From: Longimicrobiales bacterium
GTDB taxonomy: Bacteria; Gemmatimonadota; Gemmatimonadetes; Longimicrobiales; Gaopeijiaceae
Assembly (NCBI GenBank): GCA_951828585.1
Contig: OX639991.1
Coordinates: 124,001 to 188,000 of the forward strand
Direction: 5' to 3'
DNA: 64,000 nucleotides
Every line of letters starts with the position of its first letter. Position 1 is the stretch's first letter. A program made the translations under genes and the position numbers. Below the pieces are notes generated by a model. That model had not been told where the DNA came from. It saw nothing but the letters and a program-made list of their open reading frames with translations, and made no database searches. Positions 1 to 64,000 of this stretch are shown piece by piece.

Positions 1-1135
1 GCACCCGCAGCGGCCGCTCCAGTTCGGGACGAGTCCGGCGCAGTCGGAAGAAGGCCGACAGCACCATCAGGTCCACCGAGATCGCCACCAGCATCATGAA
101 CTGAATCAGAAACTCGAGCGCCCCGGTGGAGGCCAGCACGAGAATCACGGTCCCGATCAGCAAGAGGCCCGCGACCGGTGTCCCCCGCGGCGAGATGTAC
201 CGGAACACTTTCGGCGCCAGTCCCGAGCGGGCCAGCCCGAAGGCAACCCTTGGCATGCCCAGAAAGTTGACATTCCCCGAACTGACCAGGATGAGCAGGC
301 TGGCCACCACCACGAAGGTCGCGGCGGTGTTCCCGAAGACCCCTTGCACCGCGTCCCGCGCGACGAGCTCCGACCCCGCCATCTCCTGCGGCGTGAGTGC
401 CGCCAGGTAGGCCGTGTTCACCATCAGGTAGAGGACCGCGACGGCGAGCGCGCCCCCGATCAGGATCCTGGGAAGCGATCGTCCCGGGTCGCGGATCTCC
501 TCCGCCATCTTGGCCGCGTCCTCCCAGCCGTAGTATGCGAAGGCCACCGACTGGTACGCGAGCGCTAAGCCGAGCAGCGACGCGTGCTGCACGGTGGGCG
601 GCGCGATCAGACCACTCCCGTCCCCGGCCGCGATCCCCGCGGCCGCGATGGCCGCCAGCACCACCACCTTGATGGCCGTCGTGATGTTCTGGAACGTCGT
701 CCCGACCTTGAGGCCGCCCAGGTGAAGGATCACGTACCCCGCCACGACCCCCACGGCGAGAAGTCGCACAGACCCGCTCCCCACCAGGATGATGATGTAC
801 TCGGCGATCGCCACCGCCTTGATCGCGCCGGAGAAGGCCCGGCTGACCAGCAGCTCGGACCACCCCGCGACAAACCCAGCGACGGAGCCGAACGCCTCCT
901 GCGCGTACACGTACTTCCCCCCCGCTTTCGGCAGTGCGGCCGCCATCTCGGCAAGCACCAGCGTGCTCAGCGCCGCGACCACCCCGCCCAGCACCCACAC
1001 CGACAGGATCAGCCACCCGTTTCCCAGGTACTCCGCGATCAGGCCGGGCGTGCGCAGAATCCCCGCCCCGATCACGATCCCGACGGTGATCGCCAGCCCG
1101 TCGCGAATCCGCAGCACGCGCTTCATTTCGCTCAT
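1..1135 (-). CDS. APC-family amino acid permease, 3' end outside window
   Basis: The translation starts MSEMKRVLRIRDGLAITVG and contains the glycine-rich first helix GIVIGAGILRTPG typical of the APC (amino acid-polyamine-organocation) superfamily, followed by about ten further hydrophobic segments. It should be a cytoplasmic-membrane symporter or antiporter for amino acids; the substrate cannot be read from the sequence. The ATG at 1135 is preceded by AAAGGA. The gene begins 13 bases after the stop of the octahaem cytochrome and so probably shares its transcript. The C-terminus runs off the left edge of the window. Confidence 0.85.
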   Translation of the reverse strand, partial: MSEMKRVLRIRDGLAITVGIVIGAGILRTPGLIAEYLGNGWLILSVWVLGGVVAALSTLVLAEMAAALPKAGGKYVYAQEAFGSVAGFVAGWSELLVSRAFSGAIKAVAIAEYIIILVGSGSVRLLAVGVVAGYVILHLGGLKVGTTFQNITTAIKVVVLAAIAAAGIAAGDGSGLIAPPTVQHASLLGLALAYQSVAFAYYGWEDAAKMAEEIRDPGRSLPRILIGGALAVAVLYLMVNTAYLAALTPQEMAGSELVARDAVQGVFGNTAATFVVVASLLILVSSGNVNFLGMPRVAFGLARSGLAPKVFRYISPRGTPVAGLLLIGTVILVLASTGALEFLIQFMMLVAISVDLMVLSAFFRLRRTRPELERPLRV

Positions 1136-1148
1136 CGGTCCGGTCCTT

Positions 1149-3503
1149 TCATTGCGGTTGTCTCCTGGCCGACTCCGCTTCCAGTTGCGCGAGGGTGGCG
1201 CGCGCGGTTTCGTCTCCGGGGGAATACTCCACCGCGAGTCGTCCGTGGGGAAGCGCCTCCTCGATCCGCCCCGCCTGGGCCAGGGCGATCGCCAGGTTCA
1301 GGTGGGCGCGTGAGAACTCCGGGCCAACCGCCACGGCGCGCTCGTAGGACCGGATCGCCGAAGCCAGGTCCCCGCCGCGCAGCTGGACGTTCCCGAGGTT
1401 CAAATACGCCAGCGTCTCGTTGGGATTCAAACTCAGCGCACGCTCGTACTCCCGTATCGCCCCGGCCGCGTCCCCGGCGGCGGCGCGCGTGATCCCCAGG
1501 TCGACGTGTACCGATGGCTGGACGGGGTCTGCAGCGAGGCTCTCGGTGTAGGCCGTAGTCGCCCGCGAATAGTCGCCGCCGTCGTGGTAGAGCGACCCGA
1601 GCGCGCGGAGCACGCCGGCGTCACCGGGAAGCACGGCCCGGGCCCGCAGCAGCAGGCCCTCGGCCGCCTCCATGTCGCCCCCGAGCATCGCGTCCTGCGA
1701 GAGGAAGCCGAGGATCATCGCCCAGCGGCGCCGGACGGCGAGCGATTCACCCGAGGCGGCGCTGCCCGAGGCTTCCGTGGAGTCCGCAACGTGGAGCGTC
1801 GCCAGCGCGAGCGCTCGCACGTCCAGGTCCGAGGTCGCGGCAAGCCGGTTCACCCGTTCGGCAGCGTCGCCGCCGAGGCCCCCACCCGGCCGCACCCACC
1901 CGGCGAGGAATCCGGCCAGTCCCTGGAAACGCGCCATGGCACCGGGCTCGCCAGGGTGCAGGAGCAGGCGGGCGGCCAGCTCCGCCCCGGTGGCGTCGGT
2001 CACCGCGAGCAGACCCGCCGACGCCGGATCGAGAGGCTTCGTCGCGCCCCACCACTCGTCCACCTGCGCCTGCAGCCGGAATTCACTCCGGTCCGTGTGG
2101 CAGCCGCGGCAGGCGCTCACCAGTCCGAGGCGCGCGTCCAGCTCCGGACGAGGAATTGGGATGGTGTGGTCCGAGCGCGCGAAGGGCACCGCCCAACCGA
2201 CCCCGGGGTGTTGCAGATAGGGCATGTGGCAGCTCACGCAACGGGCGCCGGGCGAGTCCGGGGGATGGAAGGTGTGCGTCTCCGGAGCCGCGGCCTTGGC
2301 GGCGTGGCAGGATGTGCACTGGCGGTCGTCGGTTTCGTCGGCCAGCGGCGCGCGGTTGATGTCCCAGTAGCCGAGTCCGTGGGGTTCGTGACAGCTCACG
2401 CAGGTCATGCGGCCATCCGCGTAGCAGGAGGACGCTAGGTGGGTCCCCTGGTAGGCGAAGCTGCTCACGCGCCCGTCCCGCAGATAGATGTCGCCGCCCA
2501 GGATGGGCAACTTGAGGGCGTAGTAGTCGGCAAAACGCGTGCCGGGCAGGTGGCCGTCCTGCACGACATCCTTGACGGCGTGGCACTGGAAACACACGCC
2601 CAGCGATTCCTCCACCCCGTCGGCAACGCGGCTGGGCAAGCCGATGTCGGCGGGGTCGGCCGTGCCGGTGTCCGCGGCGGTCATCAGCTCCACGTGCCGC
2701 CGCGCGGGGCCGTGGCAGGACTCGCAGTTTATGTCCAGCGACGTCCAGTGCGTCTCGAAGCCGGCCCCGGGCTCCAGGCGCGCCGCAATCTGGCTGCCGT
2801 GGCAGGACTGGCAGTTCGAGAAATCCTGCAGGGTGCCCAGTACCCGCCTCGGAGGCCAGTCGCCGCAGTCGGCCAGCGTCATCTCCGCGGTGATCGGCGT
2901 CCACCCCCGCTGCAGGCGGGTGCCGGTGTTGCAGAACCAGTCGTCCAGCTGCCGCGAGTAGTCAAAGGGGAGAAAACGCGCCGTGCCATCGGCCATACGG
3001 GTAACGAAGCCCTGGGTGCCCCCGCCCAGCAGGTGTCCGCCGCCGATCACCCCGTCCACTTTGATGGTGACTTCGGGGCGCCCCTCCTGCCGGACGCGAA
3101 AGAGGTAGCGCCCCGCGGAATCGACGATCGGCAGCACGGTGCCGTCCCCGAAGGTGATGGGGGTGCCGTCGAAGGGCGCGATGACCGTTTCCGGGCCGGG
3201 TTCGCCACCGGCACGGCCGTGCGTCGACCCGGCCCAGCGCCGGTACTGGTCCTCGTGGCACCCGGCGCAGGTCGCCGAACCGACGAAGTCCGCAGCGGTG
3301 ATCTGTACGGCGGGTAGGTCCGCAGCGGCTGGAGAGCCGGCGGCGTCCGAAGCGTCGTCGCAGGCCGCAAGTAGCGGAAGGGCCGCGACCAGCGTCCGTG
3401 CGCGGCCATTCAGCGCGTGGATGAAGCCGCGTGAGCCCCGAAACCGGCGGGCACGAAGGCCGGCATGTCGCAGCGAAGGAAGGGAGCGCCGGCCCGGGTT
3501 CAT
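1149..3503 (-). CDS. octahaem c-type cytochrome lipoprotein with C-terminal TPR repeats
   Basis: The 784-residue product has a lipobox-like LPLLAAC (Cys48) and eight CxxCH haem-binding motifs (CAGCH near residue 79, then CQSCH, CESCH, CFQCH, CVSCH, CTSCH, CVSCH and CRGCH). Roughly residues 600-780 form tetratricopeptide repeats with motifs such as ALGSLYHDGGDYSRA and LNLGNVQLRGGDLASA. It is predicted to be a periplasmic-side electron-transfer protein whose TPR tail binds partners. Its ATG overlaps the stop of the tetrahaem cytochrome (ATGA at 3500-3503), so translation is coupled. The electron donor and acceptor are unknown. Confidence 0.85.
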   Translation of the reverse strand: MNPGRRSLPSLRHAGLRARRFRGSRGFIHALNGRARTLVAALPLLAACDDASDAAGSPAAADLPAVQITAADFVGSATCAGCHEDQYRRWAGSTHGRAGGEPGPETVIAPFDGTPITFGDGTVLPIVDSAGRYLFRVRQEGRPEVTIKVDGVIGGGHLLGGGTQGFVTRMADGTARFLPFDYSRQLDDWFCNTGTRLQRGWTPITAEMTLADCGDWPPRRVLGTLQDFSNCQSCHGSQIAARLEPGAGFETHWTSLDINCESCHGPARRHVELMTAADTGTADPADIGLPSRVADGVEESLGVCFQCHAVKDVVQDGHLPGTRFADYYALKLPILGGDIYLRDGRVSSFAYQGTHLASSCYADGRMTCVSCHEPHGLGYWDINRAPLADETDDRQCTSCHAAKAAAPETHTFHPPDSPGARCVSCHMPYLQHPGVGWAVPFARSDHTIPIPRPELDARLGLVSACRGCHTDRSEFRLQAQVDEWWGATKPLDPASAGLLAVTDATGAELAARLLLHPGEPGAMARFQGLAGFLAGWVRPGGGLGGDAAERVNRLAATSDLDVRALALATLHVADSTEASGSAASGESLAVRRRWAMILGFLSQDAMLGGDMEAAEGLLLRARAVLPGDAGVLRALGSLYHDGGDYSRATTAYTESLAADPVQPSVHVDLGITRAAAGDAAGAIREYERALSLNPNETLAYLNLGNVQLRGGDLASAIRSYERAVAVGPEFSRAHLNLAIALAQAGRIEEALPHGRLAVEYSPGDETARATLAQLEAESARRQPQ

Positions 3504-4837
3504 CGGGCGCTGCGTCCGTCATGAGACCATGCGGGGCCCTGGCAACGGCAGAGGGTGCGCATGTAACGCACCAGATCCCTCTTCTCGCGGTCGTTCAACG
3601 AGGCCCCGAAGGCCGGCATGCGATGACTCTTCCCCAGGATCCAGCCCCCCGCGTGTATGCCGTCGTAGAGGGTGTCGTCGGGTCGCAGCGACATCGCCGC
3701 CGAATCGCTGTGCGAGGTGGGCGCCACCGGCAGGAAGGGGGCGTTGAAGCCGTCGCCAGCTCCCTGGATCCCGTGACAGGGGGCGCACCGGGCCAGGTAG
3801 GTCGCGGCCCCGGGGGCGGTGTCGGGGGGAGGCGGCACCGGAAGGCCGGCCACGGGCTCGCTGCCGGTCCAGGGGGCGCCGCGAAGCAGAAGGTAGGAGG
3901 CGACGAGGTCGAGCCGTTCGGGCTGCTCCAGCGAGGCGGGCATGACGGTGCTGGCCGCCAGACCGGCGGGGTCGTGGATGAGGGCCCGCACGTACTCGGG
4001 CCGCAAACGGTGCGCGATGCCGTCCAGGCGGGGACCGATGCGGCCGCCATCGTCGCCGAGTTGGTGGCACCCCATGCAGCTCCATCGGTCGCGCAGCAGG
4101 GTCTCCGCCTTTCGCATGGCAAAGGGGGAGAGGACGAGGGGTTCCCAGGGGAGCGCGGCCGCATTGGCCGGTGAAGTGATGGGAGCCTCGCCCAAGTCCA
4201 TGAGGAAACCGGTAATCGCGGTCAGCTCCGCGGGGTCGAGGCGGAAATCGGGCATCTTGCCTCCCCGTCCGGGCTGCGGGCCCGCCGGGCGAATGGTGAC
4301 CGGGTCGGCGAGGTAGCCGGCAAGCCAGTCTTCGCGCACGCGCAGGGCGGTGAGGCTCAGGTCGGGCGCCGTGACGCGGGGGACGGCCTCGGAATTCAGA
4401 TGGCAGCCGGCGCAGTTCATTGCCTCGAAGAGGGCTTTCCCCTCCGCGCGATCCGCGTCGGGGTGACGGTCCATCGCCGCGCGAAAGGCATCGTCCACTC
4501 CGCGCATCTCCCGGTCGTTGGTGACGAAGAGCGCCAGGGCGACGCGTTGGCGTTCGTCCAGGTCGTAGCTGGGCATCCTGGCCGGAGCGATGCCCGGTTG
4601 CACCGTCTGAGGATCGGCCAGGTAGTGGAAGATGTAGGCGGGAGCCAGCTCCTTCGCACCTTCGCCGAGCGGGGGCGCCACCGAGCGGATCGCTTCGCCG
4701 TCCGGTACGCCGGCGTGGCACGCTCCACACCCCAGGGACGCGACAAGTTCCCGTCCGTCAGGAGGGGTCTGGCGCGTCCCCGACCAGCCCGCCAGCCCGG
4801 CGATCGCGACCGCGCCCAGCAGCAGTGCCGCTTTCAA
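3500..4837 (-). CDS. tetrahaem c-type cytochrome
   Basis: The 445-residue product begins with a hydrophobic signal or anchor segment and carries four CxxCH motifs (CGACH, CAGCH, CMGCH, CAPCH), each in a small class I cytochrome c-like module; MPAF-type methionine ligands follow some of them. I place the start at TTG 4837 because it overlaps the YIP1 gene's stop (TTGA) and gives a signal peptide directly. The longer reading to 5164 is only antisense DNA upstream. It is probably an electron carrier partner of the octahaem TPR cytochrome encoded immediately downstream. Confidence 0.8.
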   Translation of the reverse strand: MKAALLLGAVAIAGLAGWSGTRQTPPDGRELVASLGCGACHAGVPDGEAIRSVAPPLGEGAKELAPAYIFHYLADPQTVQPGIAPARMPSYDLDERQRVALALFVTNDREMRGVDDAFRAAMDRHPDADRAEGKALFEAMNCAGCHLNSEAVPRVTAPDLSLTALRVREDWLAGYLADPVTIRPAGPQPGRGGKMPDFRLDPAELTAITGFLMDLGEAPITSPANAAALPWEPLVLSPFAMRKAETLLRDRWSCMGCHQLGDDGGRIGPRLDGIAHRLRPEYVRALIHDPAGLAASTVMPASLEQPERLDLVASYLLLRGAPWTGSEPVAGLPVPPPPDTAPGAATYLARCAPCHGIQGAGDGFNAPFLPVAPTSHSDSAAMSLRPDDTLYDGIHAGGWILGKSHRMPAFGASLNDREKRDLVRYMRTLCRCQGPAWSHDGRSAR

Positions 4838-5343
4838 TTGAGGACCAGAAAAACGACGATCCAGTACGGTACAATCCCGCACAAGGCCGTAACGACCGCC
4901 CGCACCGTCCCGAAGCCGCACGCCTGTCGGACCGCAACCACCCCCGCGGCCAGGGTCCACGCGTGGGCCACGAAGTGAATCCCTCCCACTACTGGCCCCA
5001 GCACCATGAGGATGCCCGGCAACCTCGCGAACCCCAGCGTGCGCATGAGAGCGCCCAGGGTCGCATCTCCGCCGAGCAGGTCGCAGCCGACTTCGTAGGT
5101 GATCAATACCCAGAACAGCCACTGAAGCACACTCACCGCCGCCACCCACGCCATCGGCACCCACCCCAGTCCGTAGTCCTGGGTGCTAGCGGCCACGGAA
5201 GCGAGTACGACCACCGGAATGGCTTGCACGATCGCCTTGCGGTCCTGCGCAATCTCCGTGTACACGGCGCCCTTGAGAACGGCGGCACCGAATACCCTGG
5301 CCAGCAGGCCGCGGTCAATTGCTTCGCTCACGGGCAACTCCAT
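4834..5343 (-). CDS. YIP1-family integral membrane protein
   Basis: The product begins MELPVSEAIDRGLLARVFGAAVLKG and has four to five hydrophobic helices in the arrangement of bacterial YIP1-domain proteins. Its function is unknown; such proteins are often encoded beside exported redox proteins. A GTG at 5403 would add 20 poorly conserved-looking residues, so I prefer ATG 5343. The stop overlaps the TTG start of the tetrahaem cytochrome, making this the first gene of a coupled cytochrome operon. The region upstream is shared with the divergent acyl-CoA synthetase gene. Confidence 0.65.
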   Translation of the reverse strand: MELPVSEAIDRGLLARVFGAAVLKGAVYTEIAQDRKAIVQAIPVVVLASVAASTQDYGLGWVPMAWVAAVSVLQWLFWVLITYEVGCDLLGGDATLGALMRTLGFARLPGILMVLGPVVGGIHFVAHAWTLAAGVVAVRQACGFGTVRAVVTALCGIVPYWIVVFLVLN

Positions 5344-5482
5344 GGTTGGGCTCGAAGACGCGCGGGCGCCCGAAAGATGTGCCGAGCCACCGTCGGGCGC
5401 CACGTTCGTCCGTCCCGTCCTGTCAGTCTTGTCCGGTGTTTCGCATCGGCGACACCTTTACGTGCCTGCCTCACCGCCCTCG

Positions 5483-7039
5483 GTGCGACGCGGGATTTCC
5501 ACGGACTTCCAGGACCCGAAGACCACGACTACCGATACTACCCTCCCCGACCGGGTTGCCGACCCATCCCTCGCCAACCACATCGCACTTGTGGACGACG
5601 ACGGACACTGCAGCTACGCCGAACTCCTGGGCGATGCAATGGCGTGGCGCGACCGGTTGGAACCGGCAAAGCCCGGCGACCGGATCGCCTGTCTCGTCCC
5701 CCCGGGGCGCACCCATGTGGCGATACAACTCGGCATCTGGGCGCGCAGGGGCATTGCGGTGCCGCTCGCCGTCTCCCATCCCCTCCCCGAGCTCGAATAC
5801 GTACTGGACGACGCCCGCCCCGCCGTGGTTGTCGCCGACCCCACCCTCCCCCAGGCCCCCCACCTCGAGACCTCCGCCCGAACACGCGGAGCCACCACCC
5901 TCACCCCGCCCCCCTCACCCCGCCCAACCACCGTCCCCACCCCCAACCCCACCCGCGATCCCCTCACACCCACCGACCCCGCCCTCCTCATCTACACCAG
6001 CGGCACCACCGGCCGTCCCAAGGGCGTCCTCGCCACCCACCGCAACCTCACGGCCCAGATCACCACGCTCACCGCCGCCTGGGCCTGGTCGGCCTCCGAC
6101 CGCATCCTGCACACGCTGCCGCTGCACCACATCCACGGCGTCGTCAACGCCCTGGCATGCGCGCTCTGGTCCGGCGCCACCTGCGAGTTCGGCACGCGCG
6201 CGCCGGCCTCCACCTGGGACCGCCTCGCGTCGGGCGAAATCACGCTCTTCATGGCGGTGCCCACCGTCTACACCCGCCTCATCCGCGCCTGGGAGGCCGC
6301 CCCCCCGGCCACCCGGCGGCGATGGTCGAGAGGCGCGGCCCGCCTCCGTCTCATGGTCTCGGGCTCGGCGGCGCTGCCCGTGGACACACTGGAGCGCTGG
6401 CGCGAGATCACCGGCCACACCCTCCTCGAGCGGTACGGCATGACCGAGATCGGCATGGCGCTCTCCAATCCACTCTCGGGGGAGCGCCGTCCCGGCCACG
6501 TGGGCCCGCCGCTGCCCGGAGTCGAGGCCCGCGTCGTCGACGAAGAGGGCCGGCCGGTCGCCCGGGGTGTCCAGGGCGAGATCGAGGTGCGAGGGCCCCA
6601 GGTCTTCCGCGAGTACTGGGGCCGCCCCGGGGAGACCGCCGCCGCGTTGCGCGACGGCTGGTTCCAGACCGGCGACGAAGGGTGCGTCGAGGCGGGCGGC
6701 TACTACCGCATTCTGGGGCGCCGCAGCGTCGACATCGTCAAGACCGGCGGGTACAAGGTGTCGGCGCTGGAGGTGGAGGAGGTATACCGCGCGCATCCCG
6801 CGGTTCGCGACGTGGCGGTGGTCGGCGTGCCGCACCCCGAGTGGGGGGAGCAGCTGTGCGCGGCGTGGGTCCCGGCGGAGGGGTTCGAAGTCTCGGCAGG
6901 CACCGAAATGAGAGCCTGGGGCAAGGAACGACTCGCCCCCTACAAGGTTCCCCATCTCTTCATGGCCGTCCCGGACCTGCCCCGCAACACCATGGGCAAG
7001 GTGCAAAAGACGGCAGTCCACCGCATTTTCAGGGAATGA
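5483..7039 (+). CDS. malonyl/acyl-CoA synthetase (ACSF3/MatB-like)
   Basis: This is an ANL-superfamily adenylate-forming enzyme. Seen in order are the P-loop-like YTSGTTGRPKGV, LPLHHIHGVVNAL, FMAVPTVYTRLIR, SGSAALPV, ERYGMTEIGMALSNP, TGDEG and the C-terminal GRRSVDIVKTGGYKVSALEVEE with a lysine in NTMGKVQK. These blocks match the human ACSF3/bacterial MatB group, which activates malonate or methylmalonate with CoA and ATP. The exact start is uncertain: GTG 5483 is chosen because conserved sequence begins soon after, with GTG 5462 as an alternative. Its last codons overlap the symporter start (ATGA at 7036), suggesting that the symporter imports the acid this enzyme activates. Confidence 0.85.
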   Translation: MRRGISTDFQDPKTTTTDTTLPDRVADPSLANHIALVDDDGHCSYAELLGDAMAWRDRLEPAKPGDRIACLVPPGRTHVAIQLGIWARRGIAVPLAVSHPLPELEYVLDDARPAVVVADPTLPQAPHLETSARTRGATTLTPPPSPRPTTVPTPNPTRDPLTPTDPALLIYTSGTTGRPKGVLATHRNLTAQITTLTAAWAWSASDRILHTLPLHHIHGVVNALACALWSGATCEFGTRAPASTWDRLASGEITLFMAVPTVYTRLIRAWEAAPPATRRRWSRGAARLRLMVSGSAALPVDTLERWREITGHTLLERYGMTEIGMALSNPLSGERRPGHVGPPLPGVEARVVDEEGRPVARGVQGEIEVRGPQVFREYWGRPGETAAALRDGWFQTGDEGCVEAGGYYRILGRRSVDIVKTGGYKVSALEVEEVYRAHPAVRDVAVVGVPHPEWGEQLCAAWVPAEGFEVSAGTEMRAWGKERLAPYKVPHLFMAVPDLPRNTMGKVQKTAVHRIFRE

Positions 7040-8526
7040 TCGACGCCATCCTGGACAACCTGCGCACGTACTGGATCGTCCACGTACTGCTCCTTGCCTA
7101 CACCGCCGTGCTGGCCCACCACGCCTGGTCCGGCAACCGCAGGACGCGCGGCGTCACCGACTACTTCGTGGGCGGGCGGTCGCTGGGACCCGTCGCCATC
7201 GGTCTGTCCTTCTTCGCCACCTACTCCAGCACCAACTCCTTCGTCGGCTTCTCCGGCCAGGCGTATGACTGGGGGATCACCTGGTTCCTGCTGATCCCCT
7301 TCGTGATCGGCATGTCGCTCCTGGCCTGGGTGGCCGTGGCTCCCCGGCTCCGGACCTTCACCGAGTCGCTGGGCTCCCTCACGATCCCCGACTTCATCGG
7401 GTTCCGTTTCGGGAGTCCGGCCGCGCGCGTCGTGGCGGCGGCGATCGTGCTCTTCGCCTCGTTCTTCTACATGACCGCGGTCTTCAAGGGGATCGGCAAC
7501 CTGCTGGAGGTCTTCCTCGACATCCCGTACCGGTTCGCGATCATCATCGTCTTCTTCATCGTGATGATCTACACGGTCGTGGGCGGCTTCATCTCGGTGG
7601 TGAAGACCGACGCCGTGCAGGGGGTCGTGATGATCGTGGCGGGGGTGCTGCTCTTTCGGGGGACGATGGCCGCGGCCGGCGGGCTCGGGTCCGTCGGGGT
7701 GCTCGCCGAAGATCCGGTCACCGAGCCGTTGCTGCGCTGGGGCGGCGGCGTCGCGGTGCCGCTGGCGCTGGGCGTCGTCTTCGCCGGGACGGTGAAGTTC
7801 GTGGTCGAGCCGCGGCAGCTTTCCCGGTTCTATGCGCTGGAGAGCCGGGCGGCCGCGCGCAAGGGGGTGTGGGTCTCCACGGCCGCCTTCCTTCTCGTCT
7901 ACACGCTCCTGATTCCAGTGGGACTCTACGCCCGCAACCTCATGCCCGGCGGCCTGCCCGACACCGATCTGGTGGTGCCCCAGCTGCTCACCATGCCCGA
8001 GGTCTTCTCGGCGGGGACCGGTGCCTTCCTGCTGGTGGCGATGGTCGCGGCCGCGATGTCATCGCTCGACAGCGTGCTCCTGGTGATGGCCTCGACCACC
8101 CAGCGTGATCTGGTGGGAATGGTGCGCGAAGCCTCGTCCGAGCGCGCGACGCTCAGGGCGACCCGCGTCTACGTGGCGCTCTTCGCCCTGATCACCGCGG
8201 TCATCGCGCTAAACCCCCCCGACGGGATCGTGGGACTGACCGCGTTTTCGGGAGCCGTGTACGGCGCCTGCTTCGCCCCCGCGCTCCTCATGGGGCTGTA
8301 CTGGAGACGGGGGAACGGCCGGGCGGCGTTGGCGTCGTTCATCACCGGGTTGCTGGTCCTGGTGCTATGGAACCGGCTCCCGTGGACGGGCGGCCTCCAC
8401 CAGATCTTCCCGGGCATGGCGCTCTCGTTCCTGGTGTACTGGGTGGTGGCGCGGTGGACGCCGAGCTACGAGTCGGGCAAGGTGGACCGGTTGTTCGAGG
8501 CGGAGCGAAGCGGGGCGGCCGGGTAG
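7036..8526 (+). CDS. sodium:solute symporter (SSS family)
   Basis: The 496-residue product has about 13 membrane helices. It contains the SSS signatures DYFVGGRSLGPVAIGLSFFATYSSTNSFVGF and AAMSSLDSVLLVMASTTQRDL. It is predicted to couple sodium entry to uptake of an organic solute, plausibly a carboxylate given its translational coupling (4-base overlap) to the acyl-CoA synthetase upstream. Start ATG 7036 lies inside the upstream stop. A longer in-frame reading from 4825 crosses unrelated genes and is not real. Confidence 0.88.
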   Translation: MIDAILDNLRTYWIVHVLLLAYTAVLAHHAWSGNRRTRGVTDYFVGGRSLGPVAIGLSFFATYSSTNSFVGFSGQAYDWGITWFLLIPFVIGMSLLAWVAVAPRLRTFTESLGSLTIPDFIGFRFGSPAARVVAAAIVLFASFFYMTAVFKGIGNLLEVFLDIPYRFAIIIVFFIVMIYTVVGGFISVVKTDAVQGVVMIVAGVLLFRGTMAAAGGLGSVGVLAEDPVTEPLLRWGGGVAVPLALGVVFAGTVKFVVEPRQLSRFYALESRAAARKGVWVSTAAFLLVYTLLIPVGLYARNLMPGGLPDTDLVVPQLLTMPEVFSAGTGAFLLVAMVAAAMSSLDSVLLVMASTTQRDLVGMVREASSERATLRATRVYVALFALITAVIALNPPDGIVGLTAFSGAVYGACFAPALLMGLYWRRGNGRAALASFITGLLVLVLWNRLPWTGGLHQIFPGMALSFLVYWVVARWTPSYESGKVDRLFEAERSGAAG

Positions 8527-8548
8527 CCGCCGCAACGCCGGGCGAAGG

Positions 8549-9385
8549 TCAGCCCCCTTCTTCTCCCGTCCGATAGACGACTACGATGCGACCGCCGCCG
8601 TCGTCGCGCTTGCTGAATTGCAGGACGAGTTGACGGTTCTCGACCCCCCATGCGCCAGTCTCGATCTTCGCCCGCTCGAGCCCACCGCTCCCCGTGCGTG
8701 AAGTCACTGTCTCGACACGGCCCTCCAGAGCCTCCTGGTACCAGTCGAAGATCTCCTGCGGGGTGGCGTCGGACCCGAGCTCGGCTCCCCCCACGGAACC
8801 CTCGTCGAATTCGGCCGAGAAGAGCCGTTTGCCCATACGCGCTCCGGGGTACACGGGAACCCACCGTGGAAGCGCCGACGACCCGGTTCCGGCCCCGAAG
8901 CGCAACTCGTGGTTCGGTGTCGAGATGTCGAGGAAGCCGCCGTCCTCTCCCCCACGGAGCTCCACACTGGTCCTTCCGGCTTCGGTGTCGACGTGGAGGA
9001 TGCCCCCGGACTCGTCGGCCTCGCCCTCGAAGCGGACACCCTGTTCGGCGGCATCCTGTTCCGGTTCCGGAGACTGCGCCAGGTCCACCGTCACCAGTTC
9101 GCCGGCGGATCCAACGCGCAGCACGACCTTTCCCTCGTCCTCGTCGGTGCTGACCACGGTGACATCGTCGCCCAGCTTCTCCGCCATCCCCGCGAGAGTC
9201 GCGGCCGGCGCCTCCTTGAAGTCCCCGATCATGACGGAGACCCTCTTCATGAACGCCACGCCGGCCACGGCCGCAGCGATCCCCGCCACAACAAAGAAGC
9301 CGCCCCCGATGAGGATGACCTTGGCGAAGGTCGACATCCCTCCCGACCGGCTGTGACGCGTTGCTTCCCTGTACGGATCCGACAT
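8549..9385 (-). CDS. membrane-anchored protein of unknown function (WVPVYPG family)
   Basis: The product has one N-terminal membrane helix (STFAKVILIGGGFFVVAGIAA), an acidic middle part and a C-terminal domain with ALPRWVPVYPGAR, then a segment like EIFDWYQEALEG, and ends in QLVLQFSKRDDGGGRIVVVYRTG. The ATG at 9385 has GGGAGG six bases upstream, which decides against the ATG at 9403. The same domain order (WVPVYPG, a short helix with W, then VVLYT) occurs in the gene at 61953-62714, so the window encodes two paralogues. The function is not recognised; an extracytoplasmic C-terminus is inferred. Confidence 0.7.
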   Translation of the reverse strand: MSDPYREATRHSRSGGMSTFAKVILIGGGFFVVAGIAAAVAGVAFMKRVSVMIGDFKEAPAATLAGMAEKLGDDVTVVSTDEDEGKVVLRVGSAGELVTVDLAQSPEPEQDAAEQGVRFEGEADESGGILHVDTEAGRTSVELRGGEDGGFLDISTPNHELRFGAGTGSSALPRWVPVYPGARMGKRLFSAEFDEGSVGGAELGSDATPQEIFDWYQEALEGRVETVTSRTGSGGLERAKIETGAWGVENRQLVLQFSKRDDGGGRIVVVYRTGEEGG

Positions 9386-9581
9386 CCTCTTCCTCCCTTT
9401 CATGAGGTAGGCTGGCTTACGATGTGTGCACCCACCCTACGACTCGCGGGCTCCAGGGTTTCACCGCCATCCCGACCCCGAGGGGATCGCGGCGGCCACC
9501 GCGCCCTTTTAGGTTGCGGGGATTCATTTCACGACTCCCGCAGGGAGGTGTGCCATTCCTTATCCCGTCGCCGAAGCACTG

Positions 9582-9779
9582 GTGATCGTGCTCGTCATCT
9601 ACGGCGCGGCCGGCGTGCTCTTCGCCATCCCGTTCGCGTTCAAGGGCGCGGGCGCCGTCGACCCCGCCGCGAAGGGGGGGACCTGGGGTTTTCGCGTCCT
9701 GACCTTCCCGGGTGTGGTGGCGCTGTGGCCCTGCATGCTCGTGAAGTGGCGGCGCGCGGCGGGGGACGGGCAGCCGTGA
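9582..9779 (+). CDS. small membrane protein at head of Rieske operon
   Basis: The product is about 65 residues with two hydrophobic stretches (VIVLVIYGAAGVLFAIPFAF and FRVLTFPGVVALWPCMLVKW). The GTG at 9582 lacks a nearby ribosome-binding site. A clear GGGAGG at 9543-9548 instead sits six bases before ATT 9555, which would add PYPVAEAL, so an ATT start is a real possibility. The stop overlaps the next gene (GTGA). It is probably an accessory subunit of the ferric-reductase/Rieske protein encoded downstream. Confidence 0.6.
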   Translation: MIVLVIYGAAGVLFAIPFAFKGAGAVDPAAKGGTWGFRVLTFPGVVALWPCMLVKWRRAAGDGQP

Positions 9780-9961
9780 GGAGCGGTCACCGATCGGCCC
9801 ATGTGTGGGTGGTGCTCGTGAGCGCCATCCTTGCGGCCTGCGTCCTCGCCTTGGGGTGGATCGCACGGTCGCGGCGGCCGGTGCCCGAGCCGCTGGCGGA
9901 GGCCGGATTGCCGGTCCACCCGCCAGCTTCCCCGGACGCCCCCCCGGGAGCCCCGTCATGA
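9776..9961 (+). CDS. small single-pass membrane protein
   Basis: The 61-residue product is one transmembrane helix (VWVVLVSAILAACVLALGWIA) followed by a proline-rich tail. It starts at GTG 9776 inside the upstream stop and ends inside the start of the Rieske fusion gene (ATGA at 9958), so it sits in an unbroken chain of four-base overlaps. No family is recognised. Coupling argues that it is a real gene and a membrane accessory of the Rieske oxidoreductase. Confidence 0.55.
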   Translation: MRSGHRSAHVWVVLVSAILAACVLALGWIARSRRPVPEPLAEAGLPVHPPASPDAPPGAPS

Positions 9962-11085
9962 GCCACGTCTACCAGGCGGTGGGCTGGTCCCCCCAGAAGC
10001 GGAAGTATGACCTGCTCATCGTGCTGTGCATGGTGGTGTACCTGTGCGGGTTCACGGGCATCACCGTGGCCACCCAGCCGCACGTCACCTTCGAGACGCT
10101 GCTCCTGAGGGCCACGGGCAGTCTCGCCTTCCTCATGCTGTCGTTCATTCTGGCCATCGGCCCTCTGGCGCGCCTCTCGCCGCGCTTCCTCCCGGTCCTG
10201 TACAACCGCCGCCACCTGGGCGTGGCCACCTTCCTGGTCGCGCTCGTCCACGGAGCCTTCGCCATCCTTCAGTTCCACGCCCTGGGCGACGTAAACCCCC
10301 TCACGAGCGTGCTCTCCAGCGACGGGAGCTTCGGCGACGGCGGCGCCTTTCCCTTCCAGCCGCTGGGGGTGATCGGCCTGGGCGTGCTCTTCCTGATGGC
10401 GGCGACCAGTCACGACTTCTGGCTCGCCAACCTGACGCCGCGGGTGTGGAAGGGGCTCCACATGACGGTGTACGGGGCGTACGCGGTCCTGTTGGGACAT
10501 GTGGCGCTGGGTGCGCTGCAGGGCGAAGGGAAGGAGTATCTCTGGCCGGTGGCCGGAGCGGTGGCCGCGACCGTCTTCGCGCTGCAGCTGTATGCCGGAC
10601 TTGCGGAGCGGCGCCGGGACCGGGCGGCCATCGATCCCTCCGGAGGGCCCGACGACCTGGGCAGCCATGAAGGCACCGCGTCGAGCGGCGCGGTCCCCGA
10701 GGGCTTTGTCCGCACCGTGGTCGCCGGCGAGATCCCCGACGGCGAAGGCAGGGTCGTGCCGCTGGGCGGCGAGCGCGTCGCCGTCTTCCGCAACGGCACC
10801 GAGATCTCCTGCATCTCGAACGTCTGCCGCCACCAGATGGGCCCGCTCGGAGAAGGCCGCATCATCGACGGCTGTATCACCTGCCCCTGGCACGGCTTCC
10901 AGTACGATCCCGTGACCGGATGCGCTCCTCCGCCCTTCGACGACCGGATCGATACCTACGATGTCGCCATCCAGGACGGCTTCGTGTGGGTGAACCCGGT
11001 GGCAAACCCCCTCGGCACGGCCTCCCGGACCGCCCGGCTTCCAGTGGTCGTCCAGGCCGCCACACCATCCGGGGAGACCCCATGA
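9958..11085 (+). CDS. ferric-reductase-like haem b membrane domain fused to Rieske [2Fe-2S] domain
   Basis: The 375-residue product has six membrane helices (about residues 18-215) with histidines suited to haem b ligation (for example in LVHGAF, GLHMT and LLGHVA), resembling the ferric reductase/MsrQ transmembrane fold. Residues 246-345 form a Rieske domain with Cys290-x-His292 and Cys309-x2-His312 (CRHQMG and CPWHGF). It should move electrons across or along the membrane between haem b and the [2Fe-2S] centre. It is coupled on both sides by ATGA overlaps. The electron partners are unknown; co-transcription with lipid acyltransferases is unusual. Confidence 0.85.
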   Translation: MSHVYQAVGWSPQKRKYDLLIVLCMVVYLCGFTGITVATQPHVTFETLLLRATGSLAFLMLSFILAIGPLARLSPRFLPVLYNRRHLGVATFLVALVHGAFAILQFHALGDVNPLTSVLSSDGSFGDGGAFPFQPLGVIGLGVLFLMAATSHDFWLANLTPRVWKGLHMTVYGAYAVLLGHVALGALQGEGKEYLWPVAGAVAATVFALQLYAGLAERRRDRAAIDPSGGPDDLGSHEGTASSGAVPEGFVRTVVAGEIPDGEGRVVPLGGERVAVFRNGTEISCISNVCRHQMGPLGEGRIIDGCITCPWHGFQYDPVTGCAPPPFDDRIDTYDVAIQDGFVWVNPVANPLGTASRTARLPVVVQAATPSGETP

Positions 11086-11819
11086 CGGACTTCTACGTCG
11101 GCTATTTCGACCCACCGCCCCCCCGCATCCGCCGCTTCCTGCGCCGGGTTGCCCTGGCCACTCTGGCCTCGGCCGCCATCGCCGCCGCCGTCATCGCCCT
11201 CGGCCACCGTCAACTTCCCGCCGCCCACTTCGAGTTCGGCCACCTTCGCACCTTCGAGGGTTTCGTCGTGGCCGACCCCTATCCGTCGCTGCTCGTGCCC
11301 GGGGACACGGCGTTCTCCCGCTACCTCCTGACCGCACCGGGGAAGTTCGGCGCGGACGAGCTGGTGGCCTCGGTCGTGGGGAGCCCGGCCTCGTTGCAGG
11401 GGACGCTCGCGTACCGGGACGGCCAGGCCATGATCCAGGTCGAGCCGGGCACGGTCGCGCCCCGGGAGACTTCCGAGCCTCCCCCCCAGGTGCCGGAAGT
11501 CGACCTGGGGACGCGCCGCGTGGAGGGCGAGATCGTGGGGTCGAAGTGCTACCTCGGCGTGATGAATCCCGGGTCCGGCGTCACCCACCGGGCCTGCGCG
11601 ACGGTCTGCATCCGGGGCGGGGTTCCGCCGCTGCTGGAGGTGCGCCGCGAGGACGGGGGGCGGGAGGGGATCGTCCTGGCGGGAAGCGGCGGAGAGGCCA
11701 TCGGGGACCGGCTGGAGGGGCTGATCGCCAGGCCCGTGGGCATGACGGGTCGCCTCGTGCGCAGAGGCGGCACTACCTTCCTGTTCGTGGACCCCGCGGA
11801 GATACGGAGGCTGCAATGA
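11082..11819 (+). CDS. membrane-anchored protein of unknown function
   Basis: The 245-residue product has one N-terminal membrane helix (residues 24-42) and an extracytoplasmic part. A cysteine-containing segment near residue 150 (EIVGSKCYLGVMNPG followed by HRACATVCIRGG) recalls oxidoreductase-associated domains and could bind metal or form disulfides. The C-terminus resembles an OB-like beta domain. It is coupled to the Rieske fusion upstream and the N-acyltransferase downstream. No precise function is assigned; a maturation or anchoring role for the redox protein is an inference. Confidence 0.6.
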   Translation: MTDFYVGYFDPPPPRIRRFLRRVALATLASAAIAAAVIALGHRQLPAAHFEFGHLRTFEGFVVADPYPSLLVPGDTAFSRYLLTAPGKFGADELVASVVGSPASLQGTLAYRDGQAMIQVEPGTVAPRETSEPPPQVPEVDLGTRRVEGEIVGSKCYLGVMNPGSGVTHRACATVCIRGGVPPLLEVRREDGGREGIVLAGSGGEAIGDRLEGLIARPVGMTGRLVRRGGTTFLFVDPAEIRRLQ

Positions 11820-12664
11820 CCAGGCCCAGAAGAGGAACGGGGTCAACGGGCGAGTCCGGCACTCCCACACCCCGTCGCCGCCGCGCCGCCGGCTTCCCCA
11901 TCGCCGAGGCGGAACTGCCGCCCGACGTGGTCAAATCGGGTCCCTACCGCCTCACCTTTGCCCGTTCGCTGGAGGACTTGCGCGCGCTGCAGCGGCTACG
12001 CTTTGAAGTCTTCAACCTGGAGCTGGGCGAGGGACTGGAATCCTCCTTCGAATCGGGACTGGACGAGGACGACCTGGACCAGGTCATGCACCACATTCTG
12101 ATCACGGACAGGCGGAGGGGCGAAGTCGTGGGGACCTACCGCATGCAGACCGCCGCCATGGCCGCCGCCAACAACGGCTTCTACACGGCGCGCGAGTTCG
12201 ACTTCTCCGGATTCCCCATGCAGATCATCGACGACGCGGTCGAGGTGGGGCGCGCCAGCATCGCGAAGGATCACCGGAGCCGCCGCGTTCTGCACCTGCT
12301 CTGGCGGGGACTGGCGGTCTATCTCACCCGGACGGGGAAGCACCACCTCTTCGGCTGTTGCTCGCTCACCACCCAAGACGGGCGGGTCGGGAACGCGGCG
12401 CACGCCTTCCTGGTCGAGGAGGGACACCTTCACCCGCACGCGCGGGCCTGGCCGCTGCCCGGATTCGAGTGCGGGCTGCACGACCACGGAGACGGCCAAG
12501 AGGAACCGGTCGACATTCCGCCGCTCTTCCAGAGCTACCTGAACCTTGGCGCCAGGATCTGCGGGCCCCCGGCGATCGACCGGGAGTTCCAGACCATCGA
12601 CTTCCTGGTCGTCCTCGACGTACGCGAACTGGAGCGCCATGTCTTCCGAAGCTTCTTTGGGTAG
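11816..12664 (+). CDS. OlsB-like N-acyltransferase (GNAT fold)
   Basis: The 282-residue product contains LRFEVFNLELGEG near residue 60, GTYRMQT near 105, and EVGRASIAKDHR near 140, then GCCSLTTQDG. This is the pattern of L-ornithine N-alpha-acyltransferases (OlsB) and related acyl-homoserine-lactone-synthase-like GNAT enzymes. OlsB transfers a 3-hydroxyacyl chain from ACP to ornithine to make lyso-ornithine lipid. The next gene encodes a PlsC-type acyltransferase that could supply the second, OlsA-like step. The amino acid acylated cannot be read from the sequence. Confidence 0.75.
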   Translation: MTRPRRGTGSTGESGTPTPRRRRAAGFPIAEAELPPDVVKSGPYRLTFARSLEDLRALQRLRFEVFNLELGEGLESSFESGLDEDDLDQVMHHILITDRRRGEVVGTYRMQTAAMAAANNGFYTAREFDFSGFPMQIIDDAVEVGRASIAKDHRSRRVLHLLWRGLAVYLTRTGKHHLFGCCSLTTQDGRVGNAAHAFLVEEGHLHPHARAWPLPGFECGLHDHGDGQEEPVDIPPLFQSYLNLGARICGPPAIDREFQTIDFLVVLDVRELERHVFRSFFG

Positions 12665-13508
12665 CCGGGCGGAGGAAACGGGGCCCCTGCCACCGGTCGT
12701 GCGGGCAGGACGGTGGCCCGTGGTGGTGGCCAAGGGGCTGGCGGTCGGCCTGTGGACGACGCTGATGGTCACCCTGCTCCTCCTCGCGTGGCTCCCCACC
12801 ATCGCGCGGTCGCGTTGGGGGCCGACATGGAAGGAGAGGGCGCGGCGGTGGGCCAAGCGGGCCTGGGGCAAGGGGATGATGCGGGCTCTCCGCGTCCGGG
12901 TGGTCACCGAGGGAGAGCGTCCGCCCCCGGGAGCCCTCATCGTCTCGAATCACCTCGGATACCTCGACATGCCGATGCTCAACTCCCTGATGCCGATGAC
13001 CTTCGTCGCCAGGGCCGACCTGCGCCATTGGCCGTTCTGGGGTTATGTGTCCGTTGTCGGGGGCACCATCTTTGTTGATCGCGCGACGAAGCGGGATGTC
13101 CTTCGCGTGCGCACGGAGATGGGCGAGGCGCTGGCGCGCGGGGACGGCGTGGTCGTCTTTGCGGAGGCCACCAGCACCGCGGGAGAGACGATTCTTCCGC
13201 TCAAGTCGGCGCTGTTGGCCGACGCCACCGCGAACGGGATCCCGGTGCACTGGCTGACCGTGTCCTACCGCACACCGCCGGACGGCCCCAGCGCTCGGGA
13301 CCAGGTCTGCTGGTGGGGCGACACGGACTTCGTGCCTCACGTGCTGGGGCTCTTCGCACTCAAGCGGGTGGACTGCACGGTGCGCTTCGGCGATGCTCCG
13401 ATCCGCTCGACCAACCGCAAGGCGCTGGCCATCGATCTGCGGCGCGCGATGCTCCGCCGTTTCGAACCCGTCGCCGGGCGGGAAACAGGGCGGGAACCCG
13501 CGCGGTGA
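12639..13508 (+). CDS. PlsC-type 1-acyl O-acyltransferase (OlsA-like role)
   Basis: The 289-residue product has an N-terminal membrane helix (about 25-48) and the acyltransferase motif I NHLGYLD (His and Asp of HX4D). A VVFAEATSTAG block replaces the usual FPEGT motif III. It should acylate a lysolipid hydroxyl group at the inner membrane. Position right after an OlsB-like gene, with a 26-base overlap, suggests lyso-ornithine lipid as substrate, although lysophosphatidic acid is possible. It ends in a GTGA overlap with the giant fusion gene. Confidence 0.75.
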   Translation: MSSEASLGSRAEETGPLPPVVRAGRWPVVVAKGLAVGLWTTLMVTLLLLAWLPTIARSRWGPTWKERARRWAKRAWGKGMMRALRVRVVTEGERPPPGALIVSNHLGYLDMPMLNSLMPMTFVARADLRHWPFWGYVSVVGGTIFVDRATKRDVLRVRTEMGEALARGDGVVVFAEATSTAGETILPLKSALLADATANGIPVHWLTVSYRTPPDGPSARDQVCWWGDTDFVPHVLGLFALKRVDCTVRFGDAPIRSTNRKALAIDLRRAMLRRFEPVAGRETGREPAR

Positions 13509-16282
13509 CTTCGAGGCGGGCCGGCCGCCGCGCGAGGAGGCGGATCCGCAAGCGGGTCGTTCTGGTGGTCTACCTCGCGTTGCTGGCCGCCTCCCATGTG
13601 GTGCGGAAAGGGGGCCCCGAGCCGGGTCCGCGGCCGGGGTTGTCGCTGCAGCAGGTGGAGGGGTGGCCGAAACCGAAGCGCGGCCCCGTCACGATCGCGT
13701 TCCGCGAGTGGGGGACAGATTCTACCCCGAATCTGTCCGGGATCGAGGATTTGGCAACAGACTCCACCCTGAATCTGGCCGGAACCACTGAATTGACGAC
13801 AGATTCTACCCTGAATCTGTCCCGGAATCTGTCACGGGGTGTCGCCGAGGGCCCTGAAGCCCCCGAACACCCCGTCCTCCTCCTCCACGGGAGCCCCGGC
13901 TCTGGAGGGGTGTTCCACCGTCTCGGGTCCGAACTGGGTGCCGCGCGGCGAACCATCGCGCCCGATCTGCCCGGGTTCGGGGGATCGACAACGAAAATCC
14001 CCAACTATTCGATCCGGGCTCACGCCGCCATGACGCTCCAGCTGCTGGACTCGCTCACGATCGAGCGCGCGCATGTGGTGGGGTTCTCGCTGGGCGGCGG
14101 GGTCGCGCTGGAGATGTACCGGGCCGACCCGGAGCGCATCGAGTCGCTCACCCTGCTCTCCTCGATCGGCGCGCAGGAGTATGAGCTGCTGGGCGAGTAC
14201 TACCTGAACCACGCCATCCACGGCCTCCAGCTCTTCGCCATGTGGACCTTGCGCGAACTCGTCCCCCACTTTGGGTACGCCGACGACGCCTTCCTCAGCT
14301 ATTCCTACGCCCGCAACTTCTTCGATACCGACCAGCGCCCCCTTCGCGGCATTCTGAGCCGCTACACCGGGCCGATGCTCATCGTGCACGGCGTCGACGA
14401 CCCCCTCGTCCCCGCCGCCGCCGCCGAGGAGCATTACCGGATCGTGCCGCAGTCCGAGATGGTGATGCTGGACGGCAATCACTTCATGACCTTCATGGAG
14501 CCCGACCGGATCGCGCCACCCGTCGAGGACTTCCTGGACCGGGTCGAGGCCGGGGCCGCCACCGTGCGCGCCACCGCCGACCCGGCCCGCGCCCAGGCCG
14601 CCGCCATCCCCTTCGACCCCTCCACCGTGCCCTTGATCACGGGCTTTGCCTTCTTCGTGACGCTGCTGCTCATCGTCGCCGCCACCTTCGTCAGCGAGGA
14701 CCTTACCTGCATCGGGACCGGGCTGCTGATCGCGCGGGGATCGCTGCCGTGGACGGCGGGGGTGGTTGCGTGTCTGGTGGGCCTCGTGGTCGGTGACCTG
14801 CTTCTATATGCGGGAGGACGACTGCTCGGGCGGCCCGTCACCCGGATCGCGCCGCTGAGGTGGATGATCCGCCAGGAAGAACTCGAGCGCGCCTGCCGCT
14901 GGTTCACGCAGCGGAGCGCGGCCCTCCTCATCGGCGGGCGCTTCGTGCCCGGTACGCGCCTGCCCACCTACGTGGCCGCGGGCGTGGTGCGGATGCCGCT
15001 GATCTCATTCAGCCTCTGGATCCTGGTCGCGGCCGTGCTGTGGACCCCGCTGCTGGTCGGGGGCTCGGCCCTCTTCGGGGCTGCCGCGGCCGAGCGCATC
15101 GGGGCATTTCAGCAGCGAGCGCTGCCATGGCTGATCGTGACGGCCATCGTGGCCTTGATCGTGCTTCGGGTCGGGGTGCCGCTCTTCACCGCGAAGGGAC
15201 GGAAACGGTTCCTGGCCCGCTGGGGCCGCATACGGCGGTGGGAGTTCTGGCCGCCGTGGCTCTTCTACATGCCCGTGGTGAGATGGTGTCTCTTGCTGGC
15301 CCTGCGGTATCGGTCCCTCACCGTCTTCACCGCGGCGAACCCCGCGTTTCCGGACGGCGGGTTCGTGGGGGAATCCAAGTCGGAGATCATGGGCGCGATC
15401 GGGGACTGGGCGCGGGTGGCGCGGACGGTGGTGACGGGGGAAGGGGGAGAGCTGGCCGAGGCGGTGGGGGGCCTGCCGGTCGTGGTCAAGCCGGACGTGG
15501 GGGAGCGGGGGGCGGGTGTGTCGATCGTGAGGAGCAAGGAGGAGCTGAAGGCGCGGCTTGCCGTGCCGGGGCCGAAGCTGATCGTGCAGGAATACGTGCC
15601 GGGTGAGGAGTTGGGCGTCTTTTACTACCGGATTCCGGGCGAGGAGCGGGGGCAGATCTTCGGGATCACCGGGAAGCGCCAGCCGGTGGTGACGGGCGAC
15701 GGGCGACGCTCCGTGGCCGATCTGGTTCTCGACGACAAGCGGCTCCGCTGCCAGCAACGGGTCTTCGCGAGGAGACTCGGGGCGGCGATGGACCGCGTGC
15801 CCGCGCCGGGCGTGAAGGTCGTCCTGGAGGAACGGGGGAACCACTGTCACGGCTGCGAGTTCACCGACGCGAGCCACCTGGAGACCCCGGCGCTCGCCGC
15901 CGCCATCGAGGAGGTCAGCCGCAGCATTGACGGATTCCATTTCGGGCGCTACGACATTCGGGGCGAGACAATCAAGGACATCCTGGCCGGACGTTTCAAG
16001 GTGATCGAACTCAACGGGGTCTCGTCCGAGGCGACGAACATCTACGACCGGCGGAACTCCGTTTTCTCGGCGTACCGCACGCTCTTCCGCCAATGGAACC
16101 TCGCGTTCAAGATCGGGGTGGCCAACCGGGCGCGGGGCGCGCAACCGACACGCCTTTTTCCGTTGCTGGGGCGGCTGCTCCGGCACTTCCGCCCCTCCGG
16201 TGCCCGGTGGACGCCCACGGCGGGTGTATACGGTTCGCGGTGGGGCACGCGGTCAACCGGCTCGGCCAGGACCGGACGGTAA
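13505..16282 (+). CDS. alpha/beta hydrolase - DedA - ATP-grasp trifunctional fusion
   Basis: The 925-residue product starts at GTG 13505 inside the PlsC stop. An N-terminal anchor is followed by an alpha/beta hydrolase with HGSPGSGG, nucleophile Ser195 (VGFSLGGG), Asp near 298 (HGVDDPL) and His near 326 (DGNHF). Residues 375-560 form a DedA/SNARE-associated membrane domain with GGRFVPGTRLPTYVAAGV. Residues 600-900 form an ATP-grasp domain (VVKPDVGERGAGVSIV, QEYVPGEELGVFYYR, KVIELNGVSSEATNIYD). DedA proteins are lipid scramblases or flippases. The chain may hydrolyse, flip and ligate a lipid-linked head group. Residues 70-111 derive from inserted palindromes. Confidence 0.8.
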   Translation: MTSRRAGRRARRRIRKRVVLVVYLALLAASHVVRKGGPEPGPRPGLSLQQVEGWPKPKRGPVTIAFREWGTDSTPNLSGIEDLATDSTLNLAGTTELTTDSTLNLSRNLSRGVAEGPEAPEHPVLLLHGSPGSGGVFHRLGSELGAARRTIAPDLPGFGGSTTKIPNYSIRAHAAMTLQLLDSLTIERAHVVGFSLGGGVALEMYRADPERIESLTLLSSIGAQEYELLGEYYLNHAIHGLQLFAMWTLRELVPHFGYADDAFLSYSYARNFFDTDQRPLRGILSRYTGPMLIVHGVDDPLVPAAAAEEHYRIVPQSEMVMLDGNHFMTFMEPDRIAPPVEDFLDRVEAGAATVRATADPARAQAAAIPFDPSTVPLITGFAFFVTLLLIVAATFVSEDLTCIGTGLLIARGSLPWTAGVVACLVGLVVGDLLLYAGGRLLGRPVTRIAPLRWMIRQEELERACRWFTQRSAALLIGGRFVPGTRLPTYVAAGVVRMPLISFSLWILVAAVLWTPLLVGGSALFGAAAAERIGAFQQRALPWLIVTAIVALIVLRVGVPLFTAKGRKRFLARWGRIRRWEFWPPWLFYMPVVRWCLLLALRYRSLTVFTAANPAFPDGGFVGESKSEIMGAIGDWARVARTVVTGEGGELAEAVGGLPVVVKPDVGERGAGVSIVRSKEELKARLAVPGPKLIVQEYVPGEELGVFYYRIPGEERGQIFGITGKRQPVVTGDGRRSVADLVLDDKRLRCQQRVFARRLGAAMDRVPAPGVKVVLEERGNHCHGCEFTDASHLETPALAAAIEEVSRSIDGFHFGRYDIRGETIKDILAGRFKVIELNGVSSEATNIYDRRNSVFSAYRTLFRQWNLAFKIGVANRARGAQPTRLFPLLGRLLRHFRPSGARWTPTAGVYGSRWGTRSTGSARTGR
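13713..13833. repeat. three tandem REP-like palindromes inside a coding region
   Basis: There are three related hairpin units. The first has perfect 10-base arms GGACAGATTC and GAATCTGTCC around TACCCC (13713-13738). The second is degenerate (about 13757-13780). The third has 9-base arms at 13798-13806 and 13813-13821, followed by an extra half arm. All are in frame and translate to a repeated peptide (TDSTPNLSG, TDSTLNLAG, TDSTLNLSR) between the membrane anchor and the hydrolase domain. They look like mobile palindromic repeats that have been tolerated in a linker. Confidence 0.8.
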
Positions 16283-16481
16283 CCGCCGACCATGGCCTGG
16301 ATCACCGAAATCCCGCGCAAAGAGGCCACGGGACTGCTGAGAGAGGAGCTGGACGCGGCGGTGCGGCGTTCGGGCCGAGTGTGGAACATCGTGCAGGTGA
16401 TGAGTATCCATGTCGCAAGCCGGCGGGGCGAGTCGCAGCTCCAGTGCGAGCGGGTCTGGAGCAAGAGATGCCGCGTAGCCA

Positions 16482-17631
<1,150 letters not shown>

Positions 17632-17784
17632 AGCCTGAACGCGCCCGTGCTGAAGACCTCGATGGCCCAGTACGCGGCGATCATGTTCGGGCCGTCGCCC
17701 CTCTCGCGCTTCCAGCGGGAGCTGCTCGCCACGGTGGTCTCGGCCGAGCTGGACTGCTTCTACTGAACGCAGGCGCACGCGCAT

Positions 17785-17802
17785 GACCTCCGGGCCGAGG
17801 TC
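17785..17802 (+). promoter_or_regulatory. candidate bacterial SECIS hairpin after TGA 17764
   Basis: A 6-bp perfect stem, GACCTC paired with GAGGTC, encloses the loop CGGGCC and begins 18 bases after the TGA; the loop starts 24 bases after it. Bacterial SECIS elements need a short stem-loop immediately downstream of the UGA with a G in the first two loop positions, which is met here. A GC-rich region yields chance hairpins, so this supports but does not prove selenocysteine insertion. Confidence 0.5.
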
Positions 17803-18184
17803 GAGGAGACGGGGATGGGCGGGGAGGAGGGGGACGCGCTCGTCCACCGGATCGTGGCCGACTGGCGCGAGGCAGGCCTGTCCCCCGAAGACCGGGCGCT
17901 GTGCGGGTTCGCGACCAGGCTGACGCGCAACCCCGCCGGGATGTCCCCGGTGGACCTCGACCGGTTGCGAGCCGCCGGGTTCGACGACCGGGCAATCCAC
18001 GACGCCGCGCAGGTGATCTCCTTCTTCAACTACATCGCGCGCATCGCGGACGCGCTGGGCGTGGAGCCCGAGGAGTTCATCGACGATTGGGGACGGGTGG
18101 ATTGACGTCAGTGTCAGTGATTCGACGCCCGGCCGGGCTTACTTTTTCCGTCCATGGGGAGTCTCCCTTTCCACAAGCTCCCAC

Positions 18185-18709
18185 CTGGACCCTCAAGGCT
18201 CTTCCGTCGCTTGGCATCACTTCCGGGATGGTGAGCCGCCGCTGGTGGCGGCCGTTCACCCCCCCCGGCTGGACCGGACCCTCCAGACCTTCCGGAGTCG
18301 CGGTGTGAGCCTCGCGCTCATCGACACCGCTCCACACGCTTCCGCTGGAGCGCTGGCGGCTTGTCGGTTGGCGGACCTGGTACTCGTCCCGTGCCGGCCA
18401 TCATCCCCCGACCTGGCCGCCATCGGCGGGAGCCTGGAAGTTGCCGCGCTCGCTCGCGCGGAGGCCGCCGTCGTACTCAACGCCGTGCCGCCGCGCGGAT
18501 CCCTGGCTGTCGAGGCGGCCGATGCCGTGAGAGGCATGGGCGCTCGCGTTGTTCCCGTCACCCTCGGGGCTCGGATCGCACACGACCACGCTCTTACCCT
18601 CGGACGCTCCGCACAGGAATACGCGCCACGCGGGAAGGCGGCCGCCGAAGTGCAGACGCTCTACCGCTGGGCTTTCAGCCAGCTCCACAAGGGGGGAGAG
18701 AGAGAATGA
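18185..18709 (+). pseudogene. ParA-like partition ATPase remnant, Walker A lost
   Basis: From LDPQGSSVAWHHFRDGEPPLVAAVHPPRLDRTL onward this matches the second half of plasmid/ICE-type ParA ATPases, including LALIDTAPHASAGALAACRLADLVLVPCRPSSPDL. The N-terminal KGGVGKTT Walker A segment is absent: upstream DNA reads only STSSHLDPQG, so about 30 codons are deleted and the protein cannot bind ATP normally. It overlaps the next remnant by ATGA (18706), as in an intact partition operon. It is probably debris of a plasmid or integrative element. Confidence 0.7.
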
Positions 18710-18869
18710 AGAAGGGAAGGCTCGCCATGGTGCCCCCTCGTCCGGCCACGAAGGTACACCTGGCCGGATCGGGAAGAAGGGCGTACTCACCCAGCTCGAC
18801 CAGGACACCGCTCTCCAGGCGCTGGGCGAGGAGGCTTTCGAGGAGCTGCTCCGGCGCTACGGTCGATAA
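18706..18869 (+). pseudogene. frameshifted RHH-like partner of ParA remnant
   Basis: A start with MKKGRLAMVPP is followed, after a frameshift, by GRIGKKGVLTQLDQDTALQALGEEAFEELLRRYGR and a stop at 18869. The tail resembles small ribbon-helix-helix proteins encoded after plasmid parA genes, with an internal deletion between the strand (KGVLTQLD) and the helix (LQALGEEAFEELLRRYG). It is therefore a decayed DNA-binding partition partner. The family assignment is moderate because little sequence remains. Confidence 0.5.
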
Positions 18870-18972
18870 AGGGAGGCGGGCGGCCGTCGAGAAGCTGGCC
18901 GGGGGAGATGTCCGCGACCGCCTCCGTTTGGCCCGGACCGCCGGAGACGGCGAGTGGGGACGACTTCGCGGG

Positions 18973-19407
18973 TCACCGGACGAGGGGGAGAGGTGGAGGT
19001 TCGGGCGGAAGCTGCACGGCTCTGAGGTACTCGTTGCACATGGCCCTTGTGTCGATTCCGAGAGCGCAATCGACCGCTTGCCCGAACTGTTCGTAGGCCT
19101 CGTAGAACTTTTCGAACGGCCTGTCGAAGTCGATGGGCGTGTTTTCGACCTTCAAGGGGTCCCTGTGTACCCTGAACCGCCTCAGCACGGAAAAGTCGCC
19201 GCGCGGGTTCAGAACGACACCGTGAACCCAGTCGTTCCGCTCTGCAACGTCGAACACGCGATTCAGCGCGGTCACCGCCTCCGGCGACTCATCCATCAGC
19301 AACGGGGTCAGTCGCTGGCGTTTCCGTCCGCTTGCAAGCTTGTTGATTTCCCGACAGTCCGTGATCGGATCCGTGCCGCGGAGGTTCCAGATGATGGCTT
19401 CCATCAT
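18973..19407 (-). CDS. hypothetical protein, possibly N-terminally truncated
   Basis: The 144-residue product starts MMEAIIWNLRGTDPI and contains VTALNRVFDVAERNDWVHGVVLNPRGDF. Protein-like sequence continues upstream of the ATG (GKDRLSFWGNFDL) to an in-frame TAG, suggesting loss of an original N-terminus. No known family is recognised. It lies between two inverted IS110 copies in a stretch full of broken genes, so its activity is doubtful. Confidence 0.45.
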   Translation of the reverse strand: MMEAIIWNLRGTDPITDCREINKLASGRKRQRLTPLLMDESPEAVTALNRVFDVAERNDWVHGVVLNPRGDFSVLRRFRVHRDPLKVENTPIDFDRPFEKFYEAYEQFGQAVDCALGIDTRAMCNEYLRAVQLPPEPPPLPLVR

Positions 19408-19453
19408 CAGGTCGAAGTTACCCCAGAAGGAGAGCCTGTCCTTCCCTTGCTAT

Positions 19454-20560
19454 TCAGCAGGTCACCGGACATATGGGCACCTGCTCGGTTCGCTGACGGA
19501 CACAGGGTCGCGAACCAGCGGCAAGTGCGGCAAGGGGGTTCATCCGTGCGCGAACCTCCCTTAGCGCTCTCGGCGTGCGCCTTCCCTCCCGGCGCTCCCT
19601 GGTCTTTCCCCGTCGCCGCCATCGAGCGCTCGGCCGGGCTCCACGGCTGATTTTCGCCCGGCCTCTTACCCCTCCGGAAGTCGAGATCGTCGATCCTGTG
19701 CGGGTTCCCCGAGGAACTTCGGCGACGCTCGCTGCAACCCACAGGAGCGCGTCGGAATCGCTCAGAGCGAGGGCGTAGATGAAGGGTCGTGGGGGCTTAC
19801 CTGTTCCAGGGTGCGCCAGGTCGTCCCGAGTCTGCTCGGGAAACCAACTTGCCTCGCGCTGAAGCAACTGATGCGGCCGATTCATGTCCCAGAGAGCGAT
19901 TTCATACCTCTCGAACCCCACGGCCATCCAGATCCGGCGGTCTTGGCGGACGGCTATGGGATGAAGGCCGGGGTTGCCGCCCAGCTCATGCTCGCCCGTC
20001 ACCGAACCGAACGAGCGGTCGATCTCGCCAGTCTCGATGTTGAACAGATGCAGGGGGAATCCGATCCGGTCCGATGTGGCCAGATCGGCCACATGGATGG
20101 CCAGGGGTCCATCCCATGCAAAGGTGCCAGTTCCGTGTGGAACCCATCCCGCCGTCCTGACCTCGCTTCGAAGGCTTCCGGTGTGGTCAAAGTTCAGGAT
20201 CGTTCCGCGTCCGCGGTCGAGGACCGAGAACTCTCCGTCGCCCGTAACCACGAGCGACGAACCGTCCTCGAGTTCGCCGGGGCCGGAACCACTGCTGCCG
20301 ATTCGCCGAAGGAATCGTCCGTCCGGATCGAACACCAGCACGTTGTCGATCGGCTCGCCAACGATGTATGTCCGCCCCGAGACATCTCGATACCCCTTGA
20401 CCCACCCGACCAGGTCGAGGATTCCTGGCCCGGAATCGTCGCCATACTCCATCTCCAGATCCAGGGTGATCCCGCAAGCCTCCTCGCATGGCGCCACGGC
20501 GATTGGCTGGGGCACCGCCTGGGCCGCCGCCCGTAGCGGTCCAAGCAGGGAAACCGCCAA
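19454..20560 (-). pseudogene. 6-bladed beta-propeller exoprotein, decayed at both ends
   Basis: Residues 20-285 are a good propeller (DVSGRTYIVGEPIDNVLVFDPDGRFLRRIG, GSGPGEL, VVTGDGEFSVLDRGRGTI, PIAVRQDRRIWMAVGFERYEIALWD). This is the lipoprotein/secreted propeller type with three other representatives in the window. After LLWVAASVAEVPRG near 19705 the frame degenerates into arginine-rich sequence with no C-terminal blade. The only start is TTG 20560, inside what should be the signal peptide, because a DDE insertion element begins about 50 bp upstream. It is probably not functional. Confidence 0.65.
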
Positions 20561-20783
20561 TGCCGCGTAGAGGAGAACGACTGTGGACGACGAGCCTGGG
20601 GGGGAAGGTCAGTGTTTTCCAACCCGGACATGATCATGAACGAGCCGGGGGGGAGGGGCCGAGGTTGGGGGGTGTGATGGTGAGGGGTGGATGGAGGTTG
20701 GGATGGTGGGGTGGGGGAGGGGACGGCGCAAGGGCCGCCAGCCCCGAGGCGAGCGGAGCGAGCCGAGGGGCGGGCGGGGCCGG

Positions 20784-22049
20784 TCATGCTGCGGGGTTCA
20801 GCGCCTTGGCGATGAGGTGGAAGAGCGCCTTGCGGGCCCGCTGGACCTCCTGGCCCGCCTTGAGGCTGTCCACGGCGTGCGCCGCGGCGTCAATCTGCTC
20901 GAAGGTGATGCCGGGCTTCAGAAAGCCGTCGGCCCCGGGCAGCGATCCGAGCTTTTCGTACGGGGTCATGACCAGCTCCTGGGGGTACTTCCTGCGGCGG
21001 TGCCCGTTCGCATCCTCGACCTCGACCGCGAAGAGGCAGGTGCGGTGATGGTTGAGAAAGGGCGAGAGATGGTCGCGCAGGAACGCGTCGGCATCCGGTG
21101 CCAGAGACTCCGGGATGTGGCTGCGCCCCAGCCACCGGCGTACGACGTTGCCGTTCTTGGACTCGACCAGCGCGTTGTCGTTCGAGCGCCGGGGCCGCGA
21201 CTTCGTGAACTCTTCGACGTGCAGCTTGTTCAGCATCTCCGCGACCCGGTGGTTGATGTACTCCGACCCGTTGTCGGAATGGAAGGCCAGGACGCGGAAG
21301 GGGAACGCGCCGACGAGCTCCTCGAGCACGGGGACCATGAACTGCTCGGTGATCCGCCGAACCGACGCAAGTTGTTGGTACTGCGTCACTTCGTCGACCA
21401 TGTTGATCACGTAGGCCCCCTTCTCGCCGTCGCGGTCGCCGCTGTGCACGGTGTCGACCCGCACGAAGCCCGGGCGGCCCTCCGGCCGGGGCCTGCGCCG
21501 CTGCCCGATCGGCGACGACGAGCCCCGCGTCGCGCGGTACGTGGTCCGGGCACGCCGGTACGCCCGGCGGGCACGCAGGTTGTAGATGTGGCCGTTCGAA
21601 ATCCCCGCCAGGCGCTCGAAGCGCTTGTCGCCGAAGACATGGTACATGCGCCACAGGATCCTCTTCGTCGCCGGTCCCGAGAGCTGGCCGAAGGCCTCGT
21701 CCACCTCCGCCAGCAGTATCGCGTCAGCGGTCGTGTAGACCGTGGCGAAGGGACGCGAAGGAGGGCGCAGCCGGTGGTCGCGGATGCGGCCCGTGCGGCG
21801 CTGCTGCCTGATCAGCCGCGTCAGCTGGGCGTCCGAGTAGCCGGTGACCTTGGCGGCGTACTTCCTGACCAGGCCCTTCCCGGCCCTCGACAGGCCGAAG
21901 TGGTAGCGGAACCGGACCAGCGTCCGCTCAATGAACGCGTACGCCGCCTCACGGTCGTGGGGGGCGATGTCCGCCCCCTCGCTCCCGCCGAGGAAGGCGC
22001 GGATGTCGTCGACGGTGCGAATCCGTTCGGTGCTGAGTGTCACGATCAT
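20784..22049 (-). CDS. DDE/rve-domain transposase (integrase catalytic core)
   Basis: The 421-residue product has an N-terminal helix-turn-helix region and an rve core with Asp199 (VRVDTVHSG), Asp259 (FHSDNGSE) and Glu296 (NDNALVESKNG), a D-D-36-E arrangement. It is an IS481/IS3-related type that cuts and joins its own ends. Start ATG 22049 (MIVTLSTERIRTV) is preferred over 22070. The gene looks intact. Its right-hand terminal DNA is separated from it by IS110 copy 2 inserted 33 bp upstream of the start. Confidence 0.85.
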   Translation of the reverse strand: MIVTLSTERIRTVDDIRAFLGGSEGADIAPHDREAAYAFIERTLVRFRYHFGLSRAGKGLVRKYAAKVTGYSDAQLTRLIRQQRRTGRIRDHRLRPPSRPFATVYTTADAILLAEVDEAFGQLSGPATKRILWRMYHVFGDKRFERLAGISNGHIYNLRARRAYRRARTTYRATRGSSSPIGQRRRPRPEGRPGFVRVDTVHSGDRDGEKGAYVINMVDEVTQYQQLASVRRITEQFMVPVLEELVGAFPFRVLAFHSDNGSEYINHRVAEMLNKLHVEEFTKSRPRRSNDNALVESKNGNVVRRWLGRSHIPESLAPDADAFLRDHLSPFLNHHRTCLFAVEVEDANGHRRRKYPQELVMTPYEKLGSLPGADGFLKPGITFEQIDAAAHAVDSLKAGQEVQRARKALFHLIAKALNPAA

Positions 22050-22083
22050 GCTCCCATGATCTGCTCGCACCCCCGCTCATGCT

Positions 22084-23233
<1,150 letters not shown>

Positions 23234-23461
23234 TGGCTACGTCATACCTCTGCCCCGGACCCGCTCGCACTGGAGCTGCGACTCGCCCCGCCGGCTTGCG
23301 ACATGGATACTCACTTCCCGTTGGAAACCGGCTCCCCGCTCATGATCATTTCTCATTGGACAACGCTAGGTCTGGACGAGAACCCCTGTTTCGTCGTACC
23401 TTGCGCCGTCCGGTGCACGGTTGGGCCCGTGGCGAACGAATCACCAAGGAGCAGAGTGGAA

Positions 23462-23902
23462 ATGACAGGACAGGGCGGAAGGCGGATCAGGGTCACCATG
23501 CGGTGGCTGCAGGTTCTGGACAATCTGGAACCCTTCTTCAAGGAGAAGGGGGAGTTCGTATTCTGGGCGAAGGTCGCCACCGACAACCATGGCGGCCAGG
23601 TCCAGGAGACGCGCATGCCGTCCAAGGGGCACTACTCGATATCGGACCGCCCGCGCTGGAACCGGCTCAGGGACCTGGACAAGGTGCTCTTCGAGGGTGA
23701 GGTGACCGACCACCTGACGATCGAACTGCGCGGCGAGGAGCTCGACAAGTTCAGCGCCAATGACCAGCTGGACAGCTACCACCGCACCTTCACGGGCCCG
23801 ATCGAGGACCACGTCGCGGTCATCCAGCCCGGCGACGAGGGTACCGACGACCCCGAGAACATGTCCAACTGGCGGATCGGCTACGAGATCGAAGCCGTCT
23901 GA
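23462..23902 (+). CDS. conserved hypothetical protein, C2-like beta domain
   Basis: The 146-residue soluble product begins MTGQGGRRIRVTMRWLQVLDNLEPFFKEKGEF and is rich in alternating beta strands, with acidic patches such as QPGDEGTDDPENMSNW that could bind divalent metal. The ATG at 23462 has AAGGAG ten bases upstream. I know of similar stand-alone proteins without assigned function. It lies just outside the DDE element's right end and appears intact. Confidence 0.6.
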   Translation: MTGQGGRRIRVTMRWLQVLDNLEPFFKEKGEFVFWAKVATDNHGGQVQETRMPSKGHYSISDRPRWNRLRDLDKVLFEGEVTDHLTIELRGEELDKFSANDQLDSYHRTFTGPIEDHVAVIQPGDEGTDDPENMSNWRIGYEIEAV

Positions 23903-23929
23903 CACATTTGGGGCCGGCCGGGCTCCGGG

Positions 23930-24340
23930 TCAGGCCAGTGAGGCCGCTACCCGCCTGATCTTCTCGACCATCGAGTAGAAGCCGTTGCGCCGGTTGGGGC
24001 TGAGCGCCTCTCCCAGCTTCAGGCGATCGAAGATGTCCGACAGGTCCACGGCCAGCGCCTCCTCCGGCGGCTGGCCGTTGTAGACCTCGGCCAGGATCGC
24101 GAAGAGTCCCTTCACAATGATGGACTCGGAGTCGCCCACAAAGCGCAGGACCGGGGGATCGCCTTCTTCGAGGCCTCCGGCGAGCCACGCCGGACTCATG
24201 CAGCCTCGCACCTGGTTCTCTTCGGTCTTCAGTTCCTGCGGCATGGGAGGAAGGCGTCGCCCCAGCTGGATGATGTAGTGGTAGCGCAGCGTTCGGTCGG
24301 CCAGGCTGCCCAGGCGTTTCTCCAGCTGTTCGATCGTCAT
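23930..24340 (-). CDS. sufE: SufE-family Fe-S cluster assembly sulfur acceptor
   Basis: The 136-residue product contains LPPMPQELKTEENQVRGCMSPAWL, where the cysteine in RGCMS is the sulfur-accepting residue of SufE. C-terminal LKLGEALSPNRRNGFYSMVEKIRR also fits. SufE takes persulfide sulfur from cysteine desulfurase SufS and passes it to the SufBCD scaffold. Length and motif order are complete. It stands alone here, converging with the hypothetical gene to its left and divergent from the radical SAM gene. Confidence 0.9.
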   Translation of the reverse strand: MTIEQLEKRLGSLADRTLRYHYIIQLGRRLPPMPQELKTEENQVRGCMSPAWLAGGLEEGDPPVLRFVGDSESIIVKGLFAILAEVYNGQPPEEALAVDLSDIFDRLKLGEALSPNRRNGFYSMVEKIRRVAASLA

Positions 24341-24388
24341 CCGGGGATGCCCCCTTGCGGGATTCCGAAGAAAAACCGAAATTGGGGC

Positions 24389-25501
24389 ATGCGCATTCTA
24401 CCTGTCAGGAATCGGAGGACGGACCCGGCCGCGAAAGGGTCTCCCGCGGGAAGCCGACCTCCCATCAAGGGCCGAGGTGTACCTTACGACCCGCCGAACC
24501 GTTTCGAAAAGGTCCACGTCGAAATGGACCCCCGGGACCGGGACGGCGAAAGGCCCCGCACCGAGTTCCTGGCGGACGCCACGCGGGCGATCGTGGCCCG
24601 AAACGACAGCCCGGACCTGCGCTTCGGCGCCTCGCTGAACCCGTATCGGGGATGCGAGCACGGCTGCGTCTACTGCTATGCGCGGCCCACGCACGAGTAT
24701 CTGGGGTTCTCTTCCGGCCTGGACTTCGAGCGCAGGATCCTGGTCAAGCGAAGGGCCCCCCGGCTCTTGCGGCAGGCTCTGTCTACGCCTTCGTGGCGTC
24801 CCCAGGTCATCGCGATCTCCGGAGTCACCGACGCCTACCAGCCCGTCGAGCGCCGGCTGCGCCTGACCCGCGGCTGCCTGGCGGTGCTGCGGGACTTCAG
24901 AAACCCGGTCGCCATCGTCACCAAGAACCACCTCGTCACCCGGGACATCGACATCCTTGCCAAACTGGCCGGGCATCGGTGCGTACACGTCTGGATCTCG
25001 GTGACCACGCTGCGTAACGATCTGCAGCGCGTCATGGAGCCGCGCACCTCCGTTCCCGGGCGGCGGCTGGCGGCCATCCGGTGCCTGTCGGAGGCGGGGA
25101 TCCCGGTGGGGGTGTTCGTGGCGCCGCTGATCCCCGGGCTCACCGACGAAGAGATGCCGGCGATCCTGAAGGCGGCGGCGCACGCGGGGGCGCGTCATGC
25201 CTCTTTTCTGCTGCTCCGGCTGCCGATGGGGGTGGCGGACCACTTCACCGAGTGGCTGGAGACGCACTTCCCCGACCGCAAGGAGAAGGTGCTCGGGCGG
25301 ATCCGGGAGGTGCGGGGCGGCAAGCTGAACAACAGTGAATTCCACCGGAGGTTTCGCGGCGAGGGCGAGTACGCGGACCAGCTCTCGGGCCTGTTCAAGG
25401 CCGCGGCGAGGCAGGCGGGGCTGGACGGGGATCCTCCACCGCTGTCGACCGCCGGTTTTCGGCGGGATGGGGGGGTTCAGTCGGACCTGTTTCTGCAGTG
25501 A
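24389..25501 (+). CDS. PA0069-family radical SAM protein
   Basis: The 370-residue product has the radical SAM cluster motif CEHGCVYC within NPYRGCEHGCVYCYARPTHEYLG, which marks the PA0069/Rv2578c family, distantly related to spore photoproduct lyase. FERRILVKRRAP, VIAISGVTDAYQPVE and VTKNHLVTRD follow in the usual order. It should bind a [4Fe-4S] cluster and SAM; the reaction is unknown. Start ATG 24389 is chosen because upstream codons overlap the sufE start on the other strand. Confidence 0.88.
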   Translation: MRILPVRNRRTDPAAKGSPAGSRPPIKGRGVPYDPPNRFEKVHVEMDPRDRDGERPRTEFLADATRAIVARNDSPDLRFGASLNPYRGCEHGCVYCYARPTHEYLGFSSGLDFERRILVKRRAPRLLRQALSTPSWRPQVIAISGVTDAYQPVERRLRLTRGCLAVLRDFRNPVAIVTKNHLVTRDIDILAKLAGHRCVHVWISVTTLRNDLQRVMEPRTSVPGRRLAAIRCLSEAGIPVGVFVAPLIPGLTDEEMPAILKAAAHAGARHASFLLLRLPMGVADHFTEWLETHFPDRKEKVLGRIREVRGGKLNNSEFHRRFRGEGEYADQLSGLFKAAARQAGLDGDPPPLSTAGFRRDGGVQSDLFLQ

Positions 25502-25516
25502 TGGCCGGGGCCCGCG

Positions 25517-26068
25517 TTACATGCGGCTCAGCATGTAGGCGTAGGCGGCCAGCGCGTCCACCTGCTCGTCGGTCAGAGCCATTCCCGCGCGGGGGAGCAT
25601 CGAGCCGAGAGCCTCGATCGGCTGCGCGACCCCCGTCTTGATCACCTCCACGATCGACGCGTACTCGCCATCGACGTTGAGCCAGGTCTCGTCGGTGAGG
25701 TCGGGGGCGAGGGGTCCTCCGGTTGCGTCTTCCATGTGGCAGGAGTGACAGAATCCGCCACCGGTGAAGAGTTCCCTGCCCTCTTCGACCATGGCCACGG
25801 TCACGCCCTCGGGGAGGAGCGCGGGATCGATGTTCAGGGGATCGGCGGCCGCAGCCTGGGTCTCTTGTTCCGCTCCGTCCTGATTGTCGGCGGCGCTGGA
25901 GGCGGACGAGCCATCGTCGCCCCCGCCGCAGGCCGCGAGGAGGCCCAGCATCAGTGCGAGGATCGCCGCGGTTGGTCCGGTACCCGTGACGAATCGTGAT
26001 GCAGGCCCGGCACCCCTCCGGCGGCGGTTCAACCCGGCACATCTGGACATGCTCGTCATTATCTTCAT
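25517..26068 (-). CDS. lipoprotein c-type cytochrome
   Basis: The 183-residue product has a lipobox LGLLAACGG, a low-complexity Ser/Ala/Gln linker and a single-haem domain with CHSCH and a downstream methionine (GSMLPRAGMALTDEQVDALAAYAYML). It should be anchored to the outer face of a membrane and carry electrons. The start is uncertain among ATG 26068, ATG 26059 and nearby codons. A 704-residue reading in this frame that runs to 27631 is antisense to the reductase gene and not real. Confidence 0.82.
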   Translation of the reverse strand: MKIMTSMSRCAGLNRRRRGAGPASRFVTGTGPTAAILALMLGLLAACGGGDDGSSASSAADNQDGAEQETQAAAADPLNIDPALLPEGVTVAMVEEGRELFTGGGFCHSCHMEDATGGPLAPDLTDETWLNVDGEYASIVEVIKTGVAQPIEALGSMLPRAGMALTDEQVDALAAYAYMLSRM

Positions 26069-26170
26069 TCCCGTGATGGTCTTCCTACTTCTCGTCCACG
26101 GAAGCTCGCCATTGAGAGCCGGAACGGTCAACCGCATACAGGGCCCCAAACGGCCACCACTCCACCCGGC

Positions 26171-27628
26171 ATGACCTCCCCTGTTACGCGGGTCGCGATC
26201 GTCGGTGCCGGCCCGGCGGGATTTTTCGCGGCGGAGGCGCTCCTCAAGAGCGGAGATCCGGTCGCAATCGACCTCATCAACCGGCTGCCCGCGCCGTACG
26301 GCCTGGTGCGGGACGGAGTGGCGCCCGATCACCAGGCCATCAAGTCGGTGGCGCGGGTCTACGCGAAGATCCTCGCCCGCGACCAGGTGCGGTACTTCGG
26401 CAACGTGACGCTCGGCAAGGACATCAGCGTCGACGATCTGCGCACCCGTTACGACCAGATCGTCTACGCCGTCGGGGCTCAGAGCGCCCGCCGTCTGGGC
26501 ATTCCCGGCGAGGATCTGTCCGGCAGCCATGCCGCGTTCGAGTTTGTCGCGTGGTACAACGCCCACCCGGACTTCCGCAACGCGTACTTCGACCTGGACT
26601 GCGAGCACGTGGTGGTGATCGGGAACGGGAACGTGGCGATCGACGTGGCCCGGATCCTGGTCCTCTCGCGCGACCGGCTGGCCAAAACGGACATCGCGGA
26701 CCACGCGTTGGAGCCGCTGCGCGACTGTCGCGTGAAGCGGGTCACGCTGCTCGGACGCAGGGGACCGGCGCAGGCCTCGTTCACGAATCCGGAGCTGCGC
26801 GAGTTCGGGCGGCTGGAGGGGGTGTGCGCGGAGGTGGATGGTGCGGAGCTTGAGCTCGACGCGGCCAGCGAGGCGGAGATCGAGGGCAACGCCGTGAAGA
26901 CGCGCAACATGGCGACGCTGCGCGGCTATGCGGAATCGGGGTGCGGGGACGGGGAGCGGGTGGTGCGGTTCCGTTTCCTGGTGTCGCCGGTGGAGGTGGT
27001 GGGAGAGGGGGGACGGGTGACCGGGGTCCGGATCGAGAGGAACCGGTTGGTGGCGCAGGAGGATGGATACGTGCGAGCCGAGGGGACGGGGGAGATGGAG
27101 GTGGTGCCGTGTGGGATGGTGATTCGCTCGGTGGGGTACCGGGGGGCGCGGTTGCCGGGCGTGCCGTTTGACGAGAGGCGTGGGATCGTGCCGAACGAGG
27201 GGGGAAGGGTGGTGGGGGTGGGTGGTAGGGGGGACGCGGGCGGGGCGGAGGGGGAGGCCGGGGCGAGAGGGGTCGGGGTGGTGCCGGGGGAGTACGTGGT
27301 CGGGTGGGCGAAGCGGGGGCCGTCGGGGGTGATCGGGACGAACAAGGCGGACGCGGCGGCGACGGTGGCGCTGATGCGCGAGGATCTTGAGGCGGGGGGG
27401 GGCGGGGGGTCGCGTGGTGGCGGCGCGAAGGGGCGGAGGGAAGCGGTCGGGCGTCGTCGTCAGGACGGCGATCTGGCCGATCTGCTGCGGGAGAGGGGGG
27501 TGCGGTGGGTGGACGGGGAGGGGTGGGGGCGGATGGACGCGCTGGAGACGACACGGGGGAGGGCGGAGGGGCGGCCGCGCGTCAAGTTCTGTACGGTCGT
27601 GGAGATGTTGGGGGCGGCGGGACGCTGA
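26171..27628 (+). CDS. FprA-like ferredoxin/adrenodoxin-NADP+ reductase
   Basis: The 485-residue product has the FAD-binding VAIVGAGPAGFFAAE, RLPAPYGLVRDGVAPDHQAIKSV, the NADP-binding VVVIGNGNVAIDVARIL, RRGPAQASFTNPELREFG, and YVVGWAKRGPSGVIGTNKADA. This is the adrenodoxin-reductase family, which passes electrons between NADPH and ferredoxin. The third quarter (around 27200-27450) is unusually glycine-rich and its codon use differs, suggesting local expansion. It diverges from the cytochrome gene with about 100 bp between them. Confidence 0.88.
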   Translation: MTSPVTRVAIVGAGPAGFFAAEALLKSGDPVAIDLINRLPAPYGLVRDGVAPDHQAIKSVARVYAKILARDQVRYFGNVTLGKDISVDDLRTRYDQIVYAVGAQSARRLGIPGEDLSGSHAAFEFVAWYNAHPDFRNAYFDLDCEHVVVIGNGNVAIDVARILVLSRDRLAKTDIADHALEPLRDCRVKRVTLLGRRGPAQASFTNPELREFGRLEGVCAEVDGAELELDAASEAEIEGNAVKTRNMATLRGYAESGCGDGERVVRFRFLVSPVEVVGEGGRVTGVRIERNRLVAQEDGYVRAEGTGEMEVVPCGMVIRSVGYRGARLPGVPFDERRGIVPNEGGRVVGVGGRGDAGGAEGEAGARGVGVVPGEYVVGWAKRGPSGVIGTNKADAAATVALMREDLEAGGGGGSRGGGAKGRREAVGRRRQDGDLADLLRERGVRWVDGEGWGRMDALETTRGRAEGRPRVKFCTVVEMLGAAGR

Positions 27629-27734
27629 CATCGTTGTCCAGCGACAATCAGGATGAGACCGGTGCGACCATCAACGCAGAGCGAAGCCTTGACGCGGGGG
27701 GATTTGGTCCGCGGGCTGGTAGGAGTTAGGGGAC

Positions 27735-28721
27735 TTACTTGTCCAGCATGCGCGCCAGGAGGTCCTCGGGAGTGTCGCAATCGAGGATCGCGGCGGCAAC
27801 CCGGACGCTTCGGTCCCGGCCGGGTCTTCCCACGAGCAACCGCCGCACCTCCTCCGCGGTCCCCTCCCCGAACTTCCGAGCGACCAGATGAATCAGCACC
27901 GCCACTTGCCCTTGCTCGATCCCCTGCTCACGCCCCTGCTCGATCCCCTGCTGGATCCCCTCCTGCCTGATGTCCTCCAGGCTGCGCTGGAACTCTGTCA
28001 TCACGGTGCTCATCGTCATCGCCTCCTCCAATTGTCGGTTGGAAAAACCCTTCGAACGTAACATCGCCTTCGCCCACCGGGCCATGAACCGGTCGAAATC
28101 GCTGTCTTCGCAAGCCTCGACCATTTCCCGCAGAACCGTGAGCGCGGGCCGCATCGGCACGGCCGCGGTCACTCCGGACAGCCCCAGAGCGACCTCCGGC
28201 AGTTCGTCGGGGCTCGTTGGCCGCGCGTCGGGCGGCATCGGGTCCACGACCCGGTGGGTGTCGGGAGCGGAGTCCTTGAACAGGTCGCTCAGGCGGGTCG
28301 CGGCGTTCCAGGGCCTGTTTCCGTGGTGCAGGACGAGCGTCACCACGGCCAGCTCCCGGTCCCCTCGCCGGAGTTCCCTGTCGCGCCGAATCAAGGCTTG
28401 GGCCAGGAGGCAACCGTAGATCGTCGTCCTGAGCGCCATGTGCCGCTCTGGTCGGCCCTGGAATTCCAGCAGGAGTATCAGATCCGTCGATCCATCCGTC
28501 GTGCGGACCCTCCAGGCCATGTCGGGATAGTGCCGCCGCAGCTGTTCGTCAATGAGTTCGGTGGGGAGCGGCCGGAGGATCGAGTAGTCGATCCTGTCGG
28601 CCCATTCCGGGACGTGTCGGCGGATGAGGAGTCTCATCATCCGCGGATCGGAGAAGAGCTTCTTGAAAGCGGCGTCGTCCATCGGACCCGGGGTCGGAAT
28701 GAGTTGGCGCGGAGCCTTCAT
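27735..28721 (-). CDS. Rpn-family PD-(D/E)XK nuclease/putative transposase
   Basis: The 328-residue product has MDDAAFKKLFSDPRMMRLLIRRHV, then DGSTDLILLLEFQGRPERHMALR, where Asp and the ExQ motif fit the PD-(D/E)XK core of recombination-promoting nucleases (RpnA-like). The C-terminus carries a QEGIQQGIEQGREQGIEQGQ repeat and a small helical domain typical of this group. It probably acts on DNA independently of RecA. It appears intact and stands alone. Confidence 0.8.
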   Translation of the reverse strand: MKAPRQLIPTPGPMDDAAFKKLFSDPRMMRLLIRRHVPEWADRIDYSILRPLPTELIDEQLRRHYPDMAWRVRTTDGSTDLILLLEFQGRPERHMALRTTIYGCLLAQALIRRDRELRRGDRELAVVTLVLHHGNRPWNAATRLSDLFKDSAPDTHRVVDPMPPDARPTSPDELPEVALGLSGVTAAVPMRPALTVLREMVEACEDSDFDRFMARWAKAMLRSKGFSNRQLEEAMTMSTVMTEFQRSLEDIRQEGIQQGIEQGREQGIEQGQVAVLIHLVARKFGEGTAEEVRRLLVGRPGRDRSVRVAAAILDCDTPEDLLARMLDK

Positions 28722-29005
28722 CCTCGCGAAGCAAACGGGGCTTCTACATGGCCGGATGGGCCTGAAGTGAGCGCCCGTCCTTCACGGATGCCCGCGAACG
28801 CTCTCCACTACAACGCCTCCTGCCCCGACCGGGGTCCGTCGCGTGGGCAGCCGTCTCCGCGGAACCCTACCCGCTCGGTGAACCGCCCGCAGCGAGATCG
28901 GACCTGCCCCCGGTCCACGGTGTATCGTCACATACGGGCACGGATCGAGACCAATGTGGACCGATCATACTCGCCGCGCATGTGGAAACAACCCATAAGG
29001 AGAGC
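28722..29005. other. gene-free stretch between Rpn nuclease and truncated lipoprotein
   Basis: About 284 bp with no supportable gene. It presumably holds the promoters for the minus-strand nuclease and for the plus-strand lipoprotein remnant; an AAGGAG ribosome-binding site is seen at 28997-29002. I see no tRNA, terminator or clear repeat. Confidence 0.5.
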
Positions 29006-29011
29006 ATGGAA

Positions 29012-29216
29012 ATGACAGAAAGGCCGACCTCCGCCGCGAGGCGGCCGATGATTATCGCGGCGGGAGTGGTGGTGGCGGTGGCTGGGTGCGTGGGGGCTCC
29101 GCAGATGCTGAGTCGGCCGGTTACCGCCCCCGCGGGAGGGCTCGATTGTGTTGGCGCGACGCTTGTCGAGCTGGGGTATACCATCACGGACGGGGACCGT
29201 GCGACAGGGTTCATTG
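29012..29216 (+). pseudogene. truncated small lipoprotein
   Basis: The start MTERPTSAARRPMIIAAGVVVAVAGC is a good lipoprotein signal with the lipobox cysteine. It is followed by GGLDCVGATLVELGYTITDGDRATGFI. After that the frame runs into DNA antisense to the end of feoB, so the C-terminal half is missing. AAGGAG lies nine bases before ATG 29012. It appears to have been cut off when this end became joined to the feo operon. No function is assigned. Confidence 0.5.
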
Positions 29217-29248
29217 GTCCTCGCCGGATACGATGCGATCGGAGGCTG

Positions 29249-31696
29249 TCACTGGATGCACAGCCGCCAGACCTGCGCCACCAGAAAGCACACCACGAAT
29301 CCCATCACCAGCGGCAGCAGCGCCGACAGCGCCGTCCAGCGCCCGCTCCCGGTCTCCTTATAGATCGTGTAGATCGTCGTCGAGCACGGATTGTGGAGCA
29401 GGCTGAACAACATGAGGTTCACGCCGGTCAGCAGCGTCCATCCCCCGGCCGCGAGCAGCCCCTCCACCTCCCCCACCGAGTCGCTCTCGAACATGACGCC
29501 CGCGCCAGCGCCCAGGTCGGGATTGCCCAACGCGGCCACGGTCAGCATGAGGACCGTGGGGATCACGATTTCGTTGGCGGGGATGGCGATCACATAGGCG
29601 AGAAGGATCACCCCGTTCAGCCCCAGCAGGATGCCGAACGGGTCCAGCAGGCCGATCCCGTGCTCGGCCAGTGACGCGCCACCCACCGAGATGTTCGAGA
29701 GCAGCCAGATGACCGCGCCGGCGGGGATCGCGAAGAGGACCGCGCGCCACAGGATGATGAGGGTGCGGTCGATGACCGAGGTATAGAGGGTCTGCAGGAC
29801 GCGCGGGGGACGGTAGGGGGGGAGTTCCAGCGAGAAGGTGGTGGCCTCGCCCTTCAGCACGGTGCGGGAGAGCCCCCACGAAGTCAGGAACATGAAGGCG
29901 ATCCCCAGGAGCGCGATGGCGACGACCGCCCCGGCCGAGACCACCCCCGCGAGGTGCGACGGCACCAGCGCCCCGATGAAGATGGTCGCGATCAGGATCT
30001 GGGTGGGCCAGCGGCCGTTGCACAGCGAGAAGTTGTTGGTAATGATCGCGATCAGCCGCTCCCGGGGACTGTCGATCACGCGCGTGGCGACGACCCCGGC
30101 CGCGTTGCAGCCGAACCCCATGCTCATGGTGAGCGCCTGCTTGCCGTGCGCGCCCGCGCGGCGGAAGAGCGAGTCGAGGTTGAAGGCGACGCGCGGCAGA
30201 TAGCCGAAGTCCTCCAGCAGGGTGAAGAGGGGGAAGAAGATGGCCATGGGGGGAAGCATGACGCTCACCACCCACGCGGTCGCGAGGTAGACGCCGTCGA
30301 AGAGGAAGCCGCTCAGCCACCAGGGCATTCGGGCCCACTCGCCGAAAGACAGCAGGACGGGGTGCACGTTTTCGAGCAGCAGGGTCGCCAGCATCGCCGA
30401 GGGTACGTTGGCGCCGGCGATGGTGAGCCAGAACACGACCGCGAGGATGCCGAGCATGAGGGGGAAGCCGAAGACGCGGCTGGTGAGCCAGCGGTCCAGC
30501 CTTCGGTCCAGCTCCGCGCCCGCCCTCCTCGCCCCTTTGCGCACGCATCTGTCCGCGATGCGGGTGGCCTCGCGATAGAGGTTCTCGGCCAGCGCATCGT
30601 GGAAGCCGGGCCTGAGCTTCCAGCGATGACGGGTCGCCGCCTTCAATATGCGGGCGCGGCCCTGGGAGTCCGTGGAAGAAATCCCCCCGGCATTCGACCG
30701 GCGATGCATCCGCGCTGGACCGCTTCGCTCTGCGTTGCTCCTCGGGCGAATAGCGCTGCTATTCCCCTCTCGTCGCGCCTTGCCAGCCCGGCGCCTCGCC
30801 GCTCTCGGTGCTCGCGCGGATTCATCCACGGACTCCTGGGGGATTCCGGTATCGTCGTCATGAGGTGGTTGCGGGCCGCCCGCTCGAACGGCCGCCGCGT
30901 GGGCGCCCTCCTTCAAACCCCCATTCAACTGCCCGATCTCGCCCGTCCGCACGGCCTCCGCGACCCGCTCGTCGGCGTTGAGCAACCTCAGCGCCACCCA
31001 GCGCGCGTTGGGCAGCTCGGGGAACTCGTCGGCCACCAGCGGCGCGATGGCGTCCACCGCCTCCTCGACCGCCGCGGGGTGCGATTCGATCCGGTGGGGA
31101 CGGTTCCTGCGGGCGCCCGTGGCCACCTCGGTGGCCGCCTTGAGCAGCGCCTCGATCCCCTCCTTGCGGCGCGCTACGGCCGGGACCACCGGCACACCCA
31201 GCTCGCGCTCCAGCCGCTTCGCATCCACCGAGATGCCGTGGCGGCGGGCCTCGTCGACGAGGTTGAGGCAGACCACGACCCGGTCGGTGATCTCGAGGAT
31301 CTGGAGCACCAGGTTGAGGTTGCGCTCCAGGCGGGTCGCGTCGACGACGACGACGGTCACGTCCGGTTGCCCGAAGAGGATGAAGTCGCGCGCCACCTCC
31401 TCGTCGGCGCTGCCGGCGTGCAGCGAATAGGTGCCGGGCAGGTCGACCACCTTGACGCGGCGGCCGTCGTGCAGGAAGGCGCCCTCGGCCCGGGCGACGG
31501 TCTTGCCGGGCCAGTTGCCCGTGTGCTGGCGCAGGCCGGTCAGGGCGTTGAAGACGGTGGTCTTGCCGACGTTGGGGTTGCCGGCCAGCGCAATCAGGTG
31601 GTCCCAGCGATGCGGGCTCAGGCCCAGGCGGACCAGGTTGCTCGCGCGCCGCGGAGCGCTCGACGGGTGGGCGGCGGCGCGAGCGCTGGTGCTCAT
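29249..31696 (-). CDS. feoB: FeoB ferrous iron transporter
   Basis: The 815-residue product has an N-terminal G domain (GNPNVGKTT at 39-47, [12 protein letters not shown]) and a membrane domain with the gate motifs [12 protein letters not shown] and [11 protein letters not shown]. It imports Fe(II) across the inner membrane. Its ATG overlaps the regulator's stop (31693-31696). Residues about 287-344, between the helical and membrane parts, are arginine-rich and encoded by an inserted repeat element with 12-base inverted ends; the frame is kept. FeoA exists here only as domains of the upstream regulator. Confidence 0.93.
30665..30836. repeat. MITE-like element inserted in feoB
   Basis: A roughly 172-bp segment is bounded by perfect inverted repeats GGAGTCCGTGGA (30665-30676) and TCCACGGACTCC (30825-30836). 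Weaker similarity continues inward. An internal hairpin with arms GAATAGC and GCTATTC is present. It has no gene of its own and is translated in frame as part of FeoB. The same terminus occurs alone at 48606-48617, so a dispersed family is likely. Confidence 0.7.
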
Positions 31697-32730
31697 GACG
31701 CCTTCTTCTCGACCTCGTCGGCGATGTCCACCCGGATGTGGGCCGCCTGCTCATGGCGTAGAGCGATCAGCGCACCGCGGATGTCGTAGGCGACCGGATC
31801 GCCCGCGGCGCTGCGCATGCGGGCGTGGATGACCGTCCCCGGCACCACGCCCAGATCGAGGAGGCGGCGGCGCGCGGGGCCGCGGCACGCCGGCGCGATC
31901 CCCACAACCGACGCGGAACCACCCGGCTGGACTTCGGCCAGGGACCGCGTCGATCCGGCATCGACCACCTCGGCGGACGGCTCCACGGTGACGTTTCGGG
32001 CCAGCGCGCTGGAGATGTCGTAGCGTTCGTCCCCGCTCCGGAAGCGCACTCGGCCCGCAACCCCCTCGAGCCGCTCCACCGGCATCATGAGTCCCAAACC
32101 GAGGCCCACGAGTTCGCGGTAGATGTCCTCGGGCTCGTCCTCGAGGTGGGTGATCACGGCTCTCCCGCCGGGTTCAATTGCGGCGAGCGGCACACCGGCA
32201 CGCTCGGGCATCTCTCCCGCGGCCGTCGGGATCGGGTCACCGTGGGGATCGTAGACGGGGTGGCCCAGCGCGGCAGCCAGGTCGTCGGCTTCGGTCGCGG
32301 TGAGGAGATGCTCGCGGGCCTCGGCCTGGACGTGCCAGTCCTCGGGAGGGGTGGCGGTGCGGTCGGCCAGGAAGCGCTCCCACAGGCGGTGCGTGCGCAC
32401 GATGTGCAGGGCCTGCGCCCGGCCGGGCTCGGTGAGGCGGAATCGCGCGGCCCCGGCGGTGACGAGCTGCTGTTCCTCGAGCCGCTGGAGGAGCCGGATG
32501 GCCTGGGAGCGCGAGATCTGCACGCCGCCAGCCACGCTCTCGGCGGTGGCGGGAAGGCGGTCGTACTCGAGCTTGTAGAGCTGTTTGAGCACGTCCTCCA
32601 TGCGGACACGCTCGGTGAGGCGGGCGATCCGGCCCAGGCGGGAGGCGATTCCGCGGCCGGGCCAGAAGAAGGCGGCGCAGAGGAGGACGAGGGCGAAAAA
32701 GACCAGGAGCGCGAGGGCGGGGTCGGGCAT
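31693..32730 (-). CDS. membrane-anchored DtxR-type regulator with FeoA domains
   Basis: The 345-residue product begins [23 protein letters not shown], a membrane helix. Next comes a winged HTH and metal-binding/dimerisation region like DtxR/MntR ([60 protein letters not shown]). Two SH3-like FeoA domains follow (about 190-260 and 270-340, the last [16 protein letters not shown]). It probably senses Fe(II) or Mn(II), represses the operon, and supplies FeoA function to FeoB in one chain. The membrane helix on a DNA-binding regulator is unusual. A palindromic operator lies about 60 bp upstream. Confidence 0.8.
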
Positions 32731-32787
32731 TTGTGGAACTCTCGAGAGGTGGCCTGGATGGATCGATCGCAGCTTGCTTCGATACAA

Positions 32788-32803
32788 TTTAGGCAAGCCT
32801 AAA
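32788..32803. promoter_or_regulatory. DtxR/MntR-type operator of the feo operon
   Basis: TTTAGGC-AA-GCCTAAA is a perfect 7-bp inverted repeat 58-73 bases upstream of the regulator's ATG. It resembles the TTAGG...CCTAA core of DtxR/IdeR-family boxes. Its place before a DtxR-like gene followed by feoB suggests metal-dependent autoregulation. Confidence 0.75.
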
Positions 32804-32917
32804 AATCTTGGCAAGTCGAAGTCGGCCAAGGTCGTTGATCCAGCGGCCAGCACGGGTGCGGGGCCGCGCGAATGCGGGGGGATTCTGGCCACGGGCCACG
32901 GGAGAGCCGGGAATCAG

Positions 32918-33293
32918 CTACCGGTTCAGCCGATACATCCGCACGTACTGCACATCCAGTTCGTCCCGCCAGACGCCGAGCACGTAGTCGGTTCCGATCT
33001 CCATATAGGGCGCCTGATACTGGATGAACCCCCGCTCCAGTCCCGGTGGCAGCTCGACGCTGCCGAGCCAGGTGCCGTCCGGGGCGAAGACCTCGAAGGT
33101 GGAGGATCGGCGCCGGCAATGTAGTACGGCGCCAGCCACAGGTGTCCCGTCGCGTCCACATGAACGGAGCGCAGGACGGGAAGCGTCCGGGCCCTGGGGT
33201 ATTCGCTCCACATCCGCCTGACGAAGTCGACCTGGTCTGCCGGTGCGCCGGCCCCTGCCACCATCCCCACAATGCCCTCGATGTGAGCCTCGT
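32918..33293 (-). pseudogene. C-terminal fragment of a 6-bladed propeller gene
   Basis: The sequence reads EAHIEGIVGMVAGAGAPADQVDFVRRMW, then LPVLRSVHVDATGHLWLAPYYIAGADPP. After a one-base frameshift near 33105 it reads STFEVFAPDGTWLGSVELPPGLERGF and ends VLGVWRDELDVQYVRMYRLNR. This is the last blade and tail of the propeller family seen at 37882-38889 and 57700-58890. It lies on the same strand as, and downstream of, a propeller gene that lacks exactly this part, so both are probably halves of one gene split by the island between them. Confidence 0.65.
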
Positions 33294-33922
33294 ACTGACC
33301 CCCTCTCCTGATAGGCGGAAGGTTTTTTCCATCGCCCGGAGAGCTTTTTCCGGGTGGACCGGAAGGTTTTTTCCACCGACCTGTAAAGCCTTGCAGGCGT
33401 TGGGATTCCGAACGCCCGAAGCGTCGCGAAGAGGCTCCGGACGGTGCGGGTCGAGCGGTTCAGCCGCTCCGCCAGATGCTTTCTGGACACCCGGCACCTG
33501 CCGTTGCGGTCGGTGTAGAACCGCGCAACGACGTAGAGCCGGAACGGCGCGGCGGTAGGCTGCTTCATCAGGTCCCGGACGAAGACCTTGGCGTGACGTT
33601 CGCCCGGCTTCGTGAGCGCCTCGGGAGCGGCCCGGAGCACGTCCGGATCAACAAGACCCTTCGCCCGGAGGCTGGCGACATGGGCGGCCAGCGTCTTGGA
33701 ACAGAACCCGGTGGCCGCCCCCAGTTGCTGCACGGTGTATCGGAGACACGCGGTTGAGCGGCGCGCCGCCAAGAGCCACGCCAAGGCGAGCAACTCGCCG
33801 CCGGGCAGGACGGTCAGCCGCTCCGGAATCAGCGCGTAGCTGCACCCGAGCGGATTGCGGGGGTGGAAGTCATGGGAAGGGGCTTGCGCCTCAGGCCGGG
33901 CGTGGGTAGCGTTCTTGCGCAT
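32918..33922 (-). CDS. helix-turn-helix replication/regulator-like protein, tail runs into foreign DNA
   Basis: The authentic part (MRKNATHARPEAQ onward, about 205 residues) has two winged-helix units: YTVQQLGAATGFCSKTLAAHVASLRAKGLVDP and RVSRKHLAERLNRSTRTVRSLFATLRAFGI. Such paired HTH proteins act as plasmid or phage replication initiators or regulators. Near residue 195 come EKTFRSTRKKLSGRWKKPS, encoded by three iteron-like repeats. Beyond 33300 the frame continues into the propeller remnant, so the original stop is lost and the C-terminus is artefactual. GGAAGAGAG precedes ATG 33922. Confidence 0.6.
   Translation of the reverse strand: MRKNATHARPEAQAPSHDFHPRNPLGCSYALIPERLTVLPGGELLALAWLLAARRSTACLRYTVQQLGAATGFCSKTLAAHVASLRAKGLVDPDVLRAAPEALTKPGERHAKVFVRDLMKQPTAAPFRLYVVARFYTDRNGRCRVSRKHLAERLNRSTRTVRSLFATLRAFGIPTPARLYRSVEKTFRSTRKKLSGRWKKPSAYQERGSVRGSHRGHCGDGGRGRRTGRPGRLRQADVERIPQGPDASRPALRSCGRDGTPVAGAVLHCRRRSSTFEVFAPDGTWLGSVELPPGLERGFIQYQAPYMEIGTDYVLGVWRDELDVQYVRMYRLNR
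33317..33374. repeat. three iteron-like direct repeats inside the HTH gene
   Basis: GGAAGGTTTTTTCC at 33317-33330, GGAGAGCTTTTTCC at 33338-33351 and GGAAGGTTTTTTCC at 33361-33374 recur every 21-23 bp, about two helical turns. Spacing and location in an HTH gene resemble iterons or origins embedded in replication genes. They could equally be binding sites for autoregulation. Confidence 0.6.
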
Positions 33923-33984
33923 CGGAAATCTCTCTTCCGGTGAAGCCGCCGCGCCATGCCAACAGCGCGTCAACGCATTGGAGA

Positions 33985-34005
33985 CCCCCGCCCTCGTGGC
34001 GGGGG
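33985..34005. terminator. GC-rich hairpin upstream of HTH gene
   Basis: Arms CCCCCGCC and GGCGGGGG enclose CTCGT, followed on the plus strand by TTTCC. It resembles an intrinsic terminator with a weak T tract, and could also be an insulator between the HTH gene and the terminator to its right. About 300 bp around it (34006-34315) contain no gene that I can support. Confidence 0.45.
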
Positions 34006-34218
34006 TTTCCGCGTTTGCGGCGTGTATGGTCATGCGACCGAGCCTAACGCGACCTCGCGTTTCGGGGAAGTCGAAGGGGGTTCAGGAGCCTTGGGGGGAT
34101 CGAAGGGGAAACCCCTCGCCAGCCCCCGGTTGTTCCCACACGGGGTATGCTGGCTTACGGTCGCCAACGGCGCGGGCCGGGGGTCGCCACCCTCCGCTCG
34201 GACTCCCCGCGCCCAACG

Positions 34219-34254
34219 AAAAAGCTCCCCCGGCAGCCGAAGCCGCCGGGGGAG
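34219..34254 (-). terminator. intrinsic terminator of the lipoprotein/HEAAH operon
   Basis: On the minus strand an 11-bp perfect stem (GCTCCCCCGGC with GCCGGGGGAGC) is followed by TTTTT. It lies about 60 bases after the stop of the HEAAH gene, the correct side for ending transcription of the minus-strand pair 35564-34316. Confidence 0.8.
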
Positions 34255-34315
34255 CGTGAAGTTGTCTCTGACAGTCGTTCGCCCGCGAAACCGGGACGCG
34301 CGGCTACCGGGCCGT

Positions 34316-34998
34316 TTATCTCCCCCGCTTCTTCTGCCGTCGGGCCGCCAGTACCCAAGCCAAGCCCGGTACCGCCAACGCCAGCCACCAAAGTACGCCG
34401 GACCGCTCCACGGGAAGGGGTACGCCAGCCGTTCTCATGCCGAGTCCGGGATGCGTGACTTCGTCGAAGCAATTGCCCGCACGCGACCTCAGGATTTCGT
34501 GGAGATTATCCCACACTGCGTCGGCCATGTCTCTTCCACGAAAGTAGTTGTCCCGGAGCGAGGCGTGCGCGGCTTCGTGAGTCATGGTTTCCCGCAAGTC
34601 CGGTGGCGTGATAACCTGTGAAGCTGCCGGTTCCTGATAGTACTTGCTGATGGCGATTTGAGACCTCCACTCGGTGTGTTCGGAGGCCCCTTCATGTCGC
34701 CCCAGTCAAGATTTAGGGCGATGTGGTCGACCCACCAGATCCCGCACGTCGTCCTCGCCAGTTCGGCACCCTCATGTGCCGCCGAGAGCACGTCTTTGCA
34801 TTCGGCTGGCGCATCCGACACCGCAGCCCCAAGGTTGTCGACCCAGCGTCGTTCCATGCGCGGACTCATTCTGTCCATGCTGCTTCCCCAGCCAGTGTAG
34901 CAGCCACTTGGTACATTTTGCGCCGCCGTGCTGGAGGGGAGCCCGCCCAAGAGCGCGGCGAACAGGACGATCACGCCCAGCTTCATTGGGGTTCTCAT
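34316..34998 (-). pseudogene. secreted HEAAH metallopeptidase-like protein with one frameshift
   Basis: The first part (MRTPMKLGVIVLFAALLGGLPSSTAAQ to DHIALNLDWGDMKG) has a signal peptide. Near 34675 the frame slips by one, and the second part continues ASEHTEWRSQIAISKYYQEP, then RETMTHEAAHASLRDNYF, where HEAAH is a zinc-peptidase-like HExxH motif. The tail is a membrane helix followed by RRQKKRGR. Read together they give about 225 residues. It may be a true pseudogene, a sequencing error at the GGGG run, or programmed frameshifting. The ATG overlaps the lipoprotein stop (34995-34998). Confidence 0.6.
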
Positions 34999-35564
34999 CG
35001 GGAATCCTCAACTTGGTGGATCCTCGTCCACGGCGGCCCTCCGGGGACCACCCATTTCCCATCCTCCAGCCGCCAAGGCATCGCAGAGCTAAACCCGCAG
35101 TCCTTTTCCGGCTCCCCGACTCTCCAGCCGCCGCCTTCCAGCAGTTCCAGCGGCATCCTGTAGGCGCAACCGGGGCGAATCCCTCCGTAGCCAATACGAA
35201 TCGCTGTGGATGGCGTTCCCACGCGCGAGCCCTCGCGCGTGAAGAGATGAATGACCCCGAGGATATACGGCGTCAGGACTTCGTGTTTCGTCCAAGCGGG
35301 AAAGGCGATCCCGGCTTCATGGACGTACTCCTCGATCGCCTCCGCAATCTCCGGGCCTTGATGGTTTCTGCTGCGGTGCAGATACTTCCAGGCCCCGTCC
35401 CGCACCCTGATATCCGAAGGGTCCTCGCCGACGTGCGCCGCGAAGGTCTCGATGATCTTCTTTCCGAGGTTGTCCGGATCAGCGGCTGTCGGGACTCCCT
35501 TCTCTCCGCAGCCCGCGACGGCGGCCAGCAGCAGCAGGGTGGCAAGTGTGGTGGTGGTTTTCAT
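34995..35564 (-). CDS. lipoprotein of unknown function
   Basis: The 189-residue product starts MKTTTTLATLLLLAAVAGCGEKG with a clear lipobox. AAGGAG lies upstream of ATG 35564, which beats the longer GTG/ATG readings. The mature part contains DIRVRDGAWKYLHRSRNHQGPEIAEAIEEYVHEAGI and several Trp/Pro-rich stretches. No family is recognised. It is translationally coupled to the HEAAH protein, so the two may work together at the cell surface. Confidence 0.7.
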   Translation of the reverse strand: MKTTTTLATLLLLAAVAGCGEKGVPTAADPDNLGKKIIETFAAHVGEDPSDIRVRDGAWKYLHRSRNHQGPEIAEAIEEYVHEAGIAFPAWTKHEVLTPYILGVIHLFTREGSRVGTPSTAIRIGYGGIRPGCAYRMPLELLEGGGWRVGEPEKDCGFSSAMPWRLEDGKWVVPGGPPWTRIHQVEDSR

Positions 35565-35809
35565 GGGTCCTTTCTCCTTGTCTGGAGGGGGCGGTTTCGG
35601 GGTGGGGTTCCCAATGAATACCCCCGGCCTCCGGGTCGGGATAACGAATGTGGACACCATAGTACGTGGCTCCGCATTCGCGCAAGAGGGTACGGCGGCC
35701 ACCCGGCCGCCTCACGCCTTATACGGTCGTGCGGCTTCACGCAATAGGGTTTCGGGCAGCCCGCGCCAACTCCCGCGCCATGTCCCCGCCACCGCATCGA
35801 GGCGGCGGC

Positions 35810-36847
35810 CTAGTCGATTCCCACGGCTTCAAGGGCGGTGGCGGTCGGGACGCCCGCGCGGACGAGCTTGTCCACGACGGAGGCGCGGGACACCATGTCG
35901 AGCGCGTAGGAGTCGTGGGTCAGCGTGACGCCGGTTTCCAGCTTCGCGGACAACTCGGCTTCAACGCACCGCGTGAAGGGTAGAACGAGTTGGAGGTGCA
36001 GCCTCCGGAGGCTTTCGCGTTGGCTCGTGCCGTCGGCGTCGCCGAAGAGCAGGGCGGGAGGGTAGCCGAGGCTGGACGCCACGCCTTCGGCGGCTTGGCG
36101 GTGGGCGCGGACGAGCGCCTCGTTGAAGGCGGCTCCGAGGCGGTCCGGCCGCCAGTCCCGGTGGGGCGCGGCCCCCGGCCCCGCGCCCATTCCGCCCGCC
36201 GTGGTCGGCGGCATGGCCACGCCGCCGCGAAGCGCCGCCACGGCGGTCTTGATGGCCGAGGTGTCTCCGGCCATCTCGGGGACGGGAATTAGCGAGCCCA
36301 CGGGACCGCCGGCCTCGTCGGCGACGGCCTTTTCGGCCTCGGCGGCCATGCGCGCGGTCTCCGATGCCCGGACGTGGCCGGCAACGCCCCTCCACGGTTC
36401 GGCGGCCGTCGAGCCCCAGCGTAAGACGATCAGGTCGGCGGCGGGTACGGCGCGGGTGTAGGATTCGGTGGGGGATGGGGTGGTCACCTTCGCCGTCCAC
36501 CTCGACGGATCGTCGCCCCTGCCGGTCCAGTCCCACTCGCTGGCGCGTGTGAGCCGAAGGCCTTCGTTCGCCGTCAGGACGTGCAGGGATTCGCCGTGGC
36601 GTACGGCATCGTAGGCCATGGCCCCCAGCACGGACGGAGAGAGCGCGCGGCGCGCCTCGTCCGGACCCTCGACCCCGGCGGCGGCCATGATGCGCCCCAG
36701 CGTCCCGGCCACGGTTTCGACGGCGAAGCTCTTCCCGGCGTCGGCGACCTTCCCTTCGGCGGCCCCGAGCAGGGCGGTCACGACAAGATCGGTGTATCCG
36801 GACCGTTCCTCGGGCCGGCGCGCGGCCTTGCTCCACGGCCACCTCAC
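35810..36847 (-). CDS. phage portal protein (HK97-like)
   Basis: The 345-residue product contains AVETVAGTLGRIMAAAGVEG, SVLGAMAYDAVRHGESLHVL, ESYTRAVPAADLIVLRWGS, EPWRGVAGHVRASETARMAAEAEKA, and SSLGYPPALLFGDADGTSQRESLRRLHLQLVLPFTRCVEAEL. This is the order of HK97-family portal proteins, which form the dodecameric DNA entry ring. Start GTG 36847 overlaps the connector gene's stop (GTGA). The terminase and capsid genes that normally flank a portal gene are absent. Confidence 0.72.
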   Translation of the reverse strand: MRWPWSKAARRPEERSGYTDLVVTALLGAAEGKVADAGKSFAVETVAGTLGRIMAAAGVEGPDEARRALSPSVLGAMAYDAVRHGESLHVLTANEGLRLTRASEWDWTGRGDDPSRWTAKVTTPSPTESYTRAVPAADLIVLRWGSTAAEPWRGVAGHVRASETARMAAEAEKAVADEAGGPVGSLIPVPEMAGDTSAIKTAVAALRGGVAMPPTTAGGMGAGPGAAPHRDWRPDRLGAAFNEALVRAHRQAAEGVASSLGYPPALLFGDADGTSQRESLRRLHLQLVLPFTRCVEAELSAKLETGVTLTHDSYALDMVSRASVVDKLVRAGVPTATALEAVGID

Positions 36848-37284
36848 GGCGCGCCCCCGGCCACGGTGACGGGGTGGACCCGGTAGGGAGCCAGCACCTC
36901 GGCGGCCCCGGACTTGTGGAAGGCCCCGGCCATGGTGGACCGGAACTCGTTGTTGCCGGAGGTCCCCATCAGCCATCCGGAGGGATTGTCGCCTCTGGTT
37001 TGCTTCACCCATCCGGCCAGCCGGAGCGCGGCCTCGCTCTGCACGTCCAGGGGCGCGGACGGAGCCCAAGCCTGCACCCGGCGGCGCACCGGCAGCCAGA
37101 CCCGCGCGGCGTCCGCGGCGGACATGCCGAGCAGGGTGGCCACGTCGCCGGACTCGTCGAGGCATAGCTGCGCCGTGGCCTCGTTGTCCGGGGTGTAGTT
37201 GGAGCCGAAGAGCGAGGCGGCAAGCTGCGCGGCGGTCGTGATCAGGTTGCCGTCGGAGTCGGTCGCCAGCCTCAGGAGAGCCAC
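36844..37284 (-). CDS. phage head-tail connector-like protein (gp6-like)
   Basis: The 146-residue product (GTG 37284 preceded by GGGAGGGGG) reads ALLRLATDSDGNLITTAAQLAASLFGSNYTPDNEATAQLCLDESGDVATLLGMSAADAARVWLPVRRRVQAWAPSAP. This fits small helical phage head-tail connector or adaptor proteins, which often carry such packing-checkpoint helices. Its place before a portal gene is the reverse of the usual order. The assignment is by context and general composition. Confidence 0.5.
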   Translation of the reverse strand: MALLRLATDSDGNLITTAAQLAASLFGSNYTPDNEATAQLCLDESGDVATLLGMSAADAARVWLPVRRRVQAWAPSAPLDVQSEAALRLAGWVKQTRGDNPSGWLMGTSGNNEFRSTMAGAFHKSGAAEVLAPYRVHPVTVAGGAP

Positions 37285-37885
37285 GTACGCCCCCTCCCTT
37301 CGCCTCGCCGGCGGCGTAGTGCTCGACCAGCTTGGCCACGAACTCCGCCTTCCCGGCCTTCACGCTGAACGGCGGGTTCAGGAAGACCCGCCCCGCCCAC
37401 GGTTGGGACAGTCCGTCGACGTCGCGGGTGAAGTACCGCTTGGCGCGGACGGTCTTCTGCGCCACCTCGCAGCTTGCCGGGTCAAGGTCGATCCCTCCCA
37501 GCGCTTGCCGTGCGGCCCCGACCACGGCGGCGGGGGTGTACCACTCGTCGTCGTTGTTGTGGGTCGCGTTGCCGGGACGGGCCAGCTTCCCGGTCCCGAG
37601 CGCCTCGGCCACGCTGCCAAATGTCCCAAGTTGGGACATTTCGGGATACCGCTCGTAGAGCTTTTGAAGTCTATGATCCGTGCTCTTGGCGATCCCCACC
37701 TCGGCAAGCCACCTCCGGTAGGTCCCGTGTGGGCTCGCGTCCCTCACCGCTTGCAGGTCGCGGCCCGCCTCCCACGCCGCTTCCACCGTTTGGCGCGCCA
37801 GTCCGGAGAACCGGCCCACGGAGGCGACGGCCCGGCGCTTGGCGTCCGCAAGGGAGCGGACGATCCGAAGGTTCGGCAGGCTCAA
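37285..37885 (-). pseudogene. phage-type DNA N6-adenine methyltransferase, C-terminus lost
   Basis: The start MSLPNLRIVRSLADAKRRA leads to an N-terminal helical domain (EAAWEAGRDLQAVRDASPHGTYRRWL). The phage Dam-like core follows: DDEWYTPAAVVGAARQALGGIDLDPAS, YFTRDVDGLSQPWAGRVFLNPPFS (catalytic NPPF at 170-173). After about residue 199 the frame enters the connector gene out of frame, so the last part of the fold is missing. The ATG overlaps the stop of the propeller fusion upstream (37882-37885). It is probably inactive. Confidence 0.65.
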
Positions 37886-38889
37886 ACGGTCGCCTCCCGC
37901 ATCAGGTGGGCGACCTTCGCCTTCGCGGCCCGGCGCTTCGCCTCGAAGTCGGACCCGGACGGCCCGCCGTTTCCGGAAAAGCGCGGCAGCACCTCTTTAA
38001 TGAGACCCTCTACCACGGCGTCGGTCGCTTCGCGGGGCGCTACTTCCCTGCGGACGATGCGTTCGATCGACCCGTCCAGCGGAGACACGAGGCGGACCCG
38101 CCAGGCCTCGGTGTCGATGACCGCGACAGCTCCCGCCGCGGTTCCGAACTCCGGCTGGTTGAAGAACACGTAGCGGCCGTCGGACAGGCGGCCGTCCTCG
38201 CGGCGCACCAGGTCGACCTCCTCCCCGCCGACCACGATGAGCGACGTGGCGGAGCCGTCCCCCAGGTCGAGCGCCACCAGGCGATAGTCGACCCACCGCA
38301 CGATCCCCATGGTTGTTCCACCGGCCATTTCGGCGAACCGGACGATCAGGCGGCCGTCCACCACGCCGACGGCGCGGTCCGGCGCCGATCCGCCGGGCGT
38401 GGCGACATCGCTCGGAAGCTCGGCCCGAAGGGTGCGGACCAGCCGGCCGTCCGGGTCGAAGATCTGGATGCGCATCAGCACCCAGTCGTAGGTCACCAGC
38501 GAGTCGCCGGGCATGGTCGCCACGAAGTCGAGGCTCTCGAACTCGCCGGGCCCCTCCCCTTCCCTGCCGGCGCTCCACAGGAATACCCCCTGCGCGTCGT
38601 AGCGGCGCAGCTCGGAAGCGCCGTAGTCCGCGACCACGATGTCGCCGTTGCTCAGGCGCACGGCCCCGACCACGTTGGCGAACTGGTATTCGGGGGCGCC
38701 CGAGATGGAGCCGATTTCGACGAAGGGCTCGTCGTCCACGGTCCAGCCTTCGCCGGGGGCCCAGAGGGGGGTGACGGCGGTGGCGATGGGGATGCCGACC
38801 GAGTCAGTGTGTAAAGTGTGTGTAATGTCGGGGGCAGAGTCGCAGGCGGTGGCCGCGAGGAAGACCGCTGTCCATGCTGCACGCGTCAT
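37882..38889 (-). pseudogene. N-terminal part of a 6-bladed propeller lipoprotein, fused to island DNA
   Basis: The start MTRAAWTAVFLAATAC is a lipoprotein signal. Blades follow (VVGAVRLSNGDIVVADYGASELRRYD, GREGEGPGEFESLDFV, MRIQIFDPDGRLVRTL, VVGGEEVDLVRREDGRLSDGRYVFFNQPEFG). The sequence reaches REVAPREATDAVVEGLIKEVLPRFS and then changes to SGNGGPSGSDFEAKRRAAKAKVAHLMREATV, unlike the family tail. The missing last blade is found at 32918-33293. ATG 38889 is preceded by GAGGGG and is five bases after the sortilin-like gene. Confidence 0.65.
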
Positions 38890-38894
38890 CCCCC

Positions 38895-41800
38895 TCACCC
38901 CGGCCACCGCGGAATCGGCCGTCCCGGCGTCCATGGCACGCCCGCGGCCTCCAGTTCTGCCTCCATCTCCGCGAGGTCCCCCTCGACCAGCGCCACCAGC
39001 GCCGCCGACATCTCCGCCAGCTGCCCCGACGCCACCGCATAGCTGTCGCGCTGGGTCGTCGTGGGCGCCGAAGTCGACCTGAACTGCGCCCCCACGATCC
39101 GCGAGATGCGCTGCATGACCGATGGCGGCGCGAACTCGGCCCGGTCGAGCGCGGTGCGGTCCCGCGACAGCACCCTCCGGATCTCGAAGAGGCGCTCCTC
39201 GAAGGCGGTGATGCGGGCTTCGTACAGGGCGGCGTCCAGTCCGGGGGCGGCGCGCACCGCACGGCGCAGGAGGGCCAGCCGTTCCGATGTCTCGCGGGCA
39301 GCGCGGTCGGTGGCGATGGCGGCGCGTTGCAGGGCGGCGATTTCGCGCTGGAAAGTAAGCAGAGCGTCCCGGTCGGCGGCGGCCAGCGTGGCCGTGCCGA
39401 GGGGTTTGACCGTGAAGGACCGGGTGTCCGTCAGGTCTCGGTACTCGCCGTCCCTCACGAGGACGACGCGCGCCGAATACTCGCCGGGCGCCACCATGGG
39501 GCCGTCGGCCTCACGACCGCCGGGCGAAGGTGGCTCCAGCGACGCATACCTCAGGTCCCACGCGATGCGATGGAGCCCGGCCCTTCTCGCGACGGGAACA
39601 CGCCGCACCACCTCGCCCGCACCGTCCGACACCACCAGGAACACCTCCGGCGGCCGCTCCATGTCTTCGGCGGCCAGCGTGGCCTGGTCGGGGTACTCAA
39701 TGTCATCGCCCCGCGCCAGCGCTTCCCGTTCCAGCCGCTGCCGCCGTTCCTTCAGCGACTCGTAGCCGTCCCGCAGATGGTAGGTGAAGACCGCCCCGAA
39801 CGGCGGATTCGGCGCCGTGAAGAAGGCATCCCCCAGCGTCCCCTTCTCCTGGCCTCCGAGCGGTCGCGCCGGGATATACGCCCACGGGTCCTTCACCTCG
39901 AACAGGTAGGCCTCGCCCGCCGCCACCGCCTCGTCCATTGCCCTCAGCGGCGAGTAGTCGTCCAAGATGTAGAACCCCCGCCCGAAGGTGGCCAGCACCA
40001 GGTCGTCCTCGCGCCGCTGAATCTCCAGGTCGCGCACCGCGATCGTCGGCAGCCCACCCCTCAACCGCACCCACCCCCCACCCCCGTCCCGCGTCACGAA
40101 CAGACCGAACTCCGTCCCCAGAAAAAGCAGATCCGGGTCGACATGGTCCTCCACCAGCGTCCAGCTCGACTGCCCGGCCGGCACGTCCCCCGCGATGTTC
40201 GTCCAGCTCGCGCCCCGGTCGTCGCTCCTGACCACGTACGGCGCAAAGTCCCCCTCCTTGTGGTTGTTGAAGACCGCGTACACCCGGTCCGGCTCGTGCC
40301 GCGAGGCCATTACGTCAGCCACATAGGCCATCGACGGCACCCCCGGAAACACCTCCTCCCGCCGCCACTCCCCTCCCCCGTCCCCGCTCACCTGCACCAG
40401 CCCGTCATCCGTCCCCACATACAGCAGGCCTTCCACCAGCGGCGACTCGTCGAACGCCACGATCGTCCCGAACGGCGACGTGAACACGTTTTTCCACACG
40501 GCTTCCGGCGGCCAGATCCGCCCCATCACAGGCCGCTGATTGCGGTCCAGCCCCCGGCTCAGATCCCCGCTCACCGCCGTCCACGTCTCGGCCCGGTCAT
40601 CCGAGCGAAACAGCTTCTGCGCCGCGAAGTAGATCCGCCGCGAGTCGTGCGGGCTGATGAGCAGCGGCGAGTCCCAGTGCCAGCGCAGCGCCCCCTCCCC
40701 CGCCTCCGGCTGCGGCTGGATGTCCAGCTCCTCACCGCTCGCCCGGTCGAAGCGCACGATCCCCGCATACTGGGACTGCGTGTACACGATGTTCGGGTCC
40801 TCGGGGTCGACCTGCACCTCGAATCCGTCGCCCCCGTGCGTGATGAACCAGTCGCTGCTGCGGATGCCGTGCACATTGTCGGTGCGCGACGGCCCGCCCA
40901 CCGAGGAGTTGTCCTGCGTGCCGCCGTAGACGGTGTAGAAGGGCGACTTGTTGTCGATGCCGACGCGGTAGAACTGGGTCAGCGGGAGATTGGGGACGTA
41001 GCGCCAGGTGCGCGTGCGGTCGAAGGTCTCGTAGATGCCGCCGTCGGTGCCGACCAGCATGTAGCCGGGGTCGTCGGGGTCGAAGACGATCGCGTGGTTG
41101 TCGACGTGCTTGAAGCGCGAGTTGACGCGCTCGAAGGTGCGCCCGCCGTCCTCGGTGACATGCATGAACACGTCCACCGTGTAGACGCGGTCCATGCGGT
41201 GCGGGTCGGGGTAGAGTTCGCCGTAGTACTGGGGGTCGACCACGATGTAGTCGGACATGCGGACCCAGGTTTCGCCCCGGTCGGGGGATCGGTAGAAGCC
41301 GCTCCGGTCCTCGGTGGCGGCAGGATTCGCGTAGAGGACGTCGGGGTCGATGGGGGAGACGGCCAGGGCGATGCGGCCCAGATCGCCCGCCGGCAGCCCG
41401 CGTGTGATGTCGCGCCAGGTTTCGCCACCGTCGGTGCTCTTCCACACGCCGGATTCGGGGCCGCCCGCGACGAGGATGCCGACATGGCGGCGCCGCTGGA
41501 AGGCGACCGCGTAGAGCACGTCCGGGTCGCGGGGGTCGAAGTGGACGTCGGCGATGCCGGTGTGCTCGCTGATCTCGAGGACCGGGGTCCAGGTGTCGCC
41601 GCCGTCGGTGGTCTTGAAGAGGCCGCGGTCTCCGCCGGGGGCCCAAAGTCCGCCCATGGCCGCGGCGTACACCACGTCCGAGTCGCGGGGATCGATCAGG
41701 ATCTTGCCGATGTGTGCGGAGGTGTGCAGTCCGGTGTTGGTCCAGCTGCGTCCCCCGTCCAGGCTCTTGTAGACGCCGTCGCCCCAGCCCACGCTGCGCT

Positions 41801-42266
41801 GGCTGGTGTTTTCGCCGGTGCCGAGCCAGATGATGTTGGGGTCGGTCGGATCGATGGCGATGGCGCCGGTCGAGTAGGAGGGCTGGTCGTCGAAGATGGG
41901 GGTCCAGGTGGTGCCGCGGTTCTCGGTCTTCCAGACGTTCGACGAGGAGGTGGCCACGTACCAGACGTTCCGGTTCGTGGGGTCGACGGCGATGTCGGCG
42001 ATGCGGCCTGACATGAGGGCGGGGCCGATGCCGCGGAGCTGGAGGGAGGAGAGGAAGGCGGTGGTGATGGCGGGGGGAGTGGGAGCAGCGCCGGACTGGG
42101 CGTGGAGGGGGGTGGGAGGGGGGATCGCGATGGGGGCCAGGGCAACGAGGGCCATGACTGTGGCCGCTCGGCGGACGAGGGCGATGGTGGACGGGCAGCG
42201 AGTGGTGGCGGGGGCCGCAAACGGCGTTTTGCGAAGGGCGGTGGATGACTTGGGACGGGGCCTCAT
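38895..42266 (-). CDS. sortilin-like BNR/Asp-box beta-propeller exoprotein
   Basis: The 1123-residue product has a signal peptide ending near PTPLHAQSG. About 15 BNR/Asp-box-type repeats follow (NVWKTENRGTTWTPIF, GVYKSLDGGRSW, GLFKTTDGGDTWTPV, GVWKSTDGGETWRDI, GFYRSPDRGETWVRM). It belongs to the bacterial sortilin/VPS10-like WD40/YVTN/BNR group, often annotated as glycosyl hydrolase, though no catalytic residue is evident. The C-terminal 250 residues form a separate helical and beta region. ATG 42266 is chosen because the signal peptide follows. It is probably exported to the outer membrane or cell surface. Confidence 0.82.
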   Translation of the reverse strand: MRPRPKSSTALRKTPFAAPATTRCPSTIALVRRAATVMALVALAPIAIPPPTPLHAQSGAAPTPPAITTAFLSSLQLRGIGPALMSGRIADIAVDPTNRNVWYVATSSSNVWKTENRGTTWTPIFDDQPSYSTGAIAIDPTDPNIIWLGTGENTSQRSVGWGDGVYKSLDGGRSWTNTGLHTSAHIGKILIDPRDSDVVYAAAMGGLWAPGGDRGLFKTTDGGDTWTPVLEISEHTGIADVHFDPRDPDVLYAVAFQRRRHVGILVAGGPESGVWKSTDGGETWRDITRGLPAGDLGRIALAVSPIDPDVLYANPAATEDRSGFYRSPDRGETWVRMSDYIVVDPQYYGELYPDPHRMDRVYTVDVFMHVTEDGGRTFERVNSRFKHVDNHAIVFDPDDPGYMLVGTDGGIYETFDRTRTWRYVPNLPLTQFYRVGIDNKSPFYTVYGGTQDNSSVGGPSRTDNVHGIRSSDWFITHGGDGFEVQVDPEDPNIVYTQSQYAGIVRFDRASGEELDIQPQPEAGEGALRWHWDSPLLISPHDSRRIYFAAQKLFRSDDRAETWTAVSGDLSRGLDRNQRPVMGRIWPPEAVWKNVFTSPFGTIVAFDESPLVEGLLYVGTDDGLVQVSGDGGGEWRREEVFPGVPSMAYVADVMASRHEPDRVYAVFNNHKEGDFAPYVVRSDDRGASWTNIAGDVPAGQSSWTLVEDHVDPDLLFLGTEFGLFVTRDGGGGWVRLRGGLPTIAVRDLEIQRREDDLVLATFGRGFYILDDYSPLRAMDEAVAAGEAYLFEVKDPWAYIPARPLGGQEKGTLGDAFFTAPNPPFGAVFTYHLRDGYESLKERRQRLEREALARGDDIEYPDQATLAAEDMERPPEVFLVVSDGAGEVVRRVPVARRAGLHRIAWDLRYASLEPPSPGGREADGPMVAPGEYSARVVLVRDGEYRDLTDTRSFTVKPLGTATLAAADRDALLTFQREIAALQRAAIATDRAARETSERLALLRRAVRAAPGLDAALYEARITAFEERLFEIRRVLSRDRTALDRAEFAPPSVMQRISRIVGAQFRSTSAPTTTQRDSYAVASGQLAEMSAALVALVEGDLAEMEAELEAAGVPWTPGRPIPRWPG

Positions 42267-42348
42267 GGAGATCCTCGGGATGGCAGGTGCTGGGATCGTC
42301 AAACTACGGACCCCGCCCGTATCCAGAAACCGGTCGTGTGCCGATCCC

Positions 42349-43029
42349 TCAACCCGGATCCCAGAATGGTCCCGTGAGCCCCGCCTCCCGCAACATGGCC
42401 CGCTTGACCGCGGCCGAGGCGGGTCGCCAATCGTCGCTGAAGCGGCCCCCGTACCAGCCGCGACTGAGCTTCCCCAGCACATCGACCGGCACCGTCGCGC
42501 CTGGCCGTCCCCCGCCCCGCCCCCGTTCCCAGGCTCGCGCATCCCCCTCCGACCGGAAGGCCACGATGTTGCGTCAGGTGTAGCCGATGTCGTCCCAGAA
42601 GGCGCGCGCGGGAACCGGGAAGCGAACGACGGCGCCAGCCGGCCCGACGCGGCCACCAGCCACGGTCAGTTCGAACGGCACTCCCGACCGGGGGCAGGCC
42701 GTGCGCGCAAGGCCACTTGTGCCCAGCAGCAACGGAATCGCGATTGCGTCCCACGCGCAGTTCGCCCGGTACGCCCCGGCCGGGGTCTCGACGCGGTACG
42801 GCGTGGGGACGGCCGAGAAGGGGTGGGCCATCCAAACCTCGCCGCGTTCATCCAGGGCGAGGACATGGGCTTCGGCGAGGAAGCGGAGTGCCCCGGCAAT
42901 CTGTGTCTGGGTCGCGTCAAGGTGGGCGCCAAGCTCGGTGCGCGCCGGTACCGCTCCCGTCTCCCGCGTCCGGCGATAGAGATGCCCGCGGAGGCGCCAG
43001 GCTAAGTCTCCCGAGGGTTCCGGCCTCAC
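42349..43029 (-). CDS. merB: MerB-like organomercurial lyase, candidate selenoprotein (in-frame TGA)
   Basis: Read through one TGA (42576-42574), this is a 226-residue alkylmercury-lyase family protein. An N-terminal winged helix (TELGAHLDATQTQIAGALRFLAEAHVL and HPFSAVPTPYRV) precedes a catalytic domain with Cys91-x2-Asp94 (ANCAWDAIA), Cys112 (ACPRSG) and position 152 encoded by TGA in DDIGYT-TGA-RNIVAFRSEGDARAW. Spacing 91/94/112/152 matches Cys96/Asp99/Cys117/Cys159 of the known MerB. The TGA thus replaces the second catalytic cysteine. A SECIS-like hairpin follows. GTG 43029 overlaps the doxX stop. MerB breaks C-Hg bonds; true substrate here is inferred. Confidence 0.8.
42545..42560 (-). 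promoter_or_regulatory. candidate bacterial SECIS hairpin after TGA 42576
   Basis: On the transcript, CCUUCC pairs with GGAGGG (one G-U) around the tetraloop GGUC. The loop begins 20 bases after the UGA, inside the range accepted for bacterial SECIS elements, and starts with GG. The GGUC loop is the same as the core of the E. coli fdhF SECIS loop. Confidence 0.6.
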
Positions 43030-43457
43030 CCGCGCCGCCGCGCCAGCCAGGCGTCGACACTCAGACCGTCATCCTCGAACATCGCCATCGCCAGTACCAG
43101 CAGTATGACGCGCGGGATGACGTGTGTATTGAAGGCGTAGAGCGGCTCGGCCACCAGGTGCCCGAAGGTAACGAGCACCAGAACCGCCCCCAGACCGATC
43201 GCGGCCGGAAAACGCTGCCAGCCGACAACCATGAGGGCGCCGCAAACGAGTTCCACGAAGGGGATGGTCGTGCCCGCGACCCACAGCGACCACTCGGGCA
43301 GAAAGCTCATCTCGTAGGGCGCGACGAACAGCTCCCGGGCATGCTCGACCGCACCGAGGGAAAACACCTTCCAGAACCCTGCGGCGAAGAAGATCAGGCC
43401 CAGAATGACCCGCGTCACGAACGCGGCCCAGCACTTTGGTGTGATCTTTGTGGTCAT
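43026..43457 (-). CDS. DoxX-family membrane protein
   Basis: The 143-residue product (MTTKITPKCWAAFVTRVILGLIFFAAGFWKVF) has four membrane helices and FVELVCGALMVVGWQRFPAAIGLGAV typical of DoxX/MauE-like proteins, some of which partner thiol or sulfur oxidoreductases. A TTG at 43469 is an alternative start. Its stop overlaps the GTG start of the MerB-like gene, so the two are co-translated. A role in electron or thiol supply to that enzyme is inference. Confidence 0.75.
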   Translation of the reverse strand: MTTKITPKCWAAFVTRVILGLIFFAAGFWKVFSLGAVEHARELFVAPYEMSFLPEWSLWVAGTTIPFVELVCGALMVVGWQRFPAAIGLGAVLVLVTFGHLVAEPLYAFNTHVIPRVILLVLAMAMFEDDGLSVDAWLARRRG

Positions 43458-43516
43458 CTCGCGGGACAACTTTGCTCACGGCGTGCCGCGACACAATGAC
43501 GGGAGGCGACAACGAC

Positions 43517-43969
43517 ATGTTCCAGCGAGACTACATCCTGCGCATGATCGAGGAGCTGGGCGCGGCGCTGATCGCGCTGCGAAAGGCGATCTTCGGGGGG
43601 ACGGCGCCCGCGGGCGAGGTGGAGGATACGCTGCGCCGGGCGGCGAGCGGGGCAGGCATGGACATCCAACTCGCCCGGGCGGTTTCGGCCGAGGCCCTTC
43701 CCGCCATGGTGGCGCCCACGGGTGAGGTGGAACCCGCGCGTTGCTGGGTGCTCGCGGAAGCGCTCATGACCGACGGAGTCTACCAGTTGGAACTCGGGAA
43801 GCACGATCCGGCGCGCTCGTCGCTGGCCAAGGCGGCCGTGCTCTTCGACTTGGTGGGACCGGGGGGTGCTTTTCTTACCGGATTCCCCGAGGCGAGGGTG
43901 CGGATCGCGGAGATCGAGGGACTGCTGGCGGAGATCGGGGAGCTGCCCGGTGGAATCGGGGACGGGTGA
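43517..43969 (+). CDS. uncharacterised TPR-like helical protein (DUF6483-like)
   Basis: The 150-residue product begins MFQRDYILRMIEELGAALIALRKAIFGG. It has a C-terminal helix-turn-helix repeat like a single TPR (AEALMTDGVYQLELGKHDPARSSLAKAAVLFDLV). GGGAGG lies ten bases before ATG 43517; ATG 43496 is possible. Small proteins of this layout occur widely without known function. It is divergent from the doxX-merB pair. Confidence 0.6.
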   Translation: MFQRDYILRMIEELGAALIALRKAIFGGTAPAGEVEDTLRRAASGAGMDIQLARAVSAEALPAMVAPTGEVEPARCWVLAEALMTDGVYQLELGKHDPARSSLAKAAVLFDLVGPGGAFLTGFPEARVRIAEIEGLLAEIGELPGGIGDG

Positions 43970-44091
43970 CGTGGCCGTCGTCCGGAATCGGCCGCTCGCG
44001 CGGGCAACTCTATCAGCCCGTGGACAGAACTCCCGGCATTCGGGCGACTCCATGCACGGACTGCTCTGGGAACGGGTCCGACCGCTATCGG

Positions 44092-44691
44092 CTAATCGTC
44101 AGCGTACACGTAGTCGGCGATCTCGACGCTGCACTCGTCGCTGTTCACCAAATCCGCATTGACCGCGCCGCCGGTCCAGACATGATGGGTACCTGGATGC
44201 AGGTCCTCGGCGAGGAGCCTTACGTGTGACCAGTCGCCGATGGTGAGGCGGATGTAGAGCTCCGCAAGACCAACATGGACCGTGAACGGCCCTTCCCAGT
44301 CGACCTCGTAGAAATCGGGGTCGTCGCTGTCGGGTTGGATGCTGCAGGTGAAGCTGGCGGTTACGGCGTCCGCCGTGACGACCGGGTAGACGACCGTTTC
44401 GCTGGTTCCGTCTGAATCCCTGGCCGTGATCGTTACCCGGGCGTCGCCCAGTTCATGGCCGGTCACCGTGAGCGTGGTGCCGGAGATGCCGGCGGTGACG
44501 ACATCCGGGTTTGAGCTCGTTGCGGTGTAGGTGGCGCCATCACCGACCGCTTCGAAGCAGACCTCCCGCTCAGCCGGATACCCGGGGTAGGCTTGCGTGG
44601 GTCCGGGATCGTCGCAGGTTGCGGGTGTAGTGGGGCTCTCGCAGGCGAATGCCAGGGCTACAAGGGCAAGGAAGAGCGTACTGCGTCTCAT
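44092..44691 (-). CDS. lipoprotein with bacterial Ig-like domain
   Basis: The 199-residue product starts MRRSTLFLALVALAFAC with a lipobox. Residues 50-110 resemble a BIG_2-type Ig-like domain (ATYTATSSNPDVVTAGISGTTLTVTGHELGDARVTITARD). The C-terminal half is acidic and beta-rich. It is probably a surface-exposed adhesion or structural lipoprotein. It stands alone on the minus strand. Confidence 0.7.
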   Translation of the reverse strand: MRRSTLFLALVALAFACESPTTPATCDDPGPTQAYPGYPAEREVCFEAVGDGATYTATSSNPDVVTAGISGTTLTVTGHELGDARVTITARDSDGTSETVVYPVVTADAVTASFTCSIQPDSDDPDFYEVDWEGPFTVHVGLAELYIRLTIGDWSHVRLLAEDLHPGTHHVWTGGAVNADLVNSDECSVEIADYVYADD

Positions 44692-44740
44692 TGAGTGGTT
44701 CCAGTCTCGGTTGGGGCTGTGTACATCGCAGTTTACAAAA

Positions 44741-44758
44741 TGTCAATCATAGTTGACA
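44741..44758. promoter_or_regulatory. TGTCAA-TCATAG-TTGACA inverted repeat
   Basis: Perfect 6-bp arms with a 6-base spacer lie across the end of the threonine aldolase gene and 50-67 bases upstream of the Ig-like lipoprotein's ATG. It may be an operator for the latter. Similar bases (GATGTCAACTATGAT on the minus strand) recur near the aldolase promoter. Confidence 0.35.
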
Positions 44759-45798
44759 TCATGCCGTCCCCCCACCACCCCCCGCACCACCTCCGCCGCC
44801 CTCTCCACGTCACCCATCGAGACATCGCGGTGCATCACCGCACGCACATCCCGGCCCCCCGCCACGAGCATGGCCACGCCCTCCACCAGACACGCGTCCA
44901 CGAAATCCCCCGCCCGGCACGGCACCCTGAAACGCAGGATGTTCGTCTCGACGTGCTCCCGCACCAGCTCCACCCCCGGGATGTCCACCAGCACATCGGC
45001 CAGGAAGCCCGCCTTCGCGTGATCGTCCGCCAGACCGTCGCGGTGGTGCTCCAGCGCGTACAGCGCCCCCGCCGCGATGACGCCCGCCTGCCGGAATCCG
45101 CCCCCGAAAAGCTGCTTGAAGCGTCGCGCCCGCCGGACGAAGGCGGCCGAACCGCACAGCGCCGATCCCACCGGCGCGCCCAGCGCCTTGGAGAAGCACA
45201 CCGACACGCTGTCGAAGTCGCGCGCGTAGCGGGCGGGCGGGACCCCGGTGGCCTCCGACGCGTTCCAGACGCGGGCGCCGTCGAGGTGGCAGCGCAGTCC
45301 GGCCCGTCGTCCGGCGGCGACCACCGCGTCCAGGGTCTCCAAAGGCCAGATGCTTCCGCCACCGCCGTTGTGGGTGTTCTCGACGCATAGCAGAGTGGCG
45401 GGCGGGGCAAGGGTTGTGGGGGACCCGGCGTGGGGCGTCGCCAGCGAATCCTCGACCTGGTCCGCCGTGAAGATCCCACGGTCTCCCGCGATCCGTTGGG
45501 CGGTGACCCCCGAGAGCGCCGCCGGTCCCCCGCCTTCCGAACGCACGACGTGCGAGGCGGCGTCCATGAGCACCAGGTCGCCGGATTCGGTGTGGGACCG
45601 GATCGCAACCTGGTTGGTCATCGAACCGGTGGGCATGTAGACCGCGTCCTCCTTGCCCAGCAGCTCGGCCACGCGCGCCTCGAGCCGCTTGACGGTGGGG
45701 TCGTCGCCGTAGACGTCGTCGCCGACGGGAGCCTGCGCCATGGCCTCGCGCATGGCGGGGCTCGGACGCGTGACGGTGTCGCTGCGCAGATCGATCAT
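44743..45798 (-). CDS. low-specificity L-threonine aldolase
   Basis: The 351-residue product has the family start MIDLRSDTVTRPSPAMREAMAQAPVGDDVYGDDP, then PTGSMTNQVAI, ENTHNGGGGSIWP, HLDGARVWNA, and SVSVCFSKALGAPVGSALCG, where Lys in FSKALGAP binds pyridoxal phosphate. It cleaves threonine and allo-threonine to glycine and acetaldehyde. All motifs are intact. Upstream are paired TGATATCA palindromes that may be its operator. Confidence 0.92.
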   Translation of the reverse strand: MIDLRSDTVTRPSPAMREAMAQAPVGDDVYGDDPTVKRLEARVAELLGKEDAVYMPTGSMTNQVAIRSHTESGDLVLMDAASHVVRSEGGGPAALSGVTAQRIAGDRGIFTADQVEDSLATPHAGSPTTLAPPATLLCVENTHNGGGGSIWPLETLDAVVAAGRRAGLRCHLDGARVWNASEATGVPPARYARDFDSVSVCFSKALGAPVGSALCGSAAFVRRARRFKQLFGGGFRQAGVIAAGALYALEHHRDGLADDHAKAGFLADVLVDIPGVELVREHVETNILRFRVPCRAGDFVDACLVEGVAMLVAGGRDVRAVMHRDVSMGDVERAAEVVRGVVGGRHDVNYD

Positions 45799-45818
45799 GG
45801 GCTACCTGCCCGAAGCCG

Positions 45819-45848
45819 TGATATCAACATGATACTGTTATGATATCA
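45819..45848. promoter_or_regulatory. paired TGATATCA palindromes upstream of threonine aldolase
   Basis: Two identical 8-bp palindromes, TGATATCA, start 22 bp apart (45819 and 45841), about two helical turns, in an AT-rich patch that stands out from the GC-rich surroundings. They lie 21-50 bases upstream of the aldolase ATG and could bind a dimeric regulator across the promoter. Confidence 0.4.
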
Positions 45849-45864
45849 TGCGGCGAAGCCGAGG

Positions 45865-46722
45865 TCAGGGCCTGCCGCATGACGTTGCCCGGAAGTTCAC
45901 GTCCATCACATCCTGGACGGGACGGTACCCGATCGCGCGGTAGATGCGGTTGGAGGTCGGGTTCGCGAGGTCGGTATAGAGGACGCACCGGCGAAACCCC
46001 GAATCGAGGATGTGACGGCTCACCTGCGCGACCAGGACGCTCGCATAGCCGCGGCGGCGGTGCTCGTCCGGGGTGTACACGTAGCCGACGCGCACCGTGT
46101 TGCGGGTGCGCGCGGGAAAGGCCGCCATCGAGACGGGTTCGCGGTCCACCCACAGGGCCAGGAACCGGGCCGCCACGAGGCGCTCGGCACGTGCTTCGGG
46201 GTCGCGCACATTCGGGAGACCGGTGGTCCTCACGAACTCCCGGATCCAGGACCCGACCAGGGCAAGGTCGCCTTCGTTCGCCAGGCGCATGCTGCCCACG
46301 GCCTCCCGCGCCGGGAAATTGACCCGCTCGAGGCCGTGGATCCGCTGTCGCGTGCCGTCCACGGCCATCACCCCCTTGAGCGCGGCCCAGGCATCCCCCA
46401 CCCGGCGGGCAACATCCACTGGCCCAAAGACTGCCGGGAGCGAGTCATATACCTCCGCCACATTGGAAGCCACGAGAGGCGCCGCTTCGACAGGCATGCG
46501 GGTGACCCCAACCTTGTACGGCGGCGTGCGGAAGGCGCATCCCTGGACCTCTCCCCCGCGCTCGACGGTCGCGAAGTAGATGGGGGATTGGTAGTCCCGC
46601 GTGCTGCGCGAAAGAGAGTCGGCAAGGCCCAGAACGAGGTTGTTCTCGACTTCCCGCTCAAGCAGCCACGGCTCCGCGCGCCGGAGAAAGGCCCGGGCCC
46701 CGTCGTGGCGTTCGACCTTCAG
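45865..46722 (-). CDS. GNAT-family N-acetyltransferase, unusual start
   Basis: Family-like sequence begins LKVERHDGARAFLRRAEPWLLEREVENNLVLGLAD and continues to a C-terminal GNAT domain (RNTVRVGYVYTPDEHRRRGYASVLVAQVSRHILD, TDLANPTSNRIYRAIGYRPV). There is no ATG, GTG or TTG before codon 76 (ATG 46497), although homology clearly starts earlier. A CTG at 46722, just after the upstream TAG at 46729-46731 and behind GAGGAAGAGCGG, is the most likely start. It should acetylate an unknown amine using acetyl-CoA. Confidence 0.7.
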   Translation of the reverse strand: MKVERHDGARAFLRRAEPWLLEREVENNLVLGLADSLSRSTRDYQSPIYFATVERGGEVQGCAFRTPPYKVGVTRMPVEAAPLVASNVAEVYDSLPAVFGPVDVARRVGDAWAALKGVMAVDGTRQRIHGLERVNFPAREAVGSMRLANEGDLALVGSWIREFVRTTGLPNVRDPEARAERLVAARFLALWVDREPVSMAAFPARTRNTVRVGYVYTPDEHRRRGYASVLVAQVSRHILDSGFRRCVLYTDLANPTSNRIYRAIGYRPVQDVMDVNFRATSCGRP

Positions 46723-46728
46723 CCGTCG

Positions 46729-47439
46729 CTACCGCCGCTCTTCCTCCGGCGGCAGGAGCTCCTCGGACCGATCCTGGAAGAGCTTCCTGAACAGTGCGCC
46801 GAACCCCGTGTAGCCGACGATCAGGCTCGTGTGAAGGTCGTGCACCTTGCCGAAGTTCGTGATGTCGCCGTAGTAGTCGGCGATCTCCAGGTTGAGCAGG
46901 AACTTCTTCACCGGAACCTCGAAGCCGACGCCGGCGTGCAGGGCCGCTCTGCGTTCGCCCGAAAAGAAGGGAAGCGGGAAGGCGATGGCCTCGGAGTCCT
47001 CGGCGGCATAGGTCCTGAACCCGCCGCCCGCGAAGAGATAAGGCAACGCGTCCAAGCTCCAGGTCGGATAGAGGATGAAGTCCGCGATGACGGATTGGTA
47101 ACTCTGGATTCCCTGATCCTGAGGCCGGGAAGACACATTTATCCCTGGCCCCTCGCTCCACTCGGCGGTTCGCTCCAGGAGAAGGCGCCCGCCATACCAG
47201 GAAAAGGCGGGGCGCATCAGCACCTCGATCCCTGCCGTGGGGCGCTTGGGCAGCGACCGACCTTCCGCGTACTGCCACTTGGGTGCGAGAAACCCGCCTC
47301 GGGGCCGGACAATCACCTGCCACTGACCGGCAAGCTTCTCGGCCGGTTCCGGGACCTGGGCGGCGAGCGGCTGCGGCAACGGCAGCGTACAGGCGAAGGC
47401 CACGACGGCGGCCACGGTCATTCGAAGCAGGGTCTTCAT
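46729..47439 (-). CDS. outer-membrane beta-barrel-like protein
   Basis: The 236-residue product has a signal peptide (MKTLLRMTVAAVVAFACTLPLPQPLAAQ) and alternating amphipathic strands with aromatic ends (LMRPAFSWYGGRLLLER, YPTWSLDALPYLFAGGGFRTY, ALHAGVGFEVPVKKFLLNLEIADYYGD), as in small outer-membrane barrels. ATG 47439 follows GGAGGAAGAAAG. The function is unknown. It immediately precedes the GNAT gene and probably shares its transcript. Confidence 0.65.
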   Translation of the reverse strand: MKTLLRMTVAAVVAFACTLPLPQPLAAQVPEPAEKLAGQWQVIVRPRGGFLAPKWQYAEGRSLPKRPTAGIEVLMRPAFSWYGGRLLLERTAEWSEGPGINVSSRPQDQGIQSYQSVIADFILYPTWSLDALPYLFAGGGFRTYAAEDSEAIAFPLPFFSGERRAALHAGVGFEVPVKKFLLNLEIADYYGDITNFGKVHDLHTSLIVGYTGFGALFRKLFQDRSEELLPPEEERR

Positions 47440-47557
47440 CTTTCTTCCTCCTTGCCGGTCTCCGGCAGTCCGTGGCGCGCTTTCCACGAGGGGACTTCTC
47501 CTTGAAGCATAGGGGAGCGGGACACTCGGTGCAATCGCACGGGCCGCCTGCGCCGCC

Positions 47558-48493
47558 TCAAGCCAGCGTGAACATCCCGTTGAGCTTCGTTCGCCGGACC
47601 AGCCTGTACCCCCGTCCGGTGATCCACGACTGCAGTTCCTCCGGTTCGTCACCGTGCGCGCGCGGCCGGTGCGCGAGTTCGACGATCATGTGGCGTGGCC
47701 ACCGGCTCCGAGGCGCCCCGGCGAGGTAGGGTCGGATGACGTCGCCTTCGTGCCCCTCCACATCCACCTTGAGGCAGTCGATCCGGTCCAGACCGGTCTG
47801 AGCCACTAGGTCCGCGAGGGTCATGACCCTGACCGGAACGGTGGTTTTTCGCGCGCCGGCGGCGCTTCCCGAGTCGGCGGCATTCGCCGTGCCGGCATCC
47901 TCCGCCACGGGAGCGCTTTCCGCGATCGGCGTGCTCTCCCCCTCCCCCACCAGCCGGTTCTCACCCGAGTTGCGCAACGCTAGAAGAAGCATCCCCTCGC
48001 CCCGCGACCCCGACACGGCCGCCTCGACCACGCGCATCCGCTCCCCGGCCCCGTTGACGCCCACGTTGTAGCGCAGCTGCCGCGCCAGCGCCGGGTCGGG
48101 CTCCACCGCGACGACCCGTCCCCCTTCGCCCGCCAGCGAGAGAACCCGGAACGAATAGGCCCCCGCGTTGGCGCCCACGTCCACGAAGGTGAAGCCGGGC
48201 TCGATCCACTCGCGGAGCAGCCCCCACTCGACCCGGTCCCACGAACGCGGCAGGAAGAGGATCCTGGCCTCCGAAACGGAACGGTCGGGGTAGAGGCGCA
48301 GGCGAAGTCCCCAGAGCCGGGTATCGACAGGGCCGCGCAGCGAGCGACGCGCAAGGCGCCGGGCGAGAAGGGCGAAGCGACTCCAGGGCCATCCCGCCGG
48401 GAAGGCCCGCGACACGCGGAGCCAGAATCCTCCCGGGCCCGACGGTCGGCAGCGTCCCCACGGGCTCGCGTGGCTGAAGGGGTCTTCGGTCAT
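47558..48493 (-). CDS. FkbM-family SAM-dependent methyltransferase
   Basis: The 311-residue product has the SAM-binding FVDVGANAGAYSFRVLSLAGEGGRVVAVEPDP, and IDCLKVDVEGHEGDVI, both hallmarks of the FkbM family, which O-methylates sugars and polyketides. A low-complexity Ala/Glu/Ser linker interrupts the middle. The substrate is unknown. It lies alone on the minus strand. Confidence 0.85.
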   Translation of the reverse strand: MTEDPFSHASPWGRCRPSGPGGFWLRVSRAFPAGWPWSRFALLARRLARRSLRGPVDTRLWGLRLRLYPDRSVSEARILFLPRSWDRVEWGLLREWIEPGFTFVDVGANAGAYSFRVLSLAGEGGRVVAVEPDPALARQLRYNVGVNGAGERMRVVEAAVSGSRGEGMLLLALRNSGENRLVGEGESTPIAESAPVAEDAGTANAADSGSAAGARKTTVPVRVMTLADLVAQTGLDRIDCLKVDVEGHEGDVIRPYLAGAPRSRWPRHMIVELAHRPRAHGDEPEELQSWITGRGYRLVRRTKLNGMFTLA

Positions 48494-48605
48494 GTGAAAT
48501 CTTTCACAAGCATCTGGCGACGGGGTTCGCGCCGGTTGTGGCGGGGGTTATCGTAGCAGTCGCCATCCCGCCGCCCAACCTCTCCCGGCGCTCGCTTCGA
48601 ATTCG

Positions 48606-48617
48606 TCCACGGACTCC
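48606..48617. repeat. solo terminus of the MITE-like repeat found in feoB
   Basis: TCCACGGACTCC, preceded by GAATTCG, repeats the right end of the element inserted in feoB (TCCACGGACTCC preceded by GATTCA). The matching left end is not found nearby, so this is a solo or decayed copy in the short intergenic gap before the transporter gene. Confidence 0.45.
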
Positions 48618-48658
48618 CAGCCGCCACCATTCATCCTCCACAACGAAACACTCGATAC

Positions 48659-49990
48659 ATGAACGTCGCCCCGGCGCCCACCGCCGGGTATATCACGCGG
48701 TTCTGGTCGCCGCTCGCCGCCACCTGGATCATGATGTCGCTGGAAGGACCGCTCCTGGCGGCGCTGATCGCGCGTCTCCCCGACCCCAAGATCAACCTGG
48801 CCGCGTACGGGATCGCCTTTTCGATCGCGATCCTCGTCGAGGCGCCGGTCATGATGCTGATGAGCGCGGCCACGGCGCTGGTGCGCGACGGCGACAGCTA
48901 CCGCCGGCTGCGGATCTTCGCGCATGCGCTGAACGCGCTCTCCACCCTGCCTCTCTGCCTGCTCCTGATCCCACCGGTCTTCGACGCGCTGGTCGGCGGA
49001 CTGCTCAATCTGCCGCCGGATGTCGCCGGCCTGACCTACGGCGCGCTCTGGTTCTTCGTGCCGTGGACCGCCGCGATCGGGTACCGGCGGTTCGTGCACG
49101 GCGTGATGATCCGGGCGGGCGCCACGCGCCGTGTCGCGGCCGGGACCCTGTGCCGCCTTGGGGCGATGACCGGCACCGCCGTCGTGCTGTTCCTCTTCTT
49201 CGAGCTTCCGGGCGCGTGGCTGGGCCCGGCCAGTCTGGTGATCGGCGTCCTCGTGGAGGCGGTCGCGGCGCGGTGGATGGGAGCGGCCGCGATTCGCCGC
49301 ACGCTGGATATCCCGAGTCCCCCGGCAAACAGCGCCGGTTCGCTCACCTACCGGGGGATCGTCACATTCTACTATCCCCTCGCCCTGACCTCGGTGATCG
49401 GACTCGCCACGCACCCCATGCTGACCTTCTTCATGGGCCGGGCCCACGCGCCGCTGGAGTCGCTGGCCGTCTTCCCGGTGATCGGGGCGCTGTCCTTCAT
49501 CTTCCGGGCCATCGGAATCAGCTACCAGGAGGCGGCGATCGCCTTGCTGGGCAACGACCTGGAGCACCGCCGCGTGGTTGGGCGGTTCGCGGCCGGGCTG
49601 GCGCTGGCGTGCTCCCTCGGGCTGGCCGTCTTCGCCTTCGATCCCTTCTTCAGCCTCTGGTTCGAGACCGTGTCGGGCCTTGCCCCCGACCTGGCGGCCT
49701 ACGCCTGGGTGCCCGTCATGCTCCTCGTGCCCCTGCCCGCCCTCTCGGTCTGGCTGTCCTACCAGCGAGCGGTTAACGTGCTCAGGCGCCGGACCAGGCC
49801 CATCACCATGGCGACGATCCTGGAAGTCGCCGCGATCGCGCTGATCTTCGCGGTGACGGGTTGGGGTCTGGACCTCGTGGGCGTCACCGCCGCGATGATC
49901 GCGTTCCTTGGCGGGCGCCTCCTGTCGAACCTCTACCTGGAAGTCCATGGCGAAACAGCGCGACTGCGGCGGGAAAGACGCGGTGGCTGA
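48659..49990 (+). CDS. multidrug/oligosaccharidyl-lipid (MOP)-superfamily-like membrane protein
   Basis: The 443-residue product has about 12 membrane helices (FWSPLAATWIMMSLEGPLLAALIARL, FYYPLALTSVIGLATHPMLTFFMGRA, PVIGALSFIFRAIGISYQEAAIAL, LLVPLPALSVWLSYQRAVNV). The two-bundle layout resembles MATE- or Ank-like members of the MOP superfamily, but no family-specific motif settles it. It may be a drug or metabolite exporter. It overlaps the start of the Tat-exported hydrolase gene by eight bases. Confidence 0.6.
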   Translation: MNVAPAPTAGYITRFWSPLAATWIMMSLEGPLLAALIARLPDPKINLAAYGIAFSIAILVEAPVMMLMSAATALVRDGDSYRRLRIFAHALNALSTLPLCLLLIPPVFDALVGGLLNLPPDVAGLTYGALWFFVPWTAAIGYRRFVHGVMIRAGATRRVAAGTLCRLGAMTGTAVVLFLFFELPGAWLGPASLVIGVLVEAVAARWMGAAAIRRTLDIPSPPANSAGSLTYRGIVTFYYPLALTSVIGLATHPMLTFFMGRAHAPLESLAVFPVIGALSFIFRAIGISYQEAAIALLGNDLEHRRVVGRFAAGLALACSLGLAVFAFDPFFSLWFETVSGLAPDLAAYAWVPVMLLVPLPALSVWLSYQRAVNVLRRRTRPITMATILEVAAIALIFAVTGWGLDLVGVTAAMIAFLGGRLLSNLYLEVHGETARLRRERRGG

Positions 49991-51038
49991 ACGGCCGGAC
50001 AGCGGTGCGGCCGGGTCCCGCGGTGGCGAGCCCGGCTGTGGGGCGGGAGGATGTCCGGAGAGGCCGGCGGCCGGAGGACACGGACTGAGCCGACGCCGTT
50101 TTCTCGCGGCCTCGGCCGGTTGCGCGGGCTACCTGGCGGCCACGGGACCGCTGCTGTCTCCAGCCGCGCTTGGACGATGGCGTGCACCGCGCCGGCGGAT
50201 CGTGGCGCAGGAACCGTTCGCGCGCATCGAGGACCTTGGGTTCGGGATGTTCGCCGTTGTGTCGACGCCGCTCGACGGAGACTACACGACGGTCTGCAAC
50301 GGGGGCATCATCATGGGCCGGCAAAGCACCCTCGTGGTGGAGGCGTTCTCGACGCCGGAAGGAGCGGCCTGGGTGGCCCGGCAGACGCGCGAGCTGACGG
50401 GCGGATGGCCGACCCACGTCGTCGTGACCCACCACCACGGCGACCACTCGGTGGGACCGGCCGGGTTCGATCCGGGTGACGGTGCGCCGCCTCCGCTGCA
50501 CGCCACCGAGGCCACGCGGGACCTCGTGCTGGAGTCTCCCGCCGACGAGGAGGCGAAGGCGGCGTGGGCCGACGCGGTGGTCCTGGCCGGGGATGTGGAG
50601 ACCGAGATTGATCTGGGGGGACGGGTGGCGACGGTCGTGCCGCGCGGCGGACACACCGTCAGCGACCTGACGGTGGAGGTGGACGGGGGGGAGGGGCCGG
50701 TGTGGTGCGGGGACCTGGTGTGGAACGCGATGTTCCCGAACTACATGGACGCGGAGCCGAGCCGGCTGGCGCGGTCGGTGTACTCGCTGCATGCCTTGTC
50801 GGCGGATGTCTTCGTACCGGGACATGGTCCGCTGGCCGGGATCGACGACCTGTCGCGCTACATCGCCGTGATCGACTCGGTGGGCGAGTTCGCGCGGGAG
50901 GCGTGGCAGCTGGGAGTGGACGCCGAGGAGGCCGCCTCGCGGTTTCGGGTTCCGGAAGACCTGGGCGAGTGGGTGCTCTTCGACCCCGGCTACTATCAGC
51001 GGGCGATGGAGGCTTGGATGGACGAGATTGGGGGGTGA
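49983..51038 (+). CDS. Tat-exported metallo-beta-lactamase-fold hydrolase
   Basis: The product has a twin-arginine signal (LSRRRFLAASAG, Arg37-Arg38 from GTG 49983) and an MBL domain with the zinc motif HHHGDH at 150-155, then GDLVWNAMFPNYMDAEP and FVPGHGPLAGIDDL. Folded export fits a metal enzyme assembled in the cytoplasm. The substrate is unknown; the group includes esterases and SoxH-like proteins. GTG 49983 overlaps the upstream gene; ATG 49947 is the alternative. Confidence 0.78.
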   Translation: MAERPDSGAAGSRGGEPGCGAGGCPERPAAGGHGLSRRRFLAASAGCAGYLAATGPLLSPAALGRWRAPRRRIVAQEPFARIEDLGFGMFAVVSTPLDGDYTTVCNGGIIMGRQSTLVVEAFSTPEGAAWVARQTRELTGGWPTHVVVTHHHGDHSVGPAGFDPGDGAPPPLHATEATRDLVLESPADEEAKAAWADAVVLAGDVETEIDLGGRVATVVPRGGHTVSDLTVEVDGGEGPVWCGDLVWNAMFPNYMDAEPSRLARSVYSLHALSADVFVPGHGPLAGIDDLSRYIAVIDSVGEFAREAWQLGVDAEEAASRFRVPEDLGEWVLFDPGYYQRAMEAWMDEIGG

Positions 51039-51056
51039 TTCGAGCGGTACCCGCGC

Positions 51057-54000
51057 TCAGCGCGCGACGGACACCCTGACGCCCAGTTGCGCCCGCCATT
51101 GCGAGGTGGGGACCTCGGGCGCGAACGGACGCGCCCCGCGCACCCTGCCGGTTTCGGGGTCGCGCCGCAGGACCCCGATGTAGCGGGCCACCAGCGGATC
51201 CAGTCCCAGATCCTCGTTCTGCCTGCGCACCCGGAACAGCTGGACCACCGGGTTCGCGACCTGCACCACCCCCCAGGACGAGTTCAGGAGGTTGAGGACG
51301 TTGAGCATGTCGAGGGTCACCTCGGTCGAGAATCCCTGGGCCTTCACGGTTTGCGAAATGCGCAGGTCGAGGCGGTTCGACCACGGCGTCGAGCAGGTGT
51401 TCCGCGCCAGGATCCGGTTCGTCTGCTCCCTGAGGCATTCTTCCTCGTCGAGGAGTGTCTCCCACAGCAACCGGTTGACGATGCTGGTCCTCACGTCGAT
51501 CGCAAACGGAACGTAGATCAGGTCGTTGGCCAGCCGGGAGGCTCGGGGCCCGTTGAACCCGTCGCCGTTCACGTCGCCTTCGTAGACGTATGAATAGGGG
51601 ACCCCCGACTGTCCCACGTAGATGGCGCTGATCTCGGTACCTCCCAGGCGCGGCGGAAGCCTCGTCCTCATGCTGGCCACCGCCTTGTGGGGCCGGTCGA
51701 ACCGCGAGCGCTGGGATGTCGGGTCGTTGGGATCGCGGTTGATGGGCGTTGTCGCGTAGTTCGATGTGATGTCGATCGACAGGAGGTCCTGAAGATCGGC
51801 GGAGCGGGTCAGCGAGTAGCCTGTCCGCAGCTCCAGGACGCTGCCGAAGTCCTTGCGGAGCTCGATCGTCGCGGCGTAGGCGTAGTTGCCGTCGCGGTTT
51901 CCCACCCGCAGCACCGGTCCGAACAGGTCGGTCAGCCGGCCCCCTGCCCAGAGTTGCTCTTCCAGGTCCTCGACCGGAAGTCCCCACACGTCGCGCACAC
52001 CGAACCCGAAACCGTTCGTGAACCCGTCTTCCGGCCCCCCGGTGCTGGTCCCCGGCGCAAGATTCTCGTTCGAGATGAAGATCTGCCTGAGCGCCAGATT
52101 GCTGATCCAGCTGGCCGAAAGCATCACGCCGCCGGGCAGCCGTTGATCGACGGCGACCATGGTGCGCCAGTCCTGCGGGAAGCGGAAGTCCGGGTCGAAA
52201 TAGTTGATGATCGGAGGTGATTCACCGACGCCGGGCCCGCCGACGCACTCCGTGGGCGTGTTCGAGGGATCGAAGGCGGGGACCTGGTTGCCCCGGCACA
52301 GGAGCGTGGTCGCCGCGAGCCCGTTGTTCTGGAAGGCACTGGCCAGCCAGGAGAAGGCGGGCCGGCCCGTGAAGATGCCCGTGCCCGCCCTCAGCTGCGT
52401 GCCCTCGAACAGGCGCCAGTTGAGACCGGCGCGCACCGAATAGGTGGGGCGCTTGTCGGGAAGTTGCGAGGCGTCGATCCCGAGTTCCTGCTCCAGCAGC
52501 GGGTTGGCCTTGGGGCGTCCCGTGAAGATCGGAACATCGAAGCGGGCCCCGGCTCGCAGCGTGAGCCGGTCGTGGGCCTCCCACTCGTCCTGGGCGTAGA
52601 GCCCGAACTCGCGTACGCCGAAGTCCGGAGCCGCCCCCTGGTCGGTGAGCGGGATGGTGACCTCGTAGCGGTCCGGCCGGTTCCGGGCGAGGTCCTCGAG
52701 GCTGCCGAACTCGTAGCTGCCGAGCACGCCGGGCACGAAGCGCCGGTCGAAGTGGAACCAGGCGCCCGACACGCCGAAGAGCAGTTGATGATCCCCCATG
52801 TCGACACTGAGGTCGTTGGAGAGCTGGATGATCCGCTGGTCGAGCGCGTTGTCCTGGGCGAAATAATCGGCGCCGGCGCGCACGTCCCGTGTCACGAACA
52901 GGTCTCCGACCCTGCCGTCCACGGTGACCTCGACCTGCGGGAAGGTGGACCGCGCGGTCTCGTTGTCGCTGAGGCCCTGGATGTTGGCCGAGAACTCGTT
53001 CGAGAACCGGTTGCCGAGCGACGACACCAGCCGGAGCACCGCCGAGTGATTGCGCGAGCGGATCTCGCTGCCGCCCGACGAGAATGCATAGGCTGCGCCG
53101 GGCAGCCGGTTGGGGTCGGGGTCGTCGTCGGCCGCGGCGAAGCTGTAGCGCAACATGGCGTCGTGACGGTCGTCGATCTTCCAGTCGAGGCGGGCGAAGA
53201 GGTTCGCGAGCTCGTTCTCCAGCGAGAACGAGCCAGCGGTGCCGGGGTCGGCGCCCAATTGCTGCAGCAGCGACTGCATGCGGGCCACCGAATCGGGGAC
53301 GAGCGACAGGCTCAGGGGATCGGACTCGCCCACATGCAACCCGGTCGGCGGCTCGCGCACCCGCTCCCATTCGCCGGCGACGAAGAAGTGCGCGCGGTCT
53401 CGGCGGATGGGCCCGCCGGCCGTGAACCCGGCACGCACGGTCGACAGTTCGGGGACGGTCGAGACATCGTCGACTACCAGTTCACCGACCAGCGCACCGC
53501 TGCGATGGAAGCCGAAGGCCGAGGTCTCGAAGTCGTTGGTACCCGACCTGGTAACCGCGTTCAGCGCGCCGCCGGTGAACCCCGACTGGCGGATGTCGAA
53601 GGGCGCGACCTCCACCTGAAACTGCTCGACGGCCTCGAGCGGAATGACCCGGGCCCCGGCGCGTCCGCCCGCGATGTTGTTGGTGGAGAGCCCGAAGACA
53701 TCCTGGTTGAGCGCGCCGTCTATGTTCAGGGTGTTGAAGCGGTAGCTCGCGCCGGCCACCGATACCCCCTCCTCGGAAGTGCGGACCAGGGGGGAGAGCA
53801 CTGCGAAATCGAGGAAATCGCGCGTCACGGTGGGGAGTTGGCGGAGCACCTCGGAGGTGACCAGGGTGGAGATGCCGATGCGGCCCGGGTTGAAGACCGG
53901 ATCCGGTTCGACCTCGACGACCAGCCCTTCGATCTCGATGGCCGCCGATACGAGGGTGATGTTCAGGTCGACGAACCGGCCCAACAGCACTTCGATGCCC

Positions 54001-54308
54001 TCACGGGTGAACTCGCGGAACCCGATGCGCGTCACGGTGACCGTGTAGGGGCCGCCGGGACGCTGGCCGCGCAGGGTGTACCGTCCGTCGGCGACGCTGA
54101 GGGCGGTGCTGGCGGCGCCGGTCCGCGTGTGGACCAGGGTGACCAGCGCGGCCTCGACGGGGGTGCCGTCCTGGTCGGCGACCCGGCCGCGCAGTCCCCC
54201 GGTGGAGGCGCTCTGGGCGGAGAGGGGGAGGGCGGCCGGGAGCAGGGCAAGGGCCGCGAGGCACGGGACGACCGGTGATGGTATTCGGAGGCGGGCAATG
54301 CGTGCCAT
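51057..54308 (-). CDS. TonB-dependent outer-membrane receptor (Oar-like, CarboxypepD_reg)
   Basis: The 1083-residue product has a signal peptide to about residue 32 and an N-terminal carboxypeptidase-regulatory-like domain (GLRGRVADQDGTPVEAALVTLVHT). A plug follows (LRQLPTVTRDFLDFAVLSPLVRTSEEGVSVAGASYRFNTLNIDGALNQDVFG), then a long barrel. It imports or exports an unknown large substrate using TonB energy, as Oar proteins do. AGGAG precedes ATG 54308. It is convergent with the MBL hydrolase gene; 51039-51056 is the only gap. Confidence 0.9.
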   Translation of the reverse strand: MARIARLRIPSPVVPCLAALALLPAALPLSAQSASTGGLRGRVADQDGTPVEAALVTLVHTRTGAASTALSVADGRYTLRGQRPGGPYTVTVTRIGFREFTREGIEVLLGRFVDLNITLVSAAIEIEGLVVEVEPDPVFNPGRIGISTLVTSEVLRQLPTVTRDFLDFAVLSPLVRTSEEGVSVAGASYRFNTLNIDGALNQDVFGLSTNNIAGGRAGARVIPLEAVEQFQVEVAPFDIRQSGFTGGALNAVTRSGTNDFETSAFGFHRSGALVGELVVDDVSTVPELSTVRAGFTAGGPIRRDRAHFFVAGEWERVREPPTGLHVGESDPLSLSLVPDSVARMQSLLQQLGADPGTAGSFSLENELANLFARLDWKIDDRHDAMLRYSFAAADDDPDPNRLPGAAYAFSSGGSEIRSRNHSAVLRLVSSLGNRFSNEFSANIQGLSDNETARSTFPQVEVTVDGRVGDLFVTRDVRAGADYFAQDNALDQRIIQLSNDLSVDMGDHQLLFGVSGAWFHFDRRFVPGVLGSYEFGSLEDLARNRPDRYEVTIPLTDQGAAPDFGVREFGLYAQDEWEAHDRLTLRAGARFDVPIFTGRPKANPLLEQELGIDASQLPDKRPTYSVRAGLNWRLFEGTQLRAGTGIFTGRPAFSWLASAFQNNGLAATTLLCRGNQVPAFDPSNTPTECVGGPGVGESPPIINYFDPDFRFPQDWRTMVAVDQRLPGGVMLSASWISNLALRQIFISNENLAPGTSTGGPEDGFTNGFGFGVRDVWGLPVEDLEEQLWAGGRLTDLFGPVLRVGNRDGNYAYAATIELRKDFGSVLELRTGYSLTRSADLQDLLSIDITSNYATTPINRDPNDPTSQRSRFDRPHKAVASMRTRLPPRLGGTEISAIYVGQSGVPYSYVYEGDVNGDGFNGPRASRLANDLIYVPFAIDVRTSIVNRLLWETLLDEEECLREQTNRILARNTCSTPWSNRLDLRISQTVKAQGFSTEVTLDMLNVLNLLNSSWGVVQVANPVVQLFRVRRQNEDLGLDPLVARYIGVLRRDPETGRVRGARPFAPEVPTSQWRAQLGVRVSVAR

Positions 54309-54455
54309 GACATCTCCTGATCGGGCTGGCGTCGCGGAGGCGACGGCCGGAAACGACAGTCGCCGACCTCTAACCTAATCCAAGCCGGGTGCACTCCAAA
54401 TCGTAACCCGAACTGCCGGGGTCGGTCGACGCGCGGAGTCCGCCCTCCTGCCGGG

Positions 54456-55631
54456 CTACAGATCCAACGCCCGGCGCACCCGGTCCCCCAGCCCCCCCAG
54501 CCGCCCCACCGGCTCGTTGCTGAAAACGATCCGCACGAACCGGTCCGCATTCTCGCGCCCCCAGTGGGTCATCGGCGTGGCCGCGACCTTGCCCCGCTCC
54601 AGCAGCCGCTCCGACGCGGCCGCCCCGTCGAACCCCATCCGACCCGTATCGAGCAACAGAGACCACCCCCCATCCGCCGCCACGAACGGCAGCCCGGCCA
54701 GCTCGCTCTGCACGGTGTCGCGCCGCCGCTCCCACTCGGCAACCGCTTCGGCCACACCCGCCCCACCCGGGTCCGTCAGCGCCGCGACCGCACCCGGCTG
54801 CGACAGCCCCACCGGGGTCACCACGTTGTAGATGCCCACCAGGCCGATCCGGTCCATCATGCGACGCGGCCCCGCCACCCACCCCACCCGCCACCCGATC
54901 ATGCGGTACTCCTTCGACACCGATCCCACCGTGATCGTCCAGTCGGCCAGCCCGCCCACGCCCGCGGGATGGATGTACTCGCGGCCACCGAACAGGATGC
55001 GCTCCATCGCGGCGTTGTAGAGGAGCCAGATGCCGCGCTTCTCGCACACCCGCGCGACCTCCTCCCAGTCCTCGCGCGTCAGCACCGCACCTGACGGGAT
55101 CGACGGGTTCATGAGGAAGACGACCCGGGTGCGGTCGCTCACGGCATCGTGGAAGCGCTGCAGGTCGAGGGTCCAGCGGCCTCCCGGCACCACGAAGGGG
55201 ACGAAGCGCGGTACGCCACCCGCGAGGCGGACGCGCTGGATCATGCCCGCATACGTGGGGTCGGTGACGATGACCTCGTCGCCGGGTTCGACGAGGGCGA
55301 GCAGGGCGTTCAACATGCCCTCCGTGCCGCCGGCGGTGATGACGGTTTGCGTGTCGTGGTCGTGGGGGACGCCGCTCAGGCGGGTGACGTGGCGGGCCGC
55401 GGCCGCGCGCAGATCGTCGAGGCCGAGGAAGGGGAGGTAGCTGTTGGCGTCGTCGCGTCCCACGGCGGCCCGCGTGGCTGCGATGGCGGTGGGGGGCGGG
55501 GGCAGGTCCGTGTCGAGGTTCTCGAGGCGGAGGACCTCCGGGTCCAAGTCGGCGGCACGGGCAACACGGTCGATGGAGAAGCCTTCGATGTCGTCGAGAC
55601 GGGAGACGGGGCGGGGCGGGCGGGCGCTCAC
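54456..55631 (-). CDS. PLP-dependent class I/II aminotransferase
   Basis: The 391-residue product has SYLPFLGLDDLRAAAARHV, ITAGGTEGMLNALLALVEPGDEVIVTDPTYAGM, VVFLMNPSIPSGAVLT and GSVSKEYRMIGWRVGW, where the lysine binds PLP. It resembles fold-type I aspartate aminotransferase-like enzymes of secondary pathways. The Asn-Pro-Ser-x-Pro motif replaces the common NPxNPTG. GTG 55631 overlaps the SLOG gene stop (GTGA), so both are co-translated. Confidence 0.85.
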   Translation of the reverse strand: MSARPPRPVSRLDDIEGFSIDRVARAADLDPEVLRLENLDTDLPPPPTAIAATRAAVGRDDANSYLPFLGLDDLRAAAARHVTRLSGVPHDHDTQTVITAGGTEGMLNALLALVEPGDEVIVTDPTYAGMIQRVRLAGGVPRFVPFVVPGGRWTLDLQRFHDAVSDRTRVVFLMNPSIPSGAVLTREDWEEVARVCEKRGIWLLYNAAMERILFGGREYIHPAGVGGLADWTITVGSVSKEYRMIGWRVGWVAGPRRMMDRIGLVGIYNVVTPVGLSQPGAVAALTDPGGAGVAEAVAEWERRRDTVQSELAGLPFVAADGGWSLLLDTGRMGFDGAAASERLLERGKVAATPMTHWGRENADRFVRIVFSNEPVGRLGGLGDRVRRALDL

Positions 55632-56173
55632 GACGGGGGCGAAGCGGCTCCGGCGACGCGGGCGAGCGCGGCCTGCACGAAGGCGATGACCTCGTCGACG
55701 GAGGCAGCGGTTGCGACGGTGTCCGGGAGGTCGCGGGCGCGGTCGAGGTCGCCGAAGAGGACGAGGGGGCGCCCGTAGTGGATCGAGAGCGCGACTTCGG
55801 AGGCCGTGCCGGAGCTGCCGGGCAGCGCGACCACCACATCCGAGGTGAGCACGTTGACATGGTTTCGCGAAAACGCATCCGCGCCCAGTTTGCCCAGGTG
55901 CGTCCGGATCGGGACCTCGACCCAGGGGTTCGGGTAGTTGCCCCCGGCTCCAGGGCCCCCAATGGCTTCCGCCAGCGGCAATACCCCGATCACCAGTCCC
56001 GCGCGGCCCTGCACCTTGGCAAAGGCCCGTGAAACGGACGTCATGACTCCGGACCCACCCCCGGTCAGCAGGTGGACCCCGAGCCGGGCGAGTTGCCGCC
56101 CCAGCGGCGCGGCCAGCTCTTCGTGGGCATGGGCTCCCGCGCCCATCACCCCGACGATGGGAAGTCGGTTCAA
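55628..56173 (-). CDS. SLOG-family protein (TIGR00725/LOG-like)
   Basis: The 181-residue Rossmann-like product has VGVMGAGAHAHEE, LLTGGGSGVM, and ALPGSSGTASEVALSIHYGRPLVLFGD, the nucleotide-binding pattern of SLOG/LOG proteins. TIGR00725-like members bind or hydrolyse nucleotides or their derivatives. The usual PGGxGT reads PGSSGT here. The start TTG 56173 is inferred from where similarity begins. Its stop overlaps the aminotransferase start, and it diverges from the permease gene. Confidence 0.7.
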   Translation of the reverse strand: MNRLPIVGVMGAGAHAHEELAAPLGRQLARLGVHLLTGGGSGVMTSVSRAFAKVQGRAGLVIGVLPLAEAIGGPGAGGNYPNPWVEVPIRTHLGKLGADAFSRNHVNVLTSDVVVALPGSSGTASEVALSIHYGRPLVLFGDLDRARDLPDTVATAASVDEVIAFVQAALARVAGAASPPS

Positions 56174-56239
56174 GGGTGGTTCAAAACCTGCTGACGGAAG
56201 AGTTTTCGGTGTCGGCGACCGCCCGCGACGATCGTTCCG

Positions 56240-57613
56240 GTGAATACTCGCGCCTTTGGAGGCCTCACGCCAATGAATTCCGCCGAAGCGGCGGCCGCCC
56301 CGTTGTCCGCAGGGAAAGGCTACAGCCCCTACGCCACCACCGCGGTCGTCGTGGCCAGCATGATCGGCACCGGCGTTTTCACCAGCCTCGGCTTCCAGCT
56401 CCTGGACATCCAGTCCACCTTCCCCCTGCTCCTCCTCTGGGTCGTGGGGGGCGCGGCGGCCTTCTGCGGCGCGGTCTCCTACGCGGAACTGGGCGCGGCC
56501 ATCCCCCGCTCCGGCGGCGAGTACACCTTCCTGTCCCGCATCTACCACCCCGCGGTCGGCCTCGTCTCGGGCTGGATCTCGGCAACGATCGGATTCGCAG
56601 CCCCCACGGCGCTGGCCGCGATCACCTTCGGCACATACCTGGCATCGGTCTTCCCCTCCCTTTCGCCCACCTGGCTCGGCGCGGGGCTGGTGGCGGTGCT
56701 GACCGGGGTCCACGCCACCACCTATCGCAGCTCCAGTCTCTCCCAGCGTAGCTTCACGACCGTCAAGGTGGTCCTGATCCTGGCCTTCTGTGTGGCGGCG
56801 GTCGCGCTGGTGGACCCACCGCAACCGGTCTCCCTGCTCCCGGTTGCCGGCGACGGCGCGCTGGTCTTCAGCGGCGCCTTCGCCGTCGCGCTCATCTACG
56901 TCTCCTACGCCTACACGGGGTGGAACGCGGCCACCTACCTGACCGGGGAGGTGAAGGACCCGCAGCGCACCCTGCCCCGGGTGCTGGGCGGCGGCACCCT
57001 CCTCGTCATGGTGCTCTATGTCGGGCTGAACTACGCCTTCCTGAAGGCGGCCCCGATAGACGCGATGGCGGGCAGGATCGAGGTCGGCTACGTGGCCGCG
57101 ACCCACGCCTTCGGCCCGGGAGGCGCCGCGATCATGGGCGTCACCCTCGCCGTGCTGCTCGTCTCTACGGTCAGCGCGATGGTCATGGCGGGGCCCCGCG
57201 TGCTGCAGGTGATCGGCGAGGACCACTCCTTGTTCCGGCAACTCGGCCGCACCAACCGGGACGGCATCCCGGCGGTCGCCATCGTGACCCAGGCCGCGCT
57301 CTCCCTGGCCTTCATCGTCACCGCGTCCTTCGAGACGATCCTGGTCTTCGCGGGCTTCACCCTGGGACTGAACAGCCTGCTGACCGTGGCGGGGGTCTTC
57401 GTGCTGCGGGTGCGTGAGCCGGACACCGAGCGCCCCTACCGGGTGTGGGGGTTCCCCTTCACGCCCCTCGTCTACATCGGTCTGACGCTCTGTACGTTGA
57501 CCTATATCGCCATGGACAGGCCCACCGAGGCGTTGATGGCGATTCCGTTGATCGGCAGCGGGCTGGTTCTGTACGCGATCGCGGCAAGGGCGCGGCGCGG
57601 GGAGCGCGCTTGA
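56240..57613 (+). CDS. APC-family amino acid permease
   Basis: The 457-residue product has twelve predicted helices with the APC motifs SMIGTGVFTSLGF, ELGAAIPRSGGEYTFLSRIYHP, YAYTGWNAATYLTGEVKDPQRTLPR and VLRVREPDTERPYRVWGFP. It probably imports amino acids or polyamines. ATG 56273 (MNSAEAAAAPL) is an equally good start. It is one of three APC-type transporters in the window; the other two are cut by the window edges. Confidence 0.88.
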   Translation: MNTRAFGGLTPMNSAEAAAAPLSAGKGYSPYATTAVVVASMIGTGVFTSLGFQLLDIQSTFPLLLLWVVGGAAAFCGAVSYAELGAAIPRSGGEYTFLSRIYHPAVGLVSGWISATIGFAAPTALAAITFGTYLASVFPSLSPTWLGAGLVAVLTGVHATTYRSSSLSQRSFTTVKVVLILAFCVAAVALVDPPQPVSLLPVAGDGALVFSGAFAVALIYVSYAYTGWNAATYLTGEVKDPQRTLPRVLGGGTLLVMVLYVGLNYAFLKAAPIDAMAGRIEVGYVAATHAFGPGGAAIMGVTLAVLLVSTVSAMVMAGPRVLQVIGEDHSLFRQLGRTNRDGIPAVAIVTQAALSLAFIVTASFETILVFAGFTLGLNSLLTVAGVFVLRVREPDTERPYRVWGFPFTPLVYIGLTLCTLTYIAMDRPTEALMAIPLIGSGLVLYAIAARARRGERA

Positions 57614-57699
57614 GCACCCGCCTAGAGACCCGTGACAGCTATGCGCGGCACCGCTCCCGGTGGTCTCCGGAATTCATCCGCGGGCAGTCGAAGTCCCCC

Positions 57700-58890
57700 T
57701 CAACGCTCCTTCACAATGCGACGCAACTGCACGGTCTCGACATCCCATCCGCCATGATGCACCACGACGGCAACATCACCGTCCACCGCGCGGACCGAGA
57801 GCCTTTCCTCCGTCGACACGCGCCCCAAGAGCTCTCCCTTGCGAGAATACACGGTCCAGTCCATCCGAGGGTCGGCACGCTCGGTGTCCAGGTAGTCCAG
57901 GACCCAAAAGGCGCCATCAACGACGGTGCTCTTTCCGTAGAAGGGGTAGAACCGCGGGAATTGGTCCAAATCGATGTCGCCGTAACCGGAGGGTCTGCGC
58001 TCGCGGGCCTCTGCAAGGCGATCACGGTAATCGGATAGGCGAGCGCGGTCCCTGCGCGAAATCCTCACCGGCTCCGGTGGCGTGTCGGGTCCGATTTCAC
58101 GGAGCAGAGTCCCGGAAGTGTCGAAAACCGGGATCATCGCCTCCTTGTTGTCAAGGATGTAGTACCCGTCGCCGATCACCCCGGCCGAACTCAGGCGGCT
58201 GTAAGGAGGAGGGACACTGTTCCATTCTCCACCGTCTGCGAGAGGTGCAATGAACAGTTCAGCTCCGAGATAGTAGCCCAGACTGTCCACGAAGACCCCG
58301 TTCGCGTCATACCTGCCCAGCACGTTGACGCTGCGGCGAAACATGAGAGACCTGGGCCGACTGGCCCGGACCTCGGCCGCGACCAGGAAGGAGCCATCCG
58401 CGAAGACGCCCACAAAGTCCGGGGAGCCGTACGCACCCCAATACTCAAAGTCGACTGTGCGTTCAAGCGCACCGGACAGGTCGTGCAGGGTCACCCGTCG
58501 GTGATGGGCATCATAGGTATACAACCGGTTCCCCACGCGTTGCAGCGACACGAGCCACCAGTACTCCCCCGGTCCGTCTCCCCGTCTTCCTACCCGCTTG
58601 AGAAACTCACCCGTGTGGCGGTCGTAGAAGCGAAGCGAGGCCGAACTCGTCTGCGCGATGATCAGTGTGTCCCCCACAAGAATGACGCCGATGACCTGGT
58701 GCAGAGGATCGTTGGGATCGTCGCCGATGGTCAGTAGCGGGACGCTGTCAATCCGGGCCGTCCATTCGACGGCCCCTGCCGACTGGATACGCCCACCGTC
58801 CCCGGCATCACCCCCGTATCCGGCCAGAAGCAACGCCAGCCCCATGACTGGAAGGCACGCTCCGGCTCGCCTGCGATTCACCTTCGACAT
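57700..58890 (-). CDS. 6-bladed beta-propeller protein, lipobox cysteine replaced by tyrosine
   Basis: This is the only full-length propeller of its type in the window (about 396 residues): DRHTGEFLKRVGRRGDGPGEYWWLVS, NRLYTYDAHHRRVTLHDLSG, RYDANGVFVDSLGYYLGAELFIAP, GDGYYILDNKEAMIPVFDTSGTLLREIG, and VVDGAFWVLDYLDTERADPRMDW. The signal reads LALLLAGYGGDAG, so Tyr (TAC) stands where related proteins have the lipobox Cys. The protein would then be secreted or signal-anchored, not lipidated. GTG 58899 is an alternative start. The function of the family is unknown. Confidence 0.8.
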   Translation of the reverse strand: MSKVNRRRAGACLPVMGLALLLAGYGGDAGDGGRIQSAGAVEWTARIDSVPLLTIGDDPNDPLHQVIGVILVGDTLIIAQTSSASLRFYDRHTGEFLKRVGRRGDGPGEYWWLVSLQRVGNRLYTYDAHHRRVTLHDLSGALERTVDFEYWGAYGSPDFVGVFADGSFLVAAEVRASRPRSLMFRRSVNVLGRYDANGVFVDSLGYYLGAELFIAPLADGGEWNSVPPPYSRLSSAGVIGDGYYILDNKEAMIPVFDTSGTLLREIGPDTPPEPVRISRRDRARLSDYRDRLAEARERRPSGYGDIDLDQFPRFYPFYGKSTVVDGAFWVLDYLDTERADPRMDWTVYSRKGELLGRVSTEERLSVRAVDGDVAVVVHHGGWDVETVQLRRIVKER

Positions 58891-58929
58891 CCTGTCCACC
58901 GTCCCTTCCCGTCTCGACGACGCATTCCC

Positions 58930-59595
58930 CTACTCCACCCCCAGCAACTCGATCTCGAAGACCAGCACCTGGTTCGGCCCGATGAGCGGGGCCCTGCCGT
59001 CCGGCCCGTACGCCAGATCACTCGGGATGACCACGCGCATCTGGCCGCCCACCTTCATCAGCTTCAGCGCCTCGGCAAAGCCACTGACGAAATTGTCCAC
59101 TCCCAAGGTGGTGGGTGCCCCGCGGCTGTGCGAAGAGTCGAACTCGCTTCCGTCCGGTAGCGAGCCACGGTAGTGAATCGTCACGGTCTGCCCGGACACG
59201 GGCGATTCCCCGTCCCCCTCCCGCAGCACTTCGTACTGGAGCCCGGATTCGGTGATCATGACCCCTTCCCGGGCCGCGTTCTCCTCGAGATAGGCCGCTC
59301 CTTCCGTCGCCCCACGGTCCCTTGCCGCCTCCTGCACCATCTCGTTGAAGGCGGTCATCGCCGCTTCGATCTCCTCATCGGTCAGCGCCGGTTCCATCTC
59401 GCTGAGGGCATCGGTGACCCCCATCATGAGCGCTACCATGTCCAGGTGTTCCTGAACGTCGGCCAGGGAGGTCCCGATGTTGCGGCCGATCCCGTAGCTG
59501 GCCTTCTGGGCATCGGTCTCGAGGGCCACGTCGGGCAGGCAGGCCGTGGCGGCGACGAGGACGGCGGGGACGATGAAGCGGAGTCGATTGGACAT
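58930..59595 (-). CDS. FKBP-type peptidyl-prolyl isomerase lipoprotein (FkpA/Mip-like)
   Basis: The 221-residue product has a lipobox (VAATAC), an N-terminal helical dimerisation domain (ASYGIGRNIGTSLADVQEHLD) and an FKBP domain (TVTIHYRGSLPDGSEFDSSHSRGAPTTLGVDNFVSGFAEALKLMKVGGQMRVVIPSDLAYGP). It speeds proline isomerisation in exported proteins. AAGGAAG precedes ATG 59595. It stands alone on the minus strand, upstream of the propeller gene. Confidence 0.93.
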   Translation of the reverse strand: MSNRLRFIVPAVLVAATACLPDVALETDAQKASYGIGRNIGTSLADVQEHLDMVALMMGVTDALSEMEPALTDEEIEAAMTAFNEMVQEAARDRGATEGAAYLEENAAREGVMITESGLQYEVLREGDGESPVSGQTVTIHYRGSLPDGSEFDSSHSRGAPTTLGVDNFVSGFAEALKLMKVGGQMRVVIPSDLAYGPDGRAPLIGPNQVLVFEIELLGVE

Positions 59596-59709
59596 GAACG
59601 GTCTTCCTTTGCGGGTAGTCGGCGCCAGCCGGCGGCGGACAGTCGCCGCTAGCGCCGGAAGCAGCGAGTCACCGGGCTGGCAGGGCAGGAAGGTAACGCC
59701 GGACCAGCG

Positions 59710-60339
59710 TCATGCCAGCAGCGACCGGAGTTGATTGAGATGCTCGATGACCGGGATGGGGACCCGCTCGGCTTCGCCCCCCGTCAGCTGCGCCGGGTTG
59801 TGCCAGACAACGGGCAGGCCAGCCGCGTGCGCCCCGACGACATCGAAGGGGGAGCCCGCGACGAACAGCACTTCCTCGGGGGGCGCGTGCAGAGCCTCGA
59901 CACCGGCCATGTAGATACGCGGATCGGGTTTGTAGAAGCCCGCGGACTCGGCGGTGACCACGGCGCTGAAGGGGGCGCCCAACAAAGCGGCCGCCCGGCG
60001 ACCGAGCACCTCCGAGCAGTTGGTCACCACGCCCAGGGGTCTGTTCCGGGCCAGCCCTCGGAGCACCGATCCCGTGCCGGGCCAGGGCGCCAGTTCGTCC
60101 CAGCGGGCCTCGAGTTCACCGGCGAGCGCCCGGGGCAGTCCCCCGGCCTCCGCCGATTCCGCGACGAGGTCCAGGTAGGGGACATATGCGCCCGTGGCGT
60201 ATGTGCGCTTCAGGTATTCCATGCGCCACCGCCGCCCCGGCCCCTCGCCCCCGGCGATGTCGTCCCACAGCGACCAGGAGTCGAGCAGGGCGGAAAGGAG
60301 ATCGAAGAGGATGACCTTCGGCTTGGACCGCCCGATCAT
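59710..60339 (-). CDS. HAD-superfamily hydrolase (haloacid dehalogenase-like)
   Basis: The 209-residue product has a motif I variant (VILFDLLSALLDSW, nucleophile Asp), motif II VVTNCSE, Lys in ESAGFYKPDPRIYM, and motif IV FVAGSPFDVVGAHAAGLPVVWHNP. The second Asp of motif I (DxD) is Leu, and the usual GDxxxD reads GSPFD, as in 2-haloacid dehalogenases, which lack the metal. It therefore may be a dehalogenase instead of a phosphatase. ATG 60339 is clear. Confidence 0.82.
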   Translation of the reverse strand: MIGRSKPKVILFDLLSALLDSWSLWDDIAGGEGPGRRWRMEYLKRTYATGAYVPYLDLVAESAEAGGLPRALAGELEARWDELAPWPGTGSVLRGLARNRPLGVVTNCSEVLGRRAAALLGAPFSAVVTAESAGFYKPDPRIYMAGVEALHAPPEEVLFVAGSPFDVVGAHAAGLPVVWHNPAQLTGGEAERVPIPVIEHLNQLRSLLA

Positions 60340-60391
60340 GGCCGGGGCGGTCCCGAGCCCACCAACGGGGACCGGGCGGCCGTCGCGGCCC

Positions 60392-61927
60392 TCACGACAC
60401 CTCCGCCTCGGCCTCGATCTCGACGAGCAGGTCGTCGCCGATGGTGTTGGCGTGGACCAGGGTGTTGGCGGGGCGGATGTCGGCGAAACGCGCCCCGTGC
60501 GCGCGCGCCACCGGCTCCCAGTCGACCCCTTCGCGGATGTACACGCGGGTGCGCACCACGTCCCCGAGTCCCGCTCCGAGGGACTGCAGCGACCCCTCGA
60601 TCTTGTCGATGATGAAGTGGGTCTGCGCAGCCGGGTCCCGTCCCCCGATCACGCGGCCGCCGTGGCTCGCCGTGGTCCCCGCGACATGAATGCGGCCGCC
60701 CCTCTTCACCGCGCGGCTGTACCCGGCCATCTCCTCCCAAGGCGTCCCGGTGGAGACGAGCCGGGCCGTGCCGGAGAGCCGGACCGGGTAGGGCGCGGGG
60801 AGGTGGGTGAGGTGGTGGCTGAGGTCGCCCGAGGCGGTGAGGAAGGGGGGGCGGCGGTACTCGTCGCCGCAGTCGCCGGGGATCGGATCGAGCGTCGCGC
60901 AGGCCTCGTCGAGATCGCGCCGCGCCTCGTCGTCGAGAGTGAAACGGAAGAGGTTCAGGTTGTTCTCGAGGTGAATCCGCTCGCCCAGCCGCGCCCCGAC
61001 GATGATTCCGGCCACCGCCGCGTGTTCGAGCACGTAGCGACAGGCCACATTGGCCACGGACACGTCAGTGGATCCGGCGGCGCCCTTCTCTTCCGCCAAC
61101 CCTGACGTTACGTGAGGGTTGGTGTCGGCAAACCTACCCCGCTCGTTCAGCCGCCCGGCCACCCGCGCCACCACCTCCAGCAACCCCTGGAACCGGTCCC
61201 ATCCCCCCACCTGGTCGATGAAGCGGCGGTACTTCATCTGCGACCAGGTCAGCGACTCGTCAATGGGCGGTTCCGGGCGGCCCAGCCACCGTTCGCTCAG
61301 GAAGCCTCCTGCCAGCGTCCCGTAGGCAAGCAATGCCACCCCGTGACGCCGGCACACTTCGGTGATCGCGCCCGCCGCCCGCCGGTCCAGCAACGAGAAG
61401 CAGACTTGGTTCGAAACGATCGGCACGCCGCTACGCACAGCCATGTCGAGGTGGACGGCGTCGCAGTTGGTCAGGCCGAGGTGGCGGATCCGGCCCGCGG
61501 CCTGGTGCTCGGCCAGCTCGAAGAGGCAGTCCAGCCAGCTCGGATCGGCGTAGTTCCAGGCGTGGAACTGCAGCAGGTCGAGGCGATCGGTGCCGAGGCG
61601 GTCGAGAGCGCGGTCGACCGCGGCTGCCACCGTTTCGGCGCTGGCGGGACCCGGTTCCGGCACCCATTTGGTGAGGAGCTGGATGTCGGCGCGGCAAGCC
61701 GCCAGCATCCCCGCGATCACCTCGGCCGAGCCGTAGTGGTCGGCCATGTCGAAGGTTGTGAGGCCCGCGTCGGCGTAGCGGCCCATGGCGCGGCAGGCGG
61801 AGGCCGGCTCAAGCGCCTCACCACCACGCTCCTGGTCCGCAACCTGCCACATTCCGGTGACGATCCGGGAGATTTCCAGACCCGGGGCGAGAAGGGTGTG
61901 GCGGCCGTCTGCGATACCATCTCCCAT
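60392..61927 (-). CDS. aldo/keto reductase fused to RidA
   Basis: The 511-residue product has an N-terminal aldo/keto reductase barrel (GMWQVADQERGGE, YADAGLTTFDMADHYGSAEVIAG, DRLGTDRLDLLQFHAW, HLGLTNCDAVHL, GIIVGARLGERIHLENNL). It is joined to a C-terminal RidA/YjgF/Rid family domain (SGTARLVSTGTPWEEMAGYSRAVKRGGRIHVAGTTA, QSLGAGLGDVVRTRVYIREGVDWEPVARAHGARFADIRPANTLV). RidA detoxifies reactive enamines and imines, so the chain may reduce or clear an amino-acid-derived carbonyl. A perfect hairpin sequence is embedded in the barrel coding DNA. ATG 61927 is preferred over 62044. Confidence 0.88.
   Translation of the reverse strand: MGDGIADGRHTLLAPGLEISRIVTGMWQVADQERGGEALEPASACRAMGRYADAGLTTFDMADHYGSAEVIAGMLAACRADIQLLTKWVPEPGPASAETVAAAVDRALDRLGTDRLDLLQFHAWNYADPSWLDCLFELAEHQAAGRIRHLGLTNCDAVHLDMAVRSGVPIVSNQVCFSLLDRRAAGAITEVCRRHGVALLAYGTLAGGFLSERWLGRPEPPIDESLTWSQMKYRRFIDQVGGWDRFQGLLEVVARVAGRLNERGRFADTNPHVTSGLAEEKGAAGSTDVSVANVACRYVLEHAAVAGIIVGARLGERIHLENNLNLFRFTLDDEARRDLDEACATLDPIPGDCGDEYRRPPFLTASGDLSHHLTHLPAPYPVRLSGTARLVSTGTPWEEMAGYSRAVKRGGRIHVAGTTASHGGRVIGGRDPAAQTHFIIDKIEGSLQSLGAGLGDVVRTRVYIREGVDWEPVARAHGARFADIRPANTLVHANTIGDDLLVEIEAEAEVS
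61096..61122. repeat. 27-base palindrome inside the AKR-RidA gene
   Basis: Arms CCAACCCT and AGGGTTGG, with an inner ACGT/ACGT pairing, form a near-perfect hairpin translated as TNPHVTSG between barrel segments. It interrupts a loop of the aldo/keto reductase fold and resembles an inserted repeat; it could also hinder translation into the RidA part. Confidence 0.5.
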
Positions 61928-61952
61928 GCCAGCCGTCACTCCCCCACCGCGA

Positions 61953-62714
61953 TCAGCTTCCGCCCGCGGAGGTCGCTTCCGCCGCCCAAATCCCCGCGCC
62001 CTCGGCAAACTTCGTGTAGAGAACGACCAGGAGGCTGGCGCCACGGTCGTCCTCGGTCGCGAACACCGTCACCGACCAGAGATCGAATACGAGCTCGAAA
62101 CGCCCGATGCCGCCCGAACCCGAAGCGGGTATGTACAGCTTCCGCGACGCTCCGCTTGTGCCGATGCGATCGGCCCATTTGAAGTACCACATCAACACCT
62201 CCGCGGTGCTCGCGTCCGCCACGTACCCACCTCCCCCAACGACCAGGTCCTTCGTCTTGGCGGACGTGCTCGCGTTGGAGCGTACGCCGGGATAGACGGG
62301 CACCCATTCGGGCGGAGATCCCTCTTCCATGATTCCGGCCCCGCCCAACTCCGCAAAGCCGGCCTCACCGCGCGCCAGCTTGTCGAGGATACCGGTCAGG
62401 GTGGAGAATTCGAATTCCATCGGCCTTCCCTTCGGACCGCTCACCTCGAATGCGAACCCGGATCCGTCTCCAGCCGGCGTGACTCTCCACCCGCGACCCT
62501 CCAATGTCGAATTCAACGCCGTAGCGATCGCGCCGACCAGCTTCGGAGCCACACTCCGCCGCACGTCCGCAGCCGACTCGTTCTCCTGGAGGCACGCGAC
62601 CTCCGGCGCGGCCCCGGCCCCTGCCACCAGCAGGCACCCTCCGGCAAGCGCAACCGTGTTGAACCGGAAAAACCCCCTCCTTCGCGACACACCATTGCTC
62701 AATGCAACCGACAT
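61953..62714 (-). CDS. exported protein of unknown function (WVPVYPG family)
   Basis: The 253-residue product begins MSVALSNGVSRRRGFFRFNTVALAGGCLLVAGAGAAP, a signal peptide. Its C-terminal half shares EWVPVYPGVR, a helix with MWYFKWADRIG and ATEDDRGASLLVVLYTKF with the gene at 8549-9385. GGGGG seven bases before ATG 62714 supports this start over 62747. No function is recognised; the shared domain appears to be an exported alpha/beta module. Confidence 0.65.
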   Translation of the reverse strand: MSVALSNGVSRRRGFFRFNTVALAGGCLLVAGAGAAPEVACLQENESAADVRRSVAPKLVGAIATALNSTLEGRGWRVTPAGDGSGFAFEVSGPKGRPMEFEFSTLTGILDKLARGEAGFAELGGAGIMEEGSPPEWVPVYPGVRSNASTSAKTKDLVVGGGGYVADASTAEVLMWYFKWADRIGTSGASRKLYIPASGSGGIGRFELVFDLWSVTVFATEDDRGASLLVVLYTKFAEGAGIWAAEATSAGGS

Positions 62715-62811
62715 TCCACAACCCCCTTCATCTTGATATGGACACACTCGTTACGGCCCCGAAGGCCATGAGGTTCACATGCCCGGCGCCCCGTCAGCAA
62801 CGTAGTGTAGC

Positions 62812-64000
62812 TCACCCCCGCGGCAACTCCCTGAACACCGCCTCCACATCCCCCCCACCCCGCCTCAGCCGCCGCATCTCGCGCACGAAAATCCCCGACG
62901 CCAGGGCCATCACGCCTAACCACAACCAGGTGGAGTGGAAGTACCACGCCCCCACCTCGGCGCTGAGGTCCTTGTGAATGTGCACGACCAGGAACACACC
63001 AAGAAGTGCGATCCCAGCCACCCCGGCCACCCACTGTCCAACCCTCCCGCGCAGCACCCGCATCTCGGCCGCTCGCTCCGGATTGCGCCGCGCCAGCGTC
63101 AGCAGCGACAGCGACATGAGCAGGAAGTTCACCAGCATCGAGGTGACCAGGATGTCGACGCCGAGAAAGAAATCCCCAGCGAAGTGGCTTCCCAGTATGC
63201 CCAAGGAAGCCATGGCCCCGCTCGCCACCAGCGCGACGTGCGGGGTCCGCCGCCGCGGGTGCACGGCCGCGACCCCGCGTGGAAAAACCCCGTCCTCCCC
63301 CCACGCGAACATCAGTCGCGACACCGCCAGCAACATCGCCGGCAGATCATTGATGAGCGCCACGGCCGCCCCCGCGACGATCGCCACCGTCCAGCCCACC
63401 GGGAGCAGGTAGCCGAGCAGACCCGGCGCGGTGAGGTCGCGAAGCTGCGCCTCCTCGGCCACGAAGCTCCAGGGCACGGCGTGATAGATGGCGGCCGCGA
63501 AGAGGAGGTAGAAGGTCCCCACGGTGACAACCGCCAGGCCGGTCGCCAGGGGGAGGTTGCGCGCGGGCCGCCTCGCCTCGCCCCCGGCCTGTGCAATCGC
63601 GTCGAAACCGATGAAGGAGGAGAAGAGAAGCGCCGCTGCCGCGAGGAAGGGGCCGATCCGGAAGGGCGCTTCAGGCTCCGGTGGAACCGCCCGCCCCTCG
63701 GTGGCCATGAGCGCCGCCGAAAAGTCACCGTGGTCGAACATGAAACCGGCTACGATCACCACGCTCCCCAGCAGGAACATGACGAACATCATCGGCACCA
63801 GCGTGAGCTGATAGGCCCCCAGCCCCCGCAGGTTCACCACCACGAAGGTCCAGAGAAAGGCCAGCGCCAGCCCCACGCGTACAGGCCCGGTGCCCAGCGC
63901 CTCGGCCGTCCCCACCCACCCCAACGCATCCGCGATGTCGCGCAGGAACGGAATCAGCACGTATGACACGATCCCGATCGCAATCGAAAGCCCGAACCAC
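62812..64000 (-). CDS. APC-family permease, 5' end outside window
   Basis: The reading frame is open to the right edge and ends at 62812. It has at least nine helices, with SSFIGFDAIAQAGGEARRPARNLPLATGLAVVTVGTFYLLFAAA and LINDLPAMLLAVSRLMFAWGEDGVFPRGVAAVHPRRRTPHVAL typical of APC transporters. It should carry amino acids across the cytoplasmic membrane. The N-terminal substrate-binding helix is not in view. Confidence 0.85.
   Translation of the reverse strand, partial: WFGLSIAIGIVSYVLIPFLRDIADALGWVGTAEALGTGPVRVGLALAFLWTFVVVNLRGLGAYQLTLVPMMFVMFLLGSVVIVAGFMFDHGDFSAALMATEGRAVPPEPEAPFRIGPFLAAAALLFSSFIGFDAIAQAGGEARRPARNLPLATGLAVVTVGTFYLLFAAAIYHAVPWSFVAEEAQLRDLTAPGLLGYLLPVGWTVAIVAGAAVALINDLPAMLLAVSRLMFAWGEDGVFPRGVAAVHPRRRTPHVALVASGAMASLGILGSHFAGDFFLGVDILVTSMLVNFLLMSLSLLTLARRNPERAAEMRVLRGRVGQWVAGVAGIALLGVFLVVHIHKDLSAEVGAWYFHSTWLWLGVMALASGIFVREMRRLRRGGGDVEAVFRELPRG

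Follow-up and report, generated by a model that had tools for sequence, protein, structure and literature searches.

A gene of the organomercurial lyase (MerB) family, here called Sec-MerB, lies on the reverse strand of a 64,000-nucleotide stretch of DNA (the window), which covers positions 124001-188000 of a single-contig genome (4.47 Mb, 99.5% complete) from a bacterium of the Gemmatimonadota. The gene carries one in-frame UGA (Table 1) and is the only MerB gene in the source genome. On translation the UGA, at residue 152, proved to be the sole interruption of the 226-residue frame, which a second TGA ends. Read through the UGA, the product matches the Pfam MerB family (PF03243) over residues 71-194 with 77.5 bits (gathering cut-off 27 bits). 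The part before the UGA alone scores 49.4 bits, and the 71-residue open reading frame (ORF) downstream of it, taken alone, has no Pfam match. The original prediction, made from sequence alone, of a MerB-family protein broken only by one TGA was thus borne out by read-through translation; its claim of a strong family match on both sides held only in part, being true of the joined frame but not of the downstream ORF.

Table 1. Positions of the Sec-MerB gene and its features in the window, and of related loci with two in-frame UGAs.
Feature	Coordinates	Strand	Description
Sec-MerB gene	42349..43029	-	226 residues, GTG start, UGA as predicted Sec codon 152, UGA again as terminator
In-frame UGA (Sec152)	42574..42576	-	at the column of E. 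coli MerB Cys159 (catalytic) and of the second catalytic Cys in MerB2
Cys91 codon	42757..42759	-	aligned with catalytic Cys96 of MerB
Asp94 codon	42748..42750	-	aligned with catalytic Asp99 of MerB
Cys112 codon	42694..42696	-	corresponds to MerB Cys117; varies among Sec forms
SECIS hairpin	42545..42560	-	stem of 6 bp; apical GGUC loop (42551-42554) lying 19 nt downstream of UGA
MauE/DoxX-type membrane protein	43026..43469	-	directly upstream, 4-nt overlap with Sec-MerB start
Double-UGA locus	L139:9153-9896	-	UGA at both catalytic Cys positions
Double-UGA locus	L141:9005-9745	-	UGA at both catalytic Cys positions
Double-UGA locus	L142:8523-9287	+	UGA at both catalytic Cys positions
Double-UGA locus	L168:4155-4925	-	UGA at both catalytic Cys positions
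Double-UGA locus	L169:5070-5810	+	UGA at both catalytic Cys positions
Double-UGA locus	L170:8623-9375	-	UGA at both catalytic Cys positions
Double-UGA locus	L140:9167-9721	-	UGA at both catalytic Cys positions

Alignment places the UGA on the first Cys of the MerB segment SFCCHVHFF, which is Cys159 (the best sequence matches to solved structures were all MerB), and the spacing of Cys91, Asp94 and Cys112 (+3 and +21) is that of Cys96, Asp99 and Cys117 in MerB. Both points had been predicted and both held. The MerB triad Cys96-Asp99-Cys159 is kept in position, with the chemistry of its third residue changed by the substitution of selenocysteine (Sec) for Cys; the Cys112 column is occupied by C, S or D among the Sec forms. 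An AlphaFold (AF2) model of Sec-MerB, built on 45 relatives, had a mean pLDDT of 96.1. Its best matches in the PDB (Foldseek, VIA-align) were MerB2 (5c17; Z 17.9 over 189 residues) and MerB (3f2f; Z 14.8), with unrelated folds below Z 5 and the next fold after MerB/MerB2 at Z 4.5. MerB2 was also recovered by profile search (E 2.8e-21), its catalytic Cys falling in the Sec column. Model and alignment together predict that the product folds like MerB, with Cys91-Asp94-Sec152 replacing Cys96-Asp99-Cys159; the active-site geometry of the model was not measured. Sec-MerB therefore shares with MerB (PF03243; NF009710, NF033555; PDB 3f0o, 5c17 MerB2) the predicted fold (Z 14-18), a full-length alignment, the equivalents of Cys96 and Asp99 and the position of the second metal ligand. 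It differs, however, in that this putative ligand is Sec, in its low identity (only about 24% by structural alignment), in its score of 41.3 bits against the NF009710 equivalog cut-off of 193, and in having no mer operon and no merA over the cut-off.

The UGA recurs at the same place in other genomes. A first scan found ten relatives on other contigs, all with a UGA at the identical position and with identity down to about 41% in Acidobacteria. Of 395 Gemmatimonadota genomes searched for MerB, 81 had a match, and in the 81 aligned rows the Sec column held UGA in 52 and Cys in 24, the rest being gaps, with no other residue. Nine further single-UGA forms, again with the UGA at this site, were present among 297 Acidobacteriota genomes. 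All 61 UGA homologues examined from the two phyla carry the codon at one column, and nearly all other homologues have Cys there; identity of relatives to the window protein ranges from 28 to 71%. No relatives of Sec-MerB were found in the viral contigs searched. Three tryptophans downstream of the UGA (W167, W192 and W223) are invariant in 45 sequences, demonstrating that the frame after the UGA is under selection. The gene thus belongs to a family conserved in at least two phyla, Gemmatimonadota and Acidobacteriota.

A lone UGA in an otherwise intact frame looks, at first sight, like a nonsense mutation in a MerB pseudogene or a sequencing mistake in the assembly, and one relative with a second UGA at a non-Cys position (L104) may really be decaying. 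This explanation is however all but excluded, since 61 UGA homologues of two phyla, down to about 29-45% identity, carry the codon at one and the same column and the protein is conserved past the UGA. The original prediction had listed random nonsense codons in homologues and an assembly error as observations that would refute it. The homologues show UGA or Cys at one column instead, and an assembly error is excluded because the same UGA occurs in dozens of independent genomes.

Several loci met in these searches are of separate interest. In L104 (3992-4318(-), genome G074) the second in-frame TGA of the Sec-MerB gene is accompanied by a change of the phenylalanine of the conserved FRSE peptide, marking either a decaying gene or a sequencing error. 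The Acidobacteriota homologue L127 (1324-1962(+)) has Trp (TGG) where the Sec codon would stand, and its Cys91 region is shifted; the Sec codon was perhaps lost through a one-base change. L032 (G225:C167) is a Cys MerB carrying an in-frame TAG. The gene is also present in L023 (VXNP01000090.1), from a metagenome-assembled genome titled Gammaproteobacteria that is probably a mislabelled Gemmatimonadota bin.

Downstream of the UGA, positions +14 to +19 pair with +24 to +29 around a GGUC loop at +20 to +23. A 6-bp hairpin with this loop, starting 13 bases after the UGA, had been predicted and was confirmed in the same position; its stem, loop and 19-nt distance fit the bacterial SECIS (bSECIS) model as quoted in PMC13188914. 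A near-invariant CUUCC-GGUC-GGAAG hairpin stands at constant distance behind every UGA of the 61 homologues. Among the 58 distinct sequences of these regions, each of the five pairs from +15/+28 to +19/+24 formed in 57-58, the sixth (+14/+29) in 46 (U-A in 26, C-G in 18), and the loop was GGUC in 56; in L119 and L121, both from Acidobacteriota, the C-G at +15/+28 has turned to G-C. Across 46 aligned sequences 95.3% of cells were paired and 14 cells were changed on both sides, values of pairing and covariation score that none of 500 shuffles reached, and sliding the partner strand along reduced pairing to 45-69%. Because the hairpin overlaps the conserved FRSE peptide, we also examined synonymous codon choice. 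The codons for Arg159 (CGG, 49/49) and Ser160 (TCG, 47/47) have zero entropy, whereas 22 other conserved sites of fourfold or sixfold degeneracy have synonymous entropies of 1.2-2.1 bits. Part of the sequence conservation of the hairpin is coding (FRSE), and related sequences inflate the covariation counts.

A covariance model of the hairpin matched the region 42576-42532 with 54.1 bits (E 1.7e-13), and this was the only significant match genome-wide (E 1.2e-11; next best E 3.7). The window sequence was among the 46 from which the model was built, so its score is partly by construction. Independent support for the hairpin comes from its recovery behind the second UGA of a distant double-UGA family (described below), from the zero synonymous variation and from the compensatory changes. 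Cys homologues do not keep the hairpin sequence and score no more than 12.8 bits with the model.

The source genome encodes tRNA-Sec (79.7 bits; anticodon UCA, called as tRNA-SeC by ARAGORN), selB (318 bits, cut-off 242) and selA (497.5 bits, cut-off 268), each over its curated cut-off; selD was outside the scope of this search. Absence of selB or tRNA-Sec would have refuted the original prediction, and both are present, as is selA. Moreover, selA occurs in 50 of 52 UGA genomes, both exceptions being drafts that are 81-89% complete, as against 4 of 11 genomes of the Cys sister clade described below (Fisher p 2e-5) and 240 of the 343 remaining genomes (Fisher p 1e-5). These p values are indicative only, since the genomes are not independent.

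The same data bear on two other readings of the UGA. The codon might simply terminate translation, leaving a functional 151-residue N-terminal part and a remainder that is unused or separately translated. Consistent with this, the N-terminal part matches PF03243 by itself and a GTG codon after the UGA opens the 71-residue ORF. Such a product would however lack the second metal ligand as well as the three invariant tryptophans, and the hairpin and the co-occurrence with selA would be left unexplained; we regard this reading too as all but excluded. Alternatively, the UGA could be read as Trp or Cys, through a reassigned code or a Cys-charged tRNA-Sec. The Trp of L127 speaks for this, and mis-insertion of Cys at Sec codons is known under low selenium. 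It is nonetheless very unlikely, since UGA is an ordinary stop in the source genome, terminating both the Sec-MerB gene itself and the upstream ORF, and since a UGA-specific hairpin is found together with the selA/selB/tRNA-Sec set; partial Cys insertion is not excluded.

Sec-MerB is thus very likely a Sec-containing member of the MerB superfamily, as the original prediction of a selenoenzyme had inferred, in which SelB and tRNA-Sec(UCA) would decode the UGA at 42576-42574 as Sec under the direction of the downstream GGUC-loop hairpin. Its MerB-like function is assigned by analogy, and the case rests on comparative genomics, without protein-level or selenium-labelling evidence. That Sec is encoded, under selection, at a metal-ligand position of the MerB fold is shown comparatively and not by experiment.

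A Sec-containing MerB relative has a precedent, because SaoL (NF040728, motif CU), a MerB-like organometallic lyase selenoprotein of the SAO system, is already listed in PMC13188914 and attributed there to Haft & Gwadz (2023); PMC9312934 likewise lists an 'alkylmercury lyase MerB-like protein' among selenoproteins. The original prediction, which knew of no described Sec-containing MerB, needs changing to this extent. SaoL and Sec-MerB are both MerB-related bacterial selenoproteins. However, Sec-MerB aligns with the SaoL model only over residues 32-128, before the Sec, and its motif is TU rather than CU. Its score of 25 bits falls short of the 140-bit cut-off, and it was therefore rejected as a member of SaoL. 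ORF inspection of the neighbourhoods showed no shared selenoprotein transporter genes, the SAO families not being searched individually. Neither the single-Sec family nor the double-Sec form is described in the open-access literature searched, which leaves out most subscription papers, and a search of other selenoproteome papers in that literature for MerB gave nothing. By score the present family lies far from SaoL; within the literature searched, the double-UGA family is new beyond what the original prediction had found.

Cleavage of carbon-mercury bonds is the textbook role of MerB, and mercury is bound far more tightly by selenium than by sulfur. The source genome contains no merA over the cut-off (the best TIGR02053 match, E 1.4e-110, falls below the 454-bit cut-off), there are no mer genes around Sec-MerB, and no mer neighbours are shared across the relatives' neighbourhoods inspected. 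The MauE/DoxX neighbour is conserved in close relatives only, other clades having different neighbours; because a simple heuristic (ORFs and GC position) was used to define the neighbourhoods, individual neighbour ORFs are uncertain. Genomes with the UGA form are not enriched in merA (over cut-off in 6/52, vs 31/395 overall). Canonical Cys MerB adjoins merA on the same contig in three Gemmatimonadota genomes (G090, G270 and G137). Assignment of Sec-MerB as a mercury-operon gene was rejected, as merA and shared mer neighbours were looked for and not found. Unlike a standard mer operon gene, the Sec form usually stands alone without merA. As a separate observation, three genes for MerA-like flavoproteins carry one in-frame TGA each and possibly encode Sec flavoproteins (G115:C26:57853-59205(+), G303:C11:3286-4638(-) and G147:C101:248-1600(-)).

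These data raise the possibility that Sec-MerB is a Sec protein of MerB fold that acts without MerA on a substrate other than organomercury, either another organometal or an organometalloid. The merA and neighbourhood results for the source genome and its relatives, and the pairing of canonical Cys MerB with merA in the same phylum, favour this view, as does the description of SaoL in the literature as a MerB-like organometallic lyase. Against it, the MerB catalytic triad is kept in position, and MerB without MerA is a known puzzle that has been reported for Cys MerB too (PMC8261052). On balance we lean slightly away from a non-mercury substrate. Organomercury remains the first guess, but the carbon-mercury lyase activity of the original prediction is an inference only for a gene that usually stands alone, and the natural substrate is not shown.

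If Sec-MerB is indeed a MerB-like lyase, then by analogy with MerB the Cys91 thiolate and the Sec152 selenolate would bind the metal of the organometal, Asp94 would relay a proton to break the carbon-metal bond, after which cellular thiols would take over the metal. Compared with a thiolate, a selenolate is softer and more acidic; it would already be deprotonated and may bind Hg(II) or a similar metal faster. Computations on MerB indicate that Cys159 and Asp99 act in proton transfer and mercury release (PMC4525700), and the lower pKa of a selenol would alter a step of this type. Such an enzyme would be a non-redox use of selenocysteine, which is rare, and a natural Sec enzyme at a metal-binding position raises the question of how the product is released and what is gained. 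Routine annotation truncates these proteins at the UGA, and they may therefore be overlooked in surveys of demethylation genes: only one MerB from Gemmatimonadetes is listed in one survey (PMC8261052), as against at least 50 Sec forms in 395 Gemmatimonadota genomes.

A second family, from Acidobacteriota, carries two UGAs. Four such matches appeared in a first search of 297 genomes, and in a profile search of 396 genomes, six contained loci with exactly two UGAs, seven in all (Table 1); two fragments covering only the second UGA were also recovered. UGA1 replaces Cys96 (GAUAEDA, with Asp99 kept) and UGA2 replaces Cys159 (DYU...FFWSEEHA). Profile alignment with the single-Sec family pairs both positions (E 5e-16), both UGAs align with Cys of MerB2, and members score 41-51 bits with PF03243. 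The two families thus share membership of the MerB family, the UGA at the Cys159 column and the GGUC hairpin; they differ in that the double-UGA form has an N-terminal extension and, at the Cys96 column, an additional UGA followed by a separate hairpin. UGA2 is followed by UUCUUCU-GGUC-AGAAGAA in all members, and the hairpin model trained on the single-Sec family finds it with E 1.9e-10 to 2.8e-3, to which shared coding ancestry contributes. UGA1 is followed by (C)GCCCUU-CGUGC-AAGGGC(G), with C-G changed to U-A in one member. The 7 sequences offer a single compensatory pair in this hairpin and 67/500 shuffles scored as high, so that covariation alone is not significant. An AlphaFold model of the family, from the same number of sequences, was not usable (pLDDT 54). 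In genome G599 the double-UGA merB heads an apparent operon (L141:3243-9745(-)) that continues on the same strand with a small ribbon-helix-helix ORF, selA, selD and selB, the selD having a C-terminal CMD/AhpD-like domain. Of the four double-UGA genomes tested three contain selA, the exception being G500. A bolder reading, which we can neither favour nor discount, is that these genes form a widespread, MerA-independent lineage of organometal lyases in Gemmatimonadota and Acidobacteriota, and that one branch of it has Sec for both metal-binding Cys residues (U-x-x-D...U), so that two selenolates would grip a metal ion; the substrate of the lineage may not be mercury.

A maximum-likelihood tree nests the Trp form among the Sec forms, together with ten Cys rows that have the motif NCAWC...YTC and carry Cys in place of Asp99. 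The U label needs to change only three times on this tree, which fits one gain and two losses, although the root is not fixed. The direction Sec to Cys in this sister clade is therefore an inference; if it is correct, the striking point is that loss of Sec was accompanied by replacement of Asp99 by Cys. The clade (L030, L036, L040, L048, L056 and L074, and also L173 on a Paraburkholderia plasmid) comprises the closest Cys relatives of the Sec forms by tree, from which it differs in having Cys for Sec, Cys at the Asp99 equivalent and no hairpin. The plasmid match (28.6% identity) was considered as a possible Sec form and rejected, being a Cys form with CxWC. A natural series within one fold (Cys+Asp+Cys, Cys+Asp+Sec, Cys+Cys+Cys and Sec+Asp+Sec) is thus available for testing. 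The CxxC found in place of CxxD in L030, L036, L037, L039, L040, L048, L056, L074 and L173 (3001-3636) constitutes a three-cysteine variant of the MerB active site.
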